Both the position numbers and the translations under genes were made by a program. DNA of 64,000 bases from contig NZ_CP121648.1 in assembly GCF_029714205.1 (NCBI RefSeq), positions 558,001 through 622,000 of the forward strand. Direction: 5' to 3'. The DNA is from Methylobacterium sp. CB376 (GTDB lineage: Bacteria > Pseudomonadota > Alphaproteobacteria > Rhizobiales > Beijerinckiaceae). This document shows positions 1 through 64,000 of this stretch, in pieces. The notes under the pieces are model-generated. The model did not search any database. It saw only the letters and a list, made by a program, of their open reading frames with translations, and was not told the DNA's origin. Each line of letters starts with the position of its first letter. Positions within the stretch are counted from its first letter, which is position 1.

Positions 1-1057
1 TCCTTGGTGCCGAGGAGCCCGGTGACGAGGACGAGGGGCGCGTCGCCGCGCTCCTGCAGGTCCGCCATCGCGGCCGCCAGGATGCGCCCGCCATCGACGT
101 TGTGGCCGCCGTCGAGCCAGAGCTCGCTGCCGGCCGGCATCAGGCCGGGCAGGCGCCCGCGCCCGAGCCGCTGCAGGCGCCCCGGCCAATCGACCTGGCT
201 GAGGCCGGCCTCGAAGGCGGCGGTGCCGAGATCGCCGAATCCCGCCGCCCGCAGCGCCGCGATGGCGGTGCCCGCGTTGACGATCTGGTGGCGCCCGGCG
301 AGGCGCGGGCGCGGCAGGTCGAGCAGCCCCTCCTCGTCCTGGTAGACGAGGCGCCCGCGCTCCTCGTGCACCGAGAAATCCTGGTTGCCGACCAGGACGG
401 GCGCGGCCCGCAGCGCCTCCGCGCGGGCGCAGAGCACCCGGTCGGCCTCGGCGTAATCCTGCGGCGCGATCACGGCCGGGCAGCCGCGCTTGAAGATGCC
501 GGCCTTCTCCCCCGCCACCGCCTCGACGGTATCGCCGAGATATTCCGCGTGGTCGCGCCCGATCGGCGTCACCACGGCGGCGGCCGGCCGGTCGATCACG
601 TTGGTGGCGTCGACGCGGCCCCCCAGGCCGACCTCCAGCAGGAGCACGTCGGCCGGGCACTCGGCGAAGAGCAGGAGGGCCGCCGCCGTGGTGATCTCGA
701 ACACCGTGATCGGCTCGCCCGCATTGGCCGCCTCGCAGCGGGCGAAGGCGTCCGCGAGGCGGTCCTCCGCCACGAAGCGCCCGCCGCCGACCTGGCCCAG
801 GCGGATGCGCTCGTGGAAGCGCACGAGGTGGGGCGAGGTGTAGACGTGGACCGAGAGGCCGCCCGCCTCCAGGATCGCCCGCATGGTGGCGATGGTCGAG
901 CCCTTGCCGTTGGTGCCGGCCACGTGGATGACCGGCGGCAGGCGCCGCTCGGGATGGCCGAGGGCGGCGAGCAGGCGCTCGATGCGCCCGAGCGACAGGT
1001 CGATCGTGCGCGGGTGCAGGGCCAGGAATCGCGCCATCAGCGCGTCGGAGGACTCCA
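1..1057 (-). CDS. folC: FolC, folylpolyglutamate / dihydrofolate synthase (3' end outside window)
   Basis: FolC adds glutamate to dihydropteroate and tetrahydrofolate in the cytoplasm, using ATP. The gene enters from the left edge on the minus strand, so about 352 N-terminal codons are visible and the C-terminus is missing. The Mur-ligase type P-loop AGTNGKGST lies near residues 47-55, and the ligase motif DATNVI and a late LDGGHN motif are also present. I chose the ATG at 1057, which gives the usual start just ahead of LSLGRIERLL; no good ribosome-binding site is visible. The order trpA, accD, folC on one strand is common in alphaproteobacteria. Family assignment is secure; only the unseen 3' end is uncertain. 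Confidence 0.95.
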
Positions 1058-1394
1058 TCGGGCGACCGTCTCGTGTGGCGGGGCGTCGGGTCTCGCTATC
1101 GGCCCGATCGCCGGTCAGGTCCAGACCCGGATCGCGTCCGGGCCGTCCCGCCTCGCTGCGCGCGACGGCCGGACGCTCGATCGGGACCCGCACGACGCTC
1201 ACCGGCCGAAGGGATCGGGCGCGCGAGGTGATCAGACTTGTCGAAGGCCAGCAAGCCCGACTTGATGGCATGGGTCCGCGATCGGGTCCGCGATCGGGTC
1301 CGCGATCGGCCGGCTGCGCGGCGGATCTCCCGGGCCGCGCCGCGCGCCGGGTCGGCCCGCGCGGGTGCGGCGCGCGCCGCGGCGGCGGGGTCGC
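1058..1394. other. Gap between folC and accD, with a 12-bp tandem repeat
   Basis: No convincing gene is visible on either strand in these 337 bases; the open frames here are GC-driven. The only structured element is a direct repeat of the unit GGGTCCGCGATC, three perfect copies at 1272-1307. It may hold the folC promoter, but I see no clear -35/-10 pair. Confidence 0.5.
1272..1307. repeat. 12-bp direct repeat, three copies
   Basis: Three exact, head-to-tail copies of GGGTCCGCGATC lie in the folC-accD gap. It is a minisatellite-like tract that could vary in copy number; no function is implied by the sequence. Confidence 0.85.
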
Positions 1395-2306
1395 TCAGGC
1401 CGGGACCGGCTGCGCGGCCGCGGAGGCCGGCGCGGGCGTCGCCGCCGGCGCCTGCATCAGCAGGCCGCAGAGCCGGGCCACCGTCGCCTTCAGGTCGCGC
1501 CGGTGCACGACCTGATCGATCATCCCGTGCTCGCGCAGGTACTCGGCCCGCTGGAACCCGTCCGGCAGCTTCTCGCGGATCGTCTGCTCGATGACCCGCG
1601 GCCCGGCGAAGCCGATCAGCGCGCCGGGCTCGGCGAGGTGGACGTCCCCGAGCATGGCGTAGGAGGCGGTGACGCCCCCGGTCGTCGGATTCGTGAGCAC
1701 CACGATGTAGGGCAGCCGGGCGCGGTTGAGGCGGCGCACCGCCACGGTGGTGCGCGGCATCTGCATCAGCGACAGGATGCCCTCCTGCATCCGGGCGCCG
1801 CCGGAGGCCGCGAACAGCACGTAGGGCGTGCGCTTGTCGAGGGCCGTCTCGGCCCCGCGCACGAAGGCCTCGCCGGCCGCCATGCCGAGCGAGCCGCCCA
1901 TGAAGCCGAAATCCTGCACCGCCAGGGTCATCGGCAGGCCGCCGACGCGGCCGAACCCGACCTTGAACGCGTCCGCCATCCCGGTCTTGGCCCGGGCGTC
2001 CTTGAGCCGGTCGACGTAGCGCTTCTCGTCGCGGAACTTCAGGGGATCGACCGGCGCCTCGGGCAGCGGCACGTCGAGCCAGGTGCCCTGGTCGAACATC
2101 ATCTTCAGCCGCTGCTGGGCGCTCATCCGCAGGTGGTGCTCGGAGCCCGGTATCACGAAGTCGTGGGCCTCCACCTCCTTGTGGAAGACCATCTGCCCGG
2201 TCTCAGGGCACTTCACCCAGAGGTTCTCGGGCGTCTCGCGCTTGAACAGGGTCTTGATCCGGGGCCGGACGACCTCCGTGATCCAGTTCATGGTCTCGAC
2301 CTTCAT
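1395..2306 (-). CDS. accD: AccD, acetyl-CoA carboxylase carboxyltransferase subunit beta
   Basis: AccD is the beta subunit of the carboxyltransferase that, with AccA, moves the carboxyl group from biotin-BCCP to acetyl-CoA to make malonyl-CoA for fatty acid synthesis. The 303-residue product has the crotonase-like core with the glycine-rich stretch [12 protein letters not shown] and the later [15 protein letters not shown] motif. The N-terminal zinc ribbon of the E. coli protein (four cysteines) is reduced to one cysteine in [13 protein letters not shown], which is usual in many alphaproteobacteria. I start at ATG 2306, preceded by GGAG at seven bases; an in-frame ATG at 2291 is the alternative. 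It lies 110 bases downstream of trpA. Confidence 0.97.
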
Positions 2307-2416
2307 AGGCTGTCTCCGGTCGGGCCCGCGCATCATGCGCCGAAGCGACGGCCGCTCCGGCGGGACACACGATGCGCGGGCGAATCCCTCGGCGGAATGG
2401 CCTCGTCCCGTTCCGC

Positions 2417-3244
2417 TCAGCGGGCGGCGGCGCGCACGCCCGCGGCGAGGTCGCGCACCAGCGCCGAGACCGCCGCGACGCTGCCCGAGGTGGCGCGCCC
2501 GTCGAGGTCGAGGGAGCGCGCGAGCGCGTCGACCAGGGCCGAGCCGACCACGACGCCGTCCGCGCCGCGGGCGATCGCGGCGGCGTGCGCCCCGGTCTTG
2601 ACGCCGAACCCGACCACCACCGGGAGTGCGGTCCTGGCGCGGATGCGCGCCACCGCCGCCTCGACCTGGCCGAAATCCGGCGTCGCCGACCCGGTGATGC
2701 CGGTGATCGAGACGTAGTAGACGAAGCCCGAGGTGTTCGCCAGGACGGCGGGCAGGCGGCGCTCGTCCGTGGTCGGGGTGGCGAGCCGGATGAAGGCGAG
2801 CCCCGCCTCCTGGGTCGGCAGGCAGAGCTCGTCGTCCTCCTCCGGGGGCAGGTCGACGACGATGAGCCCGTCGACCCCCGCCGCGACCGCGTCCGCGAGG
2901 AAGCGCGCGACGCCGTAAATGTAGAGGGGGTTGTAGTACCCCATCAGGATCACCGGCGTGGTCCGGTTCTCGGCCCGGAACCGGCGCACGAGGGCGAGGG
3001 TGCCGGACACGGTCTGGCCCGCCTTCAGCGCCCTCAGGCCCGCCGCCTGGATCGCCGGGCCGTCCGCCATCGGGTCGGTGAAGGGCAGGCCGAATTCCAC
3101 GATGTCGGCGCCCGCCTCGGGCAGCGCGCGCAGCACCTGGAGCGAGGTCTCGGGGTCCGGATCGCCCGCCATCACGTAGGTGACGAGGGCGGCGCGTCCC
3201 TCCGCGCGGCAGCGGGCGAAGGTGTCGTCGAGGCGGGTCGTCAT
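2417..3244 (-). CDS. trpA: TrpA, tryptophan synthase alpha chain
   Basis: TrpA cleaves indole-3-glycerol phosphate to indole and glyceraldehyde 3-phosphate; the indole is passed through a tunnel to TrpB. The 275-residue product is a single TIM barrel of normal length. The catalytic acids are present: Glu50 in [10 protein letters not shown] and Asp61 in DPMADGP, matching Glu49 and Asp60 of E. coli. The phosphate-binding loop GFGVKTG and the late GSALVDAL motif are also visible. The ATG at 3244 is preceded by GAGGA at five bases. It begins the trpA-accD-folC run; trpB is not next to it in this window. Confidence 0.98.
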
Positions 3245-3316
3245 GGCTGTCCTCAGGGCCGTCCGGGGGCGGCGCGGCGGGCCGCCCGGGGGCGTCTCGC
3301 CCGCCGCGCTACACCA

Positions 3317-4318
3317 TCAGGGGGGAGAGGTGAAGCCACCGGCCGAATCGGCCGCAGCGGCGCGCAGGGAGGAGAGCGTCACCACGCCGCCCTCCGCGAG
3401 CCCCACCGCCTCGTCCGTCCCGGCGACCAGCGCCGAGAGCGCGTCCCGCAGGGAGGCCTGCGGCGGCAGCGAGGCAAGCGGCGGCAGCGAGGCAAGCGGC
3501 GGCAGCGAGGCAAGCGGCGGCAGCGAGGCACGCGGCGGCGGGCCGGCCGTCCGGGCGGCGGCGGCCGGGATCAGGGCGAGGCGGCGCAGCCAGCGGTCGG
3601 CGCCGACGAACTCCTCCGCGAAGGGATCGGCGGGCCTGGCGAGCAGGCGCTCGGGCGGGTCGACCTGCACGAGGCGGCCCTCCCGCATCAGGGCGACGCG
3701 GTCGCCCATGCGCAGGGCCTCGTCGATGTCGTGGGTGACGAACAGCACGGTCTTGCCGAGGCGCCGCAGGATGGCGCCGATCTCCGCCTGCAGGCGCCCG
3801 CGCACGAGCGGGTCCACCGCCCCGAAGGGCTCGTCCATCAAAAGCACGGGTGGGTCGGCGGCGAGCGCCCGGGCGACGCCGACCCGCTGGCGCTGGCCGC
3901 CCGAGAGGGAATCGGGCCGCCGGTCGCGGAACGTGGCGGGGTCGAGCCCGACGAGGTCGAGCATGGCATCCACCCGCTCGGCGATCCGGCGCCGGGGCCA
4001 TCCGAGCAGGCCCGGCACCGTGGCGACGTTCTGCGCCACGCTGCGATGGGGGAACAGCCCGACGCCCTGGAGCACGTAGCCGGTGCGCCGCCGCAGCCCG
4101 ATCGGGTCGAGCTCGGCCACGTCGCGCCCGCCGACCCGGACGCGCCCCGTGCTCGGGGTCACGAGGCGGTTGACCATCCGCAGGGTCGTCGACTTGCCGC
4201 AGCCCGAGGGGCCGATCAGCACGCAGGTGGTCCCCTCCTCGACGGCGAGGTCGAGCCGGTCGACGACCGGCCGGGCATGGCCCGGATAGGCCTTGCCGGC
4301 GCCCTCGAAGCGGATCAT
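3317..4318 (-). CDS. ABC transporter ATP-binding protein, glycine betaine / choline (ProV/OpuCA) type
   Basis: This 333-residue ATPase should energise an importer of the quaternary-amine (osmoprotectant) family. Walker A (GPSGCGKST) is near residues 36-44, the Q-loop follows in VLQGVGLFPH, the signature is SLSGGQRQR, Walker B is LLMDEPFGAVDP and the switch is VTHD. The VLQGVGLFPH stretch is typical of OpuCA-like proteins. The C-terminal extension, where a CBS pair often sits, is short and contains an insertion of about four copies of the hexapeptide SLPPLA encoded by an 18-bp direct repeat. No permease or binding protein lies beside it, so the partner genes must be elsewhere and the substrate is inferred. 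Confidence 0.85.
   Translation of the reverse strand: MIRFEGAGKAYPGHARPVVDRLDLAVEEGTTCVLIGPSGCGKSTTLRMVNRLVTPSTGRVRVGGRDVAELDPIGLRRRTGYVLQGVGLFPHRSVAQNVATVPGLLGWPRRRIAERVDAMLDLVGLDPATFRDRRPDSLSGGQRQRVGVARALAADPPVLLMDEPFGAVDPLVRGRLQAEIGAILRRLGKTVLFVTHDIDEALRMGDRVALMREGRLVQVDPPERLLARPADPFAEEFVGADRWLRRLALIPAAAARTAGPPPRASLPPLASLPPLASLPPLASLPPQASLRDALSALVAGTDEAVGLAEGGVVTLSSLRAAAADSAGGFTSPP
3461..3532. repeat. 18-bp direct repeat inside the ABC ATPase gene
   Basis: Four nearly exact copies of CGGCGGCAGCGAGGCAAG (the last ends ACG) run head to tail at 3461-3532. Because 18 is a multiple of three, they encode repeats of SLPPLA in the C-terminal tail and can change copy number without breaking the frame. 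Confidence 0.9.
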
Positions 4319-4324
4319 CCGGGC

Positions 4325-4606
4325 TCAGCAGCCCGAGCAGATCGAGCCGAGGGTGCGCTTCATCTTGGCGTCCCAGGCCTTGTCGCGGGCCGCGGCCTTG
4401 CGGGCCGAATCCTCCGGGCTCGGCAGCGCGGCGCTCCCGGCCTCGGGCTTGCCGCCGACCGTGTCGGGCCGCGGCTGGCGGTGGCCCCGCACGCCGGGCG
4501 CCGGCTGGGCGAGGCCGGGCGGGCTTGTCGGGTCCGGCTGCTGGGCGGCCGCGAGGTCCGGCAGGATGGCGAGCCCGAGGATGGCCGGGGCGAGGAGCAT
4601 GCGCAT
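4325..4606 (-). CDS. Small secreted hypothetical protein
   Basis: I do not recognise a family. The 93-residue product starts with a clear signal peptide, MRMLLAPAILGLAILPDLAAAQ, with likely cleavage after AAA, so it should be periplasmic or secreted. The mature part is rich in Pro, Gln and Arg and ends in a charged segment with two cysteines, SICSGC. The stop lies six bases from the start codon of the ABC ATPase gene and the two are on the same strand, so it could be co-transcribed with it as the upstream gene. Upstream, at 4637-4690, is a short imperfect repeat built on CCGGACGTGCCGC. Confidence 0.65.
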   Translation of the reverse strand: MRMLLAPAILGLAILPDLAAAQQPDPTSPPGLAQPAPGVRGHRQPRPDTVGGKPEAGSAALPSPEDSARKAAARDKAWDAKMKRTLGSICSGC

Positions 4607-4755
4607 GGGGTTCGTCTTCGATGCTGGAGAGAGCGGAAACCGGACGTGCCGCGAACCGGACGTGCCGCAGACCGGACTTGCGGCCGATCCTAGCGGCCCG
4701 CGGGGCGGCGGGCCACCCGTTCGGCGCCGCGCGGCGCCGGGCGCCTCCCGCGCGC

Positions 4756-5610
4756 TCACGGCGGGCCGTCGGCCGGGGGCGGGAGCAGGCCCTCGATCCA
4801 CGACGCCACCGCCCGCACCAGGGGCTGGCCCTCGTCCTCCGGGTGGCCGATCAGGAAGATCGGGCGGCTCACGGCGGGTGCGAGGCGCCGGAGCGCCGGA
4901 TCGCGGCCCGCCATGATCTCCGGCAGGACGGCGCGCACGCCGCCGGCCCGGGTCAGGCGCAGCAGCGTCTCCAGCCGCGAGACGCGGTGGCGCGGCCCGG
5001 CCCGGCCGGCGGCGCGCTCGGCGAAGCGGACCTCGGGCAGGTGCGCCAGCGCCCCGTCGAGGGCGGCCCAGGGCAGCCGCTCGGGCGCGCCCTCCCCGGC
5101 CGCGGCGAAGACCGCGTAATCGAGCCGCCCGACCGGCCGGGCGGCCGCCGCGCCCCGCGCGGGCGGCCCGAGGCGCAGGGCGAGATCCGCCTCGCGCCGG
5201 GTCAGGCTGAGGTTGCGGTCCTCCGCGATCAGGTCGAGCCCCAGGGCGGGCCGCGCGGCGAGGAGGCGCGGCACGGCGGGCGCCAGGAGGTGGTCGCAGA
5301 GCACCGCGACCGCGGTGACCCGGACCGGGCGCCATCCGGGCCCGGGCGCCTCGTCCGACGCGGCCTCGCCGGCGACCTCCCGCAGCGCCCGCTCGGCGGC
5401 TTCGAGCCGCGGCATCAGGGCGAGGCAGGTCCGGGTCGGGACGAGCAGGCCGCCCTCCCGGGCGAGGAGCGGCCGGCCGAGCGCCGCCTCCAGGCGCCGC
5501 ACCCGCCGCCCCGCCGTGGTCGCGTCGATGCCGAGCCGGCCGGCCGCGGCGGAGAGCCGGCCGGTCCGCGCCACGGCGAGCAGGGTCTGCCACGCGTCCC
5601 AGCTCTCCAT
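4756..5610 (-). CDS. LysR-family transcriptional regulator
   Basis: A 284-residue regulator with an N-terminal winged helix-turn-helix (AVARTGRLSAAAGRLGIDATTAGRRVRRLE, summarised here only by its position at residues 12-45) and a shortened C-terminal effector domain. The start is set at ATG 5610 because GGGAGGA sits five bases upstream; the frame is open further but has no site. It is transcribed away from the isochorismatase-like gene at 5727, and the 116-base gap between them probably holds both promoters, so that hydrolase is the likely target. The effector is unknown. Confidence 0.9.
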   Translation of the reverse strand: MESWDAWQTLLAVARTGRLSAAAGRLGIDATTAGRRVRRLEAALGRPLLAREGGLLVPTRTCLALMPRLEAAERALREVAGEAASDEAPGPGWRPVRVTAVAVLCDHLLAPAVPRLLAARPALGLDLIAEDRNLSLTRREADLALRLGPPARGAAAARPVGRLDYAVFAAAGEGAPERLPWAALDGALAHLPEVRFAERAAGRAGPRHRVSRLETLLRLTRAGGVRAVLPEIMAGRDPALRRLAPAVSRPIFLIGHPEDEGQPLVRAVASWIEGLLPPPADGPP

Positions 5611-5726
5611 CGCGTCCTCCCGGGCTGCATTCCCGCAGGTTCGAGCACGGCTCTCGCCGCTCGCCAAGCGCCGATGCCGATGCGAGTCCGGGGGCGGCGC
5701 GGCGCGCGCCGCCGGAGATCGAAGCC

Positions 5727-6359
5727 ATGCACGAACCCAGAACCCTTTTGCAGCTCGCGGGCGCGACGCCGACGCCCGCGCGGATCGCGCGGGCGGTCCT
5801 CGTGGTCATCGACGCCCAGGGCGAGTACGCGGACGGCGCCCTGCCCCTCGACGGATTCGGGCCCGCCCTCGCGGCGGTCCGCGCGCTCCTCGCGGCGGCC
5901 CGGGAGGCGGGCGCGCCGGTCGTGCACGTCGCCCATCGCGGGCGGGACGGCGGCCTGTTCGACCGCGGCGGCCCCGGGGGCGCCATCGTGCCCGAGGCGC
6001 TGCCCCGGCCCGGCGAGCCGGTGATCGAGAAGACGCTGCCGAACGCCTTCGCCGGAACCGACCTCGCGGCGCGGCTGCGGGATCTCGGGCGGACCGACCT
6101 CGTGCTCGCGGGCTTCATGACCCACAATTGCGTGAGCGCGACCGCGCGGGCGGCGCTCGACCTCGGCTACCGGGTCACGGTCGCGGGCGACGCCACCGCG
6201 ACCCGGGCCCTGCCCGACCCGCTCGGGGGTCCGCCCCTCCCGGCCGAGGCGGTGCAGCGGGCCGCCCTCGCGGCGCTCGCGGACCGCACCGCGGTCGTCG
6301 CGCCGGCGCGGGAGATCGTCGCGCCCGCGCCGGGGATCCTGGGCGCCGACGCCCGCTGA
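5727..6359 (+). CDS. Cysteine hydrolase of the isochorismatase family
   Basis: A 210-residue alpha/beta hydrolase of the isochorismatase-like superfamily, which includes nicotinamidases, N-carbamoyl hydrolases and ureidoacrylate hydrolases. The catalytic triad is visible: Asp in VVIDAQGEY (about residue 29), Lys in VIEKTLPNAF, and Cys in FMTHNCVSATAR (about residue 135), preceded by the usual cis-peptide region. The substrate cannot be read from sequence. It is divergent from a LysR regulator, which suggests substrate-induced expression. The ATG at 5727 has a weak GGAG about eight bases upstream. Confidence 0.9.
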   Translation: MHEPRTLLQLAGATPTPARIARAVLVVIDAQGEYADGALPLDGFGPALAAVRALLAAAREAGAPVVHVAHRGRDGGLFDRGGPGGAIVPEALPRPGEPVIEKTLPNAFAGTDLAARLRDLGRTDLVLAGFMTHNCVSATARAALDLGYRVTVAGDATATRALPDPLGGPPLPAEAVQRAALAALADRTAVVAPAREIVAPAPGILGADAR

Positions 6360-6513
6360 TCGCCCGGCGCGCCGGGCGGGAGCCCGAAACGGGAAGATCG
6401 GCCGCCGCGACGCCCGCCTCCGACCCATCGCGGAACAATTCGCCTGCGAGGCGTCCCGATCCGGCAAAGTCATCTGAAAATTAACGCTGACTCGACGGCC
6501 CCGATCTGCGACT

Positions 6514-6540
6514 TTGACCGACAGTCATCTCAGCTACTAT
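6514..6540 (+). promoter_or_regulatory. Putative sigma-70 type promoter for the SCO / copper oxidase pair
   Basis: The stretch is AT-richer than its surroundings. TTGACC at 6514-6519 could be a -35 and TACTAT at 6535-6540 a -10 with a 15-base spacer; shifting the -10 to TATCTT gives 18 bases. It stands about 40 bases ahead of the SCO start. This is a guess from motif similarity only. Confidence 0.35.
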
Positions 6541-6580
6541 CTTAGGGGAAAGGAAGTTTCACGAAGGCGAATTGTTCACC

Positions 6581-7252
6581 ATGGCGACACCTCGCGCAGT
6601 CCGGATCGGCGCCCTCCTGCTCGGACTGGTCGCCCTGGCGGGGTCGGTGCCGGCGGCCCCCGGCGGGGCGCTCGGGCCGGAAGGCGGTCGACCGAGCGCG
6701 ATCGAGGATCTCGTCTGGCCGGACGCGCCGGGGACCCGGATCCGGCGGGACCAGTCCGGTCGCCCCCTCACCCCCGAGACCCTGCGCGACAAGGTGGCGG
6801 TGGTCGGCTTCGTGAGCACGCAATGCCCGATCACCTGCGTGGTCCTCGCCCGCGAGCTCGACGCGCTCGCCGGGGCCCTGCCGCCCTCCCTGCGCGACAG
6901 GGTCGTCATCGTCGCCGTGACGGTGGACCCGGCCCGCGACGACGTGGCGGCCCTGCGGCGCTTCGGCGAGGGCATGGGGATCGACCCCGGCCGCGTGCGG
7001 CTCGTCACCAGCGACCCGGCCGCCACGGCCCATCAGGCGGCGCTGCTGCGCTATCCGGCGGACCGGCTCCCGCTGCCGCCGCCGCGCCTCCTCGTCTTCG
7101 ACCGGCGGGGCGACCTCGCGATGATCTACGGCACCGAGCCGGTCGACCGCCCGCGCCTCCTCACCGACCTCGCCCTCCTCGAACGCTTCGAGGCCGGCAT
7201 CCACGCGCCGCCGCGGCCGGACGGCGCGCCGCTCCCCGCCTCCAACCCGTGA
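6581..7252 (+). CDS. SCO1/SenC-type thioredoxin-fold protein
   Basis: A 223-residue protein with an N-terminal signal or anchor segment (GALLLGLVALAGSVPAA) and a SCO-type thioredoxin fold. SCO proteins deliver copper or act as thiol reductants for copper enzymes outside the membrane. The CxxxC motif is Cys82-Cys86 in TQCPITC and the VTVDPARDD motif follows. The third copper ligand, a histidine near the C-terminal strand, is missing: the segment reads LPPPRLLVFD. It may therefore be a thiol-disulfide protein and not a classical chaperone. It lies 17 bases before a copper-radical oxidase gene and probably serves it. The start may instead be TTG 6572, which has a better-placed AAGG. Confidence 0.85.
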   Translation: MATPRAVRIGALLLGLVALAGSVPAAPGGALGPEGGRPSAIEDLVWPDAPGTRIRRDQSGRPLTPETLRDKVAVVGFVSTQCPITCVVLARELDALAGALPPSLRDRVVIVAVTVDPARDDVAALRRFGEGMGIDPGRVRLVTSDPAATAHQAALLRYPADRLPLPPPRLLVFDRRGDLAMIYGTEPVDRPRLLTDLALLERFEAGIHAPPRPDGAPLPASNP

Positions 7253-7269
7253 CCACGAAGGACACCGAG

Positions 7270-9381
7270 ATGACCCGCAGGCTCCCGCTGGCGGCGCAGC
7301 GTGCGCGCCGGCTCCTCCTCGCCACGACGATCCTGGGGGCGCTGCCCGCCTTCCCGGCCCTGGCCGCCCAGTTCGGCGTCGTGGTGAATCCGGTGCAGGA
7401 CCCGCTCTTCGCCAACCTCGCCATCCCGGATTCCGCCCCCGCGACCGGGATGTGGTCGGCCGTCCAGGCGTGGCCGCTCAACGCGATCAGCACGGCCCTG
7501 CTGCCGAACGGCAAGCTCGTCAGCTGGGGCACGCCGGTGAACGCGCCGGGCACGCAGGACGGCCACAGCTTCGCGATCTGGGACCCCTACCAGGGCTTCG
7601 CGCCGGGGAGCCACACGATCCTGCCCGGTGTGCTGAACGTCAACAGCTTCTGCGGCACCCAGGCCCTGCAGGCGGACGGGTCGCTGCTCGTCTCGGGCGG
7701 CATCTTCGACAACGGCAACGACAAGGGCAGCGCCGTCGTCAACACGGGAGCGACCGGGGTCTCGGCGCTCGGCGCGCGGCTCGCCGCCGATCGCTACTAC
7801 GCCACGATGATCACCCTGGCGGACGGGCAGAAGCTGATCATGGGCGGCGCCTATCCGTACGCCAGCGGCTGGGGCGACCCGAACGGGAGCATCGCCAAGG
7901 GCCTGATGAGCGGGATGACGCCCGAGATCTACAACCCGGCCACCGGCTGGCGCAGCCTGTTCGGCGCCAACAGCCGCGACGCGTTCGGCCCCGACTTCAA
8001 TCGCTGGTGGTATCCCCGTGCCTGGGTCGCGCCGAACGGCAAGGTGTTCGGGATCACCAGCGACCGGATGTGGTTTCTCGATCCGACCGGGAACGGGTCG
8101 GTCTGGGCGATGCCGTTCCGCGCCCCGCAGCGGTCCGTCACCGTCGCGACCGACGCTCCCAATGTCGGGCCGAACTCCACGGCCGTGATGTACGACGCCG
8201 GCAAGATCCTGCAGGTCGGCGGAAATTCCTACGACAACGGGACCGGGTTCCTGGCGAGCAGCCGCGCGACGATGATCGACATCAACGGGAACGCGCCCAT
8301 CGCCAACGACATCGCACCGATGAATATCGGCCGCTCCTGGGCCAACGCGACGGTTCTGCCGACCGGGACGGTCGCCGTCACCGGCGGCAGCAAGTCCGTC
8401 GACGCGGCCGGGGGCGACACGGTGCTCGAGGCCGAGCTGTGGGACCCCCGGACCGGGCAGTGGACGCTCGGCCCGCGCGCCGCGATCTATCGCGGCTACC
8501 ATTCGAGCGCGGTGCTCCTGCAGAGCGGCGCCGTCCTGACCTCGGGCGGCGGCGCGCCGGGCCCGGTCTCGAACCAGAATTCCGAAGTCTACTACCCGCC
8601 CTACCTGTTCACGACCGTGAACGGCAAGGCCGCCCTGGCGCCTCGGCCTCAGATCGTCAGCCTGAACACGGTCAGCCTGGCGCATGGGCAGAGCCTGCAA
8701 TTCGAGTTCACCTCCGCGAACGGCCTCGCCCAGGTCGCGCTGCTCGGCCTCAGCCAGGGCACGCACAGCTTCAACACCGGCCAGCGGCGCAGCCTGCTGA
8801 CCTTCACGCAGGCCGGTCAGGTCGCGACCGTGCAGGCGCCGGCCACCCCGGCGCTCGCGCCGCCGGGCTATTACCAGATCGTGGCGATCGACCAGAAGGG
8901 CGTGCCCTCGCCGGGCGTGATCATCGCCCTCGGCAGCGGCGTCGCCCCGCCCGCCCCCGCAGGTCGCGGCCCCGGTCGGCAACGTCGCGCAGGGCGGCGT
9001 GACGCCCCCGCCGCCTCCGCCGCCTGCGCCCCCTCTGCCGCCCCCGCGCCGCCCCCGCGCCGCCCCCTGCACCGCCGCCGCCGCCTCCGGCGCCCACCGA
9101 TCTCTGGCTGCCGATCGGCAACACGGCCAAGCGCATCGCGGTCGGCCGCGACGGCACCCTGGTCATGCTCAACGCGGTCGACGGCAGCCTCTCGAAATAC
9201 GCCCCGGACAAAACCTGGGTCAAACTGGCCGGCAACTTCAAGGATGTGGCGGTCGTCGACGCCAACAGCATCTACGGCATCCAGATGGACGGCGTCATCG
9301 TCCGCTTCAACGGGCAGACCTGGCGGCGGGTCGGCTACGGCGGCAAGACGATCAGCGCCTCGGCCGACGGCACGATCGTGA
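7270..9381 (+). CDS. Secreted copper-radical oxidase (galactose/glyoxal oxidase-like), frameshifted in its linker
   Basis: These enzymes oxidise primary alcohols or aldehydes with O2 to give H2O2, using one copper and a Tyr-Cys radical cofactor. The protein has a signal peptide ending near PALAAQ, kelch-type propeller repeats and a DUF1929-like C-terminal domain. All expected active-site residues are present: Cys128 (SFCGT) for the thioether link, Tyr177 (RYYAT), Tyr410-His411 (GYHSS) and His499 (GTHSFNTGQRR). Reliable coding ends near 8950; after that this frame reads nonsense to a stop at 9381. The linker continues in frame 2 (PQVAAPVGNVAQGG, then polyproline) and then in the frame of the tectonin domain, so two one-base insertions in C-runs have split one gene of roughly 830 codons. 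Confidence 0.85.
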   Translation: MTRRLPLAAQRARRLLLATTILGALPAFPALAAQFGVVVNPVQDPLFANLAIPDSAPATGMWSAVQAWPLNAISTALLPNGKLVSWGTPVNAPGTQDGHSFAIWDPYQGFAPGSHTILPGVLNVNSFCGTQALQADGSLLVSGGIFDNGNDKGSAVVNTGATGVSALGARLAADRYYATMITLADGQKLIMGGAYPYASGWGDPNGSIAKGLMSGMTPEIYNPATGWRSLFGANSRDAFGPDFNRWWYPRAWVAPNGKVFGITSDRMWFLDPTGNGSVWAMPFRAPQRSVTVATDAPNVGPNSTAVMYDAGKILQVGGNSYDNGTGFLASSRATMIDINGNAPIANDIAPMNIGRSWANATVLPTGTVAVTGGSKSVDAAGGDTVLEAELWDPRTGQWTLGPRAAIYRGYHSSAVLLQSGAVLTSGGGAPGPVSNQNSEVYYPPYLFTTVNGKAALAPRPQIVSLNTVSLAHGQSLQFEFTSANGLAQVALLGLSQGTHSFNTGQRRSLLTFTQAGQVATVQAPATPALAPPGYYQIVAIDQKGVPSPGVIIALGSGVAPPAPAGRGPGRQRRAGRRDAPAASAACAPSAAPAPPPRRPLHRRRRLRRPPISGCRSATRPSASRSAATAPWSCSTRSTAASRNTPRTKPGSNWPATSRMWRSSTPTASTASRWTASSSASTGRPGGGSATAARRSAPRPTARS

Positions 9382-9767
9382 TCGTGAACATCCTCAACGA
9401 GATCTGGAAGAAGTACGGCGACAACGATCAGGAGGCCTGGGGCCAGATTCCCGGAAAGGCGCAGCGCGTCGCGGCGATGAACGCCAACAGCTTCTGGTCG
9501 GTCGGCCTGGACGGGGACGTGTACCGCGCCGATCAGACGGGGAAGTGGGTCCTCGTAGGGTCCAACGCGGTCGACATCGCCGCTTCGCCGGACGGCAGCG
9601 TGGCGGTGATCAACTCGGACGTCGGCGTGCTCTGGCGCAAGTTCGGCGACGACACCGTCGAAGCCTGGGGCTGGGTGAAGACCCCGGGGCCGGCTCAGGC
9701 GGTCGCCGTCCCGAACGGGCAGCACGCCTTCGTGATCGGACGCGACGGCGTCATCTACCGCCAGTGA
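9165..9767 (+). CDS. Tectonin-like beta-propeller domain, probable C-terminal part of the copper oxidase
   Basis: The open frame from 9165 gives 200 residues made of recurring blocks of about 35-40 residues with motifs such as DGVIVRFNGQTWRRV, NEIWKKYGD and DGDVYRADQTGKWV. This is the tectonin / Hyd_WA repeat pattern seen in secreted lectin-like proteins. The same frame is open upstream from about 9003 and reads polyproline then TDLWLPIGNTAKRIAVG, so the true domain begins near 9090 and the ATG at 9165 is an artefact of the broken frame. I infer it is a binding module fused to the oxidase upstream. A hairpin begins at 9768, right after the stop. Confidence 0.75.
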   Translation: MLNAVDGSLSKYAPDKTWVKLAGNFKDVAVVDANSIYGIQMDGVIVRFNGQTWRRVGYGGKTISASADGTIVIVNILNEIWKKYGDNDQEAWGQIPGKAQRVAAMNANSFWSVGLDGDVYRADQTGKWVLVGSNAVDIAASPDGSVAVINSDVGVLWRKFGDDTVEAWGWVKTPGPAQAVAVPNGQHAFVIGRDGVIYRQ

Positions 9768-9801
9768 GACGCTGCCCGGACGTGATCGTCCGGACAGCGT
9801 C
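9768..9801. terminator. Inverted repeat after the copper oxidase gene
   Basis: Arms GACGCTGCCCGGA (9768-9780) and TCCGGACAGCGTC (9789-9801) pair except for one position, with an eight-base loop. It starts at the base after the stop codon. There is no T-run, and the same hairpin occurs at 14656 and 35189, so it is also part of the dispersed repeat family. Confidence 0.55.
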
Positions 9802-9805
9802 TGAG

Positions 9806-9955
9806 AAGCCCGCGCGGCGCGTGAGCGAAGCTGAAATCCGCATGGCGACGCAATCCGTCGGATCTCGTACGACAAGCCCGCGCGGCGCGTGAGCGACGCC
9901 GACCTCCGCATCGCGACGCAATCCGTCGGATGTCGGATGACGGATCCCGCCGCGC
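9806..9955. repeat. Dispersed repeat family A, two tandem units
   Basis: Two copies of a unit that reads CCCGCGCGGCGCGTGAGCGA, then a variable GCCGACATCCGCAT-like part, then GACGCAATCCGTCGGAT. The first copy is at about 9809-9871 and the second at about 9875-9948. Related copies lie at 12867-12960, 14730-14815, 35127-35180, 46187-46265 and 53137-53310, on both strands and always between genes. Confidence 0.85.
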
Positions 9956-10119
9956 CCCGTCCCGGGGCGCGGCGCCCGCCCTCTCCGCCCCGCCGGCTCC
10001 CTCCCGGCGGGGCTTCGCGCTCGCGGGCCGCCCCGGCGCGGCCCGCCCCGGCCGAGAGGCCGCGGCCCGCGCAGCCGCCGGGCCTTGTGGTAGGAGAGCG
10101 CCAGCCGCAGGAGAGCCGC

Positions 10120-10464
10120 ATGCCCGGACGCCGCCCCGATCCCGCGCCGCGCCAGGTGCCGACCCGCCGCGAGAGGATCGCGCAGGCCGTCGCCCGGCTC
10201 GCCCCGCGCCTGCCCGCCTTCGAGGCCGAGGCGATCCTCGACCGGGCCCTGGCGAGCCCCGGCCTGCGCGGCGCCGCCCCCGAGAACGCCGCCTGGCTCG
10301 GGATGGTGGCCTATGCCCGCCACGTCTTCACCGAGTACGACGCGCTCCTGGCGGAGGGCTACGATCAGGACAGCGCCCGCCACTTCGTCCTCGACGATCT
10401 TAACGCCGTCCTCGCCGGCTGGGGCGTGCGGCGGCGGATCGGCGAGGAGGCGGAGGAGGCGTGA
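10120..10464 (+). CDS. DUF2293-like hypothetical protein
   Basis: A 114-residue, basic then acidic, soluble protein. The core motif, an Ala-rich helix with VAYARHVFTEYDALLAEGYD followed by ARHFVLDDLNAVLAGW, resembles the DUF2293 family, whose function is unknown. The ATG at 10120 is preceded by GGAG at seven bases, which fixes the start; the frame is open upstream. It sits 79 bases before priA on the same strand, so the two could share a transcript. The family assignment is from memory of the motif and is tentative. Confidence 0.65.
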   Translation: MPGRRPDPAPRQVPTRRERIAQAVARLAPRLPAFEAEAILDRALASPGLRGAAPENAAWLGMVAYARHVFTEYDALLAEGYDQDSARHFVLDDLNAVLAGWGVRRRIGEEAEEA

Positions 10465-10543
10465 GGATCCGGCGAAACCGCGCCGGCCTCCCTATATTCC
10501 GGTTTCGTTCTCCGCCTCCTGCCCCGGAGCCCCGTCCCGCGCG

Positions 10544-12736
10544 ATGAGTGCCGCGATCGCCGACGTCCTGATCCCGCTCGCCCTCGACACGGCCTACAGC
10601 TACGCCGTGCCGGACGGCCTCACCCTGGCCGAGGGCGACGTGGTCCAGATCCCCCTCGGGCCCCGCGAGACGGTCGGGGTGGTCTGGTCGCTGCGCGAGA
10701 GCGCCTCGGGCGGCAACCTGCGGCGGGTCACCGGCAAGATCGCGGATGACGGCATGCGCACGCCCCTGCGCCGGCTGGTCGACTGGATCGCCCGCTACAC
10801 CCTGGCCCCGAAGGGCTCGGCCCTCGCCATGGCGCTGCGCCTGCCCGAGGAGGGTCCCCGCGGCGAGACCGCCCGGATCGGGGTGCGCGCGACCGGGATG
10901 CCGCCGAGCCGGGTGACGCCGGCCCGCACCAAGGTGCTGGCGGTGGCCGCCGACGGGGCGGTGCGGGGCAAGCGGGCGCTCAGCCTGGAGGCGGGCGTCA
11001 GCGCGAGCGTGGTCGATGGGCTGATCGACGACGGCGTGCTGGAGACGGTGGCGCTCGCCCCCGAGCGGGTCGCCGAGCCGCCCGACCCGGACCACCCGCA
11101 CGCGGCCTTGTCGGAGGCGCAGGCCGAGGCCGCCCGCGCGCTGATCGCCAGCCTGACCGCGCCGCCCCGCACGGGCGGTCCGGCCGGGGACGGGGGCGTG
11201 ACGCTCCTCGAAGGCGTCACCGGCTCGGGCAAGACGGAGGTGTATTTCGAGGCGGTGGCGGAGGCGGTGCGCCGGGGCGTGCAATCCCTGGTGCTGATGC
11301 CCGAGATCGCCCTCACCGCCCAGTTCCTCGACCGCTTCGCGGCCCGCTTCGGCGCGCGGCCGGCGGCGTGGCATTCCGGCGTCGGCGGGCGGCGGCGCGA
11401 GCGCATCCGCGCGGGCGTGGCGGCGGGCGAGATCCCGGTCGTGGTCGGCGCCCGCTCCGCCCTGTTCCTGCCGTTCCGGAGCCTCGGCCTGATCGTCGTC
11501 GACGAGGAGCACGAGGCCGCCTACAAGCAGGAGGACGGGGTCTGCTACCACGCCCGCGACATGGCGGTGGTCCGCGCCAAGCTCGAGAACGCCGCCCTGG
11601 TGCTCGCCTCGGCCACGCCCTCGATCGAGACCCGGGTCAACGCCCAGCGCGGCCGCTACCGCCGCGTGGTCCTGCCCGAGCGCTTCGGCGGCCGGCGCCT
11701 GCCGGAGATCCGGGCGATCGACATGCGCCGGGAGCAGATCCCGCGCGGGCGCTACCTCTCCCCGACCCTGACCGCTGCCATCGCGGAGACGAACGGCAGG
11801 GGCGAGCAGGCCCTCCTGTTCCTCAACCGGCGGGGCTATGCGCCCCTCACCCTCTGCCGGGCCTGCGGGCACCGCTACCAATGCCCGAACTGCTCGACCT
11901 GGCTCGTGGAGCACCGCTTCCGCCGCGCCCTCGTCTGCCACCATTGCGGGCACGCGGAGCGGCGGCCCGAGGCCTGCGTGGCCTGCGGCACCTTCGACAC
12001 CCTCGCGGCCTGCGGGCCGGGCGTCGAGCGCATCGCCGAGGAGGTCGCGGCGACCTTCCCCGAGCGGCGGGTGATCGTGCTGTCGAGCGACTTCCCGGGC
12101 GGGGCCGAGCGCCTGCGGGCGGAGCTGCAGACCGTGGCGGAGGGCGGCTGCGACATCGTCGTGGGCACGCAGCTCGTCGCCAAGGGCCACAATTTCCCGC
12201 ACCTGACGCTGGTGGGCGTGCTCGACGCCGATATCGGCCTCGCCTCGGGCGATCCGCGGGCGGCGGAGCGCACCTTCCAGCTCCTGCAGCAGGTGACGGG
12301 CCGGGCCGGCCGCGGCGAGAAGCCGGGCCGCGCCCTCGTCCAGACCTACCAGGCGGAGCATCCGGTGATCGCCGCCCTGATCTCGGGCGATGCGGAGCGC
12401 TTCTACGAGGAGGAGACGGCCGCCCGCTCCATGGCGGGGCTGCCGCCCTTCGGCCGGCTCGCCGCCCTGATCGTGTCGGCGGCCGAGCGCGAGGCGGCGG
12501 AGGCGCATGGCCGGGCGCTCGCCCAGGTCGCGGAGCCGCCGCCCGGCGTGATGGTGCTCGGGCCCGCGGAGGCGCCCCTCGCCCTGGTGCGCGGGCGCCA
12601 CCGCTTCCGGCTGCTGGTCAAGGCCGAGCGCGAGGTCGACATCCAGAGCTACCTGCGCGACTGGCTCGCCCGCGGCCCGAAGCCCCGCGGCAGCGTGCGG
12701 GTCGGCATCGACGTCGACCCGCAGAGCTTCCTGTAA
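10544..12736 (+). CDS. priA: PriA, primosomal replication restart helicase
   Basis: PriA recognises stalled forks and reloads the replicative helicase. The 730-residue product is close to the E. coli length (732). An N-terminal DNA-binding domain is followed by a superfamily 2 helicase: Walker A EGVTGSGKTE near residue 225, DEEH near 320 and the motif VIVGTQLVAKGHNFP with QVTGRAGR further on. Four CxxC pairs forming the two zinc sites lie between about residues 440 and 485 (CRACG, CPNC, CHHCG, CVACG). The start is ATG 10544; the frame is open upstream but contains the previous gene in another frame. Assignment is secure. Confidence 0.97.
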   Translation: MSAAIADVLIPLALDTAYSYAVPDGLTLAEGDVVQIPLGPRETVGVVWSLRESASGGNLRRVTGKIADDGMRTPLRRLVDWIARYTLAPKGSALAMALRLPEEGPRGETARIGVRATGMPPSRVTPARTKVLAVAADGAVRGKRALSLEAGVSASVVDGLIDDGVLETVALAPERVAEPPDPDHPHAALSEAQAEAARALIASLTAPPRTGGPAGDGGVTLLEGVTGSGKTEVYFEAVAEAVRRGVQSLVLMPEIALTAQFLDRFAARFGARPAAWHSGVGGRRRERIRAGVAAGEIPVVVGARSALFLPFRSLGLIVVDEEHEAAYKQEDGVCYHARDMAVVRAKLENAALVLASATPSIETRVNAQRGRYRRVVLPERFGGRRLPEIRAIDMRREQIPRGRYLSPTLTAAIAETNGRGEQALLFLNRRGYAPLTLCRACGHRYQCPNCSTWLVEHRFRRALVCHHCGHAERRPEACVACGTFDTLAACGPGVERIAEEVAATFPERRVIVLSSDFPGGAERLRAELQTVAEGGCDIVVGTQLVAKGHNFPHLTLVGVLDADIGLASGDPRAAERTFQLLQQVTGRAGRGEKPGRALVQTYQAEHPVIAALISGDAERFYEEETAARSMAGLPPFGRLAALIVSAAEREAAEAHGRALAQVAEPPPGVMVLGPAEAPLALVRGRHRFRLLVKAEREVDIQSYLRDWLARGPKPRGSVRVGIDVDPQSFL

Positions 12737-12805
12737 TCGGGGCGGCTCGGCCGCGCCAGGCAGAGTTGGGCGGGGCACCTCCGCTCCACTCTTGTTCTTG
12801 AATCC

Positions 12806-12998
12806 TCTTCGCCGCCGAACCGGTGACCCCTTCGGCACCGGCCGGTCCCGGCCGGCGGGATGATGTCATCCGACATCCGGTTGATGGCTTCGCCATCTCC
12901 GATTTCGGCCATGCGGATGTCGGCTTCGCTCGGGCGCCGCGCTCGGGCGCCGCGCGGGCTTGTGATCCGGGACCCGCTTTGATCAAGCGGATCCCGGA
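12806..12998. repeat. Dispersed repeats of families B and A, with a palindrome
   Basis: From 12806 the minus strand matches the element at 30030-30066 (family B, GGTGCCGAAGGGGTCACCGG). At 12867-12960 is a family A unit in inverted orientation, and 12965-13001 holds a stem-loop of the GATCCGGGATCCGCTT type. The repeats abut the gene stubs that follow. Confidence 0.75.
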
Positions 12999-13058
12999 TC
13001 AGGGCAGGTCCACCCTGGTCAGTTCGGCCGAGAGCGCCCAGAGCCGCTCGGCCTCCCG
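12999..13058 (-). pseudogene. C-terminal stub of a short-chain dehydrogenase
   Basis: On the minus strand the last 20 codons before a TGA at 12999-13001 read PREAERLWALSAELTRVDLP. The pattern AERLWALSAELT is the typical end of classical short-chain dehydrogenases. Nothing upstream of it in this frame matches the family; the DNA at higher coordinates instead encodes an AraC regulator on the other strand. I read it as what is left of a gene whose 5' part was deleted. The match is short, so confidence is moderate. Confidence 0.5.
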
Positions 13059-13657
13059 CGGCGACCGCTTCGCCTTCGCGGGAGAACCCGCCGGGATGCT
13101 GCTCCGCGACCTGCCGGCCCTGCTGCACGTGCGCGAGGCCACCGCCCAGGCGGCGGTGCTGCGCTGGGCGCTGGAGCTGTTCGCGGACGAACTGCAACGG
13201 CCCCGGCCGGGCGGCGCGCTCATGGCCGACCGGCTCGCGCAGGTCATGCTGGTCCAGGTGCTGCGCCTCTTCCTCGCCGCCGAGCCCGGGAGCCGGACCG
13301 GCGAGCCCGAAAGCCGGACCGGATGGCTGCGGGCGCTGGCCGACCCGCAGCTCGCCCGGGCGATCGGGGCGATGCACGCCGCGCCCGGACGGCGCTGGAC
13401 GGTGGCGGACCTCGCTGCGGTCGCCCGCATGTCGCGGTCGAGCTTCGCCGACCGCTTTCCGCCGCACGGTCGGCCAGCCGCCCCTCGCCTACCTGGCGGG
13501 CTGGCGCATGGCCCTCGCGGCCGACCGCCTGCGGCGGACGAGCCAGAGCCTCGCCGCCATCGCGGCCGCGCTCGGCTCCGCGTCCGAGGCGGCCTTCCGC
13601 ACGCAATTCCGACGCCGGATGGGCTGCACGCCGGGCCGCTATCGCCGACGGGGATGA
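13058..13657 (+). pseudogene. AraC-family regulator, 5'-truncated and frameshifted
   Basis: From about 13059 the plus strand reads as the middle of a cupin-type AraC regulator: MLLRDLPALLHV, then a helical segment, then the first helix-turn-helix RRWTVADLAAVARMSRSSFADRF. The frame then breaks at 13456-13460, where one base too many turns it into nonsense; the next frame continues TVGQPPLAYLAGWRMALAADRL and IAAALGSASEAAFRTQFRRR to a stop at 13657. The N-terminal cupin half, about 100 residues, is absent. The stub is back to back with a dehydrogenase stub, which suggests that one deletion removed both 5' ends of a divergent pair. Confidence 0.7.
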
Positions 13658-13736
13658 CCATCCGCCGCCCCGGCGCGAGGCACGCGGCGCCCGCGCCGGC
13701 AGGGAGGGCCGGGATCGCCAGATGCGCGGCCCGGAC

Positions 13737-13937
13737 TCACTCGGCGAGCGGGCGGGCCTCCTCGGGCAGCATGATCGGGATCCCGTCGCGGATCGGGTAA
13801 GCGAGCTTGGCCGAGCGGCTGATCAGCTCCTGGCGGGCGGAATCGTATTCGAGCCGGCCCTTGGTGAGCGGGCAGACCAGCAATTCCAGCAGCTTCGGGT
13901 CGATGCGGGTCGGTTCGACGGAGGGCGTATCGGCCAT
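13737..13937 (-). CDS. Trm112 family protein
   Basis: A 66-residue protein of the Trm112/YcaR family. Motifs are [17 protein letters not shown] near the N-terminus and [20 protein letters not shown] at the end. In eukaryotes Trm112 activates methyltransferases; the role of the short bacterial forms is unclear. Only one cysteine of the zinc knuckle remains, as is normal in proteobacteria. The ATG at 13937 follows GAGGATCCCGCC. It stands alone, with an AraC stub on one side. Confidence 0.9.
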
Positions 13938-14305
13938 GGCGGGATCCTCTGAGGCTCGTCGCGCACTCCTAAGCGGAGTCGGGCGGGCAGGCCACCGCTT
14001 CGTCCGCCGAGAGATCCGCCGCGGGCTCCCGGCGGCGCGGGACCCGGCGCGGCCCCCGCCCCGCCGCTCCGCATCTTCCGAGCATGGCCCGAGCATTGGC
14101 GCGGGACCCTCGCCCGACACGGGCCGAGTCCGCCTTCCTCGTCGGAATCCACGCGAGAATACCTGCGGATGAGCGCGGCCGCCTTCATCCGGCCCTTGCA
14201 TTGCAGCATTGTTTGGGGGCATGACAAGCGGACGCTCTCCTTAGGGAACATTCATCACGGAGGGTCGCCGCCGCTGCCCTCCGTCTTTCCGAGGCGACAT
14301 CCAGC

Positions 14306-14653
14306 ATGGGCCTTCAGACCATTCGTCCTTTCAGCGTGATCCGCGACATCGCCGCGACCGACGCGCCCGCGCGGCGGGGTCATGCCGCAGATTCTCCCGT
14401 GGAGATCCGGGGGCCCGCCTCGTCCGAATACTGGACGATCCCGTCCGGACTCGATGTCGCCGAGGCCCGCGAGGCCGATCCGCCGCGCCTGACCGAGGCG
14501 ACGACTTCCCCGCTCGGGACGGTCGCGGCGGCCGGTCTCGACGCGCGGGAGGCGGCGCTCACGGCCGCGCGGGTGCGGGACGCCCTGTCCAGCGAGCGCC
14601 TGCCGATCGGCAACACGGCGCCGCAGAACCTGCGCACGCTGTTTCGCGTCTGA
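14306..14653 (+). CDS. Hypothetical protein, 115 residues
   Basis: No family recognised. The product is soluble, with an N-terminal MGLQTIRPFSVIRDIAA segment, a stretch EYWTIPSGLDVAEAREADPP and a C-terminal helix ending NLRTLFRV. The frame has third-position GC bias like its neighbours. The upstream region (14200-14300) is relatively AT-rich and may be a promoter. A strong hairpin of the dispersed repeats begins three bases after the stop and may act as terminator. Confidence 0.55.
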   Translation: MGLQTIRPFSVIRDIAATDAPARRGHAADSPVEIRGPASSEYWTIPSGLDVAEAREADPPRLTEATTSPLGTVAAAGLDAREAALTAARVRDALSSERLPIGNTAPQNLRTLFRV

Positions 14654-14655
14654 TC

Positions 14656-14815
14656 CGCTGTCCGGACGATCACGTCCGGACAGCGCCTGATCCGGGATCC
14701 GCTTGATCGAAGCGGATCCCGGATCCCAAGCCTGCGCGGCGCCTGAGCGACGCCGACATCCGCATGGCCGAAATGGGAGATGGCGACGCAATCCGTCGGA
14801 TGGCGGATGATCCCG
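14656..14815. repeat. Two hairpins and a family A repeat unit
   Basis: Arms CGCTGTCCGGAC (14656-14667) and GTCCGGACAGCG (14674-14685) are perfect complements. A second perfect stem, GATCCGGGATCCGCTT (14689-14704) with AAGCGGATCCCGGATC (14710-14725), follows, and then a family A unit to about 14815. The block lies between two convergent genes and may terminate both. Confidence 0.8.
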
Positions 14816-14843
14816 CCCGCAGGGCGGGCCGCGGCCCGCCGTC

Positions 14844-17800
14844 TCAGGCGGGACGAAGCGCCGCCAGCGCCGCCGCGCACTCGGCCCCGCTCAGGCGCCG
14901 GATCACCGGACCGGCCGTCCAGACGAGGAGCGGGATCACGGCGCGGTCCGGATGGATCCGGGCGAGCAAAGCCGCGTAGAGCGCCACCTGCGCGGCCATC
15001 CCGCCCGGGACCGGGGCGCCCTCGGCGGGCGGACGGCCGGTCTTGAAGTCGCAGAGCCAGACCGCCTCCTCGGTCACGGCGAGCCGGTCGATCCGGCCGT
15101 GAACCGGCCATTCCACGCCGCCCAGGCTCACCGTCCCGGCGAGCGCCACCTCGGCCCGGGCCAGGGGTCCGAACAGCACCGAGAGGTCGGGATCGGCGAG
15201 GAGGCGCAGGACCGAAGTCGCGAGCGCCTCCCGCTCCGCCGCCGGGAGGCCCGGCGCGCGAGCCGCCACGAAGGCGCGCGCCGCCGCCGCGCGCCGCTCC
15301 GGCGCCAGGGCCGGCAGGTGCTCCAGCAGGGCGTGGATCAGCACGCCGCGGCGGCGCGCCGCCGGGTCGCCGGAGCGCGGCTGCGACCGGCGCGGCTCGT
15401 CGGCGGCGCCGAGGCCGGACGGGCGCAGCGGCGGAAGCGGCTCGGCCTCGGGCGCGACCGGGCGGAAGAGCCAGTCCGGCCGCTCCCCGGGCGGCGCCGG
15501 CGGCACCGCCGTGGCCGGGGCGGCCGGCAGCGCGGCCCCGTGCCGCCACGTCTCGGCCGGCCCGTAGGGCATCTCGGCCCGCTCGACGCCGCCGAAGGCC
15601 GCCACGAGGCCGCGTCGGACCATCTCGCACCAGGATTCCGGGGTCTCCCGGTCGCGGCCGCGATAGGGGGCGATGACGAGGCGGTCCTTGGCCCGGGTCA
15701 TCGCCACGTAGAGCAGGCGGTTGTGCTCCTGGCGCGCCCGCTCGTGCAGGGCCTCGCGGGCCGCCGCGCCCGCCGGGCAATCATGTCCCTTGGAGGGCGA
15801 CCAGACCGGCACCGTCCCGTCGGCGACGCCGCCCGCGCCGCGGACCGGGACGGGCAGGAGCGGCGGGTCGTTGCGGCCGAGGGGCTCGCAGCCGTCGATC
15901 AGCACGAGGAGGCCCGCCTCCAGGCCCTTGGCGCCGTGCACGGTCATCACCCGCACCTCGTCGCGGGCCGATTCGAGGTCGCGCTTGACCGTGTGCCCGC
16001 CCGCGTCGCGCCCGCCGCTCGGGGCGTAGCGCGAGAGGAAACCCGTGAGGGAGGGCGCGTCCGCCCCCTGCTCGGCCTGGGCCGCCGCGGTGAGGAAGAC
16101 GTCGATGGCGTCCCCGGCCTCGCCCCCCAGCCGGGCGACGAGGCGCGCCCGCCCGCCCAGGGGCCCGAGCAGGTCCGCGTAGAAGCCGAAGGGGCCGCTC
16201 TCCTGCGCGAGGCGCCGCCAGGTGGCGAGCGCCGCCGCGCCCCGCAACGCCGCCGGGTCCCCCGCGCCCGCGTGCCGCGCCAGCGCCGCGGCGAGGGATT
16301 CCTCGGGCGCGCGCCGGGCCGCGAGCCGCACGAGGTCGTCGTCCGTGAGGCCGACCAGGGGAGTCTTGAGGGCGCAGGCCAGCGTCAGGTCGTCGTCGGG
16401 CAGGAGCGCCGCGCGGCCGGCCGCGACGAGGTCCATGACGGCGATGTGGGCCGCGATGTCGAGCCGGTCCTGGCCGGCCACCGGCACGTCCTCGGCCTTG
16501 AGCGCCCGGATCACCCCCTCGAAGGCCGCCGAGCGCTTGCGGACCAGGATCAGGATCTCGCCCGGTCGCCAGATCCGGCCGTGCTCGTCGCCCTCCCGCG
16601 TCCAGTGCCGCACCGCGCGGGCGACCCGCCGCGCCACCACTAGGGCCGGCGCCCCGGCCTCGACGGCGTCGACCGGCTGGACCCAGGCGTCGGGTTCCGG
16701 CTCCTCGCAGGGCTCCTCGGTCGGCCACAATTCCACCTGCCCGGGCGCGCCGACCCGCACCGTCTCGTGCACGGTGCCGATCGCCCCGTCGCCGAAGGAC
16801 AGGCCGCGGTAATGCTCGGCGAGGGCGAAGGTGGCGTCGACCCCGCGCAGCACGCCCTTGGCCGAGCGGAAGGAGAGCGTGAGCCCGACATCCTCGAAGG
16901 CGAGCCCGGCCCCGCGCGCGGCCCGGCGCCACGCCTGCCGGGTCGTCTCGAACTCCTCGGGCGCCGCCCCCTGGAAGCTGTAGATCGACTGCTTCGGGTC
17001 GCCCACGGCGAAGCGGGTGCGCGGCAGGGGGCCGCGGCGCGCGCCCTCGCCGGCGCAGAAATCCTCGGTGATCCGGCGCAGGATCTCCCATTGCTCGGGA
17101 TTGGTGTCCTGCGCCTCGTCGATCAGCACGTGGTCGACGCCGCGGTCGAGCTTGTAGAGCACCCAGGCCGAATCGACCCGGGTCAGCAGGTCGAGGGTCT
17201 TGTGGATCAGGTCGTCGAAGTCGAGGGCGCCGAGGCGGGCCTTCTGGGCCTCGACCCGCCGGTGGATCTCGGCCGCGAGGGTGAACAGGGCGGCGGTGCG
17301 CTCCTGCGCGCGGGCGGCCTTCAGCCGCTCGCGCAGGCGCCCGAGCCGGGCCTGCTCGTCGAGGAGCAGCCGCCTCACCGCCTCCGGCACCGCCTTGGTG
17401 CCGAGGCTCGCCGGGGCGTAGGGGTCGCCCTCCCCCTCGTCCTTGAAGAACGCCGCGAGGTAGAGCGGCAGGTCCTGCGGCTCCTCCGCCGCCGCGGCGC
17501 GCGCGAGCGCGTCGGCCCGCTTCTCGTCCGTGGCCTTGCCGGTGCGGAGCTGAGCGGCGAGCCCGGCCCAGTCGGCGGGGGCGCCCTCCCGCATCCGCGC
17601 CTCGATCGTCCCGACCGCCTCGTCCGGGGCGAGGCCGAGCGCCTCGCGCAGGCGCTCCAGGCGCGCCGGCAGGCCCTGCGGGTGGAGGAGGACGGCGCGG
17701 GCGCGCACCGCCTCGCCGATCGCCCGGCGCAGGGCCTCGCCCGCCGCCTCGGGCGCGACCCGGGCGAGGGCCTGGGCGAGGTCCGGGCGGGTGCCGTCCA

Positions 17801-18320
17801 CCGCGTCCGCCAGCACGTTGTCGATCGTGCGGTCCACCGCCTCGCGGGTCTGGGCCTCGTCGAGGACGACGAAGCGGGCCGGCACATTCGCCTCGAACGG
17901 GACGAGGTGGAGGAGCCGCTCGCAGAGCGCGTGCAGCGTCTCGATCTTGAGGCCGCCCGGCGTCTCGACCGCGCGGGCGAAGAGGCGCCGCGCCCGGCGC
18001 AGGGTCGCGGGGTCGGGCCGCTCGCCCTCGAGGGCGGTGAGTTCGGCGCGCAACGCCTCCTCCGGCAGGGTCACCCAGCGCCCGAGCCGCTCGAAGACGC
18101 GGATCGCCATGTTGGCGGCCGCCGCCTTGGTGAAGGTGAGGCAGAGGATCTTGGCCGGCGGCGCCCCGTGCAGCAGGAGCCGCACGACCCGGTCGGTGAG
18201 CACCTTGGTCTTGCCGGCCCCCGCATTGGCCGACACCCAGGCGGAGGCGCGCGGATCCGCGGCGCGGCGCTGCGCGGTCTGCGTGACCGCATCGACCACG
18301 AATCCCTCGATCCCCATCAC
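14844..18320 (-). CDS. addA: AddA, double-strand break repair helicase-nuclease
   Basis: AddA is the UvrD-like helicase and nuclease subunit of AddAB, the alphaproteobacterial counterpart of RecBCD, which resects double-strand ends to load RecA. The 1158-residue product has Walker A ANAGAGKT at residues 31-38, helicase motifs LTFTKAAAANM, LIDEAQDTNPEQW, GDPKQSIYSFQGA and VMTVHGAKGLE, and a C-terminal RecB-type nuclease with CDFKTGRPP near residue 1090. Tandem ATGs at 18320 and 18317 leave the start uncertain by one codon. addB lies upstream on the same strand, but the cytochrome b561 gene sits between them on the opposite strand, so they are not a simple operon here. Confidence 0.96.
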   Translation of the reverse strand: MMGIEGFVVDAVTQTAQRRAADPRASAWVSANAGAGKTKVLTDRVVRLLLHGAPPAKILCLTFTKAAAANMAIRVFERLGRWVTLPEEALRAELTALEGERPDPATLRRARRLFARAVETPGGLKIETLHALCERLLHLVPFEANVPARFVVLDEAQTREAVDRTIDNVLADAVDGTRPDLAQALARVAPEAAGEALRRAIGEAVRARAVLLHPQGLPARLERLREALGLAPDEAVGTIEARMREGAPADWAGLAAQLRTGKATDEKRADALARAAAAEEPQDLPLYLAAFFKDEGEGDPYAPASLGTKAVPEAVRRLLLDEQARLGRLRERLKAARAQERTAALFTLAAEIHRRVEAQKARLGALDFDDLIHKTLDLLTRVDSAWVLYKLDRGVDHVLIDEAQDTNPEQWEILRRITEDFCAGEGARRGPLPRTRFAVGDPKQSIYSFQGAAPEEFETTRQAWRRAARGAGLAFEDVGLTLSFRSAKGVLRGVDATFALAEHYRGLSFGDGAIGTVHETVRVGAPGQVELWPTEEPCEEPEPDAWVQPVDAVEAGAPALVVARRVARAVRHWTREGDEHGRIWRPGEILILVRKRSAAFEGVIRALKAEDVPVAGQDRLDIAAHIAVMDLVAAGRAALLPDDDLTLACALKTPLVGLTDDDLVRLAARRAPEESLAAALARHAGAGDPAALRGAAALATWRRLAQESGPFGFYADLLGPLGGRARLVARLGGEAGDAIDVFLTAAAQAEQGADAPSLTGFLSRYAPSGGRDAGGHTVKRDLESARDEVRVMTVHGAKGLEAGLLVLIDGCEPLGRNDPPLLPVPVRGAGGVADGTVPVWSPSKGHDCPAGAAAREALHERARQEHNRLLYVAMTRAKDRLVIAPYRGRDRETPESWCEMVRRGLVAAFGGVERAEMPYGPAETWRHGAALPAAPATAVPPAPPGERPDWLFRPVAPEAEPLPPLRPSGLGAADEPRRSQPRSGDPAARRRGVLIHALLEHLPALAPERRAAAARAFVAARAPGLPAAEREALATSVLRLLADPDLSVLFGPLARAEVALAGTVSLGGVEWPVHGRIDRLAVTEEAVWLCDFKTGRPPAEGAPVPGGMAAQVALYAALLARIHPDRAVIPLLVWTAGPVIRRLSGAECAAALAALRPA

Positions 18321-18502
18321 GTCCCCGCCCCTCGGCGCCCCTCGGCCGCCCGCCGGCTCGGCCCTTCACGCCTGCCGGGAGCTTGGCCCTTCATGCCTGC
18401 CGGGGGCTTGCGCGGGGTCAAGGAAGCGGGAAGCGGCGACGCTTATGCACAGGCAATGCCGCCGCACGGGCCGCGCCGAAGCGGCGCGGTGCCGCGTTGC
18501 AA

Positions 18503-18519
18503 TTTAGAATCATTCTAAT
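18503..18519. promoter_or_regulatory. Irr/ICE-like palindrome before cytochrome b561
   Basis: TTAGAATCATTCTAA at 18504-18518 is a perfect 7-1-7 inverted repeat and stands out in GC-rich DNA. It matches the form of the iron control element bound by Irr in Rhizobiales (TTTAGAA, short spacer, TTCTAAA; from memory). It is 31 bases upstream of the chosen start of the cytochrome gene, where it could overlap the promoter. Confidence 0.6.
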
Positions 18520-18549
18520 ATGTGAGGCGCGAACGCGATGGAGGTGGCG

Positions 18550-19098
18550 ATGGCCCGTTCCGCGACCGCGGCGCCCGAGGAGGCGCTGGTCCGCTACGAC
18601 ACGACGACGATCGTCCTGCACTGGCTGACCGCGCTGCTGGTGGGGCTGCTCTGGATCCTCGGCCAGACCAACGATTGGTGGCCGCGCGGCCCGCTGCGGG
18701 GCGGGCTGTGGTCGCTGCACGTCCTGCTCGGCTTCGCCCTGATGGCGACGCTGGCGACCCGGGTGGTCTGGCGGATCGGCCCGGGCCGGGCACTGCCCTC
18801 GGCGGAGGACGGGCCCCTGCGCCTCCTCGCCCGCGCGACCCATTCGGGGCTCTACCTGCTCCTGATCGCGGTGGTGGGGCTCGGCCTCGCCGACGCGCTG
18901 GTGCGCGGCTTCGTCCTGTTCGGCGCGATCCCGCTGCCGCAGGTCGGCGACCAGGCCCTGCGCCGCCCGATCAACGCGCTGCACGAATGGGCGGCCAACG
19001 CGGTGATGGCCGTGGCGGGACTGCACGCCGCCGCCGGGCTCTTCCACCACTACGTGCGCCAGGACGGGGTGCTGGGGCGGATGTGGCGGGCCTCGTGA
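18550..19098 (+). CDS. Cytochrome b561-type diheme membrane protein
   Basis: A 182-residue inner-membrane protein with four predicted transmembrane helices and the histidines expected for two b-type hemes: His in IVLHWLTALL, His in LWSLHVLLGF, His in RATHSGLYL and His in VAGLHAAAGLFHH. Such proteins pass electrons from quinol to periplasmic acceptors or to oxygen species. I prefer ATG 18550 over 18538 because GGAGG is five bases ahead of it. An Irr/ICE-like palindrome in front suggests control by iron or heme status. It is inserted between addA and addB on the other strand. Confidence 0.9.
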   Translation: MARSATAAPEEALVRYDTTTIVLHWLTALLVGLLWILGQTNDWWPRGPLRGGLWSLHVLLGFALMATLATRVVWRIGPGRALPSAEDGPLRLLARATHSGLYLLLIAVVGLGLADALVRGFVLFGAIPLPQVGDQALRRPINALHEWAANAVMAVAGLHAAAGLFHHYVRQDGVLGRMWRAS

Positions 19099-19161
19099 GG
19101 CGCCCCGCGGCCGGGGCGGGCCCCGGTCCGGCCGGGGCGGGCCCCGGTCCGGGGGGCGCGG

Positions 19162-22100
19162 CTACGCCCCCTCCCCCTCCACCAGCGACCATTCCTTCAC
19201 CCGCGCGAGGTGGTCGTAGGGCGAGAAGGCGCGGGCGTATTTCGGGTAGGGCCGCGACAGGTAGGCCGCCTCGCCCCGCAGGAAGCGGGCGACGAGGCCC
19301 TGGAAGCGGCGCGCATGCTCGTCGATCAGCTCCTCGACCGAGCGGGCCTCGCCCCGCGGCGGCTTGAGCGGCACCGGGTCGAGGGGCACCTTGCCGCCGC
19401 TCGCCCGCACGTAGAGCAGCTCCGGCGCGCCGGTTCCCGGGCCGAGATCGCGGAAGCCGCCCGCCTGCAGCATCGCGGCCTCCAGGGTGAGCTGCGGCGC
19501 GAAGCCGGCGAAGACCTCCCTGGCGCTCGGCGGCTGGCCGGTCTTGAAGTCGACGATGACGTGGCCGCCGTCCCGGCGCGCCTCGATCCGATCGGCCCGG
19601 GCGCGCAGGGTGAAGTCCTCGGCGGGGCCGATCGGGATCCGCCAGCGGCCCGAGATCTCGGCATGGACCCGCCTGAGGCCCGGCCGCCGCTCCACCTCCC
19701 AGGCGAGGAAGGACGCCGCCATGCGCTCGAAGCGCGGCCACCACTCCGCGTAGAGTTCCGGATAGGCATCGGCGATCGGCGCGAAGGCGTTGACCGCGAG
19801 GTCGTAGAGGGGCAGGCGCGGATCCGCGGGCAGCGCCTCGGGGAAGCGCTGCGCGAAGCCGCCCAGCACGTCGTGCACGATCGTGCCCCGGTCGCTGGCG
19901 CTCGGCTGCACCGCCACCGGCTCCAGCGGGTCGAGGCCCAGCACGTGCCGCGCGAAGATCCCGTAGGGGTCGCGCACCAGGGTCTCGACCTCGGTGACGC
20001 TGAGCGCGCGCGGGAACAGGGCGGGGTCCGGCCTCGGGGCCGGGCGCGCCGGGCGGGGCGGCAGCGGCTCGGTGCCCCGGTCGAGGGACGCCGCCAGCGC
20101 CCGCAGCCGCCCGCCCGCCGCGAGGCAGCCGGACCACGCCGCCTCCCCCATGAAGGCGCGCAGCCGCTGCAGGAAGCGCGACGGCACGGTCGGCGAGCCC
20201 TCGCGCTTGTGGGCGCGGGTGATCACCGCGTCCGGGCAGCCGAGCGCCTGCACGAGGTCGTGGGCGGTCTGGCCGAGGCGGCGCTCCGGCGAGGAGAGGC
20301 CCACAGCCGCGCGCATCGGCCGGTTCAGGAAGGCGTCCGTCTCGGCCTTGGGCGGCCAGACGCCCTCGTCGAGGCCGCCCAGGACCACGCGGTCGACCCG
20401 CAGCAGCCGCGCCTCCAGGAGGCCGAGGATGCGCAGCCGCGGATGCGGGCGCTCCGCCCGCGCGCTCACCACCCGCTCGCGGGCGAGCGCGGTGAAGAAG
20501 GCCGGGTAATCCGAGAACCGGCCCTCCAGCATGCCCGCCTGCGCGAGGGCGAGATCGTCGAAGAGCCCGTCGAGCACCGCGACCGAGGGCTCGTCCTGCG
20601 GCGCGTCGGGCCCGTCGAGCAGGAGGTCGCAGGTCTCGCGATGGGCCTGCGCCAGGGCGACGAGGTCGCGGACGCCCTCCTCCTGGTCGGGGGCGAAATC
20701 TCGGGGGGCGAAATCCCGGAAAGCGCGGTCGAGCCGGGCGACGAGGTCGGCCGCCGCCTCCCAATCGGCCTGGGTCAGCCGCCGCACCGGCCGGGGGGCG
20801 TGCGGGCGCTCGCCGCCGCGCGCGACCCGGAGCGCCTCGGCGAGGCCGGCGAAGCCCTTGGCGGGAGCGGGACCGCGCAGCACCCCGATCTCCAGGGCGG
20901 CGGCGGCCCGCTCCAGCGCGGGCCGGGCCAGGCCGAGCCGCACCATCGGATGGGCGAGGAGCGCCAGCACCCGCTCGGGCTTGGCGTCGAGGGCGGCGAC
21001 GTCGGTGGCGAGCCGCGCGAGGCGCCCGGCGAGGCTCAGCGCCAGCGGCTGCCCGGCCGTGTCCTCCGCCACGATCTCCCAGCGCCCGAGCTCCGCCGCG
21101 ACCCGGCGGGCGAGGCCGCGGTCCGGGGTGATCAGGGCGGCGCGGCAATCCGGCCGCTCCAGCGCCTCGCGCAGGGCCACCGCGATGGCGAGCGCCTCCT
21201 CGCGCTCGTCGGCCGCCTCGACGAGGGCGAGCCCGGCGCCGCCCGCGCGGGCGAGCGCCTCGCGCGCCCCGGGATCCAGATCCGCCCAGGCATCCGTGGT
21301 CTCGGCCGGGCGCAGGGCCTGCGACAGGAGTTCGGCCCGGGCCCGCGCGGCTGGTCCCGGCGCGCCGAGGGGCCGCACCGCGGCGCGGGGGCAGTCGAGG
21401 CCGCGCAGGAGCCGGTGCAGGATCGCCTGCGGGTGGCCGTGCGCGACCGCCTCCCCGGTCTCGATCGCCGCCCAGCCCTCCTCGTCGAGGGCGAGGTCGA
21501 GGCCGGGCAGCACCACCGCCCCGCGCGGCATCGCCGCGATGGCCCCGATCAGGGCGGCGGTGGCGGGGATCGAGCCGGTCGAGCCGGCCACCACGATCGG
21601 GTCGGCCGGGCGCTCGCGGCGCAGGCGCGCGGCCTCGGCGAGCACCAGGGCGCGGCCCCGCGCCACCGGGTCGCTGACGCCCCGCTCGGCCAGGATCGCC
21701 GGCCAATGCTCGGCGGCGATGCGCACGAAGTCGAGGGTAAGCGAGAAGTACTGCGAGTATTCCGCCTCGACGGCGCGCCCGATCTCGTCCCAGGGCAGGC
21801 CCTCGACGGTGAGCGCGTCCATCAGCCCCTCGAGATCGGCCGCGAGGCCGACCGCGTCGGCCGGCGAGGACGGCACCCGGAAGGGCACCTCCTCGCCCAT
21901 CGGCAGGAGCCGGCGGTCGATGCCGGCGGCCCAGGCCTGGACGAGGCGGGCGAGGATCAGGCGCCGCTCCAGGGCAGGGATCGGCGGGTGCGCAACCGCC
22001 TCCGGGCACTCGCCGGGGGCGAGCGCCGCGAGGTCGAGCTCGGCCTCGTCCGCCTCGCCGAGGGGCGTCATCCGCGGCAGCAGCACCGCCGGCCCGCAGC

Positions 22101-22284
22101 GCGCGGCGAGTTCCGCGGCGAGCGCCCGGGTGGCGCGCCGGGTCGGCAGGAAGAGCGTGACGGCGGCGAGGCCGAGCGGCCCCTGCGCGACCGGGCCGAC
22201 GAGCGTGCCGTCGAGGAGCGCGTCGGCGAGGGTCGCCAGGAACGGCGCGCCGGGCGGGATGGTGAAGATCCGGGCCGCGCTCAC
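19162..22284 (-). CDS. addB: AddB, double-strand break repair protein
   Basis: AddB is the second subunit of AddAB; it has an inactivated helicase core that recognises Chi-like sequences and a C-terminal nuclease. The 1040-residue product has an N-terminal segment FLPTRRATRALAAELAAR, typical of alphaproteobacterial AddB, and a C-terminal nuclease motif VIVDFKTGQPPS. I start at GTG 22284, which overlaps the stop of the upstream murU gene by four bases (GTGA), giving VSAARIFTIPPGAPF; the open frame reaches back to an ATG at 22356 inside murU, which is unlikely. Translational coupling with murU is probable. Confidence 0.95.
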   Translation of the reverse strand: MSAARIFTIPPGAPFLATLADALLDGTLVGPVAQGPLGLAAVTLFLPTRRATRALAAELAARCGPAVLLPRMTPLGEADEAELDLAALAPGECPEAVAHPPIPALERRLILARLVQAWAAGIDRRLLPMGEEVPFRVPSSPADAVGLAADLEGLMDALTVEGLPWDEIGRAVEAEYSQYFSLTLDFVRIAAEHWPAILAERGVSDPVARGRALVLAEAARLRRERPADPIVVAGSTGSIPATAALIGAIAAMPRGAVVLPGLDLALDEEGWAAIETGEAVAHGHPQAILHRLLRGLDCPRAAVRPLGAPGPAARARAELLSQALRPAETTDAWADLDPGAREALARAGGAGLALVEAADEREEALAIAVALREALERPDCRAALITPDRGLARRVAAELGRWEIVAEDTAGQPLALSLAGRLARLATDVAALDAKPERVLALLAHPMVRLGLARPALERAAAALEIGVLRGPAPAKGFAGLAEALRVARGGERPHAPRPVRRLTQADWEAAADLVARLDRAFRDFAPRDFAPDQEEGVRDLVALAQAHRETCDLLLDGPDAPQDEPSVAVLDGLFDDLALAQAGMLEGRFSDYPAFFTALARERVVSARAERPHPRLRILGLLEARLLRVDRVVLGGLDEGVWPPKAETDAFLNRPMRAAVGLSSPERRLGQTAHDLVQALGCPDAVITRAHKREGSPTVPSRFLQRLRAFMGEAAWSGCLAAGGRLRALAASLDRGTEPLPPRPARPAPRPDPALFPRALSVTEVETLVRDPYGIFARHVLGLDPLEPVAVQPSASDRGTIVHDVLGGFAQRFPEALPADPRLPLYDLAVNAFAPIADAYPELYAEWWPRFERMAASFLAWEVERRPGLRRVHAEISGRWRIPIGPAEDFTLRARADRIEARRDGGHVIVDFKTGQPPSAREVFAGFAPQLTLEAAMLQAGGFRDLGPGTGAPELLYVRASGGKVPLDPVPLKPPRGEARSVEELIDEHARRFQGLVARFLRGEAAYLSRPYPKYARAFSPYDHLARVKEWSLVEGEGA

Positions 22285-23018
22285 GGCTGCACGGCGCTCG
22301 CGCGCACGCGCTCCTCGGCGGCCTGCAGCGCCTCGGGCGTGCCCACGTGCAGCCACTGCCCGTCGAGGCGCAGGCCGTGCAGCCGCTCCCGGGCCACCGC
22401 CCGGTCGAACAGCAGGTTGAGCGAGAAGGGGCCCTCCGGCGTGTCGGCGAAGAAGGAGGGGCCCACGACGGCGACGCCCGCGTAGACGAAGGGCGCCACC
22501 TCCCGCTCGGCGCGGCGGGCGAGCCGGCCGGCCTTGTCCATCTGGAAGTCGCCGAGCCCGTCATAGCCGAGGCTCGTCGCCGCGGAGGCGACGAGGAGCA
22601 GCATGTCCATCGCCTCGGGGTCGAAGGCCGCGACCATGCGGGCGAGGTTGGGGCGCGGCCCCTCCAGCCAGAAGGAATCCGAGTTGAGGATCAGGAAGGG
22701 CGCCTCGCCGAGGAGCGGCAGGGCCTTGCGCACACCGCCGCCGGTCTCCAGCAGCCGGTCGCGCTCGTCCGAGAGGACGATCCGCGGCGGCCCGTTCCGG
22801 CGCCGCAGATGCGCCTCCATCAGGTCGGCGAGGTAGTGGACGTTGACCACGACCTCCGCGATGCCGGCCTCGGCGAGCCGGTCGAGGGCGTGGTCCACGA
22901 GGGCGCGGCCCGCCACCTCGACGAGGGGTTTGGGCATGGTCGCGGTGATCGGGCGCATGCGCTTGCCGAGCCCGGCGGCGAGCACGAAGGCGCGGGTGAT
23001 GGCGGACGTGTGGGGCAT
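22281..23018 (-). CDS. murU: MurU-like sugar nucleotidyltransferase
   Basis: A 245-residue nucleotidyltransferase with the signature LAAGLGKRMRPITATMPKPLV at its N-terminus and the metal-binding Asp in LNSDSFW. MurU joins UTP and MurNAc-1-phosphate to give UDP-MurNAc, bypassing de novo synthesis during peptidoglycan recycling. The assignment rests on length and on position directly downstream of a TsaE-AmgK fusion, AmgK being the kinase that supplies MurNAc-1-phosphate. The stop overlaps the addB start. A generic glucose-1-phosphate type enzyme is the alternative. Confidence 0.85.
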   Translation of the reverse strand: MPHTSAITRAFVLAAGLGKRMRPITATMPKPLVEVAGRALVDHALDRLAEAGIAEVVVNVHYLADLMEAHLRRRNGPPRIVLSDERDRLLETGGGVRKALPLLGEAPFLILNSDSFWLEGPRPNLARMVAAFDPEAMDMLLLVASAATSLGYDGLGDFQMDKAGRLARRAEREVAPFVYAGVAVVGPSFFADTPEGPFSLNLLFDRAVARERLHGLRLDGQWLHVGTPEALQAAEERVRASAVQP

Positions 23019-23054
23019 GTCGCTGATCGGCGGGATTGGAGGATCGGGCGGGGA

Positions 23055-24638
23055 TCAGGCGGCGGGGACGAGGCCGGGCAGGCAGGCCTCGTACCAGGCC
23101 CGCACGCCCGCGAGCGCCGGGTGGGCGAGGTTGCGGTTGAGGTAGCCCTCGATGCGCGGCACGTGGGCGAGGTAGCCGGGCTTGCCGTCCCGCCGGTCGA
23201 GGCGGGTGAAGATGCCGAGGATCTTGGTCGCCCGCTGGGCGCCCAGCACCGCGTAGGCGTGGGCGAAGCCCTGCACGTCGAAGTCCGGTTCGCGCAGCTT
23301 GCGCTCGCGGGCGTAGAGGCCGAGGAGCCGCAACTCGAACTCCGCCGAGGCGTCGACCCGGGCATCCTGCAGCAGCGAGGCGACGTCGTAGGCCGGGTGG
23401 CCCAGAACCGCGTCCTGGAAGTCGATCAGGCCGATCCGCTCCAGCCCGTCCCGGCCCGGCAGCCAGATCAGGTTGGGGGAATGATAGTCGCGCAGGACCC
23501 AGGTCGGGCGCTCCGGGGGCAGGCCGGTCAGCGCCTCGGTCCAGGCGGCCGTGAAGGCGGCGCGCTGCGCCCCCGAGAGCGGGGTGCGGGCGTGGTGGGG
23601 GGCGTACCAGTCGATGAGGAGTTCGGTCTCGAACAGCAGGGCGTCGAGGTCGTAGGGCGGCAGCGTGTGGTCGCTCCCCTCCGCGACCGGGAGCACCGCC
23701 GGCAGGGCCGTGCCGTGCAGCCGCGCCAGCACCTTGACGGCCTCCGCGTAGCGCTCGGGCCGCGGCCCGCTCGCATCCGCCACCGGCTCGGTGCCGAGAT
23801 CCTCCAGGATCAGGAGCCCGGCCTCGAGATCCTGCCCGAGGATCTTCGGGGCGCTGAGGCCGAGCGCGCGCAGGCCGCGGTCCACGGCCACGAAGGCGTG
23901 GACGCTCTCGGCGAGGTGGACGATGGCGCTGTAGGGCTTGCCGTCGCGCACGGGCGGGCCGTCCGCGCGCGGGGGCGAGATCATCAGGATCGCGGTGGTG
24001 CCGTCGGGCTGGGTCAGGCGCTCGTAGGCGCGGCTCGACGCGTCGCCCTGCATGGGGGTGCGGGTCGCCTCGCCCCAGCCGCTGCGGTCGAGGAGCGCGC
24101 GCAGGGCCCGCGCCCGCTGCAGCCGCTCGGCCATGCCGCCGCCGCCGATGAGCCGGGCGAGCCGGGCGGTGTCGCCGAATTCGGGCTTGAGCGCGAGGTC
24201 CAGGGCGAGGGTCGGCCCGCTGCGCGGCGGCAGGCGGTCGGGCCACTCGACCAGGGTGATGGCGCGCTCGGTCAGTTCGTCGAAGCCGAGCTCCACGAGC
24301 TCGTCGGGCCCGCGCAGGCGGTAGAGGTCCGCATGCACGACGGCGACGCCGCCCCTGCCCTCGTAGGGCTGGATCAGCGTGAAGGTCGGGCTCGGCACGT
24401 CGAGGTCGGGCTCGCCGGTCAGCTCGCGGATCAGCGCCCGCGCGAGGGTGGTCTTGCCCCCGCCGAGCCCTCCGGAGAGCGCCACGAGGTCTCCCGGCTG
24501 CAGCAGCTCCGCGAGGAAGCGCCCGAGATCCTCGGTCGCGCTCTCGTCGGGCAGCACGATCTCCCAGGGTGTGCGCGCGTCCATCGCCTCCCGGTCCACT
24601 CCGGTCTCCTCCGCGGCCCCGCGGCCTGTGCGTGTCAT
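23055..24638 (-). CDS. TsaE - AmgK fusion (tRNA t6A ATPase + MurNAc/GlcNAc anomeric kinase)
   Basis: Two proteins are fused in 527 residues. Residues about 27-160 are TsaE, the ATPase that supports threonylcarbamoylation of A37 in tRNA, with Walker A GGLGGGKTT at 56-64 and VEWPDRLP. Residues about 169-527 are an aminoglycoside phosphotransferase-like kinase with the catalytic loop LRDYHSPNLIW and metal-binding IDFQDAVLGHPAYDV, matching AmgK, which phosphorylates MurNAc and GlcNAc at C1. MurU follows 36 bases downstream. This fusion is known in Rhizobiales. The start is uncertain: ATG 24638 gives 18 extra residues ahead of MDARTPWEIVLP (ATG 24584), and a GTG at 24596 has a good GGAG. Confidence 0.92.
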   Translation of the reverse strand: MTRTGRGAAEETGVDREAMDARTPWEIVLPDESATEDLGRFLAELLQPGDLVALSGGLGGGKTTLARALIRELTGEPDLDVPSPTFTLIQPYEGRGGVAVVHADLYRLRGPDELVELGFDELTERAITLVEWPDRLPPRSGPTLALDLALKPEFGDTARLARLIGGGGMAERLQRARALRALLDRSGWGEATRTPMQGDASSRAYERLTQPDGTTAILMISPPRADGPPVRDGKPYSAIVHLAESVHAFVAVDRGLRALGLSAPKILGQDLEAGLLILEDLGTEPVADASGPRPERYAEAVKVLARLHGTALPAVLPVAEGSDHTLPPYDLDALLFETELLIDWYAPHHARTPLSGAQRAAFTAAWTEALTGLPPERPTWVLRDYHSPNLIWLPGRDGLERIGLIDFQDAVLGHPAYDVASLLQDARVDASAEFELRLLGLYARERKLREPDFDVQGFAHAYAVLGAQRATKILGIFTRLDRRDGKPGYLAHVPRIEGYLNRNLAHPALAGVRAWYEACLPGLVPAA

Positions 24639-25065
24639 AAACGAGGAACCTTAATTGAACCACGCGTCCGCGACATGGCGCGTTTCCGGGGTGGGACGGG
24701 GATCGGTGCTGCCGAGACGCGGGAGATCCTGTTTCCCCATGGGAATTGACTGGACCGTCGATCCGATTCCTCCTTGCGACCGGAGCGATGCGGCGGCGAA
24801 AAGAGATTGAGGATCGAGCAGGAGCTTTCCCGCAAGCCGGTCCGGATTTCAGCGCCGCTGCCGCGCGGCTTCGCTTCGCGGCATCTTGTGCCGGGTCCCG
24901 CATCTTCCTCCGCCGACGCCAGCGCAGGACCAGGATATCTGATACCAACCGCTCGGAATGCTGACGCATCGAGCCGTTGATTCATCTCGAATTTTCAACT
25001 TCACGCCAACGGCTCGGCGAGAATTCGAGAGCAGCACCACCGGTCATTGGAAATGACCGGTGGTA
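24639..25065. other. AT-richer gap between tsaE-amgK and nagA
   Basis: No believable gene in these 427 bases. Composition is lower in GC than elsewhere. An inverted repeat, CGAGCCGTTG at 24970-24979 and CAACGGCTCG at 25007-25016, spans a 27-base AT-rich loop, and the nagA hairpin lies at 25036-25064. The promoter of the tsaE-amgK, murU, addB run should be near 24640-24720. Confidence 0.5.
25036..25064 (-). terminator. Hairpin directly after nagA
   Basis: ACCACCGGTCATT (25036-25048) and AATGACCGGTGGT (25052-25064) form a perfect 13-bp stem with a GGA loop, one base beyond the nagA stop codon on the minus strand. No T-run follows, so it may stabilise the mRNA end or terminate weakly. Confidence 0.75.
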
Positions 25066-26229
25066 TTACGCCGCCGCCCGCGCGAACTCTCCCCTCACGC
25101 AGGTCCCCCAGACGACCAGATCGCGATCGAGCACCACCAGGTCCGCCGCGAGGCCCGGGGCGATGCGGCCGATGCGGTCGTCGCGGCCGATCCAGCGCGC
25201 GGGCGTGAGCGAGGCCATCGTGAGCGCCTCGGCGAGCGAGGCGCCGCCCCGGCGCACCATGTGGCGGACCGCGCCCGCCATCGTCAGGGCCGAGCCCGCG
25301 AGCGTGCCGTCCGGCCCGGTCAGGCGGTCGCCCCGGCACGCGATCGCGCGGCCGAACAGGGTGAAGCCCGCTTCCGGGCGGGGATCGCCGACCGGCGGCA
25401 TCGCGTCGGTGACGAGCATCAGCCGGCCCGGCCCCTTGAGGCGGAGGGCGAGGACGAGGGCGGTGTCGCCCACGTGGTGGCCGTCCGCGATGATCCCGGC
25501 GAAGACCCGGTCGTCGACGAGCGCCACGCCGACCGCCCCCTCCTCGCGTGCGGTGAGCTGCGACATGGCGTTGAAGAGATGCGTGGCGCCGGTCAGCCCC
25601 TCGGCGAGGGCGCGGCGGAAGGCCGTCCCGTCATCCGCCGTGTGGCCGGCGCTGACGCGCGCGCCGCGGGCGACGAGCGCCGCCACGGTGCCGGGCGGGG
25701 CGACCTCGGGCGCGAGGGTCACCAGGGTGACGCCGCGCGCGCCCAGGCCGGTCAGCAAGTCGACGTCGCCGGGCGCGAAGGCGGCGAGCCGGGCCGGATC
25801 GTGGATGCCGGGCCGGCGGGGGCTCAGGAAGGGGCCTTCGAGGTGGATCCCGAGGATGCCGGGCATCCCCGCGGCGATCGCCTCCGCCACCGCCGCCACC
25901 GCCGCGCGGATCACCGGGCGGTGGTCGCTGATCAGCGTCGGCAGCAGCGAGGTCGTGCCGCCGCGCCGGTGCGCCGCCGCGATCCGGGCGAGCGTGCCGG
26001 GCGTCGGCGCGTCGTTGAGGAGCGCGCCGCCGCCGCCATTGACCTGGAGGTCGACGAAGCCCGGCGCCAGGATCGTGCCCGGCGGCAGAATCGTGCAGGG
26101 CAGGCCGGGCGGCGGCTCCGCCGCGAGGTCCTCGATCCGCCCGTCCCGGATGACGAGCGTGCGCGGGCCGAGTTCGGCCTCGCCGTCGAAGACGCGGGGG
26201 GCGGCGAGCGCGAGGCCGGGGCTGCTCAC
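25066..26229 (-). CDS. nagA: NagA, N-acetylglucosamine-6-phosphate deacetylase
   Basis: NagA removes acetate from GlcNAc-6-phosphate, feeding amino-sugar use and cell-wall recycling. The 387-residue amidohydrolase has PGFVDLQVNGGGG, the metal-site motif HLEGPFLSPRRPGIHD, SAGHTADDG, HLFNAMSQ and the catalytic Asp in VTDAMPPVG. The start is GTG 26229, which overlaps the stop of the upstream SIS gene by four bases (GTGA); an open frame continues upstream but is the shadow of that gene. It is the last gene of the murQ-nagB-nagA operon, and a strong hairpin follows. Confidence 0.95.
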   Translation of the reverse strand: MSSPGLALAAPRVFDGEAELGPRTLVIRDGRIEDLAAEPPPGLPCTILPPGTILAPGFVDLQVNGGGGALLNDAPTPGTLARIAAAHRRGGTTSLLPTLISDHRPVIRAAVAAVAEAIAAGMPGILGIHLEGPFLSPRRPGIHDPARLAAFAPGDVDLLTGLGARGVTLVTLAPEVAPPGTVAALVARGARVSAGHTADDGTAFRRALAEGLTGATHLFNAMSQLTAREEGAVGVALVDDRVFAGIIADGHHVGDTALVLALRLKGPGRLMLVTDAMPPVGDPRPEAGFTLFGRAIACRGDRLTGPDGTLAGSALTMAGAVRHMVRRGGASLAEALTMASLTPARWIGRDDRIGRIAPGLAADLVVLDRDLVVWGTCVRGEFARAAA

Positions 26230-27245
26230 AGAGTCTCCGTCACCTTGGCGAGGCCGGGGGGCGAATCCGGGTCGAAGCCGCGCCGGCGCGCCTCCGCCTC
26301 GATGGCCCGGTAGGCCGGGACGAGCATCAGGATCGGGTCGCAGGCCGGGTGGCCGTCGCCGGGCCAGGGCAGGCTGCCGAGGGGCCCGCCGCAGGCCTGG
26401 ACCGGCACGCCCGCCCCGCGCAGGTCCCGCACGAGGCCGTCGATGCCCGCGCTCAGCCGGTCGGCCTGCCGCAGGGCGAGGACGGGCGTGCGGGGCGAGA
26501 GCGCCGCCCGCGGCCCGTGCCGCAGCTCCGCCGCGCTGTAGCCGAGGGCCGGCAGGCGCAGGGTCTCGGCGAGCTTGAGGGCGATCTCGCGCACCGGCCC
26601 GAGCCCGTGGCCGCGCCCGGTGACGAAGGCGGCGGTGGCGGCGGCGAGGTCGGTGCTCCAGGCCGACCAGTCGAGGCCGAGCGCCCGGTCGAGCCGCGCC
26701 GGCAGGGCCGCGAGGCCCGCCGCCAGGGCCCCGTCCTCGGCCCAGGACGCGACCAGGGCCGCCCCGGCGACGAGGGAGGTCACCACGGTCTTCGTCGCCG
26801 CGACGGCGCGCTCGGGCCCCGCCCCGATCGGCAGGACGAGGTCGGCGGCCTCGGCGGCCGGGGAGCCCGGATCGTTGACGATGGCGAGGGTGAGCGCCCC
26901 GCCCTCGCGGGCGGCCCGCGTCGCCGCCACGAGGTCGGGCGAGCGGCCGGATTGCGAGATCACCACGAAGAGCGCGCCCTCGACCTGCGGCGGGCGGCCG
27001 TAGCCGGTGACCACGGAGGGCGCCGCCGCCGAGACGGCGAGGCCGAGCCGGGTCTCGATCAGGTAGCGCAGGTGGATCCCCGCATGGCTCGAACTGCCCC
27101 GCCCGCAGATCACCGCGAAGGGGAAGCGGCGCCGCGCCAGGCCGCGGCCGATCCGCGCCGCCTCCGAATCCCCCGCGCAGAGGGGGGCCGCCACCGCCGG
27201 GATCTCGGCGATCTCCCGCGCCATCAGGGTGGCGGGGGGGCTCAC
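26226..27245 (-). CDS. SIS-domain glucosamine-6-phosphate deaminase (NagB-II type)
   Basis: A 339-residue protein with two SIS sugar-isomerase domains, like the isomerase half of GlmS but without the glutaminase domain. Motifs include CGRGSSSHAG and VISQSGRSPD in the first domain and GYSAAELRHGPRAAL in the second. Proteins of this type next to nagA act as glucosamine-6-phosphate deaminases giving fructose-6-phosphate and ammonia. The GTG start at 27245 overlaps the murQ stop by four bases, and its own stop overlaps the nagA start, so the three are translationally coupled. Confidence 0.9.
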   Translation of the reverse strand: MSPPATLMAREIAEIPAVAAPLCAGDSEAARIGRGLARRRFPFAVICGRGSSSHAGIHLRYLIETRLGLAVSAAAPSVVTGYGRPPQVEGALFVVISQSGRSPDLVAATRAAREGGALTLAIVNDPGSPAAEAADLVLPIGAGPERAVAATKTVVTSLVAGAALVASWAEDGALAAGLAALPARLDRALGLDWSAWSTDLAAATAAFVTGRGHGLGPVREIALKLAETLRLPALGYSAAELRHGPRAALSPRTPVLALRQADRLSAGIDGLVRDLRGAGVPVQACGGPLGSLPWPGDGHPACDPILMLVPAYRAIEAEARRRGFDPDSPPGLAKVTETL

Positions 27246-28141
27246 GGCCGGGGCTCACGGCCGCCCGCCGCCGCGAGGGCGTGGCGCAGGGAGCCGCCGT
27301 GGCGGGCGAGGAGGCGGGCGGCGCCCTCCGGATCGGCGCCGCAGCCGATCAGCACGGCGCGCTTGATGTCGCCCTCCGCCTCCGCCAGGGCCCGGGCCGC
27401 CGCCTCGGCGCCGCAGCCGGCGAGTTCGGCCACCATGGCGACGCCCCGCGCCCGCAGCTTCCGGTTGGTGGCCCGCATCGCCACCATCCGGCCGCGATAG
27501 ACGCGGCCGAGCCGGATCATGATCAGCGTCGAGAGCAGGTTGAGCACGACCTTCTGGGCGGTGCCGGCCTTGAGCCGGGTCGAGCCGGCGAGCGCCTCCT
27601 CGCCGGTCGCGACCAGGACGGGGTGGTCGCAGCTCTCCAGGACCGGCGTGCCGGGATTGTTGGCGATGCCGATGGTGACGGCGCCGCGCCCGCGGGCGCC
27701 GCGCAGGGCCGAGACCGTGAAGGGCGTGGTGCCGCTCGCCGAGAGGCCGACCACCACGTCCCGCGGCCCGACCCCCGCGCCGGCGATCCAGGCGGCGGCC
27801 TCGGCGCTCGAATCCTCCGCGTCCTCGACCGCCTGGGTGAGGGCGCCGTGGCCGCCCGCGATCGCGAAGCCCAGGCGCGCTTCCGGCCAGTCGAAGGTCG
27901 GCGGCAGCTCCGCCCCGTCCTGCACGCCGATCCGCCCGGAGGTGCCGGCGCCGACGTAGATCAGGCGGCCGTCCTCGCGCAGGGCCGGGGCGGCGGCCTC
28001 GGCCGCGGCGGCGATGGCCGGCAGCGCCGGCCCCACCGCCGCCACCGCGGCGAGCTGCCCCTCCCAGAGGGCGCCGAGCACGTCGAGGCCGTCCCAGGCG
28101 TCGAGGTCGACGTAGCGGGGGCTCCCGCGCTCGGTGCTCAT
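27242..28141 (-). CDS. murQ: MurQ, N-acetylmuramic acid 6-phosphate etherase
   Basis: MurQ removes the lactyl ether of MurNAc-6-phosphate, yielding GlcNAc-6-phosphate for NagA. The 299-residue protein has the SIS signature GAGTSGRIGVQDGAELPPTF with the catalytic Glu, LSASGTTPF, and the C-terminal AEGDIKRAVLIGCG region. It opens a tight operon with the NagB-II protein and NagA, and the binding-protein gene upstream on the same strand is 117 bases away. No MurP- or AnmK-like kinase to make the phosphorylated substrate is seen in this window. Confidence 0.96.
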   Translation of the reverse strand: MSTERGSPRYVDLDAWDGLDVLGALWEGQLAAVAAVGPALPAIAAAAEAAAPALREDGRLIYVGAGTSGRIGVQDGAELPPTFDWPEARLGFAIAGGHGALTQAVEDAEDSSAEAAAWIAGAGVGPRDVVVGLSASGTTPFTVSALRGARGRGAVTIGIANNPGTPVLESCDHPVLVATGEEALAGSTRLKAGTAQKVVLNLLSTLIMIRLGRVYRGRMVAMRATNRKLRARGVAMVAELAGCGAEAAARALAEAEGDIKRAVLIGCGADPEGAARLLARHGGSLRHALAAAGGREPRP

Positions 28142-28258
28142 CCGTCCCGGTCCCTGAGGCGCCGCAGCCGCGCTCTGGCACGGCTTCCTGGTCTCTAACT
28201 CGACCCTTCCGTCAAGGATCCCTCGGGGCGGCCGGGCCGCGGCACGGCGGCGCGGGGC

Positions 28259-29878
28259 TCAGGCCAGCGTGGTGAGGTCCTGGAACCAGTGCTGCGCCTG
28301 GGTATAGCCCTTCACCTTGGCCGAGAGGGCGTGCGGGTTGGTGTCGTGCACCACCCAGACCTGCACGGCGTCGTCCACCACGATCTCGTGGATGCGCGCG
28401 AGGAGCCGGTCCTGCTCGGCCGGGTCGAAGCTCGCCTGGACCTTGTCGCAGAGGGCATCGACCTCGGGGTTGCGGTAGTGGCTCCAGTTCACGCCGGTCG
28501 GGGCGATCTGCCTGGAGGAGTAGAAGCGCAGGATCGCGTAGAGCGGGTCCGAGGTCACGTAGGCGATGTTGCCGCCGGTGACGCCCTTCAGCGAGGGATC
28601 GGCCGCGCCCTGGCGCCAGGCCGTGTAGGCGACCTCCAGCTCCACCGGCTGGAACTCCACCGCGATGCCGATTTCGGCCCAGCTCTGCTGCACGAACTCG
28701 TTGATCGGCAGCGACAGCATCTGGCCCGAGCCGCCGGTCGGGATGATGAACTTGGTGCGCAGCGGGTTCCGGACCGAGTAGCCGGCCTCCTCGACGAGCT
28801 TGCGGGCGGCCTCGACGTCGGTGCGGATCGCGAAGCTCGGCTTGCCGAACCAGGGGCTCGACGGCTGCACCTGCCCGACCGCCGGGGTGGCGAGCCCGCC
28901 CATCAGCGCCACCACGCCCTCGCGGTCGATGGCGAGGTTCGCCGCCCGGCGCAGGCGCAGGTCCCGCCAGGGGCTGCCCTCCAGTATCGACAGGTGGTAG
29001 TTCCAGACGTGCGGCGTGTCGTTGCCGACGACCCGCATGCCCGCCGCCTTGAGCCGCGGCACCGCGTCGGGGGCGGGCGTCTCGATCAGGTCGACGGTGC
29101 CGCTGAGCAGCGCGTTCGCGCGGGCGAGCGCGTCGGGGATGCAGGTCAGCGTCAGCCGCGCGAGCTTCGGCATCCGCTTCCTGTTCCAGTAGGTCTCGTT
29201 GGGCACGAGGTCGAGCCGCACCCGCGGCACGAGCTGGCCCATGCGGTAGGGCCCGGTGCCGGAGGGCTGGAAGGCGAACTTGGTCCAGTCGCGCCCCACC
29301 GCCTCGTACTGGGCGGGCGAGGAGATCAGGAACCACAGCATCTGGTAGGGGAACAGCGCGTCGACCGCCTTGGTGGTGACCTGCACGGTCATGGCGTCGA
29401 GCTTCCGGTAGGAGGCCACCGAGGGCAGGCGCGGGCGCACCTGCGAGGCCTGCCGCTGGTCGTAGTGCGCGGCCTTGTCGTTGAGCACCTTCTCGAAGTT
29501 CCAGATCACCGCGTCCGCGTCGAAGGCGGAGCCGTCGTGGAAGGTCACGCCCTCGCGCAGGCGGAAGATCCAGTTCCGGCGGTCGGCCGGATCGCTCTCC
29601 CAGGCGGTGGCGAGGCCCGGGATCAGCTTGCCGGGCCGGTCGGCCACGTCGAGTTCCCAGGCGACCAGCGGGTCGTAGAGGGTGAGCCCGGTGAATTGGT
29701 AGCCGCCCGCACCCCGGTCCGGCTGGCCGGTGGTGAGGGGCAGGTCGAACATCGAGATGCCGTAGGTCAGGCTCCCGGAGGCTGCTCCCTGGGCGAGCGC
29801 GGACCCGGTCGGACCCAGGGCCGCCAGGGCCGCGGCGCCCGCGACGAAGCGCCGGCGGGAGAGGGACAACTCACTCAT
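28259..29878 (-). CDS. ABC transporter substrate-binding protein, family 5 (peptide / muropeptide type)
   Basis: A 539-residue periplasmic binding protein of the oligopeptide family (SBP_bac_5). The N-terminus carries a twin-arginine-like signal, SRRRFVAGAAALAALGP, ending in ALAQ. Family motifs are LIPGLATAWE, FRLREGVTFHDGSAFDADAVIWNFE and GTGPYRM. It lies upstream of murQ-nagB-nagA on the same strand, so I infer import of muropeptides or cell-wall peptides, as YejA/YepA-type proteins do. No permease or ATPase genes are adjacent. The ATG at 29878 follows a GGGGTCTTCG region with a weak site. A TTGTATGCAA element is at 29942-29951. Confidence 0.9.
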   Translation of the reverse strand: MSELSLSRRRFVAGAAALAALGPTGSALAQGAASGSLTYGISMFDLPLTTGQPDRGAGGYQFTGLTLYDPLVAWELDVADRPGKLIPGLATAWESDPADRRNWIFRLREGVTFHDGSAFDADAVIWNFEKVLNDKAAHYDQRQASQVRPRLPSVASYRKLDAMTVQVTTKAVDALFPYQMLWFLISSPAQYEAVGRDWTKFAFQPSGTGPYRMGQLVPRVRLDLVPNETYWNRKRMPKLARLTLTCIPDALARANALLSGTVDLIETPAPDAVPRLKAAGMRVVGNDTPHVWNYHLSILEGSPWRDLRLRRAANLAIDREGVVALMGGLATPAVGQVQPSSPWFGKPSFAIRTDVEAARKLVEEAGYSVRNPLRTKFIIPTGGSGQMLSLPINEFVQQSWAEIGIAVEFQPVELEVAYTAWRQGAADPSLKGVTGGNIAYVTSDPLYAILRFYSSRQIAPTGVNWSHYRNPEVDALCDKVQASFDPAEQDRLLARIHEIVVDDAVQVWVVHDTNPHALSAKVKGYTQAQHWFQDLTTLA

Positions 29879-29940
29879 CGAAGACCCCGTGTGACGCGCG
29901 GCCTTCCCGGCCGCGGCGGTTGCGCGGCCGACCTCTGCAA

Positions 29941-29952
29941 ATTGTATGCAAC
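29941..29952. promoter_or_regulatory. Near-palindrome before the binding-protein gene
   Basis: ATTGTATGCAAC at 29941-29952 is a nearly perfect inverted repeat of the TTGnAnnCAA form seen with GntR-family (FadR-like) regulators. A similar ATTGCATGCAAT occurs at 32377. It is about 65 bases upstream of the start codon. Regulator unknown. Confidence 0.35.
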
Positions 29953-30012
29953 ATGCCAGCGGCCGGCCTGCGGCGGGGCGCCGCCCCGCCCCCAGGCCGG
30001 TCCGGGGCCGAG

Positions 30013-30230
30013 CATCCTTCCGCCGGCCGGGACCGGCCGGTGCCGAAGGGGTCACCGGTTCGGCGGCGATCCGACGGACCGCGTATGCGAAACCAAGAGA
30101 CCAAGCAGAATTGCCCCATGCAGTTCCGCTTGGCCGGGGCTCGGCGGCTAGAGCATTTTCCGACGAAGGGGATGCCGGTTCGTCGCAGAACATGCGGCAA
30201 GATCAAAGATCGAGAGCGGCACCCGGTTGC
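30013..30230. repeat. Dispersed repeat family B
   Basis: The block contains GGTGCCGAAGGGGTCACCGG, then AACCAAGAGACCAAGCAGAA, CCCCATGCAGTTCCGCTTGG, and AGAGCATTTTCCGACGAAGG followed by GGATGCCGGTTCGTCG. The second half recurs at 45930-46030 and the first half, inverted, at 12806-12850. No gene is visible in the whole 29879-30249 gap. Confidence 0.8.
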
Positions 30231-30249
30231 AACGTGATCGGGTGCTGCT

Positions 30250-30657
30250 CTAGGCCGCCCGCGCCGCCTCGACCAGGGCCGCCAGGCGCGCCGCGTTCGG
30301 GCAGTAATCCGGGTGGGCGACGGCGGCGAGGCCCGCCGCGAGGTCGCGCTCGCAGCGGCTGCCCTGCCCGCATCCCGCGCAGGCCCGCTCCAGCGTGGCC
30401 ATGGTGGCGGGGGCGGTCCGCCCGACCGCCTCGGGGTCGAGGCCGAGGGCGTGCATCAGGGGCACGAGGCCGAGCGCCGGCCCGGTGCCGTCCGCCGCCG
30501 CGGGCGGGGCGAGGCGCTCCTCCAGCATCACGCGCAGGCACTCGTCGTCGACGGCGCGGATCTCCTGCGCGGCGGTGAACAGCCCGGCCCAGGCGGAGAG
30601 CGGGGCGAGCATCCAGTCGCAGGGACCGGCAAGGTCTCGGGTGGCGTGCGCGGACAT
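30250..30657 (-). CDS. DUF6455-like cysteine-containing small protein
   Basis: A 135-residue soluble protein. The C-terminal half has four cysteines in the pattern CAGCGQGSRCERDLAAG ... YCPNAARLAAL, which I associate with the DUF6455 family of unknown function; the pattern could bind a metal or an Fe-S cluster. The ATG at 30657 is preceded by GGGAG at eight bases; an upstream open frame of 38 codons is ignored. It is divergent from ahcY, and the palindrome at 30769 lies between the two. Confidence 0.75.
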   Translation of the reverse strand: MSAHATRDLAGPCDWMLAPLSAWAGLFTAAQEIRAVDDECLRVMLEERLAPPAAADGTGPALGLVPLMHALGLDPEAVGRTAPATMATLERACAGCGQGSRCERDLAAGLAAVAHPDYCPNAARLAALVEAARAA

Positions 30658-30768
30658 CGGCGTTCTCCCTTCACCAACCCGCCCCGGATCGCCCTTCGGC
30701 CCGCCGGCCGCCTTGAGCCAAATCAAGGCGCCGCCCGCAACCGGGGCGAGCGGCCCGCCCGCGACACG

Positions 30769-30786
30769 CATAAAGACATCTTTATG
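30769..30786. promoter_or_regulatory. Palindromic operator ahead of ahcY
   Basis: CATAAAGACATCTTTATG is a perfect 8-2-8 inverted repeat in GC-rich DNA. It ends two bases before TTGATT (30789-30794), a plausible -35, with TGCTAT at 30813-30818 as -10. The form resembles operators of ArsR-family SahR-type regulators of the methionine cycle (from memory). It is 67 bases upstream of the ahcY start. Confidence 0.6.
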
Positions 30787-30852
30787 TCTTGATTGCTTCC
30801 TGGCCGGCCCCCTGCTATAGGCCGGCGCGGGACGCCGTCAGGGAGCACCAGG

Positions 30853-32259
30853 ATGCCGAGCAACCAGGATTACATTGTCAGGGACATCGGGCTGGCCGAT
30901 TTCGGCCGCAAGGAGATCGCGATCGCCGAGACCGAGATGCCCGGCCTGATGGCGGTGCGCGCGGAATACGCGGCGAGCCAGCCGCTCAAGGGCGCCAAGA
31001 TCGCCGGCTCCCTGCACATGACGATCCAGACCGCGGTGCTGATCGAGACCCTGAAGGCCCTCGGCGCCGACATCCGCTGGGTGTCCTGCAACATCTACTC
31101 GACCCAGGATCACGCGGCCGCCGCCATCGCGGCCGCCGGCATCCCGGTCTTCGCCGTCAAGGGCGAGACGCTGACCGAGTACTGGGACTACACCGCCAGG
31201 CTGTTCGACTGGCACGACGGCGGCATGCCGAACATGATCCTGGACGACGGCGGCGACGCCACGATGTTCGTTCATGCCGGCCTGCGCGCCGAGCGCGGCG
31301 ACACCGCCTTCCTCGACGCGCCCGGCTCCGAGGAGGAGGAGATCTTCTTCGCGCTGATCAAGCGCATGCTCAAGGAGAAGCCGAAGGGCTGGTTCGCCGG
31401 CCTCGCCGAGTCGATCAAGGGCGTCTCCGAGGAGACGACCACGGGCGTGCACCGCCTCTACATCCTCGCCAAGGAGGGCAAGCTGCTCTTCCCGGCGATC
31501 AACGTGAACGACTCGGTGACGAAGTCGAAGTTCGACAACCTCTACGGCTGCCGCGAGTCGCTCGTCGACGGCATCCGCCGCGGCACTGACGTGATGATGG
31601 CCGGCAAGGTCGCGATGGTGGCGGGCTTCGGCGACGTGGGCAAGGGCTCGGCCGCCTCGCTGCGCAACGCCGGCTGCCGCGTCATGGTCTCGGAGGTCGA
31701 CCCGATCTGCGCGCTCCAGGCCGCGATGGAGGGCTACGAGGTCACCACCATGGAAGATGCCGCCCCGCGGGCCGACATCTTCGTGACCGCCACCGGCAAC
31801 AAGGACGTGATCACCATCGACCACATGCGGTCGATGAAGGACCGGGCCATCGTCTGCAACATCGGCCACTTCGACAACGAGATCCAGGTCGCGGGCCTCA
31901 AGAACCTGAAGTGGTCGAACATCAAGCCGCAGGTCGACGAGATCGAGTTCCCCGACGGGCACCGCATCATCCTGCTCTCCGAGGGCCGGCTGGTGAATCT
32001 CGGCAACGCGATGGGGCACCCCTCCTTCGTGATGTCGGCCTCCTTCACCAACCAGACCTTGGCCCAGATCGAACTCTGGACCAATCAGGGCAAGTACGAG
32101 AACCAAGTCTACACCCTGCCCAAGACGCTCGACGAGAAGGTCGCGGCCCTGCACCTGGAGAAGATCGGCGTGAAGCTGACGACGCTGCGTCCCGATCAGG
32201 CCGCCTATATCGGCGTCCAGGCGAGCGGGCCGTTCAAGCCCGACCACTACCGCTACTGA
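30853..32259 (+). CDS. ahcY: AhcY, adenosylhomocysteinase
   Basis: AhcY splits S-adenosylhomocysteine into adenosine and homocysteine, relieving product inhibition of methyltransferases; in a methylotroph the load is high. The 468-residue product is of normal bacterial length. Visible motifs: the substrate-binding [13 protein letters not shown], the catalytic region [23 protein letters not shown]-binding [13 protein letters not shown], and the C-terminal KPDHYRY that closes over NAD of the partner subunit. ATG 30853 follows GGGAG at seven bases. A strong palindrome upstream suggests dedicated control. divL is the next gene. Confidence 0.98.
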
Positions 32260-32623
32260 GCGACGCGTTCCGGCCCCGCGGGGCCGGGACCCGACGGATG
32301 CGCGGGCCGGGCCGAGGAGCCGGGCCCGCGTCGCGGCCGGACCGCGCTACGGCCCTGCGGGCGGATGCTTTCCGAGATTGCATGCAATACCGCATAATCG
32401 CCGCGCCCGTTCCATCTCCGTTCCGCCGCAGGTGTGGCATTTCTGTGCCCAGCCACGCTGAGACGCGGTGCGCATCGGCCGAGCCGGTGTTTTCGCTTCC
32501 GGCCGGATTCGGGTGCACGCTACAGTCCCGGTGATTCTGAAGTGTGGCCCGGAGTCGCCGCGTCCGCCGGCGACGGCGGGACGCCGGAGGGCGTGGCGCG
32601 GCCCAGCGGGAACGGGACGAGTG
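32260..32623. other. Gap between ahcY and divL
   Basis: No gene seen in these 364 bases. The palindrome CCGGCCCCGCGGGGCCGG at 32270-32287, 11 bases after the ahcY stop, may act as a weak terminator. ATTGCATGCAAT at 32377-32388 is a perfect 12-base palindrome and may be an operator for divL. The open frame from 32468 leading into divL lacks a start site. Confidence 0.45.
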
Positions 32624-35116
32624 ATGGGGGTAGGACGGACGCTGCGCCGTCGGCCATCGGCCGGCGCGATCGCGGGCGCTTGGGCGGTTTCGGCCGTGCT
32701 CACGGGTCTGCCGGAGGCGGCCATGGGGGCGCCGGCCCTCGTCCCCGTGCCGAGCTCGCTCGCCCACAGCGCGATGGCGCTCGCGCTGCTCGTCGGCCTC
32801 ATCGTGTTCTCCACCATCCTGTCGCTGCTGCACATCCGCGAGCGGGCGCGCTGGGCACGGCGGGAGCGGGACCTCTCGGCCGAGGTCGCGGACCTGCGCG
32901 GGGCCCATGACCGGGCGGCCCTGCTCCTCGGCTCCGAGCGGCAGATCGTGGTGGTCTGGAGCGGGCGGGACGAGCCCCTGATCGAGGGCGACGCGAGCCT
33001 CGCCATGGACGGGACCCGCACGGCCTCGCCGCGGCGGGTGCTGGCCTTCGGCACCTGGCTCACGGCCGCCGACGCCGCCGCCCTCGACGCGGCGGTCGAT
33101 ACCCTGCGCAGCCGGGGCGAGCGCTTCCGCCTGACCGCGCGCACCCTCGGCGGGCGCACGGTCGAGGCGCAGGGCCAAGCCGTGGGCGGGCGGGCGCTGC
33201 TGCGCCTTCGCGAGATCACCGGCGAGCGCCAGGAACTGGTCGAGCTGCGCGCGACGCTGCAGGAGGCGCGCGGCAGCCTCTCCGTGCTCGCCGCCCTCCT
33301 CGACGCCATCCCGCAGCCGGTCTGGCGCCGGGGCCGCGACGGGCGGCTGCTCTGGGCCAACGCCGCCTACGTGGCGGCCGTGGAGGCGACCGACCGCGAG
33401 CGCGTGGTCGCGGAGGGGGTGGAACTCCTCGACCGGGCCGCCCGCGACGAGGCGGAGCGGCGCCGGACCAGCCGCGAGGCGGGTGCCCTGCGGGTCTCGG
33501 CCGTGGTCGCGGGCGCGCGGCGCACCCTCGACGTCACCGAGGTGGCGCTGGAGACCGGCAGCGTCGGCATCGCCGTCGACGTGTCCGAGCTCGAGAGCGT
33601 GCGCGCCGACCTGCAGCGGCAGATGGAGGCGAATGTCCGCACCCTCGACCAGCTGCCGACCGCGGTGGCGATCTTCGACGCCCGCCAGCGCCTGATCTTC
33701 CACAACGCCGCCTACCGGCAGCTCTGGGACCTCGGCCCGGCCTTCCTCGACGGCTCTCCCCTCGACGGCGAGATCCTGGACGCGCTGCGCAACGCCCGCA
33801 AGCTGCCCGAGCAGGCGGATTTCCGCTCCTGGAAGACCGGCGTGCTCTCGGCCTACCGGGCCGCCGAGGCGCAGGAGAATTGGTGGCACCTGCCGGACGG
33901 GCGGACCCTGCGCGTCGTCGCCGACCCGAACCCGCAGGGGGGCCTCACCTACCTGTTCGACGACGTCTCGGAGCGCGTCCACCTCGAATCCCGCTACAAC
34001 GCCCTGATGCGCGTGCAGAGCGAGACCCTCGACACGCTCAAGGAGCCGGTCGCGGTGTTCGGCTCGGACGGGCGCCTCAAGCTCGCCAACCGCGCCTTCA
34101 TGGCGATCTGGCGGATCGGGCCGGAGACCCTCGCGGCCCAGCCGCACGTGGACGAGATCATCGGCCTGTGCCGGTCGCTCAGCGCGGCCGAGGAGCCCTG
34201 GACCGAGATCCGCGGCGCCGTGACCGGGCTGATGGATGCCCGCCACGCCGTCGCCAGCCGGCTCGAACTCAAGGACGGCACCGTGCTCGACTGCGCGGCG
34301 CAGCCGCTGCCGGACGGCGCGACGCTGCTCACCCACATCGACGTGACGGCGAGCGTCAACGTCGAGCGGGCGCTCACCGAGAAGAACGAGGCGCTGGAGC
34401 GCACCGCCCGCCTGCGCGACGAGTTCGTGCACCACGTCTCCTACGAGCTGCGCTCGCCGCTCACCAACATCATCGGCTTCACGGAACTGCTCGGGGACGA
34501 GACGGTCGGCGCGCTCAACACGCGGCAGCGCGAATACGCCGACCACATCATGCGCTCCTCGGCGGCCCTGCTCGTCATCATCAACGACATCCTCGACCTC
34601 GCCTCGATCGATGCCGGCTCGATGGAGCTGACGCGCGAGGTGGTGGACGTGCAGGCGACGATCGCGGCGGCGGTGCGGGGCATCGAGGACCGCCTCGCCG
34701 AGGCGGCGATCACCCTCGACCTTGACGTGCCGGCCGATATCGGGGGCTTCGTGGCGGACGGCAAGCGCATCCGCCAGATCCTGTTCAACCTGCTGTCGAA
34801 TGCGATCGGCTTCTCGGCGCCGGGCCAGACGGTGGTGGTCCAGGCCCGCAAGACGGGCGCCGAGATCGCCTTCTCGGTGATCGACCAGGGCCGCGGCATG
34901 CCGCCCGAAGTGGTGGCCCGGGTCTTCGACCGCTTCGAGAGCCACACGCTGGGCACGCGCCACCGCGGGGTGGGGCTCGGCCTGTCGATCGTGCGCTCCT
35001 TCGTGGAGCTGCATGGCGGGCGCATCGACATCGCCTCCGCGCCCGGCCAGGGCACCCGCGTCACCTGCACCTTCCCGATCGGCAACGGCAAGGCGAATCT
35101 CGCGGCGGCGGAGTGA
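32624..35116 (+). CDS. divL: DivL-like cell-cycle kinase with tyrosine in place of histidine
   Basis: An 830-residue membrane-anchored sensor kinase: a transmembrane segment near residues 45-65, a coiled segment, PAS-type domains through about residue 580, then HisKA and HATPase domains. The phospho-acceptor box reads FVHHVSYELRSPLTNI, so residue 607 is Tyr where kinases have His. This is the hallmark of DivL, which in Caulobacter works with DivK to control CckA and hence CtrA. N, G1 and G2 boxes (LFNLLSNAIGFS, DQGRGMP, GVGLGLSIV) are intact. The ATG at 32624 has no clear site; upstream in-frame codons are open. It follows ahcY. Confidence 0.93.
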   Translation: MGVGRTLRRRPSAGAIAGAWAVSAVLTGLPEAAMGAPALVPVPSSLAHSAMALALLVGLIVFSTILSLLHIRERARWARRERDLSAEVADLRGAHDRAALLLGSERQIVVVWSGRDEPLIEGDASLAMDGTRTASPRRVLAFGTWLTAADAAALDAAVDTLRSRGERFRLTARTLGGRTVEAQGQAVGGRALLRLREITGERQELVELRATLQEARGSLSVLAALLDAIPQPVWRRGRDGRLLWANAAYVAAVEATDRERVVAEGVELLDRAARDEAERRRTSREAGALRVSAVVAGARRTLDVTEVALETGSVGIAVDVSELESVRADLQRQMEANVRTLDQLPTAVAIFDARQRLIFHNAAYRQLWDLGPAFLDGSPLDGEILDALRNARKLPEQADFRSWKTGVLSAYRAAEAQENWWHLPDGRTLRVVADPNPQGGLTYLFDDVSERVHLESRYNALMRVQSETLDTLKEPVAVFGSDGRLKLANRAFMAIWRIGPETLAAQPHVDEIIGLCRSLSAAEEPWTEIRGAVTGLMDARHAVASRLELKDGTVLDCAAQPLPDGATLLTHIDVTASVNVERALTEKNEALERTARLRDEFVHHVSYELRSPLTNIIGFTELLGDETVGALNTRQREYADHIMRSSAALLVIINDILDLASIDAGSMELTREVVDVQATIAAAVRGIEDRLAEAAITLDLDVPADIGGFVADGKRIRQILFNLLSNAIGFSAPGQTVVVQARKTGAEIAFSVIDQGRGMPPEVVARVFDRFESHTLGTRHRGVGLGLSIVRSFVELHGGRIDIASAPGQGTRVTCTFPIGNGKANLAAAE

Positions 35117-35126
35117 TCCGAACTCC

Positions 35127-35215
35127 GACGGATCGCGTCGCCATGCGGATGTCGGCGTCGCTCAAGCGCCGCGCGGGCGTGTCACCCGCTGTCCGGAAAT
35201 GATCGTCCGGACAGC
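35127..35215. repeat. Family A repeat unit and hairpin after divL
   Basis: An inverted copy of the family A unit occupies 35127-35180, followed by a stem-loop with arms CTGTCCGG (35189-35196) and CCGGACAG (35207-35214). The block starts 11 bases after the divL stop and lies between convergent divL and mfd. Confidence 0.8.
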
Positions 35216-35320
35216 GTCCGAGCCATGATTCCGGACAGGCGATGACGGCTTTGGCCGGTGTCGTGACGGGCCGATCACCAGAGCGCCGCATCGCCCGCCG
35301 CGGGCTCCGGCCCCGCCCGC

Positions 35321-38300
35321 TCACCCCTGCGCCGCCTCCAGCGCCCGCACGAAGCGCCGCGCCAGCCGCCCGCAGGCGACCGGGTCCGCGCAGGGCCGGT
35401 GCAGGATCAGCCGGTCTCCCCGGCGCTCCACCTCGGCGATCGCCCGCGCCACCGCCGCGGCGCGGCCCGGATGGAAATCCGCCGCGAGGCCCTGCGGGCC
35501 GGCGCCGAGCTGCGCGATGCCGAGGTCGCGGCAGGCCATCCGCAGGCCGGCCAGGGTCAGCAGCGTCTCGGTCTCCGGCGGCAGCGGGCCGAAGCGGTCC
35601 TCGATCTCGTCGCGCAGGGCTTCCGCCTCCTCGGGGGAGCGCAGCCGCGCGATCCGGGCCGCGAGGCCGAAGCGCAGCTCCGGCTCGGGCAGGTAGGCGG
35701 CCGGGATCGCCCCCGCGAGGCCGAGGCGGATCTCGGCCGGCGCCGCCTCGGGCGGCTCGCCGCGGGCGGCGCGGATCGCCCGCTCCAGGAGGTCGCGGTA
35801 GAGGCCGAGCCCGATCAGCTTGACGTGCCCGGCCTGCTCCTCGCCGAACAGGTCCCCCGCCCCGCGCAGGTCGAGGTCGCGGGCGCTCAGCGCGAAGCCG
35901 GCGCCGAGCCGGTCCAGGGCCGTCAGGGCGCGCAGGCGCGCCTCGCTCGCCGGCGGGGGCGGCGCCTCCGGGTCGGTGAGCAGGTAGGCCGCCGCCCGGC
36001 GCTGGCCGCGCCCCACCCGCCCGCGCAGCTGGTGGAGCTGCGCCAGCCCGAAGCGCTCCGGGTGCCAGACCAGCATCGTGTTGGCGCGCGGCACGTCGAG
36101 CCCGCTCTCGATGATGTTGGTGGCCAGGAGCACGTCCCCCTCCCCTTCCGCGAACCGCACCATCGCCTCGTCCATCGCGGCCGGCGGCATCTCGCCGTGG
36201 GCGACGGCGAGGCTGAGGTCCGGCACGATGGCGCGCAGCCGCGCCTCCATCGGGGCGAGGTCGGCGATGCGCGGGCAGACCACGAAGCTCTGGCCGCCCC
36301 GGCGGTGCTCGCGGGTGAGCGCGGCCCGCACCGTCTCGGGGTCGAAGGGCGCGACCACCGTGCGGATCGGCCGGCGCACCACCGGCGGCGTCGCGATCAC
36401 GCTCAGGTCCTGGAGCCCGACCAGGGCCGATTGCAGGGTGCGCGGGATCGGCGTCGCCGTGAGGGTGAGGACGTGCGCGCCGGACGCGGCGCGGCGCAGC
36501 CGCGCCTTCTGGGCCGCGCCGAAGCGCTGCTCCTCGTCGATGACGACGAGGCCGAGATCGGCGTAGACGAGGCCGCGCCCGGCAAGCGCGTGCGTGCCGA
36601 TCACGAGGCGCACGCTCCCATCCGCCAGGCCGGCCCTCACCCGCTTGGCCTCGGCGGGCGGCACGAGGCGCGAGAGCTGGGCCGGGACGATCCCGAAGCG
36701 GGCGAAGCGGCGCCGGAAGGTCTCGACGTGCTGGCGCACCAGCACGGTCGTGGGTGCCGCCACCGCCACCTGCTTGCCGGCGAACAGGGCCGCGGCGGCG
36801 GCGCGCAGGGCGACCTCGGTCTTGCCGAAGCCGACATCGCCGCAGACAAGGCGGTCCATCGGGCGGCCGGCGGCGAGGTCCGCCATCACGGCGTCGATCG
36901 CGGCCGCTTGGTCCGGGGTCGGCGGGAAGCCGAACCCGGCGCCGAACCGCTCCATCTGGCGCTCCGGCGGGACGAGGGCGGGAGCCGTCGCGCGCCGGCG
37001 CGCCTCGGCGAGGGCGAGCATGCGCCGCGCGCTCTCGGCGACGGCCGCCTCCACGCCGGCGCGGCGCGTCGCCCAGGTACCGCCGGGGAGGTTGCCGCCG
37101 TCGAGGCGGTCGAGCGTCACCGCCTCGGCGGCGGCGCCGTAGCGCCAGATCCGGCCGGCCTCCGAGAGGGGGCGAGCCGCACCGCGTCGTCGGCGAAGCG
37201 CAGCCGCGCCGCCTCCCCGCCCCCGCCCTCGGGCCCGCGCAGGAGCTCCAGCCCCTCGAAGACGCAGAGCCCGTGATCCTCGTGGATGACGACGTCGCCG
37301 CGATGCAGGTCGGGATCGGCGAAGGGCAGCGCGGCGGGGGCGCCCTCCCGGCCGGGCGCGGCCCGGGCGGGCGCGGCCCAGGCGGGCGCGGCCCGCTTGC
37401 CGAGCAGGTCGGCCGCGGCGATCACCGTGAGGGCGTGGTCCGGCACCCGGAACCCCTCGGCGATCGGCGCCTCCAGCACCGCCACGCGGCCGGGCTCGGC
37501 CCGGAGCGCGGCGGCCCAGTCGCGCGCCCGCAGGAGCTTGTGCCCGAGCTGGTCCACGGCCTCGCGGGCGAGGCGCCCCAGCGCGCGGCCGGGCCCGGCC
37601 AGGATGACGCGGTCGCCCGCCTCGCACCGCGCGGCGAGGAAGCGCCCGAAGGCGGCGGCGGGGCGGCGCTCGCGGGCGAAGGCCGGCACCGCCCGGTCCT
37701 CGGACGGCAGGGCCGTGGCGATCCGGCGCCGCCCGAGGAGCGCCCGCCACTCCTCCGGCGCGAGGTAGAGCCCCGCGCCCGCCCGCGCGCCGCCCGCCTC
37801 CGCCAGCTGCTCGAAGAAGGCCTCGGCCCGCGCCTCCGCCCCGGCCTCGACCACGAGGCGGGCGCCCGGCACCGGGTCGAGGAGCGTCGCGAGGCGCGGG
37901 TAGAAGGCGGGAAGGCGGTGCTCCTGCCCGGTGAAGGGCCGCAGCGGCTCGGGGGAATCGGGACCGAGGATGAGCTCGGTCGCCGGGTCGATCAGCAGCT
38001 CGGCCGCCTCGCCGAGCGAGCGCTGGGTGACCGGATCGTAGGAGCGGATCGCCGTGATGTGCCCGTCCTCGTGCTCGACGCGGCACGGGACGGGGGCGGC
38101 GGCCGGGAAGACCTCGAAGGTGCGGCCGCGCAGGGCGATCTCGCCCGGCTCGTCGACCCGCTCGTCGGGGATGTAGCCGAGGCGCGTCAGGGCCGCCTCC
38201 AGCGCCTCGGCCTCCACCTGCTCGCCCACCCGCAGGAGGACGCGGGCCTGCGCCCAGGTCTCGGGCGGCGGCACGCGCTGGATCAGGGCGGGCGCGGTCG

Positions 38301-38616
38301 TCAGGACGATGGCGGGAGGAGCCGGCTCGGAGAGCCAGCGCAGCACCCCCGCCCGCGCGCCCATGGCGCCCCGCGAGGGCGAGGTGCGGTCGCCCGGCAG
38401 GCAATCCCAGGCGGGATAGACGGCCACGCCGAGCCCGGGGGCGAGCGCCCGCAGGATCGCGGCGATCCCGTCGAGGCGCCGCGCGTCCCGGGCCACCAGC
38501 ACGAGGGGCGATGCCGCCGCGCTCAGGCTCAGGAGCGCCTCCGCGAGGGCGCCGTCGGGGAGGGCCGGCGCCACGATCTCCGCGCGGCGCGCGGCGCGCG
38601 GCTGACGCTTCACCAT
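35321..38616 (-). CDS. mfd: Mfd, transcription-repair coupling factor (one frameshift)
   Basis: Mfd removes RNA polymerase stalled at lesions and recruits UvrA. The N-terminal part starts at ATG 38616 and includes VYPAWDCLPGDRTSPSRGAM, the RNA polymerase-interacting region and VIHEDHGLCVFEGLE. The C-terminal part holds the RecG-like motor: VCGDVGFGKTEVALRAA, VIDEEQRFG, LTATPIPRTLQ, LATNIIESGLDVP and QLRGRVGRG. The two parts are in different frames: at 37168-37172 the plus strand has five G where six are needed, and the reading ADDAVRLAP should run straight into LSEAGRIWRYG. With one base restored the protein has 1098 residues, a normal length. Sequencing error is likelier than loss of the gene. 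Confidence 0.9.
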
Positions 38617-38808
38617 GCTTCCATCGACGTCTGATCCCTCCGCGCGGCGCGGACAACGTCCCGGCAGGCGGCAGGGTTCGCGGCGCGGGCCGCAGGAACA
38701 GCGCGCCGTCGCGAGCGGTTCTCCGAGCCCCGTCCCGGCCGCCAGGAGGCCCATGCCGCTCTCGCCCGGAGGCCCGCGCCGCCGCGGGACAAGTCCGCTC
38801 ACCCGCCG

Positions 38809-38866
38809 GGGATCCGCGCGATCCTGTCCGGGATCGCCGCGATCCTGCCGGGGATCGCCGCGATGA
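38809..38866. repeat. 21-bp direct repeat reaching the transporter start
   Basis: Units of 21 bases beginning GGGATCnnCGCGAT at 38809-38829 and 38830-38850, with a partial third from 38851 that contains the ATG at 38863. The repeat occupies the place where a ribosome-binding site is expected. Confidence 0.7.
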
Positions 38867-40644
38867 CGCATCAGCAGATCATCGCCTGCGCGCTCATCGC
38901 CGGCACGATGCTGCTCTTCGTCTGGGGGCGCCTGCGCTACGACATCGTGGCCGGGCTCGCGCTGCTCGGCGGGATCGCGAGCGGCCTCGTCCCGGCCAGG
39001 GAGGCGTTCGGCGGCTTCTCGGACGACATCGTGATCATCGTGGCGAGCGCCCTCGTGGTGAGCGCCGCGGTGGCGCGGTCGGGCGCCGTCGAGGCGGCCC
39101 TGCGCCCGATCGCACCGCGCCTGCGCAGCGCCCAGGCGCAGGTGGCGCTCCTCGTCGCGACCGTGGCGGTGCTCTCGGCCTTCATCAAGAACATCGGCGC
39201 GCTGGCGATCATGCTGCCGATCGCCTTCCAGCTCGCGCAGAAGGGCGACCGCTCGCCGTCGCTCTTCCTGATGCCGATGTCCTTCGCGGCCCTGCTCGGG
39301 GGCCTCGTCACCCAGATCGGCACCTCGCCCAACATCATCGTGGCGCGGCTGCGCGGCGAACTCACGGGGACGCCGTTCCGGATGTTCGACTTCGCGCCGG
39401 TGGGGATCGGCCTGATGGTGGCCGGGGTGGCGTTCCTGTGCGTCGGCTACCGGCTGCTGCCGCGCGACCGGCGCGGCACGCCCGGCCTCGACGCGGCGGT
39501 GGCGATCAGCGACTACGCCACGGAGGCGCGCCTGCCGCAGGACTCGCCCTTCGCGGGCCGCACGCTCTCCGACCTGACCGCGAATGCCGACGGCGAGGTC
39601 AGCGTCACGGGCCTCGTGCGGGACAAGACCCGCCGCACCGTGCCGCTGCCGGACGCGGTGCTGCGCGCCGAGGATCGGGTGATCCTGCGCGGCGACCCCA
39701 CCGCCCTCGACCGCTTCATCGGCGAGGCCGGCCTGCTCCTCGACGGGCAGGACCGGCCGACCCGCGAGGAGGACGGGGCGGAGGACGAGGTCGGCACCGT
39801 CGAGGCGGTGATCGGCCCGACCTCGGTCCTGATCGGGCAATCGGCGGGCCGCATCGCCCTGCACGAGCGCTTCGACGTGAACCTGCTGGCGGTCAGCCGG
39901 GCGGGCAAGCGCTTCACCGAGCGCCTGCGCGACATCCGGCTGCGCACGGGCGACGTGATCGTTCTCCAGGGCCGCGAGGCGGGGCTGCCGGCGCGGCTGC
40001 GCGACCTCGGCCTGTGGCCCCTGGCGGCGCGCAACCTGCCCCTCGGCAGCGCCCGCCGGGGCTGGATCACCCTGTCGATCCTGGCCGCGACGGTGATCGC
40101 GGTCGCCTTCAGCCTCGTGCCGGTGATGGTCGCCTTCTTCGCGGCGGCCCTCGGCGTGGTGCTGTTCCGGACCCTGCCGGCCCGCGAGGCCTACGAGGCG
40201 ATCGAGTGGCCGATCCTGGTGATGCTCGGGGCCCTGATCCCGGTCAGCGACACGCTGCGCACCACCGGCACCACCGACCTCTTCGCGGGCTGGCTGTCGC
40301 AGCTCGGAATCCTGCTGCCGGGCTGGGGCGCGGTCGGTCTCATCATGCTCGCCGCCATGGCGGTGACGCCCTTCCTCAACAACGCCGCGACGGTGCTGGT
40401 GATGGCGCCCCTCGCCGCGAGCTTCGCCACGACGCTGGGCTACCGCCCCGACGCGTTCCTGATGGCGGTGGCGATCGGGGCGGGCTGCGACTTCCTCACG
40501 CCGATCGGCCACCAGTGCAACACGCTGGTGATGGGGCCGGGCGGCTACCGGTTCGGGGATTACGCCCGCCTGGGCGCGCCGCTCTCGCTGCTGGTGCTGG
40601 TCGCGGGCGTGCCGCTGATCCTGCTGGTGTGGCCGCTGGCCTGA
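38863..40644 (+). CDS. SLC13-type anion permease with two RCK_C domains
   Basis: A 593-residue membrane protein of the divalent anion:sodium symporter / ArsB-like superfamily. Two halves of transmembrane helices, with the motifs AFIKNIGALAIMLP and TQIGTSPNIIV in the first and TPFLNNAATVLVMAPLA and TPIGHQCNTLVMGPGGY in the second, flank a soluble middle with two TrkA-C (RCK_C) domains (about residues 205-390). Related proteins carry sulfate, dicarboxylates or other anions; the substrate is not evident. The start has no Shine-Dalgarno sequence and lies in a 21-bp repeat. A LysR gene is convergent downstream. Confidence 0.88.
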   Translation: MTHQQIIACALIAGTMLLFVWGRLRYDIVAGLALLGGIASGLVPAREAFGGFSDDIVIIVASALVVSAAVARSGAVEAALRPIAPRLRSAQAQVALLVATVAVLSAFIKNIGALAIMLPIAFQLAQKGDRSPSLFLMPMSFAALLGGLVTQIGTSPNIIVARLRGELTGTPFRMFDFAPVGIGLMVAGVAFLCVGYRLLPRDRRGTPGLDAAVAISDYATEARLPQDSPFAGRTLSDLTANADGEVSVTGLVRDKTRRTVPLPDAVLRAEDRVILRGDPTALDRFIGEAGLLLDGQDRPTREEDGAEDEVGTVEAVIGPTSVLIGQSAGRIALHERFDVNLLAVSRAGKRFTERLRDIRLRTGDVIVLQGREAGLPARLRDLGLWPLAARNLPLGSARRGWITLSILAATVIAVAFSLVPVMVAFFAAALGVVLFRTLPAREAYEAIEWPILVMLGALIPVSDTLRTTGTTDLFAGWLSQLGILLPGWGAVGLIMLAAMAVTPFLNNAATVLVMAPLAASFATTLGYRPDAFLMAVAIGAGCDFLTPIGHQCNTLVMGPGGYRFGDYARLGAPLSLLVLVAGVPLILLVWPLA

Positions 40645-40677
40645 CGCCCCCCTCCGGGTCCCGGAGGGGCCGCTCCG

Positions 40678-41607
40678 TCAGGCCTCGGCCGGCGCGGTGG
40701 CGAGGCGGCGCAGCAGGTTGCGCAGCCAGCGATGGGCCGGGTCGTCGTCGTAGGAGGCGTGCCAGAGCATCGACATGGCGACCTCGTCGAGGGGGACCGG
40801 CGCCGGGCTCACCGTCAGGCCGAGCGCCTCCGCGAAGAGGTGGGCGAGCCGGGCCTGCATGGTGGTCAGGACCGGGGCGCTGCGCACCAGGAACGGCACG
40901 GCGAGGAAGCGCGGCGAGGTGACGGCGAGGGTCCGGCTGCGGCCGAGCTTGGCGAGCGCGTCGTCGACCACCCCGTGCGCGGTCTCGCGCAGGCTCGTCA
41001 GCACGTGGGGAAAGCGCAGGTAATCGTCGAGCGAGATCGGCGGCGCGAGGCCGACCAGCGCCGCGTTGAACAGGCAGACGTAGGAATCGCGATAGAGCAG
41101 GCGCTGCTTGTGGTGCTGCTGGCCGCGGAACGACAGGTCGATGGCGAGGTCGACCCGGTCGGCATCGATCTCCTGCAGGATGTGGGCGCGGTCGACGGAG
41201 CGCAGGAGCAGGCTGATGCCCGGCGCCTCGGCGCGCAGGTAGGCGAGCAGCGTCGGGCCGAGCAGCACCTCGGTGGAATCCGGCAGGCTGATCGTGAAGG
41301 TGCGCGCGACGGTGCGCGGGTCGAAGGCCTCGTCCCGCCGCACCAGGACCTGGACCTGCCGCAGCAGCGTCCGCACCGGCTCGGCGAGGGAGAGCGCCCG
41401 CGGCGTCGGCCGCATGCCCTCCGGGGCCCGGGTCAGCAAGTCGTCGCCGAACAGCGCGCGCAGCCGCCCGAGGCTGCTGCTCATCGCCGACTGCCCCACC
41501 CCGACCCGCGCCGCCGCCCGCGTCACGCTGCGCTCGGCCAGCAGCGCGTCGAGGGCGACCAGGAGGTTGAGGTCGATCCGAGAAAGATCGATGTGATCAA
41601 TAGTCAT
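40678..41607 (-). CDS. LysR-family regulator (NodD/NahR-like)
   Basis: A 309-residue regulator. The N-terminus IDLSRIDLNLLVALDALL followed by SVTRAAARVGVGQSAMSSSL is the winged helix of the NodD/NahR/LeuO-like branch, and the C-terminal effector domain is complete. I use ATG 41607 (MTIDHIDL); the frame extends 14 codons upstream without a site. It is divergent from the small secreted protein at 41706 across 98 AT-rich bases that contain ATCGATG twice, so self-regulation and control of that gene are plausible. Effector unknown. Confidence 0.9.
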   Translation of the reverse strand: MTIDHIDLSRIDLNLLVALDALLAERSVTRAAARVGVGQSAMSSSLGRLRALFGDDLLTRAPEGMRPTPRALSLAEPVRTLLRQVQVLVRRDEAFDPRTVARTFTISLPDSTEVLLGPTLLAYLRAEAPGISLLLRSVDRAHILQEIDADRVDLAIDLSFRGQQHHKQRLLYRDSYVCLFNAALVGLAPPISLDDYLRFPHVLTSLRETAHGVVDDALAKLGRSRTLAVTSPRFLAVPFLVRSAPVLTTMQARLAHLFAEALGLTVSPAPVPLDEVAMSMLWHASYDDDPAHRWLRNLLRRLATAPAEA

Positions 41608-41705
41608 TATCGATGCGATCTGTTTGATCCATGCTGCGGCGCAGCGCATATGGGGCCCAGACGCGGTGCCGGATTGGGCGCCGCCAGCCTGAAAGTCTCG
41701 CCATC

Positions 41706-42086
41706 ATGAACGCTCGCACGCTCGTCGTCGCGGCCGCGGCCGCCCTGTCCCTTCTCGGCCCCGCGCGGGCCGAACCGCTCGCGCCGGCGCGGGCCGGGTC
41801 CCTCGGACCCGCCCAGGCCCGGAGCATCGACCTCGGTCCCCTCGCCGGGGTCGCCTACTACACGCCCGAGCCGCGGGGCTACCACGTCGTGGTGACGCTC
41901 GCCCCGCGGGCGGCGGCCCCGGCCGTGCGGCTCGAAGGCGTGCTCGCCGAGGGCCAGAGCCTCACGGTCTCGACGCCCCGCCAGAGCGGCGCCGCGGCGC
42001 GGGTGATCGAGATCCGCCGCGAGGGCGACGCGGTCAGCGTCTCGGCCGGGCCGGTCGAGGTGCAGGAGACGGCGGCCCTCCGGTGA
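41706..42086 (+). CDS. Small secreted hypothetical protein
   Basis: A 126-residue protein with a signal peptide (MNARTLVVAAAAALSLLGPARA). The mature part is a predicted beta-rich domain with GVAYYTPEPRGYHVVVTLAPR and a C-terminal VSVSAGPVEVQE segment. I do not recognise a family. It is divergent from a LysR regulator. ATG 41706 is preceded by a weak site. Confidence 0.65.
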   Translation: MNARTLVVAAAAALSLLGPARAEPLAPARAGSLGPAQARSIDLGPLAGVAYYTPEPRGYHVVVTLAPRAAAPAVRLEGVLAEGQSLTVSTPRQSGAAARVIEIRREGDAVSVSAGPVEVQETAALR

Positions 42087-42140
42087 GGACGCCCGGGCCG
42101 GCGCGGAGCCCTCCGCGCCGGCCGCCCGGCCATCCAGGTC

Positions 42141-42176
42141 CGAGGGGGCCGCCGAGGGGACCGCCGAGGGGGCCGC
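42141..42176. repeat. 12-bp direct repeat, three copies
   Basis: CGAGGGGGCCGC, CGAGGGGACCGC and CGAGGGGGCCGC run head to tail upstream of exbB. Minisatellite-like; no function apparent. Confidence 0.8.
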
Positions 42177-42268
42177 ATCGCTCCCGACCCGGTGTTTTCC
42201 CAGCACGACGCCCCGCTGACGCAAGGTTCACCCCGGGCCTGTCACGAAGCCGACACGGACGGAAGTAG

Positions 42269-42283
42269 TAGAACGTTCCAATT
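42269..42283. promoter_or_regulatory. GAACGTTC operator before exbB-exbD-tonB
   Basis: TAGAACGTTCCAATT holds a palindromic GAACGTTC core centred at 42274.5, 76 bases upstream of the exbB start. The same core with the same flanking TA and AATT occurs twice around the TonB receptor start, and a variant precedes the LacI-family gene. A central CG in an AT-flanked palindrome is typical of LacI-family operators. Confidence 0.6.
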
Positions 42284-42350
42284 GCGCTCGGCGGGCTCTG
42301 CGGCGCCGATCGTCGGCGTGCCGGGACCCCGCCCATCCCGGGATTGCACG

Positions 42351-42986
42351 ATGGACGCCGCAACGTTCTCACCGTCGGCCATGTTCTTCCAGGCAGGATT
42401 GGCCGGCCGGGCCGTGATCCTGACCCTCGTCGCCTCCTCGGCGTGGTGCTGGGTCCTGATCCTCGAGAGCCTCTACACCACCGCCAAGCTTCGGCGATCG
42501 CTGAGGGGTCTGGAGCGCGGCGAGGTTCCGGACCTCCTGCGGCCGGTGGTCGAGGCGGGGAGGCAGGCGGCGGCCCTCGTGCTCCCCGAGGAGAGCCCCG
42601 GCGAGGTGCAGCGGCGGACCGCCGCCGCGATGGAGCGGGCGGCCGCCCGCGCGATGACCGCCACGGAGGGCGGCTACTCGCACCTCGCCGTGATCGCGTC
42701 CGTGGCCCCGTTCGTGGGGCTGCTCGGCACGGTCTGGGGCATCATGAACAGCTTCATCAGCATCGCCGACGCCAAGGACACCAGCCTCGCCGTGGTGGCG
42801 CCCGGCATCGCCGAGGCCCTGGCGACCACCGCGATCGGCCTGATCGCCGCCATCCCGGCCGCCGTGGCCCACGGCCGCCTGGGCGCCGTGCTCGGCCGGC
42901 TGTCGCAGCATATGGGCCATCTCATCGAGGCGCTCGCCGTCGACCTCGTCGTCAAGGCCCGCGCGGTCGACCGGGGAGCCCGCTGA
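42351..42986 (+). CDS. exbB: ExbB/TolQ-type proton channel protein
   Basis: ExbB forms the pentameric channel that, with ExbD, uses proton flow to energise TonB. The 211-residue product has a first transmembrane helix (AVILTLVASSAWCWVLILE), a cytoplasmic domain and two further helices with the family motif PFVGLLGTVWGIMNSF and IAEALATTAIGLIAAIPA. The stop overlaps the exbD start (TGATG). ATG 42351 is chosen; the open frame extends upstream without a site. Together with exbD, tonB and the downstream LacI gene it forms the energy part of the uptake module. Confidence 0.93.
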   Translation: MDAATFSPSAMFFQAGLAGRAVILTLVASSAWCWVLILESLYTTAKLRRSLRGLERGEVPDLLRPVVEAGRQAAALVLPEESPGEVQRRTAAAMERAAARAMTATEGGYSHLAVIASVAPFVGLLGTVWGIMNSFISIADAKDTSLAVVAPGIAEALATTAIGLIAAIPAAVAHGRLGAVLGRLSQHMGHLIEALAVDLVVKARAVDRGAR

Positions 42987-43450
42987 TGGCCTTCTCCAGC
43001 CGCGGGAGCGGCCCGTACGGGTCCTCCGCCGACATCAACGTCACGCCGCTCATCGACGTGATGCTGGTCCTCCTGATCGTCTTCATGGTGACGGCACCGC
43101 TGCTGACGACCGGGATGAAGGTGAACCTGCCGCAATCCCGGGCCGCCAAGCCCATCGACCCGAAGGAGCCGGCGGTCGTCGCCGTTGCCAAGGACGGCAG
43201 GGTCTTCATCGGCACCGACGAGATCGCGCTCGACCGGCTCGTCCCGGCGGTGACGGCGGCGATCGAGAACGACCTGTCGCGGGTCGTTCACCTGAGGGGC
43301 GACAAGGACGCCTCCTACGGCGACGTGGTCAAGGTCATGGACCTGCTCGCATCGAGCGGGATCACGCACCTCGCCGTGGTCGCCAACCGCAGGAGCGCCG
43401 GCGAGGCGGGACACCCCGCGCCCCGGCGGGCGACGGGATCCGAGCCATGA
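42986..43450 (+). CDS. exbD: ExbD/TolR-type biopolymer transport protein
   Basis: A 154-residue protein with one transmembrane helix, ADINVTPLIDVMLVLLIVFM, that contains the essential aspartate, and a periplasmic C-terminal domain ending in THLAVVANR. It partners ExbB in the proton-driven motor. Start and stop both overlap neighbouring genes (TGATG with exbB, ATGA with tonB), so the three are translationally coupled. Confidence 0.93.
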   Translation: MAFSSRGSGPYGSSADINVTPLIDVMLVLLIVFMVTAPLLTTGMKVNLPQSRAAKPIDPKEPAVVAVAKDGRVFIGTDEIALDRLVPAVTAAIENDLSRVVHLRGDKDASYGDVVKVMDLLASSGITHLAVVANRRSAGEAGHPAPRRATGSEP

Positions 43451-44265
43451 CCGCGGCGGGACTCGCCGAGGCGCGGGACCTCGCGCCGCCGCGGTCGAAG
43501 GGGGACCATCCCCGCGCGCTGGCGCGCGCAGCGGCCTTCGCCGTCGCGCTCGCGGCCCATGGGCTGCTCCTGTGGGTGCCGCGGCCGTCCCCGGCGCCGC
43601 CCTCCGCCGTCGAGACCCTCGAGATCAGCGTGGTGGCGCAGGGCGACGCCACGACCGACGAGGCCGAGGAGACGCGCAGCGCGGCCGAGATGCCGCCGGA
43701 GCCCGAACCCGCGCCGCCGGAGCCGCCGCTCCCGCCCCCGCCGGCGGAGGCCGAACCGCCGCCGGTCCGGGAGAGCCCGGCCGCCCCGGCGATCCCGGTC
43801 CGCCCGCCGGAGCCGCCCGCGCCGCCGCGACCTGCCCCGCCCAAGCCGCCCAAGCCGCGCCCGCCGGAACGGCCGCGGGCGGAGACGAGGCCGCCGCGCA
43901 AGCCCGACTCCAAGCCCAGCCAGGCGAGCATGGCGCAGCACCGGGCGCATGCGGGGGCCGACCAGGGCGCGAATATCCGGTCCGGCCAGGCGGTCGCGGC
44001 CTACGGCGCGATCCTGAAGGCGGAGATCAACCGGCACAAATCCTATCCGGCCGCGGCCCGCGACAGGCAGGCATCCGGCGTGGTGATGGTCAGCTTCGCG
44101 ATCGGGCCGTCGGGCCGCATCGCGAGCGCGGCGATCGGCCGATCCTCGGGCGATCCGGCCCTGGACGCGGCCGCGCTGCAGGCGGTGCGCGCCGCCAGCC
44201 CGCCCCCGCCGCCCGGAGGGCATTTCAGCGGCCGCATCGCGATCGAGTACGCGCTGCGGCGATGA
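43447..44265 (+). CDS. tonB: TonB-family energy transducer
   Basis: A 272-residue protein that spans the periplasm to contact outer-membrane receptors. An N-terminal anchor (AAAFAVALAAHGLLLWV, with the His usually needed) is followed by a long Pro/Glu then Pro/Arg/Lys-rich spacer (about residues 80-160) and a C-terminal TonB domain, SYPAAARDRQASGVVMVSF to the end. A TonB dedicated to one system is common when the exbBD genes are next to it. The LacI-family gene is convergent, 18 bases downstream. Confidence 0.93.
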   Translation: MTAAGLAEARDLAPPRSKGDHPRALARAAAFAVALAAHGLLLWVPRPSPAPPSAVETLEISVVAQGDATTDEAEETRSAAEMPPEPEPAPPEPPLPPPPAEAEPPPVRESPAAPAIPVRPPEPPAPPRPAPPKPPKPRPPERPRAETRPPRKPDSKPSQASMAQHRAHAGADQGANIRSGQAVAAYGAILKAEINRHKSYPAAARDRQASGVVMVSFAIGPSGRIASAAIGRSSGDPALDAAALQAVRAASPPPPPGGHFSGRIAIEYALRR

Positions 44266-44283
44266 CGCGGCGGTCCCGCCGCG

Positions 44284-45348
44284 TCATCGCCGCGCCTCCG
44301 CGAAGGGCCGCGTGGAGTCGCGCACCACGAGGCGCCCCGGGTACAGCTTCTGCGCCGGATCGTGCGGCGCCCGCACGCCCTCGATCATCTCGATCAGGGT
44401 CGTGACCGCGAACTCCACCATCTCCAGCGTCGGAACCTCGATGGAGGTCAGGCGCGGCACCGTGTAGGCGCACTGGACCAGGTTGTCGAAGCCGACGACG
44501 CTGATCTCGTCGGGAACCCGGACGCCCTGCTCGTGCAGCGCCTTCAGCACGCCGAAGGCGACCCGGTCGTTGGCGGCCACGATCGCGTCGGGCCGCGGCG
44601 CACGCCTGAGCAGGCGCAAGGTCGTCCGGTATCCGCTCTCCGAACTCCAATCGCAGGGGACCACGAGGTCGTCGCGCGGGCGCAGGCCCGCCGCCGCCAG
44701 GGCCTCCCGGTATCCGCTGAGCCGATCGGCCACGGCGGGCAGGTGCCGGCCGTCGCGCTCGCCCTTGTAGAAGCAGATCGCCTTGCAGCCGGTCCGGACG
44801 AGGTAGCCGACGATCTGGCGAACCGCGTCGCGCTCCGCCCGCATCGCGAAGCTCGCCTCCGGCACGTCGAGGCCGAACACGAAGAACGGGACGGACTTGG
44901 CCCGCAGCGAGGCGATCAGCGGGTCGTCGCGGCGGTCGGCGAGCACGACCATGCCGTCGACCCGGGCCTCGCTCACGAGGCTCGTGATCCTGCTCAGGCC
45001 GTCCGGCTCTCCGGCGTTCCAGCGGCGATGGACGAGCATGTAGCCGTGGCGGTCCGTGACGTGGGCGAAGGTCTGCAGCACGATGCCCTGGTAGGTCTCC
45101 TGCATCATGCCCGTCACGTCGTCGTAGGGCTGGGCGCCGACCGAGAACACGCAGGCGATGCTGCGGCTCGGCTTCTTGCGCAGCGAGCGGGCCGCGAGGC
45201 TGGGGACGAAGTCCAGCTCCCGCATCGTCGCGCCCACCATCTCCCGCGTGGAGCGCGCCACCTTCTCCGGGTGATTCAGCACCAGCGACACCGTCTGAAA
45301 GCTCACGCCGGCGCGGCGTGCGACATCCTTGATCGTCACGCGAGCCAT
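44284..45348 (-). CDS. LacI-family transcriptional regulator
   Basis: A 354-residue regulator with the LacI helix-turn-helix (VTIKDVARRAGVSFQTVSLVL at residues 4-24), a hinge SLAARSLRKKPSRSIACVFS, and a sugar-binding-protein fold with DAIVAANDRVAFGVLKAL and VGFDN. These normally bind sugars or nucleosides. I use ATG 45348 after GAGG; a GTG two codons earlier is possible. It lies between tonB and the receptor operon, and LacI-type palindromes stand before exbB, before its own gene and around the receptor start, so it is the likely controller of all three. Confidence 0.93.
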   Translation of the reverse strand: MARVTIKDVARRAGVSFQTVSLVLNHPEKVARSTREMVGATMRELDFVPSLAARSLRKKPSRSIACVFSVGAQPYDDVTGMMQETYQGIVLQTFAHVTDRHGYMLVHRRWNAGEPDGLSRITSLVSEARVDGMVVLADRRDDPLIASLRAKSVPFFVFGLDVPEASFAMRAERDAVRQIVGYLVRTGCKAICFYKGERDGRHLPAVADRLSGYREALAAAGLRPRDDLVVPCDWSSESGYRTTLRLLRRAPRPDAIVAANDRVAFGVLKALHEQGVRVPDEISVVGFDNLVQCAYTVPRLTSIEVPTLEMVEFAVTTLIEMIEGVRAPHDPAQKLYPGRLVVRDSTRPFAEARR

Positions 45349-45439
45349 CTTCACCTCAGAGAACGTGATGGGATCGAAATTCCGGTCTCCAGAGGCCCGC
45401 CAGCCGGTCGGCTCTCCTGCGATCGATGACGGTCATTGC

Positions 45440-45449
45440 GAAACGTTCA
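45440..45449. promoter_or_regulatory. Operator-like site before the LacI-family gene
   Basis: GAAACGTTCA contains AAACGTTC, one base from the GAACGTTC core found before exbB and the TonB receptor. Its centre is 96 bases upstream of the regulator start, consistent with autoregulation. A half-site, AGAACGT, lies at 45359-45365. Confidence 0.4.
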
Positions 45450-45929
45450 TGCTCATTCAGATCGGCCCTGATGTCGAAGATCCGGCTTCGCACGCGGGAG
45501 CGCTTCTTCCCAGGTACAGGGGTCGCCAGGTACAGGGGTCGAGTATTGGCGCCGGGTGGAGGACCCGGTCCTCGATCACCCTGGGTTCATGATCCCCGGA
45601 CATCGTCTTACCGATCGAACCTGAAGCGATCCGGCGCCGTTGTCCAGGCTCGGCCGAAGGATTCGTCGGGCGCGGGGCTGCCGGCCTCGACGGGGAGCCG
45701 GAGGTGATCTCGGGCACCGGACGCGGCCGGGCGAGGCACGGCGCCCGACCGCCGCGTTCAGGCCGGGGCGGGCGTTGCGCCGCCTCCATCCCGCCCGCGC
45801 TCCCGACGCGCGGGCCGAAAGCCGAGCGGCAGCCGAGGGCGAAGCGCCTCGTCCCGGGACACGATCCACCCTCAGGCCGCCGGATCACGGCGCCCCCGAG
45901 CGGACCCGCCTCGGCAGGCCGGCGCCTCG

Positions 45930-46265
45930 CATGATGCGAAAACAAGAGATCGAGCAGAATCGCCCCATGGCATTCTGCCTAGAGCATTTTCCGACGAAGT
46001 GGATGCCGGTCCGTCGAAGACAATGAGGAAAAATCAAAGGCCCGTCGCATGTCCCGCTGAAGTGGATGCCGGCTCGGCGCAGGTGATGCCATAGGTGCCG
46101 GATCCGCCGCAGGTTTGCGTGGCAGAACCGGCGACCGCGCTCGTGATCCGGGATCCGCTTGATCGAAGCGGATCCCGGATCCCAAGCCCGCGCGGCGCCT
46201 GAGCGAAGCCGACATCCGCATTCCCGAAATGGGAGATGGCGAAGCCATCAACCGGATGGCGTATG
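45930..46265. repeat. Dispersed repeats of families B and A
   Basis: 45930-46030 repeats the family B segment of 30080-30190, including AGAGCATTTTCCGACGAAG and GGATGCCGGTCCGTCG. 46141-46180 has the GATCCGGGATCCGCTT hairpin and 46187-46265 a family A unit. The last unit ends about ten bases short of the phosphoesterase stop codon. Confidence 0.8.
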
Positions 46266-46273
46266 AAACCCGT

Positions 46274-47116
46274 TCAGGGCCGACGGCGCGCGAGACGAAG
46301 CCGCGGGCGGAACTGGAACATGTCGTCGAAGAAGCAGAAGGCCGGCGGCCCCAGTTCGAGGACCGGCAGCGCGGCGGCGAGCGCCGCGATCGCCTCGCGC
46401 CGGACGACCCGGTAGCGGGCCGCCTCGGCCTCGGTCAGGGGGGCGATCGCGTAGGTCTGCGTGGTGTGGAAGCGGTAGGTGTCGTGACCCGGCTGACGCA
46501 GCTTCAGGAGATCGGACAGGCGGTCGCGCAGGCCCCGCAGCTTCGCCTCCTCGGCGGCATCGACCGGGATCAGCCGGATCGCCTCGCCCGGCCGCACGTC
46601 GCGGTTGGAGGCGCCCTCGGCCACCTTCATCCGGAAGCGCGGCGCGCAGCCGAGGTCGAAGGTCTCCAGCTTCTCCAGGAAGACCCGGTCGCACTGGCCG
46701 AGCGGCGCGTCGAGGGGCAGGTCCGCCGGCCAGAAGCCGGGCTTCCGGACGAGATCGACCACGCCCTCGAAGACCGTCATGTGATAGCTCGACGGGGGCG
46801 TGAAGACGAACTTGTCCGCGTAGGGTTCCGCCGCGATGGTCGCGCGATACGCCATCAGGGCGGCGGCCGGACCGTCGATGTCGATGGGGCACACGATGGT
46901 GTTGCCGGGACAGGGCAGCAGCTTGCCCCGCGACGTGAACTTGACCCCGATCCAGGGGAAGGGCCGGGACGCCGCCGCCGGATCGGAACTCGCCAGGGCG
47001 GCGCTCACCGGCCGTCCCGGCCCGCTGCCCCACGCGGCGGCGCCGGAGAGTTGCAGGATGCGGCGGCGCGAGATGATCCGGCTCCCGCCGTCGCACCGCC
47101 TTTCGCGCCTCGTCAT
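46274..47116 (-). CDS. Tat-exported putative 2H phosphoesterase (DUF1868-like)
   Basis: A 280-residue protein with a twin-arginine signal (SRRRILQLSGAAAWG) that sends it folded to the periplasm. Two H-x-T motifs, His112-Met-Thr114 in YHMTVF and His217-Thr-Thr219 in RFHTTQTY, are spaced as in the 2H phosphoesterase superfamily, which opens cyclic phosphates or cleaves 2'-5' linkages; the overall pattern is like DUF1868. The start is three bases after the stop of the TonB receptor, so the two form an operon. A role in processing the imported ligand, for example a cyclic phosphate, is inference. Function is not known. Confidence 0.7.
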   Translation of the reverse strand: MTRRERRCDGGSRIISRRRILQLSGAAAWGSGPGRPVSAALASSDPAAASRPFPWIGVKFTSRGKLLPCPGNTIVCPIDIDGPAAALMAYRATIAAEPYADKFVFTPPSSYHMTVFEGVVDLVRKPGFWPADLPLDAPLGQCDRVFLEKLETFDLGCAPRFRMKVAEGASNRDVRPGEAIRLIPVDAAEEAKLRGLRDRLSDLLKLRQPGHDTYRFHTTQTYAIAPLTEAEAARYRVVRREAIAALAAALPVLELGPPAFCFFDDMFQFRPRLRLARRRP

Positions 47117-47119
47117 GGC

Positions 47120-49516
47120 TCAGAAATCCAAGGTCAGGCTGGCGGTGACCGCGAAGGGCGAGCCGAGATAGAAGCTCGGCGCGTTCGCCGCGCTGAGCGC
47201 GAAGCCGGTCGTGTTGCCAGGGTTGATGTAGATGTACTTCTTGTTGAAGAGATTCGTGACGTTCAGCTTGAATAGCCCGTCCTGCGCGCCCGGGATCGCC
47301 TCGACCAGGGATGTGCCCTTCAGCTTGTAGCCGAGACCGAGATCGACCGTGGCGTAGCCCGGCAGGGAGATGTCGTTGGTGAGCGTGGCGTAGACCTCGC
47401 TGGTGTACTTGGCGCGGGCGAAGGCGAAGAAGGGCCCGTTCTCGTACATCACGGTCGACGCCGTCAGGGACAAGGGGGAGTTGAAGTAGAACTTGCCCTT
47501 GGTGCGCAGCGCCGGCGATTTCGGGTCGGGAACGATGTTGCCGTCGATCGTGTCGTGGTTGATGGCCTGGGAGAGCAGCACGCTCCAGCCCTCGTACGGC
47601 TTGGTCGCCACCTCGACCTCGGCGCCGACCGCGGTGGTGCTGCCGATGTTGGTGTACTTGCTCGAGAGGGAGCCGTCGCCGTTGGCGGTCTGGGCGATCC
47701 GGTCGCTGTACTTGATCAGGAAGCCGGTCGCGTTGACGTCCAGGAAGTCGCCCTTCAGGCGGTAGCCCAGATCGAAGCTCAGGGCGCGCTCCGCCTTGAT
47801 GGTCGGCACCTGGATCAGGTTGGTGGCGCCGTTGACCAAGCGGCCATCCGCGAAATTGGGCGGGACCCTGGCATTCATCGACGCGTTCGCGAAGACCTGG
47901 TTCGCCGCGTCGAGATCGTAGCGCATCCCCACCGCCGGCAGCAGGAAGGCGTAGCTTCTGTTCACCGTGTAATCCAGGTACGAATCCGTTCTGGTACTCG
48001 TGCCGGACGGAAGATTATGGAAGCTGCGCGAGTAGAACTTCTGCCGCAGCGAGAGATCGACGTGCATGGCGTCATCGAGCAGCGATATGCTGTCGGAAAT
48101 CGCCACCGTCGTATTGTAATAATCCGTCTTCCAGTTGCGGTTCGTGACGATATTTCCGTCGAAGCCGCGCAGAAGGTTCGACTTGAACCAGATATCAGGC
48201 AAAGTGTTATTCGTCTGATCGATCTGCTGGAACGGATTCATTTGATGCTGATAGGTGTACTCGGTCCAGAGGCTGCCCGTGACGGTGTGGTTGTCGAGCC
48301 GCCCGGTGAGGCTGACGACGTTGCCGACCCGGTCGAAGTCGCTCTGGCTCATCTGGCCGAGCAGGGCGTTGGTGCCCCGGGTGCCGTAGGCCGAGAAGGC
48401 GCCGATCGGGCTCGACAGGAGCTTGCCGGCGTAGCCGGCCTCCTTGAGCACGATCTCGCTCGTGCTCCCGGATTCCTGGTGCAGGAAGTAGGGCGTCAGG
48501 CGCAGCTCGACGCCGTCCGAGAGCGGGAAGCGCCCGTCGATCGACGCGTAGGCGTGGCGGCCGGGCTCCCAGGAATAGCCGGAATAGCCGGTATTGGCCG
48601 GCGTGGGGGTGACCGCCAGACCGATCGCCGAGAAGACCGCGCCCGGACCGGTGAGGATCGTCGGCGGCGTCCGCAGCCAGCCATTGCGATAGCCGAAGGC
48701 TTGGTACTGATCCTTCGTCACGGTCCGGACGAAGGTATTGGCGAACTCGTTGTAGAACGACGTGAAGCTGATGCTGCCGCCATTGTCGAGCTTGACGTCG
48801 AACCGGCTGTCGACGTGATGCCGCTCCGCCTCTCCGGGGCCTGCGAAGTAGTCCGACCGCGCGTGCGAGTAGGACACGTAGCCCTTCAGCACCTCGTCGA
48901 AGAGGGGGCCGGTATTGGCGCGCAGGAACGTCTTGTTGAGGAAGTAGGAGCCGAACGATTGCGAGAAGGTGACCGCCGGCGCGTCGGCCGGTCGGCACTG
49001 CTCCATGCTGACCTGGCCGCCGATGGCGCCGTGCTGCGCGACCGTGCCGGCGCTCGTCCCCTGCGTGACGTCGACGGCGCAGAGATTCTCGCTGTCCGTG
49101 TAGATCTGGGGCAGGACCGAGAAAGTGCCCGGATCGTTGAGCGGCACGCCGTTGAGGGAGAGGCCGATCTGCGTGCTGTCGAAGCCGCGGATCGAGTATC
49201 CCCCGCCGAACAGACCCGAGGGATCGCGCGAATAGGAGTTCACGCCGGCGATTCCGCCGATCCGCTGCGCCAGATTCGCGGTGCCCGGCTGCCGCGCGAT
49301 GTCCTCCCGGCGCAGGGTGGTGGCCGCCGCAGTACCGTTCTGCTCGGCCAGGAGCGGCGCCCCGCGGTCGCCCGCCCCCTCGCCGCGCGCCGCCGCCGCC
49401 TCGACCGAGACCGTGCCGAGGTCGGTTGCCCCCTGTGCCAGGGCGGCGTGCGGGAGGGCGGCCGCGGCCAGACACGCGATCAGCCCTTTATAGAACGTTC
49501 TAATTTTCACCGACAT
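47120..49516 (-). CDS. TonB-dependent outer-membrane receptor
   Basis: A 798-residue receptor: signal peptide ending in HAALAQG, a plug domain with LAQRIGGIAGVNSYSRDP and GYSIRGFDSTQIGLSLNGVPLNDPG, and a long beta-barrel ending LTASLTLDF with terminal Phe as needed for barrel assembly. Two plug cysteines (LCAVDV, EQCRPAD) are unusual. The closing TonB-box II region NLFNKKYIYINPG is typical of siderophore- and substrate-type receptors; the ligand cannot be read off. It has a periplasmic 2H-like phosphoesterase downstream and two GAACGTTC operators, one at 49491-49502 inside codons 5-9 and one about 105 bases upstream. Confidence 0.93.
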   Translation of the reverse strand: MSVKIRTFYKGLIACLAAAALPHAALAQGATDLGTVSVEAAAARGEGAGDRGAPLLAEQNGTAAATTLRREDIARQPGTANLAQRIGGIAGVNSYSRDPSGLFGGGYSIRGFDSTQIGLSLNGVPLNDPGTFSVLPQIYTDSENLCAVDVTQGTSAGTVAQHGAIGGQVSMEQCRPADAPAVTFSQSFGSYFLNKTFLRANTGPLFDEVLKGYVSYSHARSDYFAGPGEAERHHVDSRFDVKLDNGGSISFTSFYNEFANTFVRTVTKDQYQAFGYRNGWLRTPPTILTGPGAVFSAIGLAVTPTPANTGYSGYSWEPGRHAYASIDGRFPLSDGVELRLTPYFLHQESGSTSEIVLKEAGYAGKLLSSPIGAFSAYGTRGTNALLGQMSQSDFDRVGNVVSLTGRLDNHTVTGSLWTEYTYQHQMNPFQQIDQTNNTLPDIWFKSNLLRGFDGNIVTNRNWKTDYYNTTVAISDSISLLDDAMHVDLSLRQKFYSRSFHNLPSGTSTRTDSYLDYTVNRSYAFLLPAVGMRYDLDAANQVFANASMNARVPPNFADGRLVNGATNLIQVPTIKAERALSFDLGYRLKGDFLDVNATGFLIKYSDRIAQTANGDGSLSSKYTNIGSTTAVGAEVEVATKPYEGWSVLLSQAINHDTIDGNIVPDPKSPALRTKGKFYFNSPLSLTASTVMYENGPFFAFARAKYTSEVYATLTNDISLPGYATVDLGLGYKLKGTSLVEAIPGAQDGLFKLNVTNLFNKKYIYINPGNTTGFALSAANAPSFYLGSPFAVTASLTLDF
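49491..49505. promoter_or_regulatory. GAACGTTC operator overlapping the receptor start
   Basis: TAGAACGTTCTAATT contains the perfect palindrome TAGAACGTTCTA centred at 49496.5. On the minus strand it covers codons 5-9 of the receptor gene, so a bound repressor would block elongation or initiation. Its centre is 127 bases, about 12 helical turns, from the site at 49618. Confidence 0.65.
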
Positions 49517-49852
49517 GCCCCCACAGCACGCGTCGCGCCGCGGCCCGCCCCCTCGTGACGCGCCGGCTCACGGACCAGATTCGGCGCCGCGCCGCGGCGG
49601 GCGGGCCCGATTTCTCCTGGAACGTTCTAATTCTTACCCAGAGGAAGCTGCAGATTTGTGACACCCGCGCGGGACGCGGCCGGACCGGCCGGCTGGCCGA
49701 GGCGACCTCATCCGGGATCCCGAATGCCGGCCGCGCCGTTCTAGGGGCTGTGAGGGACCGGAGGCGGGTGTCGTGCTGGCCCGGGCCGAGCGCCCGGCAG
49801 GAGCCGAGGGCAGCCCACCCGATGGGCGCGGGCCGCAGCGAGGGAGGCCAAG
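49517..49852. other. Shared gap between the TonB receptor and kup
   Basis: 336 bases between divergent genes with no coding signal. It should hold the receptor promoter and the kup promoter. The AT-richer part is 49612-49660 and includes the second GAACGTTC site. Confidence 0.5.
49618..49632. promoter_or_regulatory. Second GAACGTTC operator upstream of the receptor
   Basis: TGGAACGTTCTAATT has the core GAACGTTC at 49620-49627, centred at 49623.5. It is about 107 bases upstream of the receptor start and 230 bases upstream of kup. The spacing to the first site suits looping by a tetrameric LacI-type repressor. Confidence 0.6.
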
Positions 49853-51766
49853 GTGGAAGCGACTGCAGAGGCGGACCAGGTCCATGCTCCCATCCCGCGC
49901 GTCCCGGCCGCCCTGGCGCTCGGCGCCCTCGGCATCGTCTACGGCGACATCGGCACGAGCCCGCTCTACGCCCTGAAGGAAACGATCCGGGCCGCCTCCT
50001 CCGGCGGCCCGCCCCGGGCCGAGGCCGTGGTCGGCTCGGTGTCGCTGATCCTGTGGGCCCTCGTCCTCATCGTCTCGATCAAGTACGCGATCCTGATCAT
50101 GCGGGCCTCCAACAAGGGCGAGGGCGGCATCGTCGCCATGCTGGCCCTGCTCGGCGCCCGCCACGCGCCGCCCCGCTCCTGGCGCGCCATGCTGCTCGTG
50201 CTCGGCCTGGTCGGGGCCGCCCTGCTCTACGGGGACGGCGCGATCACGCCGGCCATCTCGGTCCTCTCGGCGATCGAGGGCCTCAAGGTCGACGCGCCCG
50301 GGGTGAAGCCCTTCGTGGTGCCGGTGACGCTGGTGATCCTGATCGGCCTGTTCGCGGTGCAGCGCCGGGGCACGGGCTTCATCGGCCGCATCTTCGGGCC
50401 GGTCATGCTGCTGTGGTTCTGCGCCATCGCCCTCGCGGGGGCCGCCGGCATCGTCGGCGACCCGCGCATCCTCGCGGCGCTCAACCCCGCCCACGCCGTC
50501 GAGACCCTGCTGACGGCGGGCCTGCCGGTCAGCTTCGCGATGCTCGGCGCGGCCTTCCTGGCGGTGACCGGCGGCGAGGCGATGTACGCCGATATGGGCC
50601 ATTTCGGCTGCGGCCCGATTCGCCTGGCGTGGTTCTCGATCGTGCTGCCGGCCCTGGTGCTGAACTATCTGGGCCAGGGCGCGCTGCTGCTGCAGGACCC
50701 CTCCGCCCTCGAGAACCCGTTCTTCCAGCTCGTGCCGTCCTTCGCGCATTACCCGATGGTGGCCTTCGCGACGCTCGCCACGGTGATCGCCTCGCAGGCG
50801 ATCATCTCGGGCGCCTTCTCGCTCACCCAGCAGGCGATCCAGCTCGGCTTCTTCCCGCGCATGCGGATCGTCCACACCTCCAGCCGGGAGGCGGGCCAGA
50901 TCTACATCCCGCTCGTGAACTGGCTGCTCGCCGCCGCGACGCTGGGGGCGGTGCTCGCCTTCGGCTCCTCGGACGCGCTGGCGGGCGCCTACGGCATCGC
51001 GGTGTCGCTGCTGATGGTGATCACCACGGTCCTGGCGACCCTGATCGCCCTGCACTGGGGCTTCAACCCGCTCCTGGTGCTGGCCGCCAACGGGACGTTC
51101 CTGCTCGTCGACCTCACCTTCTTCGGCGCGAACAGCCTGAAATTCCTGGAGGGCGGCTGGTTCCCGCTGCTGCTGGCGGCCGGCGTCGCCTTCCTGATGC
51201 TGACCTGGCGCCGGGGCATGCTGCTGATGGAGGAGGCGCGGGTCCAGGTCCGGCTGCCCGAGAAGGAGTTCCTGGCCCGGGTCGAGGCCAAGCACCTGCC
51301 GCGCATTCCCGGCACGGCGGCCTTCCTGACCTCGGGCGACGAGGGCATGCCGCTGCCGCTGATGAATTTCGTGCATCATCTGCGCGTCCTGCACGAGCGG
51401 GTGCTGCTGGTGACCGTCAAGGGCCTCGACGTGCCGCGGGTCCCGATGGCCGAGCGCTTCACCGTGGTGCCGATCACCCCGGACGTGACGCGCCTCGTGC
51501 TGCGCTTCGGCTTCATGGACGGGACGAACGTGCCGGCGGTGCTGCGCGCCGCGGTGGAGGCCGGCCACCTGCCCGGCATCGACCCCGACCGGCTGACCTA
51601 CCTCATCAGCCACGAGACGGTGGTGCCGTCGCCGCAGCATCCCGGCCTGTCGGGCTGGCGCGAGGAGATCTTCGCGCTCATGCAGCGCAACGCCGAGGAG
51701 ACGGCGAGCTACTTCTGCGTCCCGACCAAGCAGGTGATGGAGGTCGGGGCCGAGGTGCCGGTCTGA
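49853..51766 (+). CDS. kup: Kup, potassium uptake permease
   Basis: A 637-residue Kup/HAK/KT-type transporter that imports K+ with protons, in the inner membrane with 12 predicted helices and a soluble C-terminal domain. The family signature ALGIVYGDIGTSPLYALKE is near the N-terminus, followed by GEGGIVAMLAL, LYGDGAITPAISVLSAIEG and GGEAMYADMGHFG. The start is GTG 49853 with GGGAGG six bases upstream. It is divergent from the TonB receptor; whether it shares that regulation is not clear. Confidence 0.96.
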   Translation: MEATAEADQVHAPIPRVPAALALGALGIVYGDIGTSPLYALKETIRAASSGGPPRAEAVVGSVSLILWALVLIVSIKYAILIMRASNKGEGGIVAMLALLGARHAPPRSWRAMLLVLGLVGAALLYGDGAITPAISVLSAIEGLKVDAPGVKPFVVPVTLVILIGLFAVQRRGTGFIGRIFGPVMLLWFCAIALAGAAGIVGDPRILAALNPAHAVETLLTAGLPVSFAMLGAAFLAVTGGEAMYADMGHFGCGPIRLAWFSIVLPALVLNYLGQGALLLQDPSALENPFFQLVPSFAHYPMVAFATLATVIASQAIISGAFSLTQQAIQLGFFPRMRIVHTSSREAGQIYIPLVNWLLAAATLGAVLAFGSSDALAGAYGIAVSLLMVITTVLATLIALHWGFNPLLVLAANGTFLLVDLTFFGANSLKFLEGGWFPLLLAAGVAFLMLTWRRGMLLMEEARVQVRLPEKEFLARVEAKHLPRIPGTAAFLTSGDEGMPLPLMNFVHHLRVLHERVLLVTVKGLDVPRVPMAERFTVVPITPDVTRLVLRFGFMDGTNVPAVLRAAVEAGHLPGIDPDRLTYLISHETVVPSPQHPGLSGWREEIFALMQRNAEETASYFCVPTKQVMEVGAEVPV

Positions 51767-51957
51767 GGCGGGATCCGGCGCAGGCGGGGAGACGGCGCGG
51801 CCCGTCCGGCCGCCTCGCCGCCAGCGCAGTGTTGTGCGCCGGCAACAGGCCGCCCGATTCCGCCGCGCGGCGCGGCGTGATCGCGCCGCGCGTGCTGCCA
51901 GCCCGCTGACCTTGGGTTATCCGCGCGCGGATCATCGTGCGGCGACGCAGCAGGCCC

Positions 51958-52989
51958 ATGGCGGATCGGACCATCCAGAGCGGCGGGAGCGACGGCGCGC
52001 GGGTGCTCAGCCACAAGTTCGAGCCGCCCGCCGATCCGCGCGACCTGGCGCGCGCGTGGTGCGAGCACATCGCACCCGCCTTCGAGGTCGGCCTGCGGCC
52101 CGAGGCCGACCTGTCGGCGCCGATCGCGATGCAGACCTACCACCTCGGGGACCTGATCGTCGGGGACGTGATCGCGCCCGCCCACGTCCTGGAGCGCGGA
52201 TCGCGGATGATCGAGCGGCAGGGGATCGACCACATCCTGATCCAATTCTACCGGCGCGGGCAGAGCACCGTCGAGCGGCGCGACGGGAGCGAGCGGGTCA
52301 CGGAGGGGCAATGCGTGGTCTTCGATCTCGCCCAGCCCGTCCGCATCGTCGCCGAGCCGGTCGATGCGACGAACCTCGTCGTGCCCCGCGCCCGCCTGGA
52401 GGACCAGGGATGCCAAGTGGGCGGCCTCCACGGCCGCGCCTTCGACTACGACGGCGACCCGTTCGGACGGCTGTTCCACGAGTTCCTCGCCAACCTCGTC
52501 GCCTGCGGCGACCTGCTCCATCCGCGCGAGGCCGCCGCCGGCGCGCGCGCCCTGGTGCAGCTCTGCGACACCTTCCTGCGCGGGCGCGCGGGGAACGGCC
52601 CCCCGCAGAACCTCGACGCGCGCATCCGGGTCCGGCGCTTCATCGAGCGTCAGCTTCACGATTTCGACCTGGGCCCGGCCATGATCGCGGCGCAGCTGGG
52701 CCTGTCGCGCTCCACCCTGTACCGCCTCTTCGGTGAGACGGGCGGCGTGCTGGCCTATATCCGGGACCGCCGCCTGATGCGCGCGATGCGCCTCCTGGTC
52801 CGGTCCGACGCGGCGCAGCCGATGCGGATCTCGCAACTCGCCTACGCGGTCGGCTTCGCCGACGAGAAGACGTTCCGGCGCGCCTTCCGGCGCCGGTTCG
52901 GGTTCCTGCCGAGCGAGGCGATGGCCTACCAGCTCGGCCCCGACGATGCCGGGATGCCGGTCCTGCGCCGCTGGTTCGACAACCTGTAG
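51958..52989 (+). CDS. AraC-family transcriptional regulator
   Basis: A 343-residue regulator with an N-terminal sensory domain of the AraC_binding_2 (OxyR-unrelated, cupin-like) type including GDVIAPAHVLERGSRMIERQ, and a C-terminal double helix-turn-helix: GPAMIAAQLGLSRSTLYRLF and ISQLAYAVGFADEKTFRRAFRRRFGFLPSEA. I start at ATG 51958; a GTG at 51937 in frame is possible. It lies alone after kup. Target genes cannot be inferred. Confidence 0.9.
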   Translation: MADRTIQSGGSDGARVLSHKFEPPADPRDLARAWCEHIAPAFEVGLRPEADLSAPIAMQTYHLGDLIVGDVIAPAHVLERGSRMIERQGIDHILIQFYRRGQSTVERRDGSERVTEGQCVVFDLAQPVRIVAEPVDATNLVVPRARLEDQGCQVGGLHGRAFDYDGDPFGRLFHEFLANLVACGDLLHPREAAAGARALVQLCDTFLRGRAGNGPPQNLDARIRVRRFIERQLHDFDLGPAMIAAQLGLSRSTLYRLFGETGGVLAYIRDRRLMRAMRLLVRSDAAQPMRISQLAYAVGFADEKTFRRAFRRRFGFLPSEAMAYQLGPDDAGMPVLRRWFDNL

Positions 52990-53124
52990 GGACGATGCCG
53001 GGGAGGCTCGGGATCGGTCCGGCCGAAGCGGCCCGCGCGTGCGGCGCCCCGGGCAAGCCCGGGGCGCCTCTCGGAAGAGCGGCCAGGTGATCGGGACTGG
53101 GGACGCGTCCGCCGAGATTCGCTC

Positions 53125-53352
53125 GAGCGCCCGCTCATCCGACATCCGGTTGATGGCTTCGCCATCTCCGATTTCGGCCATGCGGATGTCGGCTTCGCTC
53201 AGGCGCCGCGCGGGCTTGGCATATGCCATCCGGTTGATGGCTTCGCCATCTCCCATTTCGGGAATGCGGATGGCGGCTTCGCTCAGGCGCCGCGCTCAGG
53301 CGCCGCGCAGGCTGGTGATCCGGGACACGCTTCGATCGAGCGGATCCCGGAT
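53125..53352. repeat. Dispersed family A repeats, two units
   Basis: Two inverted family A units at about 53135-53215 and 53225-53305, each with CATCCGGTTGATGGCTTCGC and GCGGATGnCGGCTTCGCTCA, followed by a degenerate GATCCGGGAnnCGCTTCGATC hairpin arm to 53352. They end where the OMP gene stops. Confidence 0.8.
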
Positions 53353-54190
53353 CAGTTGGTCGAGAAGGTGTAGTTCAGGCCGCTGCGCAGCACCATGAAA
53401 TCGTCGCCGAGCGCGCGACGGCCGGGCGTGCGGAGGAAGACGTCGCCGGTCCCCGTGTTGACGGCGAGCAGGCTGGCGCCGCCGTTGCGCGCGAGGTTCA
53501 CGTAGAGACCTTCGAGCTTGAGCGTCACCGCCGAGGCGCCGAAGACGTTCAGGAAGGAATCCCTCCCGAGGGCGTACTCGACGCCGCCGACGGTCCAGCC
53601 GGTACGCATCTGCGCGTTGTCGGTGGCGCCGAAGAAGCGCCGCGCGCTGCCGCCGCCATACGCGAAGCCGCCGGTCGCGTAGACGAGCGTGCGGTCGAAG
53701 GCGTAGCCGAGCCGCCCCCGCGCGGTGCCGAAATACTCGAGCCCCGCCGTGGCGCGCGGATCGAAGAAGATCGCGTTCGGGTTCAGCACGGTGTTGGGGC
53801 CCGCGAGGACGCCGGAGCGGCGGCGTCCCGCGTCGAGGTACTGCGCGTCGGCCTCGACGCCGACGACGACGCCGCTGCCGGGCGTCATCTGGTAGTTGGC
53901 GCCGACCTGAAGGCCGCCCGTGAAGCCGTTCTGGCCCCGGTTGCTGAAGCCGAAGGTTCCCCGACCGTGCCGATGGCCCGGTCGTCGATCAGGAAAGCCG
54001 CGTTCCGGTTGCGGCTCTCGCGGGTGGTGAAGGCGTAGCCGACATTGCCGCCCACGGAGAAGCCCGTCCACGTGAAGACCGGAACCGGCGTGAAGCTCGG
54101 CGGCTGCACGCGGCGCGGCAGATCCGCCGCGCAGGCCGGACCCGCCACGGCAATCGCGAGAAGAGCGGATGATAATCTCTTTTTATTCAT
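53352..54190 (-). CDS. Omp25/Omp31-like outer-membrane beta-barrel protein (frameshifted)
   Basis: The gene encodes a Rhizobiales-type 8-stranded porin-family protein. From ATG 54190 there is a signal peptide (MNKKRLSSALLAIAVAGPACA), then ADLPRR, then FTWTGFSVGGNVGYAF. At 53959-53962 the frame breaks: four C (plus strand) where five are needed, so RAIGTV should continue GGTFGFSNRGQNGFTGG. The rest (GLQVGANYQMTP, LEYFGTARGRLGYAF, VYATGGFAYG, and the C-terminal VLRSGLNYTFSTN) is intact in the next frame. With the base restored it has 279 residues. The minus-strand open frame from 54071 is a wrong-start artefact of this break. Confidence 0.85.
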
Positions 54191-54419
54191 GGCCTCGGAC
54201 TCGTTTCGTCGAGGCCGGCTGCATGCCCTGATCTTGGAACAGAGTCTATGACGCGCCCGCAACGTCGTTCTTGTTGGCCATGTCCTGAGACTCCGCGACC
54301 TCACTTTGGGACAGGAAGGCGGGACGGCGGCGCGACGGCGGCCGGAGCGGAGCCGCCCGGCCGGCGCCGCACGGTTCGCTTCTCATTCCGCGCGGACCCG
54401 GCAGCGTCCCGCGGCGCCG

Positions 54420-54989
54420 TCAGCGGCCGAACAGGCCGGGATGCCGCGCGCGCAGGGCGAGCGTCAGCGCCAGGGTCTTGAGGTCGGTCAGTTCAGCCCG
54501 GTCGGCCAAGGCGGCGAGCGCGTCGAGGGGCATCTCCACGACCCGGATGGACTCGTGCTCGCCGGGCGCCCCGCCGCCCGCGCCGACGCGGTCGGCCTGC
54601 CGGTAGGGCGCGAGGAACAGGTGGATCCGCTCCGTCGAGATGCCCGCGCAGGAATAGGTGGTGCCGACGGGCTCGAGGTCGCGCAGGCGCAGGCCGACCT
54701 CCTCCAGCGCCTCGCGCCGGGCATTGTCCGCCGGCGTCCCGTCCTCGATGAGGCCGGCCGGCGCCTCCAGCAGCGTCTGGGCGCCCTCGGCGTAGAGGGC
54801 CGGCACGCGCAGCTCCCGCACCAGCACCGCCACCCGCCGCTCGGGATCGTAGGGCAGCACGCCGACCGAATCGCCGTGGTCCTCGATCTCCCGCACGGCC
54901 TGCGACCCGTCGGCGAGCCGCACCTTCGCGATCCCGAAGCGGCTCCAGCCCTCGTGCAGGACACGCAGGTCCAGGATCTTCGCCTCCAC
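54420..54989 (-). CDS. Nudix hydrolase (ADP-ribose / GDP-mannose pyrophosphatase type)
   Basis: A 189-residue Nudix protein that hydrolyses nucleoside diphosphates linked to another moiety. The Nudix box is GLIEDGTPADNARREALEEVG; REALEEVG is intact, but the first glutamate position holds Thr. Length, the N-terminal domain and TTYSCAGISTERIHLFLA resemble the ADP-ribose / NudK group. ATG 54989 follows GGAGG at five bases. It is followed 119 bases upstream by the DHH phosphoesterase on the same strand, so they may share a transcript. Confidence 0.9.
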   Translation of the reverse strand: MEAKILDLRVLHEGWSRFGIAKVRLADGSQAVREIEDHGDSVGVLPYDPERRVAVLVRELRVPALYAEGAQTLLEAPAGLIEDGTPADNARREALEEVGLRLRDLEPVGTTYSCAGISTERIHLFLAPYRQADRVGAGGGAPGEHESIRVVEMPLDALAALADRAELTDLKTLALTLALRARHPGLFGR

Positions 54990-55109
54990 GCCGCCCTCCT
55001 TCCGCGCCGGCCCGTCCCCGGGCGCGGCGCGCTCCGGGGCGGGAACCGCTCCCGGGCCCGCGACGAGACGGCAACCGCGAGGGCGGCCGGATGTTGCGTG
55101 GCGCGGCGC

Positions 55110-56270
55110 TCAGCCCTTCCAGTTGCGGAGGGCCGCGAAGGGGCTGTCCTCCGCGGCGGGCCGGGGCGGGGCCAGCACCGGCTCGACCTGGGCGACCGCG
55201 TCCGCCAGGGAGAAGGCGGTGCCGCTCGGGAGCTTGCCGCCGGCCGCGTCCTGGTGCCCGCCGCCGCGGAACAGCCGCGCCCCCGCGAGGGCCGTGCCGT
55301 CATTCGAGCGGAAGGACAGGGTGCCGGTGCGCTGCACGTTGACCACCCGCGCGGCGCGGCCCTCCGCCATGATCAGGTCCGAGACCCGCTGGAAGGTGCC
55401 GGGATCGAGGCCGAAGGACAGCAGCGTCCCGTCCGGGAGCGGATGGAACAGCGCGTCGGAACGGGCGAGCAGGCGGGCCACCCTCAGGCGGGTGGTCAGG
55501 GCCGGATCGTCCCCAGGCGCCTGCCGCATCAGGTCGTCCACGATGGCGCCGCGGATCTCGGGGACGCGGCGTTCGAGGTCGGCCGGCGTCGCGCCCGCGC
55601 GCAGGGCCGCGGCCGCGTCGAGCAGCAGGCGCGACACGACGCCGTCATGGGCCGGATGCCCGGCCGGCACCAGGGTGGCGACGTTGTCCCAGAACGCCTC
55701 GTCGAGCGCCTGCCCGCTCGGGAAGCGCGGATCGTGCTTGCGCCAGAGGTCGACCGCGTCCACGGCCTCGACGAGCACGGCGAGGTCCTCGGCGCGGTCG
55801 GGCTCCGGGCGGGTCGCGAACAGGGCGCGGTGGGTGAGGGCCATCCGGGTCGCGCTCGATCCCTCGTCGATCAGCACGGTGACCGCCGGATCCTCGACGC
55901 CGAAGCGCAGCAGGCCCGGGCGATCCGGGTCGGGCTGCGGCGCGAAGCCCTGGCGCCCGAGCTGCTCGACCGACGAGGCGTGGTGGTCGAGCACGACGAG
56001 GCCGTGCCCGTCGCCCGGCTCGCGGCGCCGGTTCATGGCCGCGAAGCGGCGCAGGAAGGCGATGGTCGGCTCCTCGAGCCCGAGATCGGTGAGGAGCAGG
56101 GTCTCGCGCGCCCTGGCGCGGCCGAGCCGCTTCAGCTCGGCCTCCACGACTGGGCCGACATCGCCGTAGCGGGGCACGTGCACGACCCGCTCCGGGTCGC
56201 AGAGGCAGGCGACGACCGTCGAGGCGCCGTAGCCGTCGAGATCGTGGTGGGTGATCTGGGTCAGGGTCAC
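55110..56270 (-). CDS. DHH/DHHA1-type phosphoesterase
   Basis: A 386-residue DHH-family phosphoesterase. Motifs in order are THHDLDGYGAS (DHD-like motif I), LLTDLGLEE, VVLDHHAS (the DHH motif) and, in the DHHA1 domain, GGGHQDAAGGKLPSG. Such enzymes cleave short oligoribonucleotides, cyclic dinucleotides or pApA with Mn2+. The start is GTG 56270, giving VTLTQITHHDLDGYG; no ribosome-binding site is seen and the frame continues upstream. Which substrate it uses is not evident. Confidence 0.87.
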   Translation of the reverse strand: MTLTQITHHDLDGYGASTVVACLCDPERVVHVPRYGDVGPVVEAELKRLGRARARETLLLTDLGLEEPTIAFLRRFAAMNRRREPGDGHGLVVLDHHASSVEQLGRQGFAPQPDPDRPGLLRFGVEDPAVTVLIDEGSSATRMALTHRALFATRPEPDRAEDLAVLVEAVDAVDLWRKHDPRFPSGQALDEAFWDNVATLVPAGHPAHDGVVSRLLLDAAAALRAGATPADLERRVPEIRGAIVDDLMRQAPGDDPALTTRLRVARLLARSDALFHPLPDGTLLSFGLDPGTFQRVSDLIMAEGRAARVVNVQRTGTLSFRSNDGTALAGARLFRGGGHQDAAGGKLPSGTAFSLADAVAQVEPVLAPPRPAAEDSPFAALRNWKG

Positions 56271-56382
56271 GGGTGGGTCTCGGCCGGCGGCGATCGGGCG
56301 AGCATAGACGCGGCCCGCCCGGTCCGGCGAGTGGGCCGGGACGCCACAGCCCCCGCCGGGGCCCCGCGCCCGAACCCCGCGC

Positions 56383-56840
56383 TCAGGTCCCGCTGCGGCC
56401 GCCGGAGGTGCCGGCCCCGCGGCCGACATCGCCGCCGCCGGCGAGCGGGTCGTCCCCCATGTCGCCGCCGAGGTCGCCCGTGCTGCCGACGCCCCCGCCG
56501 ATGTCGCCGGTGCTGCCGCCGGCGACCCCGCCCTGGTTGGCGCCGAGGTCGCTGCCGAGATCGCCGGTGCCGCCGCCGGCCAGGGTCCTGCGGCGGGCGA
56601 GCCCTCGCCCGCCGTGCCGACCGACCCGCCGCCGGGAAGCCCGTCCGTGCCGGCCCCCGGCGCCCCGGCGAGCCCGCCGAGGCCGCCGCCGCCCGATCCG
56701 GGCGCGTTCGCCCCGAGCCCGCCGGGCGCGCCGCCGCCGAGCTGGCCCGTGCCCCGATCGACCGGCTGGCGGCGCTCGTCGGCGCCCTCGCCCCCGGCCG
56801 GGCCGCCGCCGAGGCCTCGCTCCGTCTCGCCCACGCTCAT
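56383..56840 (-). CDS. Glycine-rich low-complexity protein (frameshifted)
   Basis: The reading starts at 56840 with MSVGETERGLGGGP and continues through GGGAPGGLGANAPGSGGGG; it loses sense near 56590 and resumes in another frame as TLAGGGTGDLGSDLGANQGG with repeats of TGDLGG to a stop at 56383. One added base near the junction would give about 152 residues made almost entirely of Gly, Ala, Asp, Ser and Thr. I do not recognise a family, and low-complexity GC-rich DNA can imitate coding, so it is tentative. Confidence 0.4.
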
Positions 56841-56883
56841 TGCTCCGCCCTCCTGTCCGCCGCCCGGGGCGGCGTCAGCCGGG

Positions 56884-58098
56884 TCAACGATCCGGCCGGG
56901 ATCCCGGTTCGCCGGCGGGCGCGCCCTCCCCTGCGGCGCGGCGCTCCCGCCAGAGCGCCGCCACCAGAACGAGGTTGGCGAGGGCGAGCCCGGTCAGGAG
57001 CGCGAGGGCCGCCTGCGCGCCCGCCGCCGCGAGCACGAAGGCGCCGGCGGAGGGGGCCAGAGCCTGGGCGACGAGGTTCGGCCGGGCGAGCCGGCCCACG
57101 AGCGGCGCGTAGCGCAGCGGACCGAACAGGGCGAGCGGCAGCGTGCCCCGCGCGATCGAGTAGACGCCGTTGCCGGCGCCGTAGAGGACGAGCGCGAGGG
57201 CCGGCCACGCGACGCCGAACGCCAGCAGGACGAGCCCGGCCGCGATCAGGCCCATGGCGGCGGTGAGGGTCCAGATCGGGTGGTGCCGGCCCCGGTTCGC
57301 CATCTCGATCACCCGCGCGCCGACCTGGGCGGGGCCGACCACGGCCCCGAGGGCGACCGCCGCCGCGAGGGACGCGCCGCGCGCCTGGAGCAGGGTGAGG
57401 AGGTGCACCGAGACGATCGCGGTCGTCGCCCCGCCGAGCGTCAGGATGCCGGCGAGGCACAGGAAGGCCCGCCGCTCGCCGGGCGCCAGGGCGGCGCTCC
57501 CCGCCGGGGCCGCGGCCGTCTCCGGGAGCGGCGGCGGGGCCGGGATGACGAGGAGGACCAGGGGCAGGGCAAGGGCGAGGAGGAGGCCCGCATAGGCCAG
57601 GCAGGTGCCCCGCCAGCCGAGCTGCGCCACCAGGACGGCCGAGAGCGGCCAGCAGACCGTGCTGGCGAAGCCGCCCCACAGGGTCAGGGCCGAGATCGCC
57701 GGCCGGGCGCCCGCGCCGTAGAGGCGCCCCAGGGTGGCGAAGGCGGCGTCGTAGAGGCCGCCGCCCATGCCGGCGCCCAGGATCAGCCAGCCGGCGAAGA
57801 AGACCGGCAGGCTCGGCGCGAGGCCGATCACCGTGAGGCCGAGCGCCAGCACCAGGATGGCGAGCGCCAGGACCGGGCGGCCGCCCGAGCGGCCGATCGC
57901 CCGGCCGACCCGCGGCGAGACCAGGCCGGAGACGAGCAGGCCGGCGGACAGGCTGCCCACGATCCAGGGCAGCGGCCAGCCCGTCTCGGCGGCGATCGGC
58001 GGCGCCAGCACCGTGAGCAGGTAGTACGACGTGCCCCAGGTCAGGATCTGGACCACCCCGAGGGCGCTGACCACCGCCAGCCGGGGGCGGGCGCTCAC
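56884..58098 (-). CDS. MFS transporter in an arsenic cluster
   Basis: A 404-residue major facilitator with 12 predicted helices; the loop 2-3 motif is SPRVGRAIGRSGGRPVLA. It is the last gene of the minus-strand arsenic operon and its GTG start (58098) overlaps the stop of the flavoprotein gene by four bases. Coupling to a flavin monooxygenase and ArsR suggests efflux of an arsenical, perhaps organic or oxidised, as for ArsK- or ArsJ-like exporters, but no GAPDH gene (partner of ArsJ) is present. Substrate is inferred from context only. Confidence 0.82.
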   Translation of the reverse strand: MSARPRLAVVSALGVVQILTWGTSYYLLTVLAPPIAAETGWPLPWIVGSLSAGLLVSGLVSPRVGRAIGRSGGRPVLALAILVLALGLTVIGLAPSLPVFFAGWLILGAGMGGGLYDAAFATLGRLYGAGARPAISALTLWGGFASTVCWPLSAVLVAQLGWRGTCLAYAGLLLALALPLVLLVIPAPPPLPETAAAPAGSAALAPGERRAFLCLAGILTLGGATTAIVSVHLLTLLQARGASLAAAVALGAVVGPAQVGARVIEMANRGRHHPIWTLTAAMGLIAAGLVLLAFGVAWPALALVLYGAGNGVYSIARGTLPLALFGPLRYAPLVGRLARPNLVAQALAPSAGAFVLAAAGAQAALALLTGLALANLVLVAALWRERRAAGEGAPAGEPGSRPDR

Positions 58099-59432
58099 GC
58101 GGCCCGGCCGCAGCAGGACCCGGCCCCGGACGAGACCGCGCCGCCGCTGTCCCCGCCCGGGTCCGCGCCGCGCGCGGTCGTGCAGATCCCGGTCTCCGGG
58201 AGAACCAGCGCGACCTCGTCGGCGGCCGCGCGATCGCCGGCCAGGGCGGCCGCGATCGAGCGCACCTGCTCGTAGCCGGTCATCATCAGGAAGGTCGGGG
58301 CCCGGCCGTAGCTCTTGATCCCGGCCGTGTAGAAGCCCGGCTCCGGGTGGGCGAGCTCCCGGTGGCCGTGCGGCGGGACCGAGCCGCAGGAATGCAGGTT
58401 CGGGTCGATCAGCGGGCCGAGCGCCCGGGCGCTCTCCAGCCCGGGATCGAGGTCCAGGCGCAGCTCGCGCGTCAGGGCGAGGTCCGGGCGCTGGCCGGTG
58501 GCCGTCACGATCCGGTCGACCGGGCCGAGCGTGCACGGGCCGCTCCCGGTCTCGCCCTCGACCAGGAGGCCCGCGCCGGCCGGGCGCAGGGCCGTGAGCG
58601 CGAAGCCCCGCACCAGGCGCGCGCGGCCGGCCTCGACCAGGGCCCGGAGCCGCAGGCCGAGGTCGCCGCGCGCCGCCAGCCGGTCCTGCGCCCCGCCGCC
58701 GTAGACGCGCGACAGGTCCGTGCCGCGGGTGGCCCAGAGCAGCCGGGTGCCCTCCTCCTCCTCGGCGAGCCGGCCGAGGTCGAGCAGCACGTTCGCGGCC
58801 GAGTGGCCGGCCCCGACCACCAGGGTGGTCCGCCCCGCATAGGCGGCCCGGTCGCGGCCGAGCACGTCGGGGATCCCGGTGGCGATCCGGTCCGCCAGCG
58901 CCGCCTCGCCCGCGGCCGGCAGGCCGTCGGCGCCGAGCGGATTGGGCGTCGCCCAGGTGCCGGAGGCGTCGATCACCGCGCGGGCGAGGTCGCGCCGGAG
59001 GCGGCCGCCCCGCTCCCGCACCGCGAGCACGAAGGGCCGCGCCGCCCGGTCGCGGCCGGCGGCCTTGTCGAGGCCCTTCCGGCTCAGGGCCGTGACCCGG
59101 GCCCCGGTCTCGATCGCGGGCGCCAGGTCGGGGGTCGCGGCGAGCGGGGCGAGGTAGCGGCCGACCAGCTCGGCCCCGGTCGGGTGCGCCGATTCGGGCG
59201 GCATCTCCCAGCCCCGGCGCGCCAGGAGCGCCCGCGCGGCCGGGTCGACGTTGAACGCCCAGGGCGAGAAGAGCCGGACGTGGCCCCAGTCCCGGACATG
59301 GGCGGCGACCTCCGTCCCGGCCTCGTAGACCTTCACCGGCAGGCCGCGGGCGACGAGGTGCGCCGCCGCCGCCAGGCCGACCGGCCCGGCGCCGATCACC
59401 GCGACCGGCAGGAAGGTGGGGGTCTCGGACAT
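58095..59432 (-). CDS. FAD-dependent oxidoreductase of the arsenic operon (ArsO-like)
   Basis: A 445-residue flavoprotein with two Rossmann motifs: FAD-binding VAVIGAGPVGLAAAAHL near the N-terminus and NAD(P)-binding TLVVGAGHSAANVLLDL near residue 230, plus the ATG-like motif VTATGQRPDLAL. It resembles flavin-containing monooxygenases annotated as ArsO in arsenic islands. The C-terminus is unusual, with a short Cys tail, SGAGSCCGRAA, and GICTTARG. The ATG at 59432 follows GGAG at seven bases. It is coupled to the MFS gene downstream and lies 47 bases after ArsR. Reaction unknown. Confidence 0.85.
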   Translation of the reverse strand: MSETPTFLPVAVIGAGPVGLAAAAHLVARGLPVKVYEAGTEVAAHVRDWGHVRLFSPWAFNVDPAARALLARRGWEMPPESAHPTGAELVGRYLAPLAATPDLAPAIETGARVTALSRKGLDKAAGRDRAARPFVLAVRERGGRLRRDLARAVIDASGTWATPNPLGADGLPAAGEAALADRIATGIPDVLGRDRAAYAGRTTLVVGAGHSAANVLLDLGRLAEEEEGTRLLWATRGTDLSRVYGGGAQDRLAARGDLGLRLRALVEAGRARLVRGFALTALRPAGAGLLVEGETGSGPCTLGPVDRIVTATGQRPDLALTRELRLDLDPGLESARALGPLIDPNLHSCGSVPPHGHRELAHPEPGFYTAGIKSYGRAPTFLMMTGYEQVRSIAAALAGDRAAADEVALVLPETGICTTARGADPGGDSGGAVSSGAGSCCGRAA

Positions 59433-59479
59433 CAGCTTTCTCCGCTCTTTCCAGAATGATCGAAATAACGGGCACGAGG

Positions 59480-59797
59480 TCAGGCGGCGGCGTCCCCGCG
59501 CGCGCAGCCCGCATCGGCGCAGCACTCCGCCGTCAGGAAGTCCAGCAGGGCGTCCATGGACGGATAGACCGCGCGGCAGATCAGCGTGGTGGCCTGCCGC
59601 TCCTGGGAGACGAGGCCGGTCAGGATCAGGCGGTGCAGGTGGTGGGACAGGGTCGAGGCCGCCGCGAGGCCGACCCGCTCCTGCAGCTGCCGCACCGGCA
59701 GGCCGGCGGGCCCGGCCCGCACCAGCGCGCGATAGACCCGCAGGCGCGTCGGGTTGCCGAGGGCCTCGAGCTGCTTGGCGGCTTGTTCGACATTCAT
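59480..59797 (-). CDS. ArsR-family repressor (second copy, internal)
   Basis: A 105-residue winged-helix repressor: LEALGNPTRLRVYRALV, then the recognition helix LAAASTLSHHLHRLILTGLV. A C-terminal TAECCADAGCA cluster (CC-x4-C) is at the place where As(III) binds in ArsR proteins such as that of Acidithiobacillus (CC then Cys five on). It lies between acr3 and the flavoprotein gene and may control the flavoprotein-MFS pair separately from the upstream ArsR. Confidence 0.92.
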   Translation of the reverse strand: MNVEQAAKQLEALGNPTRLRVYRALVRAGPAGLPVRQLQERVGLAAASTLSHHLHRLILTGLVSQERQATTLICRAVYPSMDALLDFLTAECCADAGCARGDAAA

Positions 59798-59851
59798 CGA
59801 AATATCCTGCCCCGAGGCCGTGGAACCGTCAAGCCGCGGATCCGCCGCGGC

Positions 59852-60907
59852 TCACCCCTCCTGGGGCGCGAGCCGCGCCCGCGCCGCCCCGCGCTCGTAC
59901 CAGTCCTTGGAGCGGTTCACGATCCGGACCACGCTGAGCATGACCGGGACCTCGATCAGCACGCCCACCACCGTGGCGAGCGCCGCGCCCGACTCGAACC
60001 CGAACAGCGAGATGGCCGCCGCCACCGCGAGTTCGAAGAAGTTGGAGGCCCCGATCAGCGCGGAGGGGCCGGCGACGCAGTGCTGCTCCCCGGCGAGCCG
60101 GTTCAGGAGGTAGGCGAGCCCGCTGTTCAGGTAGACCTGGATCAGGATGGGGACCGCCAGGAGCGCGATCACGGCCGGCTGGGCCAGGATCTGCTCGCCC
60201 TGGAAGCCGAACAGCAGGACGAGGGTCGCCAGCAGCGCCGCCAGCGAGGCCGGCCCCAGCCGCGCCAGGAGGCGGTCGAGGGCGGGCTGGCCGCCCGCGG
60301 CGAGCAGGCTGCGCCGGGCCGCCTGCGCGACCACGACCGGGATGACGATGTAGAGCACGACCGAGAGGACCAGCGTGCCCCACGGGACCGTGATGGCCGA
60401 GAGCCCGAGCAGCAGCCCGACGATGGGCGCGAAGGCCACCACCATGATGCCGTCGTTGAGCGCCACCTGGCTCAGCGTGAAGTGCGGCTCGCCCCGCGTG
60501 AGGTTCGACCACACGAACACCATCGCGGTGCAGGGCGCCGCGGCCAGGATGATCAGCCCGGCGACGTAGCCGTCGATCTGGTCGGCCGGCAGCAGCGGCC
60601 GGAACAGGTGGCCGATGAACAGCCAGCCCAGCGCCGCCATCGAGAACGGCTTCACGGCCCAGTTGACCAGGAGCGTCACGCCGATGCCGCGCCAGTGCCG
60701 CCCGACGTGGCGCAGCGCGGCGAAGTCGATCTTGAGCAGCATGGGCACGACCATGAGCCAGATCAGCCCCGCCACCGGCAGGTTGACCTTGGCGATCTCG
60801 GCCGCGCCGACGGCGCGGAAGACGCCCGGCACGGCGTGGCCGAGCGCGACGCCGACGACGATGCAGAGGGCGACCCAGAGGGTCAGGTAGCGTTCGAAGG
60901 TGCCCAC
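59852..60907 (-). CDS. ACR3, arsenite efflux permease
   Basis: A 351-residue ten-helix permease of the ACR3 (BART) family, expelling As(III) or Sb(III). The conserved helix-4 motif AAAPCTAMVFVWSNLTRG with its essential Cys is present, and the later motif is LNSGLAYLLNR with ASNFFELAVAAAISLFG. It starts seven bases after arsC and is co-transcribed with it. Other names in use are arsB3 or arsB. Confidence 0.95.
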   Translation of the reverse strand: MGTFERYLTLWVALCIVVGVALGHAVPGVFRAVGAAEIAKVNLPVAGLIWLMVVPMLLKIDFAALRHVGRHWRGIGVTLLVNWAVKPFSMAALGWLFIGHLFRPLLPADQIDGYVAGLIILAAAPCTAMVFVWSNLTRGEPHFTLSQVALNDGIMVVAFAPIVGLLLGLSAITVPWGTLVLSVVLYIVIPVVVAQAARRSLLAAGGQPALDRLLARLGPASLAALLATLVLLFGFQGEQILAQPAVIALLAVPILIQVYLNSGLAYLLNRLAGEQHCVAGPSALIGASNFFELAVAAAISLFGFESGAALATVVGVLIEVPVMLSVVRIVNRSKDWYERGAARARLAPQEG

Positions 60908-60914
60908 GGTGTCC

Positions 60915-61340
60915 TCAGGCGGTGGCGACGCGGCGGCCGCTCTCGTCGACGACGCGCTCGCCGTCCTCCTTCACGAACTCGCCCTGCTGCGCCGGCAGCA
61001 GGTCCAGCACCGCCTCGGAGGGGCGGCACAGGCGCACGCCCAGGGGAGACACGACGATCGGCCGGTTGAGCAGGATCGGGTGCGCGGCGATCGCGTCGAG
61101 GAGCTGGTCCTCGCTCAGCGACGGGTCGCCGAGCCCGAGCTCCGCGTAGGGCGTGCCCTTCTCCCGCAGCAGGTCGCGCACGGTGACGCCGGCGCGCCGG
61201 GCGAGGGCGCGCACCATGGCGCGGCTCGGCGGCGTCTTCAGGGACTCGACGACGTGCGGCTCGATGCCGGCGTTGCGGATCATCGCCAGGGCGTTGCGCG
61301 ACGTCCCGCAGGCGGGATTGTGGTAGATGACGACGTCCAT
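60915..61340 (-). CDS. arsC: ArsC, glutaredoxin-dependent arsenate reductase
   Basis: A 141-residue ArsC of the E. coli plasmid R773 type that reduces arsenate to arsenite using glutathione and glutaredoxin. The catalytic Cys11 lies in HNPACGTSRN. The anion-binding arginines are in LLREKGTPY, NRPIVV and RLCRPSEAVL. I chose ATG 61340 since the N-terminus MDVVIYHN matches the family exactly; the frame extends 41 codons upstream. ACR3 follows. Confidence 0.95.
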   Translation of the reverse strand: MDVVIYHNPACGTSRNALAMIRNAGIEPHVVESLKTPPSRAMVRALARRAGVTVRDLLREKGTPYAELGLGDPSLSEDQLLDAIAAHPILLNRPIVVSPLGVRLCRPSEAVLDLLPAQQGEFVKEDGERVVDESGRRVATA

Positions 61341-61455
61341 CAGGCGACCTCCGGCCGGGGTGGGATGGGGCGCGGAGCCTCCGCGCCGTGCGGCGGGCGG
61401 GCGGCCGGACCTGCCCGGCATGCCCGGCCGCGGAAGAGGCAGGCCGCCCGCGCGC

Positions 61456-61815
61456 TCACGCACGGGACACCGTCTCCTGCGGCCCGCAGCAGGCCGCGAG
61501 CGCGGTGACGGCCGGGGCGCAGACCTCCGGGCGTCCGCCGCAGCAATCCCTCATCAGGAACTCGATCAGGCCCGAGAGCGCCCCGTAATCGGCGCTGTAG
61601 ATGATCGAGCGGCCCTCGCGCCGGGACTGGACCAGGCCCGCATGCGCCAGTTCCTTGAGGTGGAAGGACAGGTTGGAGACGGCCACGCCGACCTCGGCCG
61701 CCAGGCTGCCCGCCGCCATGCCGTCGGGACCGGCCGCCACGAGGCGGCGCACGCTCCGCAGCCGGTGCGCCTGCGCGAGGGCCGCGAAGGCGGCGAGGGC
61801 TTGCCGTTCGTCCAT
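61456..61815 (-). CDS. arsR: ArsR-family repressor (first gene of the operon)
   Basis: A 119-residue repressor: AQAHRLRSVRRLVAAGPDG, then the recognition helix VAVSNLSFHLKELAHAGLV, then RREGRSIIYSADY. A C-terminal cysteine set, RDCCGGRPEVC and AACCGP, probably binds As(III). It is divergent from arsH with only 50 bases between, so one operator could control both directions. It is followed by arsC after 115 bases. Confidence 0.94.
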   Translation of the reverse strand: MDERQALAAFAALAQAHRLRSVRRLVAAGPDGMAAGSLAAEVGVAVSNLSFHLKELAHAGLVQSRREGRSIIYSADYGALSGLIEFLMRDCCGGRPEVCAPAVTALAACCGPQETVSRA

Positions 61816-61865
61816 CGACGATCCAATAATTCTACTCTTGTTGAAACGTACGAGACTCTGCGCCC

Positions 61866-62609
61866 GTGGACAAGCCCCTTCAGCCCTTCGCCGACGGCCT
61901 CCCGAACCTCGCCGAGGCCCATTTCGCGGTGCCGAGCCCGGCGGCGCTGGAGCCCGGCCGGCACCTGACGCACGCGCCGCGCTTCCTGATCCTGTACGGC
62001 TCCCTGCGCGAGCGCTCGTTCAGCCGCCTCCTCGCCTACGAGGCGGCCCGGCTCCTGGAGCGGATGGGCGGGGAGGTGCGGATCTACCACGCGCACGGCC
62101 TGCCCCTGCCGGACGACGCGCCGGCCGATCACCCCAAGGTGCAGGAACTGCGGGCGCTCTCGCTCTGGTCGGAGGGGCAGGTCTGGGTGAGCCCGGAGCG
62201 GCACGGCGCCCTGACCGGCGTGATGAAGAGCCAGATCGACTGGCTGCCCCTGGCCGAGGGGGCGCTGCGCCCGACCCAGGGGCGCACCCTCGCCGTCATG
62301 CAGGTCTCGGGCGGGTCGCAATCCTTCAACGCCGTCAACGCCCTGCGCGTGCTCGGGCGCTGGATGCGGATGATCACCATCCCCAACCAGTCCTCGGTGC
62401 CGATGGCCTACCGGGAATTCGACGAGGCGGGGCGGATGCGGCCCGGCCCGCTCTACGACCGGGTCGTCGACGTCTGCGAGGAACTGGTCAAGTTCACCCT
62501 CCTGACCCGCGATCGGGCCGAGTACCTCGTCGACCGCTACAGCGAGCGCAAGGAGCGCGCCCCCGAGCGGCTGCGGGCGGTCGAGGCGGAGATCGGGACG
62601 GGGCGCTGA
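61866..62609 (+). CDS. arsH: ArsH, NADPH-dependent FMN oxidoreductase
   Basis: A 247-residue flavoprotein of the ArsH family; in characterised members it oxidises trivalent organoarsenicals or reduces quinones and metals with NADPH. The FMN-binding motif [17 protein letters not shown] is near residue 40, and the family motifs [36 protein letters not shown] and [13 protein letters not shown] are clear. The GTG at 61866 is close to the divergent arsR. The combination arsH-arsR-arsC-acr3 is standard. Confidence 0.96.
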
Positions 62610-63001
62610 GGCCCCGCCGCGGCGGCCGGCCTCCCGGGGCCGCCGCCCGATCCCGGGCGAGACCGCCCCGCGCGCGGTCCAGGACGCGGACCGGGACACG
62701 CGCACCGGCGGTCATGTCCCGTGGCCGTCGGTTCCGTTCCCGCAGGGTCGTCAGGCCATCGGCGCGTGTCGGCCCTGCGAGAGGCTCAACGGCCCGATGC
62801 CGCGGCATCCCGCGCCCTCGGCACGAGCGCGCGGCCCTCGGCGCCTGCCCGAGGGCTCCGATCCGGCCGGGTTCTCCGCGGCGCGCCGGAACCAGATCTG
62901 CCCCTACGTTACTAGTTGATGGACGATGTCCGCGCGCATTTCATCAATTCATTAAAACCTTCTCGCGTAATTCGGACCCATACGGCACGTGAGATCCGAT
63001 A
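62610..63001. other. Gap between arsH and the TRAP binding protein
   Basis: No coding signal on either strand in 392 bases. The last 110 bases (62890-63000) are AT-rich, with ATTAAAACC and GCGTAATTCG, and probably hold the promoter of the TRAP binding-protein gene. Confidence 0.5.
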
Positions 63002-63985
63002 ATGCGAAGGCAATTGCGAGCGGCGCTGGCCGTCCTCGGGCTCTGCTCCGCGGTGGTGGGCGGTCGCGCCGAGGCTCAGGAGCGCGTTCTGCGCCTGGGC
63101 TACCTGTTCTCCCAGGCGTCCCAGCTCGGCGCCGGCGCGCAGCGCTTCGCCGAGGAGGTCGCCAAGCGGACCGGCAACGGCACCCGCGTCGAGCTCTACC
63201 CGAACGGCAGCGTCGGCGGCGAGGTCGAGATGGTCGAGGAGCTGCGGCTCGGCCATCTCGACATGGCCTTCCTGACCAGCGCGCCCTTCGCCAGCCTCAT
63301 CCCGGAATTCGGCGTCTTCGACATCCCGTTCCTGTTCCGGGACGCGCGCCACGCCCAGGCGGTGCTCGACGGGCCGATCGGCCAGGGCTACCTGCGCAAG
63401 TTCCAGCAGAAGGGCATCCTGGCGCTCGCCTGGGGCGAGAACGGGATGCGCCACATCACGAACGGCAAGCGGCCCGTCACCGGCCCGGAGGATCTCCAGG
63501 GTCTCTCGATGCGGGTCCCGCAATCCGACGTGATGCTGGCGGGCTTCCGCGCCCTCGGCGTCAAGGCGGAGCCCCTCGCCTTCCCGGCCCTCTACGGGGC
63601 GCTGCAATCGGGCCGGTTCGACGGGCAGGAGAACCCGATCGCCGTGATCACGGCCTCGCATTTCGAGCGGGTGCAGACGCACCTGACGCTGAGCGGGCAC
63701 ATCTATTCCTGGGCCGCCATCCTGATCGCCAAGCCCGCCTGGGAGGGCCTGAGCCCGAGCGAGCAGCGGGCCTTCGCGGAGGCGGCCCGCGCGGGCGGCG
63801 AGGTCTCCCGCGAGGTGGCCGGGCGGGCCGAGAAGGAGGGCGTCGAGGCCCTGCGCCGCGCCGGCATGGCGGTCGTGGCCTCGGTCGACCGCGCGGCCTT
63901 CGCGCGGCGCCTCGAGGCCACGAACGCGGAATTCGGCCGCCGCTTCGGCGCCGACCTCATCCAGCAGATCAAGTCCGTCCCCTGA
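63002..63985 (+). CDS. TRAP transporter substrate-binding protein, DctP family
   Basis: A 327-residue periplasmic binding protein of the DctP family, which delivers carboxylates to a TRAP permease. The signal peptide ends near GRAEAQ. Family motifs include LYPNGSVGGEVEMVEELRLG, PFLFRDARHAQAVLDG, the ligand-binding SMRVPQSDVMLAGF and the late GRFDGQENPIAV. The permease genes, if linked, lie beyond the right edge. The ATG at 63002 lacks a strong ribosome-binding site. Confidence 0.93.
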   Translation: MRRQLRAALAVLGLCSAVVGGRAEAQERVLRLGYLFSQASQLGAGAQRFAEEVAKRTGNGTRVELYPNGSVGGEVEMVEELRLGHLDMAFLTSAPFASLIPEFGVFDIPFLFRDARHAQAVLDGPIGQGYLRKFQQKGILALAWGENGMRHITNGKRPVTGPEDLQGLSMRVPQSDVMLAGFRALGVKAEPLAFPALYGALQSGRFDGQENPIAVITASHFERVQTHLTLSGHIYSWAAILIAKPAWEGLSPSEQRAFAEAARAGGEVSREVAGRAEKEGVEALRRAGMAVVASVDRAAFARRLEATNAEFGRRFGADLIQQIKSVP

Positions 63986-64000
63986 CCGCGAGCCCCCCAT

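Follow-up and report, generated by a model that had tools for sequence, protein, structure and literature searches.

In Methylobacterium sp. CB376, a TonB-dependent receptor, a 2H phosphoesterase, a LacI-family regulator and TonB-ExbB-ExbD are encoded as one module under one common palindromic control site, and this site is real and conserved in the few genus genomes that have the module. The window analyzed here is the whole stretch of DNA of 64,000 nucleotides. The module may serve the TonB-dependent uptake of organic phosphodiesters, induced by its substrate and perhaps also gated by phosphate starvation, under the control of LacI and PhoB, an interpretation held with middling confidence. 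The module genes are as follows.

42351 to 42986, plus strand: exbB-like proton channel gene (PF01618)
42986 to 43450, plus strand: exbD-like gene (PF02472)
43447 to 44265, plus strand: tonB-like gene (PF03544), one of four TonB_C loci found in the genome
44284 to 45354, minus strand: LacI-family regulator gene (PF00356, PF13377), convergent with tonB and present in 6/6 modules
46274 to 47116, minus strand: DUF1868/2H phosphoesterase gene (PE2H), with a twin-arginine leader by pattern and both histidine motifs
47120 to 49516, minus strand: TonB-dependent receptor gene

These genes constitute two convergent transcription units, receptor-PE2H-lacI and exbB-exbD-tonB. Domain profiles confirmed the identities given in the sequence-only reading (ExbB, ExbD, TonB_C, LacI, DUF1868 and TonB-dependent receptor). 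The ExbB, ExbD and TonB C-terminal domains are encoded together, as in TonB-ExbB-ExbD energisers, and the module ExbB and ExbD score under the NCBIfam equivalog cut-offs for named ExbB, ExbD, TolQ and TolR. The receptor has both the plug (PF07715) and the beta-barrel (PF00593) of TonB-dependent receptors, and scores far under the NCBIfam cut-offs for siderophore, haem, copper and PqqU receptors. The helix-turn-helix (PF00356) and the periplasmic-binding-protein-like domain (PF13377) of the LacI protein are both over cut-off. PE2H is related to PDB 2fsq. It includes the two histidine motifs (H-x-T/S) that characterize 2H phosphoesterases, H112 and H217 do not vary across an alignment of 23 sequences, and its Tat export is predicted from the twin-arginine pattern in the leader. 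The domain profiles of the module genes revealed neither a glycoside hydrolase nor a sugar kinase nor an inner-membrane transporter. Because an inner-membrane transporter gene is absent from the module and three further TonB_C loci are present in the genome, the description of a "self-contained" regulon was too strong.

The palindrome core GAACGTTC occurs at three places, each followed by one base and then AATT on the plus strand, as had been described.

42265 to 42284, unstranded: operator before exbB, core 42271-42278, centre -76 from the start codon
49487 to 49506, unstranded: operator within the receptor gene, core 49493-49500, centre +20, over the K-I-R-T-F codons
49614 to 49633, unstranded: operator upstream of the receptor gene, core 49620-49627, centre -107

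The three copies of GAACGTTC in the window compare with 0.41 expected, and three or more were found in 0/100 shuffles. The whole-genome scan proposed earlier revealed exactly three copies of TRGAACGTTCYA in the 7.69-Mb genome, all at the module; outside modules, 36 matches were found over 111 genomes of the genus. Only the three module sites and one place with a broken core match TAGAACGTTCNAATT in the own genome with 0 or 1 mismatch, while up to two mismatches gave 7 places against 4 for the reversed-pattern control. With a matrix built from 15 non-redundant module sites, the five best scores in the window are 35.8, 28.5, 25.2, 14.6 and 4.9, and module sites score 19.9-37.5.

The receptor and PE2H were found in the same 6/111 genus genomes, each also with LacI, ExbB, ExbD, TonB and all three sites. 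PE2H thus accompanies the receptor every time, and the idea of one module under one common operator is well supported. Identities to four distant relatives are 66-69% for the receptor and 64-65% for PE2H. Across the five lineages, operator centres lie at -97 to -107 and +17 to +20 from the receptor start, and at -69 to -76 from the exbB start. With the 99% relative G050 included, 12/18 module sites are upstream of start codons, and the CG centre of the even palindrome is invariant in all 18 sites of the six genomes. The coding site is identical over 15 bases in the five lineages, with AGA as the Arg codon in all of them. At both outer regions, where we infer the promoters to lie, the full palindrome takes the form (A)ATTAGAACGTTCTAAT(T). 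A promoter TTGACA-N17-TCTAAT over the upstream receptor operator, fitted by inspection, agrees with G041, G082 and G090 and disagrees with the own genome and G067, and was rejected.

In the stretches read, the neighbouring lysR, kup, araC, arsB and hyp151 were seen only beside the module of G050. ABC and TIM-barrel genes adjoin exbB in G041, G082 and G090; a type I phosphodiesterase gene near exbB in these genomes is intact in G090 only; and G067 has an Opp-type permease match 3 kb past exbB. None of these is counted as a module part.

The module LacI is the likeliest candidate reader of the palindrome, since it is the sole regulator gene seen in 6/6 modules and the palindrome is even and CG-centred like most LacI-family motifs. 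A survey of 1303 LacI-family regulators counts even palindromes for 1251 of them and a central CG for 1173 (PMC4052901). Such a palindrome upstream of target operons, as found here, is characteristic of local LacI-family regulons. The alternative that a regulator encoded elsewhere, such as a TetR type, reads the sites while the module LacI controls something else is rather improbable. It draws on 15 LacI copies outside modules, found in 14 module-free genomes, whose DNA-binding domain is nearly identical to that of the module LacI. The best matrix score in the stretches around them is 8.2, against 19.9-37.5 at module sites. GAACGTTC cores with poor flanks occur in 2/15 stretches (L068, L074), and TRGAACGTTCYA was found in only 2/14 of these genomes, with one copy each. 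Scans of the 15 loci for AACGTT, for the matrix and for CG-centred palindromes gave nothing convincing, and neither did alignment of the divergent promoter in 8/15 of them. Matches with two mismatches occur in 3/14 genomes with only non-module LacI vs 6/91 others (Fisher P 0.10); nearby genes in the former look unrelated by eye. In addition, no GAACGTTC is present upstream of lacI in the relatives. Against an outside regulator, however, LacI is the only regulator gene within the modules, the size and CG centre of the sites match LacI-family motifs as the survey presents them (PMC4052901), and no copy of the sites lies beyond the module in its own genome, which indicates a dedicated local regulator. 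The regulator-operator link drawn earlier is thus likely, on mixed comparative evidence: the gene content and the palindrome agree with it, and the non-module copies without good sites do not.

An account close to the sequence-only reading takes the module as a sugar importer under LacI control, in which DNA loops join the two receptor sites and the regulator acts on its own gene from a fourth site.

45440 to 45449, unstranded: GAAACGTTCA, a one-base variant of the palindrome, unsupported as an operator

This account is improbable. A LacI-family repressor does adjoin the sucrose TonB receptor in the sux locus of Xanthomonas (PMC1790865), and the majority of characterized LacI regulators sense sugars, as the survey reports (PMC4052901). 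On the other side, the module genes lack the glycoside hydrolase, sugar kinase and inner-membrane transporter of a sugar system, and PE2H goes with the receptor every time in the genus. The variant at 45440 is outside the five best matrix scores of the window, and no counterpart was seen in the relatives. It falls in a 0.9-kb gap between PE2H and lacI that carries a dispersed repeat in the own genome; in the four distant relatives the two genes are separated by only some 0.06-0.12 kb. Autoregulation of lacI through this site is likewise unsupported. The centre-to-centre distance of the receptor site pair is 127, 120, 120, 120 and 117 bp in the five lineages; because this spacing drifts and fits no common phase for a helical repeat of 10.5, 11.0 or 11.3 bp, helical looping is not accepted as evidence.

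A receptor with TonB-ExbBD is classic iron-regulated equipment. The import of an iron or haem complex, with Irr or another Fur-family iron regulator reading the palindrome, is nevertheless judged unlikely, and its probability is low. The half-sites TTAGAA/TTCTAA are the same as in three N3-spaced boxes of the own genome, one of which precedes a bacterioferritin-like gene (named by eye), as expected for Irr. TTAGAA-N3-TTCTAA is taken by us to be the Irr box; the half-site spacing is 2, not 3, at all module sites, and the CG centre is invariant. Among the matches listed in the genus scan, spacing 2 outside modules is limited to six copies of TTAGAAGCTTCTAA in three genomes, TTAGAACGTTCTAA is present only at a module (G082), one match has spacing 4, and the remainder have spacing 3. 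An exported phosphoesterase also fits poorly with iron uptake.

For the proposed phosphodiester route, Pho-box-like elements were recognized a fixed distance upstream of each promoter operator, using a consensus of CTGTCAT direct repeats with a 4-nt spacer (14 positions).

42239 to 42256, plus strand: direct repeat CTGTCAC-GAAG-CCGACAC upstream of exbB, 11/14 consensus positions, suggestive only
49647 to 49664, minus strand: direct repeat GTGTCAC-AAAT-CTGCAGC upstream of the receptor operator, 9/14, suggestive only

Each element is weak singly. The exbB element is one of two places at the 11/14 level among 127,966 window positions on both strands, and its offset from the operator is 32 here and 33 in the relatives. 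For the receptor element, offset 37 scores best of 26-45 in 5/5 lineages. Over the repeats in general, spacer 4 is the best-scoring of 0-8. The element at the fixed place ranks first, alone or tied, in no more than 6/10 promoters, and its offset is not the best-scoring one at exbB of G067; in 9/10 promoters, shuffles equal the best Pho score in at least 27% of cases. In a permuted-word control, 15/420 words, including the real one, perform equally well; of the remaining 14, no more than four or five resemble register shifts or same-place near-copies. None of the 8/8 annotated receptor relatives and G803 has a Pho-like element under 0.05, the lowest value being 0.085 (Methylosinus). The elements suggest putative PhoB activation of both promoters in phosphate starvation, and expression would then depend on phosphate shortage combined with the presence of substrate.

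A plain sugar is an unlikely ligand, because of the Pho-box-like elements, the presence of DUF1868 in Pho-like ABC operons, and the receptor relatives beside phosphodiesterases. DUF1868 is an uncharacterized family found in bacteria and fungi. In G716 and on two Rhizobium plasmids, DUF1868 is the last gene of an ABC operon that carries tandem Pho-like repeats; 15/19 DUF1868 stretches have no Pho-like match of at least 12 and are not of the ABC type. A few distant receptor relatives adjoin PI-PLC-C1, CpdB-type (cyclic-nucleotide phosphodiesterase) or PLD-like genes, with an adjacent phosphodiesterase at only 2/8 annotated receptor loci. None of the papers covered by the literature searches mentions DUF1868 or joins four of six terms around LacI, ExbB, receptor and phosphoesterase. 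Tentatively, and with considerable doubt, DUF1868 might be an exported 2H phosphodiesterase of phosphate starvation acting on plant-derived phosphodiesters, for example sugar phosphodiesters or the inositol cyclic phosphate that PI-PLC produces, with the module as its dedicated TonB import, in which PhoB would signal the need for phosphate and a LacI repressor the presence of substrate. Such a route would be distinct from those that we know of, namely Ugp, phosphonate and phosphatase.

In the mechanism proposed for the module, the LacI-type protein would bind the palindromes and hold both transcription units down until released by an inducer that arises from the compound taken up. With energy supplied by the module's own ExbBD-TonB, the receptor would import an organic phosphodiester or cyclic phosphate, which the Tat-exported 2H enzyme would open in the periplasm, and PhoB would activate both promoters under phosphate starvation. 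If this is true, a function is assigned to DUF1868, organic phosphodiesters become a further class of compound imported by proteobacterial TonB receptors, and a small two-signal promoter becomes available to test in Methylobacterium. The non-module LacI copies, with a nearly identical DNA-binding domain and no matching operators nearby, also make it possible to test cleanly how targets are retained or lost among paralogous regulators.

The Xanthomonas sux CUT locus (SuxR, SuxC, SuxA, SuxB; PMC1790865) is similar in that a LacI-family regulator adjoins a TonB-dependent receptor and uptake is substrate-induced. It has an inner-membrane transporter and amylosucrase, and the sux genes that the source names do not include ExbBD-TonB, whereas the module here has a 2H phosphoesterase and a dedicated ExbB-ExbD-TonB. 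Local LacI-family regulons share the even palindrome with a central CG, mostly 30-140 bp before start codons; as summarized in that survey, 72% of the regulators are autoregulated and coding regions hold <1% of the sites, unlike the module, which has one site per receptor gene in codons and no autoregulatory site in relatives (PMC4052901). A plasmid of Methylosinus sp. C49 (L202) encodes ExbD, a hypothetical protein, receptor, ExbB and a CpdB-type protein. The phosphodiesterase family is unrelated, the gene order is different and no LacI gene is listed in the stretch, but a related receptor (28%) is likewise accompanied by its own energiser genes and a phosphodiesterase. The phosphate utilisation systems (Pus) of Flavobacterium, from Bacteroidetes, differ in their SusCD-like complexes and other enzymes, and their description, as available, does not mention a LacI operator module; similar to the module, however, they place TonB-type outer-membrane transporters beside phosphodiesterases/phosphomonoesterases, and they are induced by phosphate depletion (PMC8115612).

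The module genes were identified by Pfam as the sequence-only reading had named them: MotA_ExbB, ExbD, TonB_C, LacI with Peripla_BP_3, 2H-phosphodiest (DUF1868), and a receptor with plug and barrel domains. No module protein reached an NCBIfam equivalog cut-off. The DUF1868 protein (46274..47116, minus strand) is designated PE2H; DUF1868 is not mentioned in the literature searched. PE2H keeps both histidine motifs, matches Agrobacterium Atu0111 (2fsq) with the E-value 5.5e-36, and shows an N-terminal twin-arginine pattern, from which export is predicted. Its AlphaFold model (mean pLDDT 84.5) is confident from about residue 51, with a dip around residues 170-180. Elsewhere in the CB376 genome, two TonB_C loci 52 kb apart (C1:1262949 and C1:1315089) have equal score and open-frame length, possibly through duplication.

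Of 111 genus genomes, six carry the receptor (E <= 1e-60), and PE2H accompanies it in all six and in these only (E <= 1e-5). The proposed grouping of these genes under a shared operator is well supported by the comparison: all six carriers keep the three operators and the order receptor > PE2H > lacI, converging on exbB > exbD > tonB. CB376 and the carrier G050 are near copies, and therefore the six genomes count as five lineages, among which G041, G082, and G090 are closely related to one another. A near relative is Methylobacterium sp. WSM2598 (receptor 99%), apparently the same as G050. The window neighbours lysR, kup, araC, hyp151, and arsB were found beside the G050 module only (12-20 kb read), and the module therefore seems to move as one unit. 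PE2H relatives of 61-71% identity are known as proteins alone, including those of Methylobacterium sp. JK268 and a Microvirga MAG, and some other entries in this list are probably from genomes already counted. The inner-membrane uptake step is without a gene in the module. Beyond exbB, G041, G082, and G090 carry an Opp-type ABC gene and a TIM-barrel gene, with a type I phosphodiesterase intact only in G090 (L017) and as remnants in G041 and G082 (L015, L016). A 21-base exact dispersed repeat, GGCGAAGCCATCAACCGGATG, occurs at 12874, 46238, 53143, and 53227 of the window, one copy sitting in the enlarged PE2H-lacI gap.

The palindrome core GAACGTTC is present at 42271, 49493, and 49620 of the window (3 vs. 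0.41 expected; 0 of 100 shuffles reach 3). In the 7.69 Mb genome, TAGAACGTTCNAATT with up to 2 mismatches matches 7 places, against 4 for the reversed pattern; at 0-1 mismatch four places are left, the three module sites and one with a broken core. The fourth site proposed at 45440 was outside the five best window scores of a matrix built from 15 non-redundant sites. The pattern TRGAACGTTCYA has exactly three matches in CB376, every one within the module, and 36 matches outside modules across the 111 genomes (counted from scan rows); it was derived from 18 observed sites of six genomes and therefore fits those sites by construction. The consensus approximates AATTAGAACGTTCTAATT, whose eight central bases are invariant in 18/18 sites.

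The operators share their half-site with another palindrome, TTAGAA-N3-TTCTAA, but have a spacing of 2. We take the N3-spaced form to be the Irr box. Three perfect N3 boxes are present in CB376, one before a bacterioferritin-like gene and one before a cytochrome b561-like gene (families assigned by eye), and none with a spacing of 2 or 4. A genus scan with spacings of 2-4 had a match in 67 of 111 genomes, and spacing 3 accounts for almost all of the matches listed. The name and targets of Irr are given in the passages of PMC7540006 and PMC3413700, which do not include its full consensus. An ICE-box-like element is located as follows:
18502-18521 (window): ATTTAGAATCATTCTAATAT, just upstream of the cytochrome b561-like gene 18538-19098 (by eye); the bacterioferritin-like gene preceded by the same N3 box is elsewhere in the genome.

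Operator centres lie at -69 to -76 from the exbB start, and at -97 to -107 and +17 to +20 from the receptor start. The coding site is AAAATTAGAACGTTC in 5/5 lineages, with AGA for Arg, a codon representing only 1/30 to 3/37 of Arg codons in the same receptor genes. Because of this identity in five lineages and the rare AGA, the site points to selection acting on DNA, beyond the signal peptide alone. The helical phasing for looping proposed between the two receptor sites is not kept; the spacings are 127, 120, 120, 120, and 117, and a fixed phase is therefore not conserved.

The most likely reader of the operators is LacI, the sole regulator gene seen in all six modules. The even palindrome with central CG is typical for LacI regulators (even in 1251 of 1303, CG in 1173, in the excerpt of PMC4052901). 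At E <= 1e-80, 21 LacI copies were found in 20 of 111 genomes, 15 of them outside modules; the six module copies form one side of a branch (94/91). SFQTVSLVLNHP is identical in 21/21 copies, and the whole DNA-binding domain is nearly identical. Around the 15 non-module copies (13.5-20 kb each) the best matrix score was 8.2 vs. 19.9-37.5 at module sites; the core GAACGTTC is present in two of these stretches (L068, L074) with poor flanks. Only 2 of the 14 genomes with non-module LacI alone hold TRGAACGTTCYA, one copy each. That a DNA-binding domain so similar occurs with no well-matching site nearby counts against LacI as the reader. By inspection, no operator was seen in the promoter-like stretch of lacI in four distant relatives, which is common to most non-module copies. 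Promoter-like CTTTATCT ... TAGACT precedes lacI in the module relatives L015-L018 and most of the non-module stretches L062-L076, and was not seen before lacI in the CB376 window. Eight or nine of the L062-L076 copies have genes for dehydratase, aldose epimerase, FucP-like, and SMP-30-like proteins in their vicinity (named by eye). Among 318 genomes drawn from the family (43 genera; up to 6 candidates scored per genome), no LacI of this type (E <= 1e-60) was found beyond CB376.

Pho-box-like elements were searched with CTGTCAT-N4-CTGTCAY, the consensus in the excerpt of PMC3131613. The module element with the highest score is before exbB:
42239-42256 (window): exbB Pho-box-like element, 11/14, as at just one other place among 127,966 window positions.
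At a fixed offset from the operator, the exbB element scores 11 in CB376 (one base off), 9 in G041, 9 in G082, 6 in G067, and 9 in G090; for the receptor element the values are 9 (of 14), 8, 9, 7, and 8, respectively. Taken singly, the scores are weak: against shuffles, the CB376 exbB score alone is rare (0.003), and the other nine range over 0.27-0.95. In 6/10 promoters, no other element outscores the one at the fixed place. Fifteen of 420 permuted words, the real one among them, do as well; the other 14 include four or five that are register shifts or near-copies matching at this same position, some pick up a possible third repeat at exbB, and the remainder are unrelated. Spacer 4 scores 79, and other spacers of 0-8 score 65-75. 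These patterns are suggestive of Pho boxes in the module promoters. No Pho-like element passes 0.05 among receptor relatives.

The pairing of PE2H with the receptor in 6/6 genus carriers bears on the ligand class, as do the neighbours of distant relatives. A receptor of 24% identity occurs in G803, an alphaproteobacterium of another family (L159, one of 16 DUF1868 stretches in which the window receptor served as the query). Behind it comes a DUF1868 protein whose leader is of the exported type, and the gene on its divergent side encodes a PI-PLC-C1 protein (E-value 8e-121). Thirteen plasmid records have receptors of 24-28% identity; 11 were examined, eight annotated and three without annotation. 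Two of the eight adjoin ExbD, ExbB, and a phosphodiesterase gene, which is CpdB-type in Methylosinus and PLD-like in Chimaeribacter, two a kinase and PnuC, two LysR and a dipeptidase, and one an MFS gene; the last has nothing adjacent, and an alkaline-phosphatase-family gene lies 2.5 kb off. Two Rhizobium plasmids and G716 (L206, L213, L148) share the gene order ROK-ABC-DUF1868, with Pho-box-like tandem 11-bp repeats (TTGTCAT-N4-ATGTCAT type) between the ROK and ABC genes. They score 11 and 12 of 14 in Rhizobium, reached by 0/400 shuffles, and 12 in G716; these loci are orthologous and therefore count as one observation. Of 19 DUF1868 stretches, 3 have a Pho match of at least 12, whereas 60 permuted words average 0.27 such stretches and never exceed 2; one of the 3, L153, is not of the ROK-ABC type, and its match is 3.7 kb away.

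Most likely, PhoB would raise both promoters under phosphate starvation, and LacI on the operators would repress both transcription units until uptake of a little of the substrate released it; the receptor and ExbBD-TonB would then import a phosphodiester, which PE2H would open. Judged from excerpts of the two sources, the known systems that come nearest are the Xanthomonas sux locus (PMC1790865), which has a LacI regulator and a receptor, and the Flavobacterium phosphate utilisation systems (PMC8115612).
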